From: Thamnocephalis sphaerospora
Lineage: Eukaryota; Zoopagomycota; Zoopagomycetes; Zoopagales; Sigmoideomycetaceae
Direction of reading: 5' to 3'
Assembly (NCBI GenBank): GCA_003614735.1
Contig: KZ992516.1
Location: 1-36,476 of the forward strand
Length of the DNA stretch: 36,476 nt
Shown here one piece after another: positions 1-36,476 of the stretch. The stretch's first letter is position 1; each line of letters opens with the position of its first letter. The notes beneath the pieces are model-generated. The model was not told where the DNA came from. It did no database searches and was given only the letters and a program-made list of their open reading frames with translations. Made by a program: the position numbers and the translations under genes.

Positions 1-688
1 CGCACCGGCTGGTGTCGGCAGTAGCAGTAAATTCTGCGGCTTGATATCGCGATGGATGAGATTCTTGGAGCGTAGAAACTCGAGCGCCTGCGATAGCTGA
101 CGCAGGAAATGGCGCACCACGTGCTCCTTTAGACCGCCAGCCGGAGCACGCAGGCCAATCTGGTCCGCACGACGCTTAATAAAGTCGGCCAGGTCACCCA
201 GCGAGCAGAATTCCATGATGAGGTAAATGTGCGACTCGGATTTCTGCACCATGCGCCAGATCATTAGCGCGCAGGCATGGCACGGCGTCACACCGTTTGC
301 CGCGTACCTGACAGTCCAGCAGATGCACTACATTGTCATGACGTACGGATTTGAGAATTTTAATCTCGGATTCTAGATTTTCCAACAGCTTCTTGGTCAG
401 CTTGGACCGAGACACCGACTTGACGGCAACACGCAGACCAGTGGTCTTTGTGGCGCACAAACAAAGGGTGCGTGTTAGCCATGGCAGCACGACGCGACGG
501 CCGATCCGACCCAGTATGCTTACCCGGTGCTGGCCTTTGAAGACGGTGGCAAAGGAGCCACGGCCAATCTCTCGCCCGACGATATACTCGCCCACTGTCT
601 GTGCGGTGTGCGGGGCATCGTCGCGATACTGGCGGTGACGTGTTGCCTGTCCTTCGGTGCGCTTAGTGCGCTCTTGTCGGGTCGTCAT
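1..688 (-). CDS. ATG1: Atg1/ULK autophagy kinase, N-terminal part (cut by window edge)
   Basis: Serine/threonine kinase that starts autophagy within the Atg1/ULK complex at the pre-autophagosomal site. Exons 688-524, 445-308 and 243-1 all join in phase 0, through introns of 78 and 64 nt (GT-AG). Seen: a glycine loop GRGSFATVF at about residues 42-50, a VAVK lysine followed by the Atg1-type run [17 protein letters not shown], the hinge [12 protein letters not shown], and the catalytic loop [11 protein letters not shown] close to the window edge. The first ATG lies about 30 residues before the kinase fold, which is normal for the family. The DFG/activation loop, MIT domains and stop lie outside the window. 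The [17 protein letters not shown] signature separates it from other kinases, so the family call is secure. Confidence 0.93.
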
Positions 689-1597
689 AGGGCACGGCGT
701 AGGCGTAAGGATATATGCGCGATCTGTAGTCGCTCATCCACTAGTGAGACGGCCGGCACGCTGACACGACCGCAGAGTGGTGTTCTGTGCGCAAGACGCA
801 AGTACAGGTTCAGCAGTCACGCTGCCGCCCCAGCTGCGATGCTGCGGGCACTACGGGTACTGCGGGCACCGTTCTGTGAACGAGCAAACGGCGACTGCAC
901 AGGCACCGCCAGGAGGTGTTGCAGACGACGGTGCAAAAGGAGGTGCGTCGGCAAGATGGCGCCAAGAGGAAAGCGCGCTCGTCGTGAGTCACTGCTGCAC
1001 CGGCCAAACGAGCGAATGCGGCGGCGTTGAGACTACGCTGTGCGTATAACCGACAGCCGTGTGTGGGCAGGCGACAATGAAGGCGGCGATGATGGGAAGC
1101 GGGGGGATGCGGTATGCGCCAGCGACGGGCGATGAGGAATTGAACGGGAAGAGATGCTGTGACGGCGATAGACGGCAAGACAGCCGGAGCGAGGACATGC
1201 ACACGCACCTATGCGGGCACACTGCCGGGCAACCAAGACAACACTGGGCAGCGTGTGGCCAGGAGCAGGCGTCTTGCTTCCAAGGAGCACTGCCAAGTCT
1301 AGGCACCACTGCTTGTGGCAAAAGACAGTCTGTGGCGATGCAGTAGGCGCAAGGCGACGGGATGGTGGTGAGCGCGTAAAGGGGGCAGACAGTCAGGCAG
1401 GCGGATAGGTGGGTGGGTGGACACGTAGAGGACGGCTGACCAGTGGAAAACACTATTAAACAGAATTACAAACCACTAGCGTCACTAAGCAAACATCATT
1501 GGCTTTACTCTTGACGGGCAAGGCGGGCTCCCAAGCCCAGGTAGACATGTGGCCATGCTGCACACTCCGCAATATCACGTGGCGCCATGACCAGCAG
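689..1597. other. Intergenic: ATG1 upstream region and 3' flank of the SulP gene
   Basis: About 0.9 kb between the ATG1 start and the SulP gene stop, both on the minus strand. Overlapping open frames on both strands show no family motif, no coherent splice pattern and strong compositional bias, so I call no gene. Confidence 0.6.
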
Positions 1598-4500
1598 CTA
1601 GTGGCGCAACACGGCGGCATTTGTGTAGATCGCCATCAGCGAGGTGACCAGCCAGACGGCAGCATGCGGATGTTGGCGGCTCAGCTGGGCATAGGCGTCT
1701 GCTGACAGACGCCAAACGGTGGCGTCCGACTCGGCGACCAGATGCAAGCGTCGCAGCACGCCTGTAATCATGCCGCTGCTGCCGATGAGCGCGCCGGGCA
1801 AAATCGTCTCAACTACCACCGAAGTGGTTGCCGACTCGGACTCTTCTCCAGCAAGTGAGGTAGTCGGCGCCGCAGCTTGTGTAACAGTGTCATAGTTGCG
1901 CTGGTAAGCAGCACCCATGTGCTCTTCGTCGTCGTCGTCGTCGTCGTTGTCTTCTTCGCCATCGTGGCCCTTGACGTCGGCAAGTAGCACTAGAATGCCG
2001 CGTTCCAAGAGGTACATGGCATCTGACGCATCGCCGGCACGCCAAAGTCTTTGGCCGCGGTTGACAAAGACGCGCGTGAACGCGGCGGACACTTCCATTA
2101 GCGCGCTTGCTTCAAACGCAACGCCATCACTGGGGACGGCGCTTCCTCGTCTGGCAGTTGCGCCCACTCCCAAAGGCGCAGGTGCATCCGCTGGGTTCGG
2201 CTGGTCTGCAGCACCTGCAGTGTTTCGAGAAAAGTCGCGCGCTAGCGCCAGATGCAATAGGCTTTGCACCGACTGTACAGCGTTGCGTGGCTTCTGTTCC
2301 ACCACGGCGGCAGCCATGTCGTCTAGCTCCAGATGGCGCGCTGCTTGTGCAATCATCTCCGTGCGTGGTGTCATCAAGCCTGGTTGAAACATGTCGATGG
2401 CGTGATCGACATCAGGCTCGATAGACCTTGGCACCGTAATGGGAGAGGCAAACTGGCTCACACTAGGCCGGCGCTGGTGATCCAGCACGCAAGATAGCTC
2501 GTCTGCATGGTCATAATAGCACTTGAGCAGCTGGTTCTCGCACCATTCTACCGCTTGTCGTGCTGTGCGTGCATTCTGTATGTAGACGTCTAGCGTTGTG
2601 CCACCCCACACTCCCACCGATTGCAGCGCATGACCCGTTTCCGAGTTGGCCGCCACGCCAGCAATTACCAGACACACATCGTGTGCGGAGAGTGCGCGCT
2701 TCACACGCACCAGCGCTTCGGCTGCACTGAAATCCATGCCAGTTACCAGGGAAAAATCCATAATGATGAAACGCACAATCGGCCCAGCGCTGCTAGGCGT
2801 AAACTGGCTGGCTGCAGCGGCGGCGGCGGCGGCAGCGCGAAGTGGCCGGTATTCACTGAATGCTGTAGCCGACACTTGGCCAGACACAATATTTTCCACC
2901 AACTCCTCCAGCGTGTTGACGGTGCCGAAAAATAGAAAACCTTGCAGCTCAAGCAGATGAATCTGCTGGCCAAGGGCATCCAGGTACTGTCGCTGGCGTG
3001 CCGGACGTCGTACAGCACTGCGGGCACCACCCAGGCCACCGGTAAGCCAGCGTCTCACCGCGCGCCGGCGGCTGTAGATGACGACAAAAAAGACGCACGC
3101 CAAAAGTGCGCCCACCAGCACGCCCTCGATGAAGCCGAGAATCGCCATGGATAAAATAATAGCAACGATGGTGGCATACTCTAGTGGATGCACACGACCC
3201 CACGGATGATACACCGCCTCTTTCATCAGCTCCAGGCCCAGGTGAAAGATAAGACTGGCTACTGCTGCCACCGGAACATAGGCAATCATCCCCGGGCCAA
3301 CAAAAAAGGCCATGAGCGTACAGATGGCTAGAGCAACGCCGGCAACACGGTTGTTGCCGCCGCAACGTATAAAAAGCACGCTATTTGAGTAGACCAAATA
3401 GTCTGCAGCACGACAGGTAAAGTCAGCCTGGCCCATTGCCAAAAGGGTGGCTAGTGAAAGCCAGGCATTTACGTACTTTGTACAGAGCCAAGCAGTCCAG
3501 AAATAATGTTTGAGATGCCATGCGCCTGTAGCTCATGGCTTAAATCAACGCCATCCTGTGCGGTGGTGACTGAGAGTGCAGGCACGTTGATGGGCACGTG
3601 CAGAATCGCTACATGAAACAGTATGGTCGCGTTAGTCGCTGCCTGTAGGCGCACCGTGTGTTGGTCGAGCACTCACAAAAGAATGTCAGCGCTAGGATGG
3701 CAGGAATCGTCTTGGGCAGCACGGTCCAGTCGGTACTAGCAAAGTCTACAGCCCACACAGGTCAAACGGTGCTGCGCCGCTGTGCTTGCAGACGCTTGCT
3801 CACCAAAGCGCCGGTACACCTCGTAAAAGGGCCGCATGGGACTCGGCAGCCGAAACAGCCATCCGTGATCGCGCAGCTCATCCAGGCTAAACCCAAAGAT
3901 GCCTGCAATGATGTAGAACAACAGCGGTACGCCCAGCAGAAATCCGGGCACCGTTAGCGGATGGTTGGTGCGGTGCAGCAAGATCTGCAGAATGATGGCT
4001 AATGCTAGACCGGCAGTCCAAAGAGGCAGCGCCCGACTGCCAAGCAGTTCGCCCCAGTGGCCATGTTCCGGCTTGACGCCCGAAGCCACCTCGATCGCCG
4101 TCAACACCAGAAACCAGCCGACACCGCCAATACAGCCGACCAGAATATGCCGTGGAAAGAAGCCGATCAGTGAACCAAGCTGTTTGCATATTGCCGTCAG
4201 CACTCGCTGCAACTAAAACGCAGTAATCGCCAGTGACCACACCTTGAAATAGCCAAGAAGAAGAAAGACGATGCCTGTGATAATGGCACTTGCAGCATAG
4301 GCAACCATCGTCGTCGATGTCACCGTGTGTGGATTCTGCGGCCCCACTTCTTCCAGCACTTTAGACGCTCTAAATGTAGGCGGCTTAGTTAGTCAACGAG
4401 CAGCAGCAATAGCAGGACAGTAAACCAGTAGGCTTGTGTCAGACTTACATAGTATGCAGGAATGGCGCAACTATTGTGCGTATTTCGCCATGAGTATCTA

Positions 4501-5929
4501 TTAGACAAACGTGATATGGGCAGCCTTGCATCAAGCTCACCTTCCAAAATCATGCCACCAACCGCGCCCGGGAATGCACTACCACCAGCCGAGTAGACCA
4601 GCTGGGATACAATTGAACTGCGCATACGTTATCACCAGGTTAGCGAAATGAGTGCAATAGCCTGACGCATTGCTGTCAGTTCAGTACCTAATCAGATACA
4701 TGGCAACACCGTCCAGAGCAAAATCGGCAAATAGCGGCAAGGCAAGCGGAAAAATGATCATGCCATAGGAGACGGCACCAAGTACGTTGACTAGTGTTCC
4801 GACGACGACAGCAGGCATGGAGGCAAATAGTGTGCGTAGCACATTTGTGGACCGGCTGGACTTGGATCGAGTTCCACGAGGGTTCCATGGAATGCTGATG
4901 GCATTGTAGCCAACGTAGCCCGGATGGTGGTCTAACAGCGGGTTGCGGTCCGACCTGCCGGCACCTCCGTTGGTCTCGGCGCCTGCTTCGTCATCAAGCA
5001 GACCTGTGATGTTTACATAGTCGGAATAGCTGCTGCCCGCGTCCCCTCCGTCGTCTTCCTCTTCATCATGACCGTCGTTGCGGTCGGTAGCTGTGTGAAT
5101 CGAGTCGCGCTCCTGGCGACTAAAGCGTCGGCCGCGACCGGCGAATGCGCGATCGTCCGCAGACGCAGCACAAGAGTCTTCGTCGTACTCACCACCATCC
5201 TCATCACTCCATTCGCCGTCAGCGTCGCCATACGTGCCAAGAGATCCGCCGAGACGGTGTCTATTGTGTCGGCGTCCGCCAATCTGCAGCAGCGACGGCA
5301 GCTTCCACCAGGATCCTCGCGATCGGTGAAGTTCGCTATCAGCTGCATCAATTGACGTGGACAAAGGTGGCTGATTGGTGTGTGGCAGCCGGCTTGCTAT
5401 ACCAATGGCTGCACTGTCTGTTGTGGCAAAGCTGCGTAGTGGCAAGTAATGGCCACCAATGCGCACGGGCATGGAAATGGAAAGTGCTTCTCCGGCGGCG
5501 CCAGCGCGTTGATAGGTATCTCCGCCGCCCTCCACTTGCGCCTGTGGTCGGCGAATCTCCATGCCGCCAATAGCCATAGACTGCTGACGAAGGTCATTTG
5601 ACGGCAACGAATAATCGGGGAAATCGGCTGCGCACATCCATATGACGTCATTAGCTAAGCATGCTGCAGATAGCACAGTCCCGCGCATGCTTCACCCCGC
5701 ACGTACATGAGCGCGTGTGGCCGTGTGCACTGTAGTGGGAGCGTGTAAAGGGCGTCTTGAGCATGCGACGACGCGCGCGTGCTATGTGGCGCTGGACATC
5801 CGCGCGTACCGGGCGCAGCGCAGCCAGGTCATGCAGCGGGTCCAGCGAGGCCATGGCGGCAGTCGGCGACAGTGGCGTCGGCGGCTGCAAAGTGTCTCCC
5901 TCGCCCGGCGTTTGTTCGCGGTCTTCCAT
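1598..5929 (-). CDS. SulP (SLC26)-family vacuolar transporter with STAS and cyclic-nucleotide-binding-like domains, Vsb1/YGR125W type
   Basis: Exons: 5929-5707, 5663-4688, 4617-4541, 4470-4449, 4369-4243, 4206-3804, 3745-3677, 3608-3477, 3402-1598; all phases agree, giving about 1277 aa. The first ~345 residues are hydrophilic and acidic/Ser-rich. The membrane core then carries fungal SulP signatures: SQLVYSAGGSAFPGAVGG, GFFPRHILVGCIGGVGWFL, HVPINVPALS and NYLVYSNSVLF. After about residue 840 comes a STAS domain (LLELQGFLFFGT, then a conserved MDFSLVTGMDFSAAEAL strand-helix), broken by a poly-Ala run. The C-terminus (about 1110-1277) has a cNMP-fold (LYLLERG-like core, ILPGALIGSSGMITG) split by a poly-Asp loop. 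In yeast the Vsb1 relative sits in the vacuolar membrane and is needed for basic amino-acid uptake; sulfate as substrate is not implied. Exon 4 is only 22 nt and one intron (4242-4207) only 36 nt. Confidence 0.9.
1928..1946. repeat. GTC trinucleotide run coding for poly-Asp
   Basis: Perfect GTC (GAC on the coding strand) repeats inside the cNMP-like domain of the SulP transporter, giving a run of six Asp flanked by further acidic residues. Confidence 0.85.
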
Positions 5930-7191
5930 ACTGGTGCTGTCACCGACGACGGGAACGTATGTACAGTGCGTGTCCGGGCCGGTCGGCGGCAGCGTGTCTG
6001 CGGAACAAAGAAGAGTGTGGTGATTTCGGCAAATGAGGAGGCGTGGAGAAAGGACGAGCGTGGAGACGTCCAGGTTCTAGTCAGAGCTAAATATCGCCTC
6101 TGTATATTGCCTAGCGCTGAGTCGCTGTTTCACGCGCAAGATTGGCTCTATGCCAACAGTCGCGTCGATGGCAGATGCACATGCGGCATGGCGGTGATGT
6201 CACCTGTATGCACGCGAACACACACGCATACGTTCTTAAGGAGTGTGTGTCTCCGTTGCGGGTGCATCGACTAGTCAATGGCGGAGCAGTGGCGGCGACC
6301 CGCGGCCTGGCGCGTGCGCCTGCGTGCGATTGATATGTCTAGTCGGAATAGACGCAAACGACGGTTGCCGGCGTGTTTCAGCAGACAGCGATAGTCCTAA
6401 CATAGTGGATGAATGCATCGGACGGATGGCGCCTTATATCATCGTAGATGGCAATCGCTGGTTAATGCCAGGAGGACGCTTGTTGCAGCGCTAGTCATGG
6501 TGACGTGCGAAAAGGTACGTGGCGATGCGTGTTGCGTCGCTCTCGTGGCGGCTCGGTGCCGGCCCGCAAGATTACCCTTACGCGATGATGTGGCCACGCC
6601 TACATACACCTTAAAAGCGGAGCGGCGTCCCTGCAGACTCGGTCAACTAGGCTACAGCTGCTCTATTGACCATCAGTTACACAGTGTTTGCATCGGGTTT
6701 GTATCACCAGATGCCATTGCACTGAATCGATGCGCTGCCTGCCATGCTAATCGTGGGATGTGCTGACGTGCTTGCCATGTGTGCATGCGCGCAGCTAGAT
6801 ACGACAGTGCATTGCCAGGTCTTTGCGCTAACAACAAAGGGAGTGCATTATGTCGGATCGCAATCCATTAGGCACTCTATGCACACTCCTGACAACGTCG
6901 TCGTTCAAATAATATCCAACGCAGCATGATGTTGCCGTTGACGTGCATGCTACTCTGCCTCCTGTATTTGGGCTGCGAAAAGGGGAGCGTTGATCTAAAC
7001 ATTCATGCATCCGCCCTGGCTAACCCGTCCAGGAGCACCTGCGTACATATGTGCATGTACACCTGTGCACCGTTTTCTTCCAGCTCTCTGGCCTCTTCAG
7101 TACCGCTCGACTATTTACGTGCGCTAACTCGTATGCTTCTTCCTCCACTATCCGCCTTCATATTCTAATTTCCCGCAAGCATACGGTAGAG
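5930..7191. other. Divergent intergenic region between SulP transporter and secreted orphan
   Basis: About 1.26 kb between two divergently read genes, so it should hold both promoters. Open frames here (for example 5717-6274 +) have no recognisable domain, and the longest overlaps SulP exon 1 in antisense. I see no RNA gene or repeat array. Confidence 0.6.
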
Positions 7192-8463
7192 ATGCGCTTC
7201 ACAACCGTAGCAGCTCTGCTCGCAATCATTGCGTCATGCAGCGCCCTAACAGGCACAGAGTATGCACACGCTCTACCTACTATTATTCCGGTGAGCCTTT
7301 GAACAGGATACAGTATTGAATGTCGTAGTAGGAAATACAGCTGACGGACTGCTGAACCTTAGTCTAATTACGAGACACCTAATCGCTATGCTCTCGTTCG
7401 AGAGCCACACCAGCCGCGCAACGATGACGACTGGCGTTATACGCGCACTGGCGCAGCACCTGAGCCCGAGGTCAAACATAAGGAAAAGAGAAGACGCCTG
7501 GTTGGCTTTGTGCCCGTTGATTCCAAGGGTCAGCAGCAGGACCTCCGTTCGCAGGCACCGTCCGTCTTTCTAGATCCCGAGAGCGGATCTCTTTTTGTCA
7601 AGGATAGTGCACGCTTGCCGCAGGGAGTAGCGCTAGTGCAAAGTGCATATCCCACCCCTTCAGATGACGGCAATGCCGACCACAGGCGTATGGTCGCCAC
7701 CAGTCAGCTACCGGATCGGATGATATTACGAGTGGCACACGAAGAGCCGTCTCCACCCTTGCCCCCTCCGAGTCAGCGTCGCGTCGTATTTAAGCGTACG
7801 TCTAGGTCGCCTGTTGCATTGTTTGGCGGCGCATCTCGCAGCGGCGCCCAGGCGAACACGCGTGCCGGCCACATGCACTCTGCTGGTGGCGTATCGAAAC
7901 TGGGTCTTGCCAACGACGCGTATCCATACGGTGGCCATAACCACTACAGCAGCTACATTCCGCACGATCCGCAAATACGCGGCAGCCGTAGTATGCTCTC
8001 ACTGATGGAAGTGCAACAAAATCCCGAAGACGTGCAATCAAACCTTGACGAGGTCAGCGCCGAAGATGGTGAGTACACCCAGCCGCAGCAGCTGAATACG
8101 AGCGTGCTTTGACTCACATTTCGTTTGCCAAAAGCTACCGAGGCACCAGAAGGAAATCCGGTGACCATTGGTAAGCCTGCCAAGAATCGCGAGCCTGCCA
8201 AGAAAATACGCAAACCAATTGGAATAGTGCGTAGGCCTGCAGTGATAAAGTGGAGGAAGAGGGTGCGTTTGATTAGCGACGCAGAAGCCGAGCAGCGACA
8301 GGTGGCGGATGACGCAAAGAGCGCAGCCCAGGGATTGGCGTCGGTGCTCAAGAGTCTGTATTTCGTGAGTCAATCGTGGCGCCGGCTGACATCGCTAAGC
8401 GGCGGAATCCTCTATCTTCCCAAGACCCTTGAAGGATTGAGCAAGTTCATGCCCAAAGGATAA
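7192..8463 (+). CDS. Secreted orphan protein with basic C-terminus
   Basis: Exons 7192-7290, 7363-8068 and 8135-8463, with phases 0 and 1 agreeing; 377 aa. Intron 1 (72 nt) has GTGAGC donor, a CTGAC branch-like site and TTAG; intron 2 (66 nt) has GTGAGT and AAAG. The N-terminus is a typical signal peptide (Arg at position 3, then a hydrophobic core ALLAIIASCSAL), which suggests secretion or a lumenal place. The rest is low-complexity and disordered-looking: many Pro, Ser, Gln and His, with two short PAKNREPAKK-type units. It ends in a strongly basic stretch (residues about 270-310, RKPIG/RRP/KWRKRVR) and an amphipathic tail. No transmembrane segment follows. I do not recognise the family; a cell-wall-associated or effector-like protein is possible but unsupported. 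Confidence 0.65.
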
Positions 8464-9743
8464 GCGCAAGTTGCATACGCACATCCAGTACTGTTTTCAT
8501 GATAAAGATATGTTGTAGTGCGTTGCTCACTCAGCACATCGAGATACACGATTGTGACCGCATAGGCCACGCTATCAGCGTGTACGTGTGCAAACGAAAT
8601 CGTTTCTCAGTTCCAACCATGCAAACAAACACTGGATTGAATCCGTATGTGTAATCCACAATTAGAGCGTTATTGCGTGAAATGCCGAGTGGGTGACCAA
8701 TCTGCTACTCAGGTGGTAGACCGGGCGCCTGCCGGCATACAACGACAAGGTGAACTGCAGCTGCTGTGCACAGGGCCACCGATCACGCGTGCACATCTTG
8801 CCCTGCCACCAAATCATTTAGCCACGAGTAACCACGAGTATTCCCGGTGTCGCTGATAGCCGAGTGGGTTTTTCAGCCAGGAGTGTTTTTTCCCAGGTGG
8901 TTTACCTCCTTGTACGGTTTTATCACTGATAGAGTTCCGAATGATCTTCTACATGGCCGCAAAGGGTTTCCGCACAGTTCGGATATGGTCAGATTTTGCT
9001 AATAAAAATGCCGTACTTGCCACATGCTTGGTTTGTCTGCTTGATGATGCAAAAAGCATAAAAGTCATCAGCCTTGGTGCAGCCTAGCAGTGTGTATTTT
9101 GTTCACTTGGCACGCACGCACACATGTCCACTATATGGACGCGTAAACTGTTTTGACATGTACAGCACAAAGTAACGTAAACATGGACCATTTCGCGCCG
9201 CTTTTGATTATGATGTCTACTATTACTTGGTTCTATGGCTTATTCATTCGTGTAGGCCACGCTAGCCATCTTTAGTCCACTTTGCGCGATGCTTGCCTTG
9301 CGTAATTATTCGACAGTAGAATAGATGTCGCGGCCGATTTGCATCTCGAATGTTTGCTTGCGTAGGTCACTTGATCAACCGGCATTGCCAACAAAAAGTG
9401 CACTTGCACAGGCTACGACTTGGTGAACCATTGCTTGCCAGGTCCAGAGAGTACGATGTGTAGGATTACGCGGCAAAGCGGAAACGCTTTTACTGTGATC
9501 TCTACTGTTACTTTCGCGCCAGCGCCAGCAATGAATCCGTTTATTGGCATATGGATATGGCAGCTACTAATGCAAGTCGCTTGTGCTGCATGGGTACTAG
9601 TAAAGGATGGTAGTACTGCTTGTCCGATGCTGTCAGCGATAGAGCTGCGTAGGTTATCATGCGCTCGTGGCAGCAGGTGACCAAAACAAAGCAGCACCGC
9701 CGTCTCATTCTCTTTCACGCGCGCCGCGCAACCCGCCATCGCC
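8464..9743. other. Gene-poor interval before SSU72
   Basis: About 1.3 kb, more AT-rich than its neighbours, with no convincing exon, tRNA or repeat. Short open frames at 8647-8856 and 9420-9680 have no signature. It should hold the 3' flank of the secreted orphan and the SSU72 promoter. Confidence 0.6.
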
Positions 9744-10653
9744 ATGGTGGTCACATTTGCAGTCGTTTGTTCGAGCAACAACAATCGTAGTATGGAGGCG
9801 CACTGTGTGCTGAGGTGGATAGACGTGGCGATTGCTGGTGGTCGTGGTGAGCCGCTGTTAACAAGCGGACGGGTCGCTTGTCAGAGACAATGGCTTTCAG
9901 GTCAATTCGTTTGGCACTGGCAACATGGTACGTCTGCCAGGCACAGCTCAGGATCGCCCAAACAACTACAAGTTTGGCACGCCCTATGAGCAAATGTACA
10001 CGGAGCTCAAGTCGCAGGACGAAAACTAGTGGGTGCCCGTGGTCCAGCGCGCCAGCTGAGAACGCACCGCTTACCACCGCCGTGTAAAGCTATGGTCAGC
10101 GCGGCATTCTTAAAATGCTTGATCGCAATCGGCGGATCAAACTAGCTCCGGAGCGGTTTCAGGAGAGCAAAAAACACTTTGATGTGGTGATCAGCTGTGA
10201 GGAACGCGTATTTGATGCAATCTGCGAAGGTAGGTTGGCACTGAGCGAGACGGAGGCGCACGATAGACAGGATATGCTGACCACAGCGGCAAACGATTGG
10301 CGACTATGGATCGTGCAGAGCTGATGATGCGTGGAGGCGAACACAATCGGCCGGTGCACATCGTCAACGTAGAAGTGAGTGATGCACGGTGGGCAGTAGC
10401 GCCACTGCGCCACTAACGGATCTGGCAGATTCGCGATAACCACGAGGACGCTGCAGTCGGTGGGCAACAAATTCTGGATCTGGCCAATATGGTGTGTGTC
10501 GGTCAGAGTCGCATGTGGACGGCAAATTTGTTTACACTGGCGCCTGCGTAGATTGTCGCGGCCGATGACATGGACGAGAGCATGCAGGATATTCTAGAAA
10601 AGTTTCAGCAAAAGTATGGCGATATTCTGTTGCACTCGGTGTCTTTTTATTAG
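9744..10653 (+). CDS. SSU72: RNA polymerase II CTD phosphatase Ssu72
   Basis: Removes phosphate from Ser5/Ser7 of the Pol II C-terminal domain and works with the cleavage/polyadenylation factor in the nucleus. Exons 9744-9814, 9885-10028, 10090-10229, 10319-10374, 10429-10491 and 10552-10653 join in frame to 191 aa, close to the usual 194. The CX5R catalytic motif CSSNNNRS begins at Cys9, with Arg15. Further family marks are SFGTGNMVRLPG, NNYKFGTPYEQMY, ILKMLDRNRRIK, the CEERVFD segment, RPVHIVNVEIRDNHEDA and the terminal LLHSVSFY. Introns are 54-89 nt. The stop is 122 bp from the stop of the convergent APH gene. Confidence 0.96.
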
Positions 10654-10775
10654 GCGTTTGCACAATCGATCAACCGATGCATTTAATATAAGCATTTGCC
10701 GTGCACTTTCATCGGCGATGGCATGGTGGCTGGCGATATAACCGACACACCAGCAAAACTGCAGACGGCACAAGA

Positions 10776-12239
10776 CTAGAGCTTGCTGCTGACGTCCGTC
10801 AGCTCGCCGGCATCGACAATACGCAGGCCAAACTGCGCCACTGGGCGGAATAGCTTGGCATATTCGGTGGCCTGGGCCGAGCTGGCCTGACCCTTGGCGA
10901 CGCGAGCAGCAATGCCTTGTGTAATGACTGAGAGCTGCGCAAGTAAAGGCTGTGTTTAACCGTCTGTCACGCCGGGAGCTACTCGTTCTGAATGAACTTA
11001 CCCGGAAGAAAGAAAACGCCACGGAAAACATCCAGTTGCGAATGGGGTACGGCTGGGCAGTCAGCTCGCAGTAGTGCTTGATCAGCTCGTCGGCGGAGGG
11101 AACGCCTTCGGGGCGCTGGTTGCCCTCCAAGCCAGCGGGCATCATCGGCACGCCCTTGATGGATGCGTAATACGGCTGTAGCAGGTTGGCCAAGTCGGAG
11201 AGCGGATGGCCAATGGTGGAGAGCTCCCAGTCGAGGATGGCAATGACCCGCGGTTCGGTCGGATGGAAGACGACGTTGTCGACCTTGAAGTCGCCGTGCA
11301 CAATGGTGGTGCGGTCCGCAACGGCGTTGCGCGAAAACCAGGCAAGCATTTCATCTAGGCGCGGGATCGGACCAACAGCCTTACCGGTGGCGCTGTCCAC
11401 GACCGCCGCCTGTGCGGCCGATACACGCTGCAAAGAGCGGATCTGCCGTGCATAAAAGTCTGAAGGGCGGCCATAGTCGGCAAGACCTATTGCACGATAA
11501 TCGGCCAAGTGGAGTTTGGCGAGTGTTTCGACAACAGAAAGCCAGCTAACATGACGCAGGAGCACAGTTTAGCCGCTAGATCAACCGCACTGTCGTCATG
11601 CTGGCGTGTACGTTACCATGCGCGACGCTCCTCTGGTGCAAGCGTGTTGAACCGCACATCCGAAAAGATGCGTCCCTTCACAAACTCCATCACCTGCGAT
11701 AGATGCCGGTGGACGGTGAGCATACGACGTATATGGGGCAAAGTTGCTCCAGCAACTTACATAAAAGGGCGTGCCCAGCACGGATGTATCCTCGCACAGG
11801 TGGAATACCCGCGGCACTGGTACATCCGTGTGCCGGCCGAGCGCATCCAAAACACGAAACTCGCGCTCGACAGCATGCGCTGTGTTGGAGAGCAGCTGAC
11901 CAGGCGGCTTCTTGCGGATCACATAGCGTGCGCCGCTGAAGGCACAGACGCGTAAGTAGCCGGCCATCTATCACTGCTCAGCGTAGCGGCTTACCCAGCT
12001 TCCTGAACAAGGAATGTCGGGTTGCTCTGGCCGAGACTAAACTGGCGTATCTCAATAGGCGTCGTAAAGCCGGAGATGTGCTGTGCAAGGTAGTTGCCCA
12101 GTGCAACTGCATCCACTTCGTGACTATTGCGATAACACTTCACGTTAGCTAGCGGTCGGATATACAGGATAGTTGTCGCCGTCACTTGCCCTTGGCGCAC
12201 AGAGGTGGTGGACTGGCCGGAGATTTGCTGCTTGGTCAT
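10776..12239 (-). CDS. APH-fold kinase-like protein, ACAD10/ACAD11 N-terminal-domain type
   Basis: Exons 12239-11995, 11935-11761, 11693-11617, 11545-11002 and 10949-10776; about 404 aa, or 382 aa if the 66-nt GC-AG segment 12189-12124 is also removed. Seen: [12 protein letters not shown], the nucleotide-binding [36 protein letters not shown], the catalytic [13 protein letters not shown] with [20 protein letters not shown] (Brenner HxDxxxxN and metal Asp), and the C-terminal [17 protein letters not shown]. In animals this domain is fused in front of an acyl-CoA dehydrogenase; here it stands alone, as in many fungi. Family knowledge points to phosphorylation of small hydroxy-acid substrates in lipid catabolism; the substrate here is inference. 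No clear targeting peptide is visible. Confidence 0.88.
12124..12189 (-). other. Optional GC-AG intron in the APH gene
   Basis: The first exon holds AAGG|GCAAGT ... AATAG| (66 nt, no stop, multiple of three). Removing it joins ...RQG to [12 protein letters not shown], the usual spacing of this family. Keeping it adds 22 residues without breaking the frame, so both isoforms are possible. Confidence 0.5.
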
Positions 12240-12499
12240 GCTGGCGACGATGCGCGCGTCAGGCTGGACAGGTGAGAATAAAGTAGAGCGGGTGTAGTGA
12301 AGAACGCGTAAAGCGTTGGGAATGAGGTGTCAGTGCGTAGACCCTTATGTACCAGGTGCCCGGCTTCTCCAACTGCCGATGGCGCCGCGTAGTGCACCGT
12401 CACGCCGTAGGTAAACAAGCTGATTTATTTTGGTCGGCATCGACAAAAGTAAAAAAATTCGGAACCTATTCTGCGTTTACTACTGCAACCACGATCGTC

Positions 12500-14132
12500 A
12501 TGTCCTACGCCAACGCCGCTGCCACCGCGCCCGCCAATATGGCCACCTGCTCCAGAGCCGAGTATCTGGTGGTAGACACGGGTCCTCTCCTCAAGGGCGC
12601 CAGCCTGACGAGCCTGGCCACAAAGCTGTTTACGGTGCCCGAGGTGGTGGCTGAAGTGCGCGACCAAAAATCGCGTGCCATCCTAGACACGCTCGAGCTG
12701 ACTGTGCGCACACCAAGCGAGGAGGCTATGCAAGCGAGTAAGTAGCTGCTGCCGCTGTACTACCGTTAGACTTTTGCACACTGACCGTATTCCGTATGGT
12801 AGTCATTCGTTTTTCCAAGCTGACTGGTGATTTTGCGTCGCTGTCGCTGCCGGATCTTCGTGTGCTTGCGCTGGCATATATGCTGGAGAAGGAGCGCAAT
12901 GGCGTAGCTCACCTGAAGGTGCGCCCGGATAAGGTCGCCTCAACGGCAAAGGGCAAAGCGCCGGTGTTGTATGTTGGCGGCCGGCCAGTGGCGGAGCAAA
13001 CATTGTCCTCGGCCATAGCAAATGAGGAAGAGCGTGCAGCTGAGGCGGAGAGCGAGGTGACCGCGGTTACTGAAAAGCTGGATGCTGCAACGCTGGATGA
13101 GGAAGCACCGGCGACCGATGCGGCGGCAGAACAGGCAGATGAGAAGAGCACCGCACAGGAAACGGTTCACGAGGAGCAGGCGGAGGGGAGTGACGGCGAT
13201 AGCAACGATGACAAGACGACTGCTGTAGCCAAGGAGGGGGAGGAGGAGGAGGAAGAAGAAGAATTGTCAGACTCGGATGACGACGACTGGATTACGCCAG
13301 AGAATGTAAACGCACACAAGATGCGTGATTATGGCTATGAAGCCGACTCGCGCAGTCTGGAAAACAAACAGGTGGACGTGGCCTGCCTGACTACGGATTT
13401 CGCAATGCAGGTGGGTGGACATGCGAACACGTTGGATGCAGATCACAATGGACGCCATGCTTATTATCTACGATCTGCCTTTGAAACTCTAGAATGTGCT
13501 GCTGCAGATGGGTCTTAACTTGATTTCTGTGGACGGCGTGCTCATCAAGCGCGTCAAGACCTGGGTGTTGCGCTGCCACGCCTGCTTCAAGTAGGTGCAA
13601 GTTCCGTAACAGGTTACGGTAGTATAGATTGGTTGCTAACCGTAGCGAGTGGCTATCCTTTGCAGAATCACGACCGACATGGAGCGCCAGTTCTGTCCGA
13701 CCTGCGGCAACAACACGCTGACGCGAGTTTCCGCCAGTACCGATGAAAACGGCAATCTTTGCGTGTTTTTGAAGCGAAACTTTCAGCACAATGTTCGTGG
13801 TACCCGGGTAAGCATGCTGCGTTTGTTGGCAGACCAGTGGTGGGAATAGGCTAACGCGATGGCTACTCTGGGGATAATAGTACTCCATTCCAAAATACAA
13901 GGGCGGCAAGCACGGCAACGACATGATTCTGCGTGAAGATGAGCGTGCCTATCAAGTGGCAGTACACCGCAACCGGCGAAAGGCCAAGCAGGATGTATTC
14001 GATCCGGACTATATCCCTGCTTTGATGCAGGGTGACAGCGGTCGCATGGCAAAAAACTCGATGCCTACGATTGGATATGGCCGGCGGAACCCGAATGCGT
14101 CGCGTCGTGGTGGCCGGAGCAAGCGCCGATAG
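12500..14132 (+). CDS. NOB1: NOB1, PIN-domain endonuclease for 18S rRNA 3'-end maturation
   Basis: Cuts 20S/18S-E pre-rRNA at site D in late pre-40S particles. Exons 12500-12737, 12803-13410, 13493-13590, 13666-13807 and 13881-14132; 445 aa, near the yeast length (459). The PIN domain starts with VVDTGPLLKG, putting the first metal-binding Asp at about residue 26, and includes EVVAEVRD. A long acidic linker follows, with a Glu run and SDSDDDDWITPENV, a segment typical of Nob1. Then come DFAMQNVLLQMGLNL and a zinc ribbon CHAC...CPTCG with Cys at about 310, 313, 325 and 328. The C-terminus has PKYKGGKHGNDMILREDE and a basic tail ending RRGGRSKRR. Divergent from the APH gene across 260 bp, so a shared promoter is likely. 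Confidence 0.96.
13233..13262. repeat. GAG/GAA purine run (poly-Glu codons)
   Basis: Purine-rich codon run giving eight to nine Glu in the acidic linker of NOB1. Confidence 0.8.
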
Positions 14133-14513
14133 TTTTCTGCTAGTTGGACAGTGATGCGGCAGGGTAGCGTCCATGCACTCGCTACGTTCTAGTTGCCGTC
14201 AAGACGTCGCAGTAGCAGCACTGGAGGACCTCATTATACGCACACACACGCACGCACGCACACGCACACGCACACACATATACAGAACAAACTGCGGCGG
14301 CAAGAGTGTATAGATGCAGCGCATGTGTAAAAGAGATACATATTGCTGCCATGCAGCAAAAGTGCTTCATGGGAATATGCCGTAGCGCACATGTAGGGTG
14401 AGGCTGCGTGTGCAAATCCAGACGAGCCTCCATACATGAGGCTAGGCGATCCAGTACCGTACAGTTCCGGCCCATTTGCTTGGTAGACAGCGCAACTGCG
14501 GCGTGCAGACAGG
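14133..14513. other. Convergent 3' intergenic region
   Basis: 381 bp between the stops of NOB1 (+) and the GCK-III kinase (-). It contains the CA-rich microsatellite at 14240-14280 and nothing that looks coding. Confidence 0.7.
14240..14280. repeat. Imperfect (CA)n / (CGCA)n microsatellite
   Basis: About 41 bp of alternating CA and CGCA units between two convergent gene ends. Confidence 0.9.
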
Positions 14514-16941
14514 TTACATGCACTCGGAATATTTGTAGATCATCTGGCGTATCATTTCGTTCAGTGTGCCCGGCTGCAAGCGCTCCACTTTGGCCAGCGA
14601 GCTGCGTAGCTCGAGGAGTGCGCGTCTTGTTTCCATGTTTCCACACTTGACGCGAAGCTAATGACAGCGTAGCAAGAGTAAATTGCGAAAAGTTAATCAA
14701 TAGGCGAAAACCAAACAACAGCGACGGTGCATACCTGGTCAAGCACTGGCTCGACAATCAGTTCTAGCGCATTCAGCTGAACCCTGCTGGACGCGCCGTG
14801 CTGCGGCGTACGTGGCGGCTGCGCGTGTAGAGTTAGCAAGCCGTGGCTACAGGAAACGCTTGTTTCCACAGCCGTACTTACAACGCGTGTATTGACTGGC
14901 TTGGCAGCTGGCGTCACAGCGGATGGCTGTGTAACCGTCTTTGGCGTTGTTTCCGCAGTCGGCTGGGCCGGGGTAGCTGGCTTGGATGTCGTGCTAGCTG
15001 GTACGGCAGTGGTTTCGACGCGAGCAGATGACGAGCTCGCTGGCAACGGACTGTTACGGCCAGATACAGGTTTGGTGGCCCGCGGCACGGGTGGAGGCGT
15101 AGGCTGTGCTGGTTTGACCGTGTCAAAGTCCCAGGCTACGTCAGGCTGCGCAGGACTATTGTGCATACGAGAAAGATGTAGAGCGCAAGGACCAGCACAG
15201 TGAGCTAGTGCACAGAATCACGACACGGCACAGGGTACGTACGCTGCCTTTTTCCGCTCGTGATGCTCATAGTCGGCGTACGTCTTGCCGCTCGCTTTCC
15301 ATTGCTCAAAGCGCTCCGAAAGTTCGGTCAAATAGGACGTCTTCTTGGCGGTACGGATAAAGCGATGCTTGAGTAGATCATCTGCCGAGGGGCGCTGCAC
15401 GTGTAGATGCACAGGCATAACCATCGCAACGATGCAGCGAAAATAGCACATTCACAGGTTAGCCTTTCGTCCCACGTGCGCTCATCACGGCAACAGCCTG
15501 CCTGGTGCGGATCTTTCTGCAGACACATTTCGACAAACTCCTTGAACGCCTTGGAAAAGTCGCCCTCTAGGCGTGGCGGCGAATTTTTAGGGATCAAAAA
15601 TAGCACCTTCATCGGATGAATGTCGGCGTACGGCGGCTCGCCCTTGGCCATTTCAATGGCCGTGATACCCAGCGACCAGATGTCCGCCTACGCGCGTGGA
15701 CGGTGCAGCGGTGAGTGGGCGTAGAAATGGCACGCCTTGCCCGCGCGTACACACCTTATGGTCGTAGCCCGATTGCTTGATGACTTCGGGTGACATCCAA
15801 AACTATAGGCAAGGACTCGGCATCAGCAGCAAATAGTGGCATAGAGCGTACGCGGTACCTACCGGCGTGCCAACAAATGTGTTGCGTTTACTCATGGTTG
15901 CAGTCAGTTGTCCCGACACGCCAAAGTCGGCCATTTTCACTGATATCCATCCAAATGCAAGGCGCATCAGACGAGCACGACTCTTTGGACGTTTGCCACT
16001 CTGCACATCTGCCTACCTTGGCCATTCTGACTAAGAAGAATATTGGCAGCTGTTGGTGACAGAGTAGTTAGACGGCTGTGTGTCATTATCGCCTGTGTTT
16101 GCATCGTGCAAATACAGCGAAGCTAACCTTTGATATCTACGGTCGGATGTTGCAGTGTCAGCAATAGCACTTGCAATGCAACAGCAGCGTTTTCGGTGCT
16201 TACCACGATGGAGTTTACCCTCTCCGTGCAAATAGCGCAGTCCCAAGAGAATTTCACGCATAATAACGGCAATGTGTGTCTCGTGGAATACGCCTGGTTG
16301 CATCTGGGTTATGCGTCAGCCAGCCGCCTGCGGCACCGCCATCTTTTAGTTTAGCACATTCTCACCAGATCGGCACAGGAACCGCCCGAGCAATACTCCA
16401 TGACAATCCACAGATTGCTGTTTTGCAGATATGATCCATAGTATCTAGCGGCCATTGCGCAGCACAAAGCGCTTCGTTAGTCCACCATTGTGCAGCACGG
16501 CTGTCCGCTAACACGCCTACTTTGTGACATAGGGCGAATCAAGCTGAGACAGAATACTGATTTCCAGCTGAATATCCTCAATCTCGTCTTCCGCACTCTC
16601 CAGATCGATCACCTTGATGGCCACCAGCTCGCCTGTACGGTTGTCGGTGCTGTCGGCCGCAGGTGTCGTTAGCACACCGCATCAACTTGGTATCCCAGCC
16701 ACAGCGTCTACCTTCTGTACACTTCGCCAAAAGAACCTTTGCCTATAAACGCCAGCAATGAACAACGTCAGCGTAAGCGCACGCTCTTGCTAGTGCTGCT
16801 ACACAAAGCACGCTACTTGCCAATACGCTGGTGCCGCGTGTACAGTTCCTCGGGGTTAATGTGCGTCGGGGTGCTCTGCAGCGTAGGATTGCGTGAGTGC
16901 TTGTTCAGCACAGTGCTGTCGACATCCCTACGGCTTACCAT
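14514..16941 (-). CDS. Germinal-centre kinase, GCK-III (MST3/MST4/YSK, Sps1-like) type
   Basis: Ste20-family Ser/Thr kinase of the kind that acts with STRIPAK and Mo25 in polarity, septation or sporulation. Exons: 16941-16821, 16742-16712, 16649-16521, 16444-16366, 16303-16204, 16136-16128, 16049-16017, 15939-15863, 15802-15755, 15687-15502, 15394-15243, 15155-14882, 14818-14735, 14657-14514; 488 aa. Seen: [15 protein letters not shown] with Lys63, [21 protein letters not shown] and KYYGSYL (GCK-III marks), HRDIKAANILL (Asp154), DFGVSGQL, and a TP-FWM-PE activation loop with Ser197 where Ala is usual. LKHRFI ends the kinase domain. A Pro/Thr/Ala-rich linker starting with WDFDTVK and a short helical C-terminus follow. 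Two introns (16820-16743, 15501-15395) start with GC. The HRDIK core is split over a 9-nt exon. Confidence 0.94.
14819..14881 (-). other. 63-nt stopless intron of the GCK-III gene
   Basis: GTAAGT donor, GCTAAC branch-like site and GCAG acceptor make it a strong intron. It is a multiple of three with no stop, so retention would only insert 21 residues into the Pro/Thr-rich linker. Confidence 0.6.
15395..15501 (-). other. GC-AG intron in the GCK-III gene
   Basis: CAG|GCAGGC ... GTGCAG|CGC. Only this junction gives the expected [12 protein letters not shown] kinase subdomain XI sequence; no GT donor in reach keeps frame. Confidence 0.75.
16128..16136 (-). other. 9-nt microexon encoding the HRDIK core of the GCK-III kinase
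   Basis: CGTAG|ATATCAAAG|GTTAGC. It sits between introns 16203-16137 (67 nt) and 16127-16050 (78 nt). With one base carried over on each side it supplies D-I-K of the catalytic loop, leading into AANILL. Without it the catalytic Asp would be lost, so it must be spliced in. Confidence 0.88.
16743..16820 (-). other. GC-AG intron in the GCK-III gene
   Basis: ATTG|GCAAGT ... TATAG|GC. It restores [11 protein letters not shown] across the glycine loop; the overlapping GT (GTAGCG) breaks the frame. Confidence 0.8.
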
Positions 16942-17499
16942 GGCTGGTGAAAGCTATGGAACGTGCAGAATGAGGCGATGCTGGCCGCAATTGCTAGCAA
17001 AATAGAATGCACCTATGCGCTGTGAAGAAAGGAGCAGCTGGGACCGGCGTGCAGGCAAAGAGAGAGAGAGAGCGTCACGATAGGACGGTGACTACAATGG
17101 TGCCGAGTGCTGGAAAGACTATGCAAAGCGGCAGTGCAAACTATGGACAGGTGCTGGCAGTGCTGGCAAGACTGGAAAAGAAAGATGGCAAAAGGAAGCG
17201 CGCACACTTGCGGTAGTCCAGGGTGGCGTATGGAGCAGAAAAACGGAGCAGACAGCGGAGGTAGAGAGCGACGGAGCGGAAAGCGCAAGCGTAGCAATAA
17301 CAAGTGGCCTGCCGGCTAGTAGTGACGAAAGAGGCAGACGCCATGTCATGCTACTGATCATGTGGTCCTGCGGCGTGATTGCTTCCGCACACAACCCTTT
17401 ATGAGGCGATTTTAAGAACAGCTGCCGTCTGGCACTTTTGTCAGCCGGTCGACATACCGCGGCAGAGTGGCCGCCATGGCGCGTTGGCTACTGGCAGTT
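16942..17499. other. Intergenic: GCK-III upstream region and 3' flank of the UBX gene
   Basis: 558 bp with a (AG)n run near 17059-17072 and purine/pyrimidine bias. No exon with a family signature is seen on either strand. Confidence 0.6.
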
Positions 17500-19409
17500 C
17501 TACGTGCTCACGCTGACCGATGCGTTCAGGAGGCCAGCGTCGGCCAGCGTCTTCTCCTCTTGCCCGTTGAGTACTGTGGTATGCACACGTAGCTGTTACA
17601 ACGCAACATACGGACGGTAAGCATCCGGACATAGCACAGCGCTTGGCTAGCAGCACAGCCTACCTCTAGCGTGGGTGCGTTGCCAAACTCTGGGTGCTCT
17701 TCGCGCACAAGAGCAAACACTTGCGCCACGCGATCTTCCTTGTTGAAGCGGCGCACAGTGCGAGATCCGTCTAGCGTACGTGGGATGCTGTAGTTAGAGG
17801 CTGCAGGACAGCATCCCATCCACCAGATGGTCACACTTACTGGGCAGGCGGATCTGCATGCGTGTTGTCTCAGGACCCGGCGCCGGCTCAGGACGCAGCG
17901 GCTCTGTAGGGACTGCCTGTATCAGCCTACGTAATGCTGACGACGCGCGCGGTGCACGTACCGGAATAGACGGCGTTCGTTGCATCTGCGGTCGTCTCAG
18001 CACCGTCTGCGGTCGTCATTTCAACGTCGCATGTGGCTTCAACAGCCGCCGACCCTTCGTCTTCAGCCTCGCCATCGCTGTCGGAGTTGATGGAGCCGGC
18101 CTCCGCGCGCGACTGTGCCAGCGCCAGCGCAAGCTGCTCATCCTCGCTAAGGGAGGAGATGTTGATCTTTTTTGCTACCTGTGGCTGTGCCGGCGCGGGT
18201 GCTTGTGTATTTGTAGAGGTAAGGAACGCCTCGACTGATGGCGGACATTGCGCTGTCAGCAGTGCGATAGTGCGTCAAGAGCAGCGCGTCTGCCAGCTCT
18301 TTACCTTCACTGATGAACGTTGCAGGTTCGCTAATTTCGTTCCAAACTCGCTTGCTTGCACCTATTTCACGCATTGTCCGTCAGATGTACGGTCCACGCC
18401 TGTTGGCAAGCCTCCTGATCACCGACCAGTGCGCGGATCCAGAATGGCCACGTGCGGATACCGCTGAACATCGTACCGTGTGCGATAGATGGCGCCCTCG
18501 GTATCTTCCACCGTAAACTAGACATGCAGCCGACGTATGTTAGCTGGCGCTACGCGATACTACTGCCAAAACTGAACACAATGCCTGCGCGTACCTGAAG
18601 AAACAAAAACCTTTCCTTGATCAGCTCAACCACCTTGCTGTCCTTCCACAGATCACGGTTCAACGTTTGGCAGGCAAAACTATGAAGATCCTGCAGATTG
18701 ACCATGAGCAGTTTGCCAAGGCCCCGGGCTTTATCGCGTGCCTAGATCCATGGCAAGTTAGCCACAGCGATGCATACATCCAGCCTTTGCACCTGCCTCT
18801 TCCAGGCTCAGCTTTTCCATAATCTCGTACGGCGGCCGATACATCTCTGCCAACCGATTCTCCCGCTCGCTGCCCTCATGCCATGGCTGTGCTTGCTGGT
18901 TAAAAATGCCAGGTGTCTCTAGTAGTCGGCGTGTTGTACGTCAGCAGTGGCACCATTTGACACTGTGATGGACAGCTCTGCCTCAGCGTACCATTTACCG
19001 AGGACGAAGCAAGGCCAAAGCCTGAGGAAAAGCTGTTGAGCGTCGCACGCGAGTGGCCAAGCAGGTCTTCTCTCTCATTCTCCTCGGCCAGCCGCCGTGC
19101 CAGATGTTCCGACGCATTCAATTCCTCTTCCGTGGCACCCACAGGCGGTGGCGAATATGACCTTGCACGCGCACGGTCGTTCTGCGCCTGGCTCAGATCG
19201 CCGTTGCTTTCCATGTACAACCCGACGGCAGTCTCCAGGTTGCCATCAGAAAGCTATTGCGGAGAGTTTGCCGGCAACAGTAAGCGATGGGCGCAGTCGC
19301 AGCAACCAACATGGCGCATGCCACCACCTACCGCCAAGAAGTGCTCGGCCTGGCTCGGTTCGGCACAGGTAAACATGCAGAATTCGGCAATTTTTTCCGA
19401 ACTGTCCAT
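17500..19409 (-). CDS. UBA-UAS-UIM-UBX protein, UBXN7/Ubx5 type (p97/Cdc48 cofactor)
   Basis: Adaptor linking ubiquitinated clients to Cdc48/p97, in the family that also contacts cullin ligases. Exons: 19409-19332, 19253-18992, 18918-18793, 18728-18595, 18517-18427, 18361-18305, 18234-17962, 17912-17841, 17770-17664, 17592-17500; 430 aa. In order: a UBA-like domain (residues about 4-46, ending LSDGNLETAVGLYME); a linker with RPPYEIM; a thioredoxin-like UAS domain (about 150-250: KLLMVNLQDLHSFACQTLNRDLW, then RYPHVAILDPRTG); a UIM (SEDEQLALALAQSRAE, about 279-294); and a UBX domain (about 350-430: IRLPNGSRTVRRFNKEDRV to TLADAGLLNASVSV). The 18992/18918 junction could also use a GTAAAT donor, changing two residues. 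The first ATG gives a start directly at the UBA domain. Confidence 0.92.
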
Positions 19410-19573
19410 GATGGCGGTTAGCGTAAAGACAAGTGCAGTCAGGCAGGTGGGCGTGCAGAGGACAAGGGACAAGAGTCGGTTGTTGGGCACGGCGACGGTT
19501 GTCGTCATCCACGGATGTGTGCGTGATCTTTACTCGGGGCTTCACAGATCACAGGCAGCGGTCTTTCAACGCC

Positions 19574-22500
19574 CTATATGATGCGCAGGAAACCACAGGC
19601 GCCCAGCAAGAATTTGGTGAGTGCCTGGTAAAAGTTGGCAATGATCGTGGAGTTGAGATGGCGCGGCATGGTGCCCGGCACAGTGTCGTTGAGTGCGCCA
19701 AATGCCGCCAGCAGTCGCTGCTGCAACTCGGGCGTTGGCTGTTGACTCACGATGGACTGCACCAGCTCCTCAAACTTGGCCTGCAGCAGCGCAGGGTGTT
19801 AGCGGTGCCGTCCAATTGGCCCATGGCCGTACATTGGTCATATGCGTAGCTTACCCGGCGCGTGCAGATCAGTGGGTACAACGCTTCGCTGGCCGATTTG
19901 ATCAGGCCATTGTCCATGTCATTGAACACCAGCGATTGTAGGATTGACTGCAGGAAGCCGTCCAGCGGTGTGGCAAACGCAGCCATCTGCGCGCCCTTGC
20001 CATCTTGCTGCTGCAGTGCAAAGTGTAGAGCAAGCGCGCTGATGGATGACAATGCGCACCTAGATACATCATACACGGGAGTGGCAAAGCAGAAAAGTCG
20101 CACAGCGCAAACGCAGTGATAGAGTCAAGCAGGCAACGCGCATGTCGTATGCAAGCGCCCGTCAGTGTATGCAAGGATATTGTTCGATGCCAAATGCCAG
20201 CGAGGCCAGAATACTTTGCACCAGCTCGGTTGGAAGTCCAATGAGTCGGTCATACTGCAACTCTACCAAATCCGAGATGAACTGCATGTATCGTGTACAT
20301 ATCCGCGGATGCTACGATACCGAGTCGAGCCGCACGATAGCATGCGAGTTAGCGGTGCCCACACGCTCATCCTCGCTCGGTCCTACATTCAACATCTCAT
20401 TGTCCATCGCGGGAACCAGCACGCCCAATCCGAAAAAGACCACCTCAATAACATCGGCAGTGCAGCCGTTATCCTCTGTAGCGTGGTCGTCTGCAAGGCC
20501 TGTCAGCCTTGATAACGGACTGCTAGCGCATGCGCAAACTAACCAAATCCAACCAGTTCGGTGCCCATCAGATTGGTGAGCATGTTGATAAGGTTGACAA
20601 TATCCGGATACGGTTCTGCCTCCTCCTTTTCAGCCACTGTCCGCTTCCGACCTGTAGGTGACAACGCTGATAAATAGCTGATTACAAAAGCGACTCTTTC
20701 TGCGGCTTACCCTTATTGGCGACCTCGTAGGCGCGCAGTAGTGCGATGGTTGCCTGGCACACGACAGCAGGCGCACCGGCTGGCAGACGATCAAACTCCT
20801 AACAAGGCGAATCGCACAGCTTGTTAAATGAGCTGTCAGTCTTGAACGGACAAATCGGTCGTACCATGTTCTCGTAGAGCGAGGCAAAGAAGCTGAGAAT
20901 ATCGGTGATCACCTCCGGAAACAGACGGTAGACGCGCACTAGCTCGACAAGCGGCTCAAAGTACCGCGAGCAGAACGCGTAGACAATCGGAGCACTAGTT
21001 GTGCCAATAGACTGCGCCAGTCCATCCAACATCTACGTTGGCCGCGACAGCGACATCAGCTGTGATTTGGGCAAACGTGGTTGCACTAGTTTGCGCCTAC
21101 CTCGATCATGCTGCGCACTTGCTCGACCACATTCGAGTCTTGGTATATGCTTGCAAAGTTTGGCTGCTCTACTGTAGCCGCAAAGCGCATCTGCACCAGG
21201 GACAGAGAGTAAGAATTTGCCATGTATACTGGCCGGAACAGATGGTATACTTGCCTGTACCACATTTGTGAGCATACCAATGTAAATGTCGCGTCGCTCA
21301 ATATTGCGGGAGTATAGAATGATGCGTGCCATGGCGCGCACCACTTCGCTAAATTGCAAGTCGACGGTTGTTGCCGGTGTTAGCGGTGTAACGGCCGCGT
21401 CAACACCAGCTGCTCTCACCTGTGAAGCGTCTCTGGCAGTCTCTCCAAATTCTCCGTCAACAGAGTGACCAGCTGTGCAAAGGACTCTGTTCGCAGATTG
21501 TGTAAGGCGCTGGTACGGAGCAAGCGGGCACCGCTATGCTAAATTGCACTTGCCAACATTGAGCACTTCATTGCGCAGCTGAGCGTTGACCGTGAACCCG
21601 TTTAAAAGGCGAATGATCTAAGACCGGCGCAGAGCATGTGTGAGCAAGATGCAGCGCACATTCTACCACCACGCACTGTGTCTCTACCTGTGTAAGCACG
21701 TCGCTATCAGCATTCCACAGCAGCACATTCTGGTGAACCAGCTGAATGAGGGTGTGCAAAATCTCCTGTCCATGGCCACTCTTCTCTGCTCCACCAAACG
21801 CCAGTACCAGATTGGGACTGCGTGCACAGTGATACGATTGTCAGGCGTGAGATATGTCCGAGATCGCGGACGGCGTGCTGCTACTTGCCTGATTGATGTA
21901 TAGTCTTCGTCGTTGATGAGCAGATAGGTTTTTGTCCACCGCTCCAGACACCAAAACAGCGTTTCTGCCACCAGTGGACTGCAGTTGGCCGCCTCCGCCG
22001 AGCTGGGATCGCGTGCCAAAAGCGTGGCCAGTTCAAAGATGGCCTTGGACAGCTGTACTACTTGGTCACCATCCGGTCCATTGGCAGCCTGCCCATGTTG
22101 CGCAAGTATGTTCATCTCGCGCGTGAGTAGCATATCTAAACAGGTGTGCATATGGCATCTACACACCTGGCTTGTGGAAAGTCGCAGTAGCGCGACTGGC
22201 ACCATCGGATGCTCTCCCTGCCCAGCATCGGCCAGCACATATCCAGAAATCATCAGCAGCCAGTGAATGTGCTCATGGAGAAAGTGCAGGAATTGCTCTG
22301 AATAATGATGGCCGTGGGAGTGAGCTAGCGCCACAGTGCACGCCCAACAGTTTCGATCGTCTTTGTGCGCATGGCGCACTCACGCTGGTCTTCCGGCAGT
22401 GCTTTGGGCGTAAGAAGCGAGCGCATACGCGTTGTGCGGTCTATAAGCAGTCGCTGAATGGAGGCCAGCGAGTGCTGCGGGACTAGCCGAGCAAGACGTG

Positions 22501-24753
22501 CGATACCCGTCAGCTGGTCGCCAAACACTTCCTACGGATGCATTCGCGTGAGTAAAGGCAATAGACGACGATCGAGTGTCCGCATGCACCTGATCACTGA
22601 ATCCAGAGCCATCTGCCTCATCATCCTCCATGGCTTGCTTTGCCGCCTCCAGCCGCGTTTCCAGATATGTGTCGACAATGTGCTGGCACACGCCCTCCAG
22701 AAACTTTGTGAGCGCAATCCGGTCCTCGCGGTAGCTTTGTACAACGCCCGACTCTTGCGTGCCCTGCGCTACCAATGGCAGGTAGGAATCGGCGCCTGCA
22801 ACGACGTCAGTAGCGGATTACATAATAAAGGCGGGCATTGGCGGCGCTTGACATTGTTTGCTACATACTCAGCGTAATCCACAGATCCAGAAGCTCGTCA
22901 AACGCCTCCATATTCCATGTGTCGTCAGACTCCGCAACGGTACCGCGCAGGCACTGTACGGTGAGCTTGGCCGTATCGCTCATGGTACGGAAAAAGCCAT
23001 CTACTTCGCAGAGAATACTGGTAGGGACTGTCTTCACCAGCCGCTGCATCATCTGGCACAGACCGAGCAGGTATGGCCCATAGGCATCGCTGTCGCGTGC
23101 AATGGATGGCTCGCTAATGTATCACCGTCGAGACCACGCGGCGGACACATCAGTCATCTACGCATTGCATAAAACGCCGTGCTACGTACATCGCAAGCAG
23201 CTTGTCATAGCCTCGCATCATGAGCGTAGCGTAGGAGCACATGATTGCGTCTCCATCCAGAATTGGGCCATGAATACCCGACAACTGCACCAGGCATTGG
23301 CGGGCGCGGTGTGCGACCGCTTCATCATGTCGCAGCAGGTCATAGGCCTGCGCCGGCCACAGCAACGATTTATCAGCGAACGTCACCTGTGCGCCTCGTC
23401 TCTGGCACCCACGTCGAAGAAGAACGAAAGCACCGTCGGGTCTAGCAGCGTGCTCTTCCAGCTGGCGGGAAACTCTGGCGTCTCACCGGCCATCTCCTGC
23501 TCCGAGACAGCTGTGTCGCGGCTGAGCGTGAAGCGGCCACCTGCAGCAGGCCATGCCGTCTTGTCAGCGTCCTGTGCAGCATCGCATACGCCGGCTTGAT
23601 GTCGTCACTCACGCGAAGTATAATCCCATGAAAAGATCTTTTCCAATAGCAGCGTGCTATAGCGCAGCGCATCGTTGATTTTCTGCGTCTGCATCTCCTG
23701 GTGGATAACGCGCAGCACCGCCTCAAAAATCCCCAGCAGATACTTTTCCTGTTGTGGCACGTACATCGACGACGACCACGCCCACGACGGTTAGCCGCGA
23801 TAAAGGCATCGGCATGACACCCAAGCGACGTTCATTTACCGTAAACTCGTTCTTGCACGCCTGATGGTAGTGCAGCGTCAAGCCAATGCGACTCGCCTTT
23901 GTCGACGAAAACTCATCAAGGATGGCTTCGTAAAAGGCTAGCGCTACCGTGCGGCCCTGGCCGCCCGCCTGCACCAGCGCGTTCAGCTGTGCGAAAGCTT
24001 GCCCGCGCTCTGGCTCCTCCAGATCCATCCATGACCGCTTTAGAATGACGGCATATACCTACATTTACAGGCGCGCGGCAGTGTGAACATGCTGCGTGCA
24101 TATTGCTGCCAGCGAAACGTTACGCGCGCGCATGTTTCGCCGCATTATGCTCATCGCCGACTGCATTCACGCGCATTCACGTACATGCATCAACTGTCGG
24201 AGCACAAAACGTTCCAGGCTGCATGCACGAGCGAGTGCGCCATGGTAGTAGTAGTCAGCGTTCGCTGCGGCATGCGGCACCGATACATGCACGCGCATTC
24301 TTACCCGACACGCTCGTAGCAGAGGCTGAAAATGTAGTCGCGCACGTCCGCCACATCCTGCTTGCTGAGCAGTGCATACTCATGTATCAGCGACTCGCGG
24401 ACGGCCAGTGCCGTGTGAAACTGCACCAGTGGCGTGTTACTATGCTCTGGGGCAGCATCGCCAGCATGCTGCCGGTAAGCGCCGAGCTGCTGGCGCGCAG
24501 GCATGCGCACGCGGTGCCCTGCACTCACCCAGCACGAATCGGCACGCTGGCAAAACATTGGGCGTGCGCTTGAATTCCAGCAGCGTCTGCTCGGCTGCCG
24601 CACGCTTCTCCGGGAGCTGCGAGGATGAGCCGCCGCATCGCGTCCGGGCAGAGTGAGGACTTGCTTGGCATAGCACCGCCACGCATGCCAATGACGCACC
24701 TGAAAGTCGGCGCACGCCGCTTCTAGCTGCTGTAGTGCCGCGCTGTAGTCCAT
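19574..24753 (-). CDS. XPO4: Exportin-4, importin-beta-family nuclear transport receptor
   Basis: Ran-dependent karyopherin that in animals exports eIF5A and SMAD3 and imports some SOX factors. Exons: 24753-24700, 24616-24529, 24446-24305, 24218-24185, 24058-23840, 23748-23613, 23540-23413, 23347-23190, 23113-22869, 22795-22590, 22531-22384, 22324-21889, 21817-21688, 21617-21591, 21538-21420, 21348-21255, 21190-21101, 21032-20865, 20798-20711, 20651-20544, 20499-20387, 20311-20181, 20080-19855, 19780-19574; about 1164 aa (human about 1150). Diagnostic stretches: LLEFKRTPNVLPACRFVLE, DEFSSTKASRIGLTLHYHQAC, CLVQLSGIHGPIL, EHIHWLLMISGYVLADAGQG, CLERWTKTYLLINDEDY, YPLICTRR near the end. Introns 21888-21818 and probably 21254-21191 begin with GC; 20180-20081 begins with ATATCCTT. 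The 21591/21538 junction is the least certain. Yeasts lack this gene. Confidence 0.93.
20081..20180 (-). other. Probable U12-type AT-AC intron in XPO4
   Basis: The exon ends ...GGCATCGAACA and the intron opens with ATATCCTT, the exact minor-spliceosome AT-AC 5' splice-site consensus. No GT lies between this exon and its in-frame stop, so a normal donor cannot be used. Ending at AC (20082-20081) joins the frame and gives a segment that aligns without gaps to exportin-4. A U12-like branch motif TGCTTGAC is present but about 44 nt before that AC, longer than usual. An alternative AG end at 20061-20060 is also in frame and 21 nt shorter in coding sequence. Confidence 0.65.
21191..21254 (-). other. 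Probable GC-AG intron in XPO4
   Basis: CAG|GCAAGT ... GTGCAG|ATG, an ideal GC donor. A GTACAG donor six bases upstream is also in phase and would drop two residues (VQ), so this one is less certain. Confidence 0.6.
21818..21888 (-). other. GC-AG intron in XPO4
   Basis: ATCAG|GCAAGT ... CACGCAG|T. It keeps frame between NDEDYTSI and PNLVLAFGGAEKSG; the nearby GTAGCA does not. Confidence 0.8.
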
Positions 24754-24924
24754 GTGCACGTGTACGTATGGGGTGTACGGGATTGCAGGTGCTATGCACG
24801 CGACGCCTGTATCGGCAGACCCACAAAATGGAGGGAAATGAAGAAAACCAAACGGTGAACGCACGTCCACGCACATCCGAGACACACCCTGCGATGCAGC
24901 GTTCTAGGCCGCACTAGCACAGGA

Positions 24925-24927
<3 letters not shown>

Positions 24928-24960
<33 letters not shown>
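24928..24960. repeat. (CAG)11 trinucleotide repeat
   Basis: Perfect CAG repeat of 33 bp, about 175 bp upstream of the XPO4 start codon, outside any supported coding frame. Confidence 0.95.
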
Positions 24961-24961
<1 letters not shown>

Positions 24962-25196
24962 CTTTTTCCGTCGTCAAGCTAATGCCCCTGCAACTCTGAC
25001 GCTCAAGTACAAGTCGCGATTATGCACCTCGACCGGTTAGTGCACGCAGCCGGGACAGACGTGCATTTATCAGCAGGCATGCTCACGTACGCAGCGCACA
25101 CTGCCATCTCCTTTGCTTGAATACAAGGCCGCAGCGAGGATCTAGGCATTTACGAGCTGGCGCGCTGAGATGGCGGACACGCTGGCATGTGCGCTC

Positions 25197-25210
25197 GTGT
25201 GTGTGTGTGT
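25197..25210. repeat. (GT)7 microsatellite
   Basis: Short perfect GT run in the XPO4/P-loop intergenic region. Confidence 0.9.
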
Positions 25211-25488
25211 CTGTGCGCTCTCACGCATGAGCCATTGAACAAGCATGCTTGGTCGCATGCTTGTTGTGACCGTGGGCATTATTACTACCACGCTTATATG
25301 TGTTGTCTGGTACTTGCGATGGCACAAGGCGGCAGCAGCGCTCGTATATAGGTATGCTTGGCCGCCAACGTACCAGCGACATCGCTGCCGCGACACCCTT
25401 AACGCCACATTCCAATAGTAACGCCCGCTATAATTTGCGTACCTTACCCCTACTCACACTACACCTCTACTTAAATTAGCCACTAGCC

Positions 25489-26166
25489 ATGGGCACGCCG
25501 AATGCACACAAAGTTCACCACACGCATAGCGCGCCAAAGTGGGACCAGCTCCGCCACAGGAGCTTGACCAGCCGTATATTGCCCGGCCGGGTCATTGTCG
25601 TCGGCAGCACCGGGGCGGGCAAGACTCGGCTGGCTGCGGAGCTGTCTCAGCTACTTGCTCAGCCGCACATCGATCTCAGCGCCATTTACTGCAGCGACGA
25701 CGGCCATTGCGACAGCGCCACCGAAGACACTGCGCTGCAGGTGAAGCTGATCTTGGACGCACACAGCGACGGCTGGGTAACCAACGGCGATTTCTACGCA
25801 TGGCGTCCGCCCATGTGGTCGCGTGCTGATACGCTCGTCTGGCTGGACTACCCGCTGTGGCGCGTGGTCTTACGTTTGCTCGGACAGAGCGTTGGACTCT
25901 CTCGCTGCGACGGCTTTGGCGGTGCTGAAAACGCACACGGTCGTAAAAGTCGCAGCACAACACGTCGCAGCTGGTTCTCTGGCCTGTCGTCAATCCGACA
26001 TGCTATTCGGCTGCACCGGCAGATAACCCGCGAGTATCCCAGCATTATTGGCGCCTGCCCGCGCCTGCGTGTCTGCCGCTTTCGCTCGCCACACGAAGCA
26101 GCTCAATGGGTTGCACAACTAGATCGGATAGATCAGCAGCTGGATGCCTACTATAGCCTATCATGA
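25489..26166 (+). CDS. P-loop NTPase, adenylate-kinase/topology-modulation-protein-like
   Basis: Intronless 225-aa frame, unusual in this intron-dense window. Residues about 36-45 are a Walker A motif, VGSTGAGKT, followed by RLAAELSQLLAQPHIDLSAIYC. The central part GWVTNGDFYAWRPPMWSRADTLVWLDYPL matches the bacterial-type DNA topology modulation (FlaR-like) kinase family, where WLDYPL is diagnostic. The C-terminus LRSP-like segment (FRSPHEAAQWVAQL) also fits. A basic Ser/Arg stretch (about 145-162, HGRKSRSTTRRSW) stands where the LID-like arginines are expected. Small-molecule or nucleotide phosphorylation is likely; the substrate is unknown. The lack of introns and a mainly bacterial family make old horizontal transfer or retroposition possible, but codon use looks like its neighbours. 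Confidence 0.82.
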   Translation: MGTPNAHKVHHTHSAPKWDQLRHRSLTSRILPGRVIVVGSTGAGKTRLAAELSQLLAQPHIDLSAIYCSDDGHCDSATEDTALQVKLILDAHSDGWVTNGDFYAWRPPMWSRADTLVWLDYPLWRVVLRLLGQSVGLSRCDGFGGAENAHGRKSRSTTRRSWFSGLSSIRHAIRLHRQITREYPSIIGACPRLRVCRFRSPHEAAQWVAQLDRIDQQLDAYYSLS

Positions 26167-26790
26167 GCGCGCTAGCTGTCGACGTGTACCTGCTGTCGCG
26201 TGCATATGGTGCTCTTTTTCTTCCGGCTTCTTCGTACCATTAGTCACGCTGCATTCCCAATGTATATTTATTCCCGTTAAATACAACGGCGCTGTAACGC
26301 ACTGGCATATCGCTGTGTAGTCACCTATATTCACTCAATACATACGACCAGCCTGTTTGTGTCGGCCACTGTTTGCACAGACGATACCTTCTCGTGTACC
26401 CCGCAAGCGTGCTTATTGTGAGCGCGTTGATTCGTTACGTGCCAAAATGGATGGCTCGCCTTTGGGCGCAAGCATGCAATCACACACCCAGATGCCAACT
26501 CCTTGCTTGCGCGAATAGCGTTCCCGCTGGTTTGGGTGAACCAGGGAACGTACCTGCTCAGCACGGTCACTCACCATGGTCGGCGTTGCCGTAGTCGATA
26601 CACTGGTCACCTGCCAGAAAAAGGCATTTGTTGATGCATCAGTGCACTTCGTATTTGTCCGTGCTACCATCTGGCTACCTATCATTTGTGCATTAAGCAC
26701 CTGAACGCACCAGTAACATGCATCGGCAGCAAGGGCGGGCTGGAGGTACGTCATCGCCCGAAAAAGCCGATCGTGTTGCTCAAGACGCCA
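26167..26790. other. Unassigned interval with a possible small minus-strand gene
   Basis: About 620 bp between the P-loop gene and the four-module gene. On the minus strand an ATG-initiated 113-aa frame (26754-26413) carries several splice-like sites (ATG|GTGAGT, GGCAG|GTGACC). An AATAAA lies downstream at 26272-26267 on the same strand, so a short transcribed gene is possible. No family is recognised. The upstream exon of the four-module gene may also lie in this stretch (ATG at 26718). Confidence 0.35.
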
Positions 26791-29700
26791 ATGGTTCCCT
26801 GTGTGCCCAAGCGTACTGGTGTGCGACGATAGACTGCCTCAAAGGCTTTATAGCTGCCGCTGCTGCTTTCCTTTGGCGCCGCCTTTGTTACCCTTCCTTT
26901 GCTGTAGTCGCATCTCGCAGAATTTGCTCGTTTCGTGGCTTGGTCATTGCAATACGGTGAGTACGCCTGAAGATGCCATGGTGCTAGCTTTGAGCGCGTT
27001 TGCACTGTTGTTTACCAGCAAGCATCGTACACCCTCTCTAGATATGATCGGTGTCGCCGAAGGCATCCAAGTTGCCGAGCAGGCGGTTGCGCTGGGAAAG
27101 TTTGTCTGGGACAAGACACGCACCACGCTAGACCTGACGCTGGCAAATAGCCATTCCAAAATCAAGCTGACGCGCTATGTGCGCTTCGTCTACGACGGCC
27201 GATGCACCGTTCAGCCCGAAGTTACCGTAAAGCACGGCGAGAATACCTCTGCCGGATTCAGGGCTAGAACAATGGGATCACGCATTAAAGGCGCCTTGCT
27301 GTACCAAATCTGCCACGCCGACGGCCGCACTCCGGTAGCAAAAGAGCTCTACCTGCTGGTGGCCTGGAGAATAAATCTGGGCAATAACTCGTTTATGCTG
27401 CTTGATCTAGTGGAAAAACACAAGGCGATCGCCTGGACTAACAAGCGCCTCGAGGATCTCTACCATAACCGCATTCAAAAGCGGTTTGAAAAGACCAACG
27501 CTGCGCTTATGCGTACATGGTCTCTGGACGACGGAACGTACTTTACGGTCAGCGCTTCTATGAACAACACACGCTTTGGCTCCATGACCGTCAGGGTTGA
27601 ATCAGCCGATGCCAGCCAAAAAGACACGCAACAACCCTACACTGTTCGAGCAGAAAAGTGCGTGTGGGCGTGTGCGACGTTGATGCGACCACTGCGCTAA
27701 CCCGCCATGATACCACTCAACAGATTCGAAGCAATTCATTGGGACGATGAGATGGGTAGGTCCACGTAGAATAGAAGAACCAGTACCATAATATGTACTA
27801 ATCGCTGCGGATACCATCGTGCTACCCTGCAGACGAAGAACAAGGCGTTCATGCAAAATCCAAAAAGGCAGCCTTGGGTGGAAGTAGTGTGGTCATTGTT
27901 GTACATAACGACTGCGAAGATATTACACTTTGCAACGGAGAACTAGGCATGTTTGACGGCAAGCGATCATCAGAAATACCGCAAGACATTGTTCCAGAGA
28001 TCAATGCGAAAATCAGCTTAAAGTCGTCCACTGTGTTCCGCGGGCGCACGCGAGGCTGTTTGGTGTACGAGATGGTCAACCATAATACCGGCATGCCAGT
28101 CGTCTGGGGTTACCGGACTCACATTGCCATTGATGTGTCGGTCGTGCCGCACGATGTGCAAGAGCGTAAGGTAGCCATCAAAATACTTGCCACCAAGGAC
28201 TCGGCATTTCCAGCTGTCAATGACCACACCATCGAAGGCGCCCACAAAGAAGTTCTTTATCACTTCATGTACACCTACGGCCGGCCCTCCGAATGGTTTC
28301 TGGATCAGCTAAACTTGCGTTTGGACGTGTCATTCAACCGCGAACCGCATGCAAAGCTGCACGTCAGGCTTATATCGGTGAAAGGACGTCCAAATGAGGG
28401 ACGACCACTGTTTTTCCAAGGTGGCGATTTTAGGTAGGCCGTAATTTCCCACCGGCGTGCGGACGGTTGCTAATGATGATAGTGCAGTATTCCTTCGCGC
28501 CATGTTAGCGACAAAATTGCCGCGTACATATCAGACCCCCAAAAGTACAGCAATCACCGTCTTCGGCTTGTAGAGAATAGCATGAGCATGTCCAGCAGAA
28601 AGGATAACCCACTTACCTTGAAATTACTTCACTCAGCACGCGGTTCATCTCCGGAGATGACTGTGCTCGTGGGCGACAAAGACGGCAGCCTGTTTGAGCG
28701 GGAATATTTCCTATACACTCAGCCGCATCTAGAGGATGAGAAGGCGCGCGACGTCCAGCTGTATGCAATTAGGCCAAGCCGGCGGTCTCGACATGCTAGC
28801 CTTGGATGTGTGCTGGCACTTTCGCAGATGAAGAATCCGGACAAGCCTGGTGCGTATATCTACACCACGGCTGTAGTGTACATGCCCATGCAAGATGGGG
28901 AGGGCGAAAAGACGGTAGCGCTTGTAGAACACTATCTTGGCCATCTCAAAGGACGCGACAATCGGTTTGGCGAGGCGCAGCTGATTGATCGGGAAATCCA
29001 GCTTCCGGGAGGACGAGACGCGCATCTCGCCGTGTATCCGTCGGTCAAGCCGCCCTTTCTCCTTACAGTTGCATTGACGGATAAGTTTGATTTGACGGTA
29101 AGTCGCATGTTGTCATTTTCCAGCATGCACGCGCTAAAATCTGATATGCCATCATGCCAGAAATTGTACCGACCATCCGCTTACGCTGGCAAGTATCTGC
29201 GGCGTGCGATAGCATAGTTCTACAAAAGCATCAAGTTAACCTGTGCACTTGCAGAATTCGCTCGCCATGCACCACGCCCATTCTACATTCGCATTGCCAT
29301 CCGCAACGAATACCAGGATCTTCCCTTGAAGCTAACCAATTTTGTCGCTAATGGCACTCCTGATACAAGCATAGCTGCTCAGGAGGCGATTCCTGGCAAG
29401 GATGCCACGATTACCTTTAAGCTTCCGCCTCAGGATCGCCAGCATGCAATTATGCTACATTATCGGTGTCCCAGCCAGAATACCTCTGGTATCGACATTT
29501 GTATTCACCTTTCTCTCCTCGATGCCAGAGACAGCGCAGATCTTAAACAGACGACGACCGTCAGCTACGTTGGCGCAAATGCCGATGCAACACGACCCAA
29601 GAACGCAACCCTGGAGACAATGTATTACTACGAAAGAGCCACAAATACTTTTATGGGCCAAGACGAAGTGGTGCAGCCCACGGCGTTGCCTACAAATATT

Positions 29701-29919
29701 CCGGAGCGCTATGCTGCGCTTCGCCATGCCGTGAGCAGTGGCAGACCCTCAGAGTTTGACGTGGTCACTTGCTTTGCCGCAGACCAAAAGCAGGTAGGTA
29801 GAACAGTCAGCCGCCTGAGCTTTACATGTGCTGACACACTTGCTGCACAGACCGAGGCCGCTGTTATGCGTCCCATTGTGGGCGCCAACGATGATGCTGC
29901 TGTCAACTTGAAGCAGTGA
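26791..29919 (+). CDS. Protein with four tandem actinoporin-like beta-sandwich modules (pore-former fold)
   Basis: Exons after an uncertain first one: 26921-26956, 27042-27657, 27724-27755, 27833-28433, 28488-29097, 29161-29188, 29255-29919. All phases agree, so this is one gene of about 880 aa, not four. The first exon is 26791-26818 or 26718-26745; both are 28 nt and in phase. Each module (about 200 aa; residues about 22-226, 238-438, 439-641, 652-871) has paired strands, a conserved polar loop, a Gly-hydrophobic-Tyr strand, a variable middle and a closing strand. A motif acidic-x-(L/M)-Y-(H/Y) recurs in modules 1, 2 and 4. Module 1 is preceded by an amphipathic helix and ends with MNNTRFGSM-type strands, the layout of actinoporin-like cytolysins. 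No signal peptide is seen. Lytic activity is unproven; lectin or membrane binding is an alternative. The family call is moderate, the single-gene call strong. Confidence 0.6.
29189..29254 (+). other. GC-AG intron joining modules 3 and 4 of the actinoporin-like gene
   Basis: GCTG|GCAAGT ... CTTGCAG|AA (66 nt). It is preceded by a 28-nt exon (29161-29188). Only the GC donor puts module 4 in frame. Confidence 0.75.
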
Positions 29920-30210
29920 GTGGCAGTGCCGAGAACGTGATTAGCCACAACGACATGCTATAGCTCATCACGCCAGCAAGGTATTATAAGTAAATTATTA
30001 GTATTTAGCAGAGACACGATGCCGCATTGGGCTTGTAGCTTGATATATTGCACGAATTTTACTATATGCGTGGCAGAATCGATGCGCTTTGACTCGCCGG
30101 TCAAATAGCAGGCGCGCATGCAGCCACTAGAGCGCACCACCCCTGACCAGCAAGACAAGAGCCAGTGTGTCTGGCTTGATGCATGGGAGCCGATATAATC
30201 ACCCGAGAGC

Positions 30211-33736
<3,526 letters not shown>

Positions 33737-34422
33737 ATGAGCGAAGAGCTAGCGGTCAAGCCGGAGGGCGTAGACGCCGGGCTTTCTCCAACAGCTATGG
33801 ACGTGGAATCAGAGGTCAAGCCAGAGAGTGTAGAATCCAAACTTCCGGCGACAACCACGAGCAAGAAGTCAACGGACAAACCGAAGAGTGCAGGTCACAT
33901 ATATAAGCGTGCACCCATTCGCCAACCAATTCAACCCAACGAGATTTTTGTGAGGAGCAATTGTCATTTCCGCCCTTTAATGGGACGTGCCAAAAGTCTG
34001 CTTTCGTCCGACGAAGCCGGGTAGGTGGACGGCGCAAAAACACGGCGAGTATACGGTGCTGATCAATGACGATACAGCTTTGACTTTATAGTCCTTCATG
34101 GCGTGGGCGCGGCAATAGGCAGCACTATCAATCTGGCCATATCTATACAGTATATGATGCACGACCAGGTGACGCTGGAGACGACCACATCCACTACGAC
34201 GTTTATAGATGACACAATCCCGGATGATCCGGTGCGTTTGCGGTGGCTTCGACTTATGGACGCACCGCATGCTGACTACTGGCGTACAACTGCATTTGAC
34301 ACGCGTAGGATGCTGAAATTGAAACGAACCAGCGCACCTGCTCGTCCATTCAAGTCATCATACGTCGCAAGCCAGCGCTTGAATCAGCCACCACGCAGCC
34401 AATCCGCAAAGGTCAGCCGTGA
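33737..34422 (+). CDS. POP7: RNase P/MRP protein subunit POP7/RPP20 (Alba-like)
   Basis: Alba-fold subunit that pairs with POP6/RPP25 on RNase P and RNase MRP RNA, for tRNA 5' and rRNA processing. Exons 33737-34020, 34078-34231 and 34309-34422; 183 aa. After a 50-residue hydrophilic tail comes the family core: NEIFVRSNCHFRPLMGRAKSLL, then FIVLHGVGAAIGSTINLAISIQ (Alba RNA-binding turn GxGxAI...IN), a beta segment ending FIDDTIPDD, and after intron 2 NQRTCSSIQVIIRRKP. The human protein is 140 aa; the excess is the N-terminal tail, which holds two VKPE(G/S)V units. Introns are 57 and 77 nt. Confidence 0.87.
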
Positions 34423-34992
34423 GAGACAGTTGCTCATCTGCACGATAATGAAACAACCAATACAGCGTGTACACCCATGCTTTCAGCGCGCCTGCCCTTT
34501 GAGGCATTGTGTCTACTGAAGACGGCCGAGCCTGGCAATGTACGCTCACAGTCGCATGTATAATGAGACTGAGCGAACGGGAGCACATGGAGGTCCTGCA
34601 GATACTGGTGGGGCACAAGCGCCGTGCGGACTTGCAGAGGAAGGAAGGAAGGAAGGAAGGAAGGAGAGTGAGAGAGGCAGAGAAAGGTAGGCGTGCATTT
34701 TGCTGGACACGCGCCTTCTCGCATGTGTGCACCAACCATTGCGCATTGCACATGCGAACATGCGTATGCGCTGGTCAGCCACGTATGTCGTCCATATAGT
34801 CTGATGGCACTGCGGGACAGCGCAGAGTCGGCGTTCTCCTGCTGCGATCTTCTACTGTCTTCACCCAGCCCGGCGCCTATTCACTGGATGCACTCTAACA
34901 CGCTCACCATAACGTGTATCCGTCTTGCGCTTGGTCGCACGACCTACGTCTAATTTGTCTCTGTGCTCGCCCCACACCGAACCGCCGCTGCG
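34423..34992. other. Intergenic between POP7 and the 7TM gene
   Basis: 570 bp with a GGAA microsatellite at 34639-34664. No exon signature on either strand. Confidence 0.6.
34639..34664. repeat. (GGAA)n microsatellite
   Basis: Six and a half GGAA units in tandem. Confidence 0.95.
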
Positions 34993-36476
34993 ATGGTTGA
35001 GCGGTGGCTGCGCAGTACTATGTCCGGTTGCTGGTGGTTGCGTTGTTGGATCCTAGGCTGGCTGGTGGCGGCGGTGGCGGCCCATGGTGAAGGCGGACAT
35101 ATGCGCTTCATCACCGAGTTTACACCACTGGAAGCTGCACATGCCCGGCTTACCACCAGTGCCATCGACGTTAATGTGTCGTTCTACACGGGTGGCAACC
35201 AGCCATACACTCGCGTCTACGTGTCCAGTACGCGTTTCAACACCGATGACCAGTGGATATACTTGCTCAAAATTCATGAATACCAATTGGAAGGAAACGT
35301 TGTGCTGGGCGCAAACAGCGATAACGACACCCATTGCTCGACCATTGGTGGTGTTTTGGATCCAGGCAATCGATATCCAGGTCAGACCAAGATCGTGCTG
35401 CCGCCGGATGGTGCGTGGTCTGTTAACAGCGCCGCAGAGAGCTGGGACGACCTTGAAGCGTGGAACGATCAGGACGACGACGGCACTCCGTTCAACAGCG
35501 ACGACCTAGTGCCCGACAGCGAGGATATCGTCAACAATTGGCTTACGAGTCGGAACAGATGGCAAAATAGAGAGGATCCGCATCGGTCGAGCATCTATCG
35601 GTGTCGACCCGGTCGTTTCGGCACCTGCATGTTTGGCGATCTTTCTGGTAAGTCACCTATGCCAAAGAAAACGATCAGCCAGACTAACCAGCCCCTGGCA
35701 GCGGTACTCGGCATACCTCTACTGCCTCACGGCAACTCAAGCTTACCGACTGCAACCGTCCAGACGGTCAGCCTGCATCCACGGCTGTCGGTGCTTAGGG
35801 GAAGGCGACCTGTGGTGAACTTTTCGCTGGCGCTTCACCGGCGTAATCTACGCTATGCTACTTTTGCGTGTGCAAACATCGCCGCGCTCGATGTCAACAA
35901 GGTGCAGGAGCCCGACTCGACTACGCTGCCTATTACCGACACCCGCTGGTACATGGAGAGTGAGCGCCGTCGCTTCGTTGGCCGCATGGCTGGTCGCGCC
36001 ATGCTCAGCATTCTGTTTTACGCGGCCACTGTCAACGTAATCTACGCCACTATTCTGCTGCGCCGCGACCGTCGTAACCCTGCACGCTGGCTGCTGTTTA
36101 TTCTAACCAGCGGCGTAATCTTCACCCATCTGCCCCTGCTGCCACGGCTCCTAGTTGGTGATGGCGATGGTAACGATCAGGCCGTCCCGTGCAGTCTGAT
36201 TCGCGCACTTGGCCTATTCACCGGCTATCTGTGCACCGGTGCCTCGCTAGGAATTCTCATGCTGAAGGCGTACTACATTCACAAGCGCGCACGCTGGGTG
36301 ATGGCCGTAGGTGTGGGACTGGAAATGGTGGTTGTGGCACTTATGACATTCAACGCATCGCGTGCCTACACCATGGATGCGCCCATGCGATGGAATGATG
36401 CTTGCCTGGCGCCATATGAACTGTTTGGCGTTTCTGCCGGCACCTTTTATGCTAAAATTGCACTGGATCTGCTGGC
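34993..36476 (+). CDS. 7TM receptor-like protein with large N-terminal ectodomain (cut by window edge)
   Basis: Exons 34993-35647 and 35702-36476 (open at the edge), 476 residues visible. Residues about 13-31 are a hydrophobic signal sequence rich in Trp, Leu and Ala. An ectodomain of about 290 residues follows, with NDTH and NFS glycosylation sites, several Cys, and an Asp-rich segment around residues 150-185. From about residue 317 five hydrophobic segments of 18-24 residues follow in GPCR-like spacing: AMLSILFYAATVNVIYATIL, WLLFILTSGVIFTHLPLLP, LFTGYLCTGASLGILMLKAYY, VMAVGVGLEMVVVALMTF and LFGVSAGTFYAKIALDLL; at least two more probably lie beyond the edge. Basic loops such as RRDRRNP and HKRAR fit the cytosolic side. 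I do not recognise the family; a fungal GPCR-like receptor is the best guess. The 54-nt intron (35648-35701) is stopless and in frame. Confidence 0.65.
   Translation, partial: MVERWLRSTMSGCWWLRCWILGWLVAAVAAHGEGGHMRFITEFTPLEAAHARLTTSAIDVNVSFYTGGNQPYTRVYVSSTRFNTDDQWIYLLKIHEYQLEGNVVLGANSDNDTHCSTIGGVLDPGNRYPGQTKIVLPPDGAWSVNSAAESWDDLEAWNDQDDDGTPFNSDDLVPDSEDIVNNWLTSRNRWQNREDPHRSSIYRCRPGRFGTCMFGDLSGKSPMPKKTISQTNQPLAAVLGIPLLPHGNSSLPTATVQTVSLHPRLSVLRGRRPVVNFSLALHRRNLRYATFACANIAALDVNKVQEPDSTTLPITDTRWYMESERRRFVGRMAGRAMLSILFYAATVNVIYATILLRRDRRNPARWLLFILTSGVIFTHLPLLPRLLVGDGDGNDQAVPCSLIRALGLFTGYLCTGASLGILMLKAYYIHKRARWVMAVGVGLEMVVVALMTFNASRAYTMDAPMRWNDACLAPYELFGVSAGTFYAKIALDLL

Follow-up and report, generated by a model that had tools for sequence, protein, structure and literature searches.

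A Thamnocephalis sphaerospora gene with a predicted actinoporin-fold module belongs to an expanded family of tandem-module proteins

Textbooks describe actinoporins as single-domain proteins that assemble themselves into pores. A stretch of the Thamnocephalis sphaerospora genome (contig KZ992516.1; 36,476 nt, hereafter the window) raises the question of whether modules of this kind are joined in one polypeptide, and what they would then do together. A first-pass annotation had placed one gene at 26791–29919, with seven phase-keeping exon joins and about 880 aa, and read it as four related actinoporin-like modules in a single chain without a signal peptide. The species is an obligate mycoparasite, among those sequenced from single cells, and the genome paper reports no orthologous genes signalling mycoparasitism across all of its taxa (PMC6784888).

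A single spliced frame links four successive domain-sized exons (27044–27657, 27833–28433, 28488–29097, and 29255–29793). All six introns are GT–AG, 51–77 nt long, and keep the phase at every junction of the spliced translation; all six were also present in an intron scan requiring a branch-point-like motif. The best gene model comprises seven exons and an uninterrupted 835 aa, which leaves the annotated joins in phase but reduces their number to six and shortens the protein. The one-gene reading likewise stands for 27044–29919 and is not borne out for the 5′ part, 26791–27043. A 5′ exon at 26791–26820 was dropped, as its intron (26821–26920) matches no branch-point-filtered candidate and the methionines of five paralogues lie at or near 27044. 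The features are as follows (M1 to M4, modules 1 to 4; P0001, deposited protein described below):

27044..29919, plus strand: complete coding region of the best model, seven exons, 835 aa; in-phase spliced translation, which agrees with P0001 outside the N terminus and the M3–M4 junction
26978..27043, plus strand: alternative upstream start of the deposited model (P0001), 22 aa with a hydrophobic beginning
27044..27657, plus strand: exon 1, N-terminal helix and M1, predicted actinoporin fold (AF2, Foldseek/VIA matches, paralogue identity)
27724..27755, plus strand: exon 2, 32-nt mini-exon, M1–M2 linker (equivalent mini-exon in five of seven genes)
27833..28433, plus strand: exon 3, M2 (profile–profile alignment with first modules)
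28488..29097, plus strand: exon 4, M3, divergent (kept at third place in seven genes)
29161..29203, plus strand: exon 5, 43-nt mini-exon, M3–M4 linker (spliced translation; 'LY' residues recur in the C435 model and P0002)
29255..29793, plus strand: exon 6, M4 (hhalign to the M1/M2-type profile)
29851..29919, plus strand: exon 7, a brief C-terminal tail with the stop codon (spliced translation; end identical to P0001)

A protein search returned the deposited T. sphaerospora protein THASP1DRAFT_28808 (P0001, 855 aa) with 98% identity. P0001 differs from the best model in two respects: it starts 22 residues upstream (26978), and its M3–M4 linker has 13 residues instead of 15. By eye, the start context at 26978 looks good, and a start there adds a short hydrophobic leader. 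Paralogues were compared exon by exon because gene-finder models were imperfect for C435, C71, C125, C362, and C27, and a different gene was found at C397. They favour 27044 over 26978, since a methionine occurs at this position, or no more than a few residues away, in C189, C435, C71, C125, and C362 (five of the other six four-module genes), and 27044 is the best-supported start on these alignments. In C189, only three codons separate an upstream stop from the matching methionine. Exceptions are C27, with a methionine directly before the sandwich, and C397, whose frame has none before its module. None of the paralogues' open frames contained a leader like that of P0001. The absence of a signal peptide, as annotated, holds on the best-supported start; the deposited one would add the hydrophobic leader. 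The deposited gene model also seems to misplace the M3–M4 junction (window 29098–29254): we preferred the 15-residue linker because its 'LY' residues are shared by paralogues (the C435 model and P0002, the second deposited protein found). Between M1 and M2, donor 27658 scored equally with the gene finder's preference, 27670, in the mini-exon scan and was chosen because the resulting linker agrees with the paralogues and P0001. The gene finder's 3′ end, which overran the stop and added two introns, was rejected; the open frame and P0001 are the grounds for placing the end at 29919. An in-frame M1–M2 mini-exon of 26–32 nt (phases 2/1) was found in five of seven genes, first-ranked or tied in four and second-ranked in C125; the scan gave no solution for C435 and C362, where similar linkers are present in the gene model and P0002.

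The AF2 model of M1 reached a pLDDT of 91.8 and a pTM of 0.85. The first-pass annotation had named actinoporins, fungal fruit-body lectins, and aegerolysins as folds for comparison. In a Foldseek search of the M1 model against the PDB, the first 18 matches were actinoporins, with fruit-body lectins, Nakanori, and one aegerolysin ranking behind them (Foldseek, VIA). The actinoporin fold is a confident prediction for M1, for which the annotated fold was right; M3 gave no convincing match. The M1 model has a helix at residues 5–24 ahead of the sandwich, where block means of confidence are lower (72–87). VIA matches to pore-state Fav and FraC start at model residue 1, and those to the soluble forms begin near residue 20. 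M1 is 33–46% identical to the first modules of the six paralogues compared. In predicted fold and topology, M1 agrees with FraC, EqtII, sticholysin, coral Fav, and moss bryoporin (7pud), down to one helix ahead of the sandwich and another farther along the domain; it differs from them in its low identity (about 10–17%), the lack of a PF06369 match and of an aromatic L3 cluster, and the presence of several modules per chain. The beta-sandwich flanked by two helices, by which the actinoporin superfamily is recognized, is present in the M1 model; M2 is linked to it by profile only, and M4 probably, also by profile. Nakanori (5h0q), a lipid-binding protein of fungal origin, has one domain in a 202-residue chain and shows 11% identity to M1 over 145 aligned residues. 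For the fruit-body lectins XCL, ABL, and SRL, the alignment with M1 begins at residue 25–26 and leaves the N-terminal helix uncovered. The search of viral structures matched the M1 model to a Pandoravirus celtis protein that is itself uncharacterised (BFVD A0A4D6EIA8; E 3e-5) and has a similar predicted fold.

PF06369 did not match the four module exons of the window gene up to E 10, and it is absent from the list of 18 families obtained for the module alignment (38 rows). A whole-genome scan with PF06369 gave no match either, and was equally silent in control genomes. Actinoporin-like proteins exist in glomeromycete fungi and are described as highly similar in sequence to known actinoporins (PMC8778704), whereas the T. 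sphaerospora family shows no sequence similarity to actinoporins by profile search. Because the profile, the aromatic loop, and the single-domain size are all lacking, the family should, on its sequences and models, not be filed among actinoporins proper.

Regarding the other modules, M2 is homologous to M1 by profile alignment: eight first modules and seven second modules aligned over 171 columns (P 6.5e-7), and none of 100 column shuffles scored as high. Iterated profiles from M1 and M2 recover each other, with the caution that such profiles absorb what they find. M4 aligned with a mixed M1/M2-type profile over 81 columns in hhalign (P 5e-4; score 29.1 versus ≤17.8 in 99 shuffles, 0/99) and with M1 alone (P 0.0019; 0/99 as high), and had no match to M2 alone (10/99 as high). 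By its sequence profile, M4 is probably related to M1. M3 gave no significant match to the mixed profile (19/100 shuffles as high), M1 alone (4/100), or M2 alone (82/100). Its structure model is poor (pLDDT 53.7), and no PDB structure matched at E ≤ 0.001, nor was anything convincing found. In four other genes the third module is profile-related, and shuffle tests of C333 and C12 gave 0/100 each; the order of the last seven elements of the M3 model resembles that of M1. We place M3 as a putative, unproven family member only because it stands third in a co-linear array with profile-related third modules and shares the M1-like element order. Of the four related modules annotated, relatedness is thus firm for M1 and M2 and probable for M4 to M1, and M3 is left without a significant profile match. 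M3 and M4 are strongly diverged.

Seven genes show the order M1-M2-M3-M4 (C93, which is the window gene, and C189, C435, C71, C125, C362, and C27), M3 or M4 being only partly aligned in C362 and C27. Together with the single frame, this supports the claim that four modules form one covalent polypeptide. Single window modules find paralogues in the whole genome at E down to 3e-70, beyond chance. A module profile built from family loci gave 54 matches in 1585 ORFs, a count that includes overlapping loci and the profile's own building rows, and no match once the ORFs had been shuffled (five times) or reversed. Searching the 14.46-Mb assembly and scanning loci with HMMs revealed at least about 18 family loci, a lower bound because the genome search scores best candidates only; at least 12 carry no fewer than four module-sized units. 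A more distant group comprises nine loci (C12, C105, C113, C112, C62, C333, C103, C198, and a second locus on C189). Exon matches, on which the module numbers of the longer genes rest, indicate five modules in C105, five or more in C12, seven in C113 (the third weakly matched), four in C62, and at least four in C112; contig ends truncate both C112 and C333. The modules of C112 (L020, a separate contig) resemble places 4 to 7 of C113 (L017/L025). One further M4 lies at the contig end of C560. C397 (L014 2895–3515) holds a lone module of the first type, behind which no second one was found, and is either a single-module member or a remnant. The first module of C27 (L015 51–617), whose contig begins close by, probably lacks the N-terminal helix, judging from the position of its methionine.

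In a tree of 38 modules, excluding third modules and the M4 of four-module genes, modules grouped by place and not by gene: nine changes were required (minimum 8), compared with a shuffled mean of 22.4, and 0/200 shuffles were as low. The four module places of C112 were assigned from likeness to C113, partly by eye, and their grouping is partly circular. Without C112, places 1 and 2 (12 and 11 rows) required two changes each, and 0/500 shuffles were as low. Modules 1 and 2 of C113 join each other, perhaps through long branches. Since modules cluster by place, the M1/M2 duplication is, on this tree, older than the gene duplications. Values of pN/pS were 0.34–0.66 in all 52 exon pairs computed, many of them synonymously saturated; unsaturated pairs agree (C189–C560 M4, dN 0.13 and dS 0.45; C189–C71 M1, dN 0.24 and dS 0.67), and these substitution patterns show purifying selection on the family. 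Separate transcripts are unlikely because module order, mini-exon, and selection are shared across genes.

Protein searches returned only two proteins, both from T. sphaerospora (P0001 and P0002); the same searches missed C189, C435, C71, and C125, and one of them also missed P0002. PDB sequence and phage record searches with the family gave nothing useful. In the literature searched, we found no description of multi-module actinoporins and no paper on both actinoporins and Zoopagomycota, nor any via the locus-tag prefix. Judged by sequence, THASP1DRAFT_28808 is a member of a tandem actinoporin-fold family known so far only from the T. sphaerospora genome; this family is real, conserved, expanded, and undescribed in the literature searched.

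What might such a chain do? Actinoporins bind the membrane through an aromatic patch in loop L3 and helix 2, and their N-terminal amphipathic helix walls the pore (PMC9526159). In the seven four-module genes, L3 contains none or one aromatic residue in all 14 first and second modules; helix 2 has at least one in 13 of the 14 (none in C27 M1). The L3 positions derive from model strands and alignment, not superposition, with 18 of the 38 module rows inspected. The combined actinoporin patch was not found, and instead of a single domain of about 20 kDa there are four domain-sized exons in one frame. The N-terminal helix was no more amphipathic than shuffles in any of seven first modules (p 0.09–0.74; C397 included, C27 excluded). 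By eye, the alignment ahead of M2 resembles a flexible linker, whereas a helix is modelled before M1. The pre-assembled pore that the annotation had considered is disfavoured because L3 aromatics are few, the helix is not significantly amphipathic, that of C27 is seemingly missing, and a linker-like stretch precedes M2. The annotation's other readings, a membrane-binding (or ligand-binding) scaffold and an intracellular defence protein, are still candidates. We infer that these features make a simple covalent pore less likely and favour diverged modules that bind multivalently.

A pore could form in another way, with the helix before M1 inserting, M2–M4 acting as dock or spacer, and several chains making a ring. 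The best-supported start puts the helix right at the N terminus, as in actinoporins, and the pore-state matches cover M1 from residue 1. However, a ring with one helix per four modules would have too few of them, model confidence is lower over the helix, and the scarcity of L3 aromatics, the unremarkable amphipathicity, and the helix-less C27 (with the reservation about its contig start) count against it as well; we consider this pore former unlikely. Distinctly less probable is a pre-ordered membrane machine, in which four to seven concatenated actinoporin-fold subunits per chain form a covalently set arc or ring with one membrane-inserting M1 helix; if true, it would differ from the known self-assembling actinoporins.

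The best explanation, which we hold with belief and doubt in equal measure, is a leaderless tandem actinoporin-fold protein whose modules jointly form a multivalent lipid or glycan binder. The protein would be cytosolic or released without a leader, and its modules may together bind a membrane lipid or glycan, by analogy with Nakanori and the fruit-body lectins. Covalent linkage would provide avidity, the modules would have diverged in ligand (M3 and M4 most), and the ligand might be carried by the fungal host or by a predator, whether microbe or animal. Any pore would hinge on the one helix that precedes M1. Without the aromatic patch, membrane binding of the known kind is less plausible as well, and a shared fold shows no function.

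By analogy with the proposal for the HET-B lectin-fold domain, the protein might instead be an intracellular recognition or self/non-self factor that binds a protein or modified ligand. In Podospora, a related fold sits inside a fungal intracellular protein, fused to a HET domain, and sets the recognition specificity of het-B (PMC10890737). The absence of a leader on the best-supported start and the many diverged copies in one genome fit this idea. However, the nine family sequences scanned contain no HET, TIR, NLR, or other Pfam domain, and only one assembly is available for comparison; we consider such a role rather improbable. An ordinary housekeeping or structural protein that keeps the beta-sandwich without membrane or ligand binding would explain the missing aromatic cluster and the strong divergence of M3 and M4; multiple diverging copies with no relative found elsewhere, in searches that were incomplete, are unlike housekeeping genes, and we rate this as very unlikely. 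The approximately 18 divergent loci offer a natural experiment on the role of the fold once subunits are covalently linked, and point to a large, uncharacterised family of proteins in a mycoparasite.

Other genes lie in the same window. Downstream of the module gene and on the opposite strand, 32418–33161 (minus) encodes the first domain of a phosphoglucomutase/phosphomannomutase. Upstream, one frame at 1601–3532 (minus) combines sulfate permease, STAS, and cyclic-nucleotide-binding domains, a phosphotransferase (APH) domain lies at 10597–11568 (minus; E 1.4e-22), and a frame at 12742–13515 (plus) carries the end of a PIN_6 ribonuclease domain.
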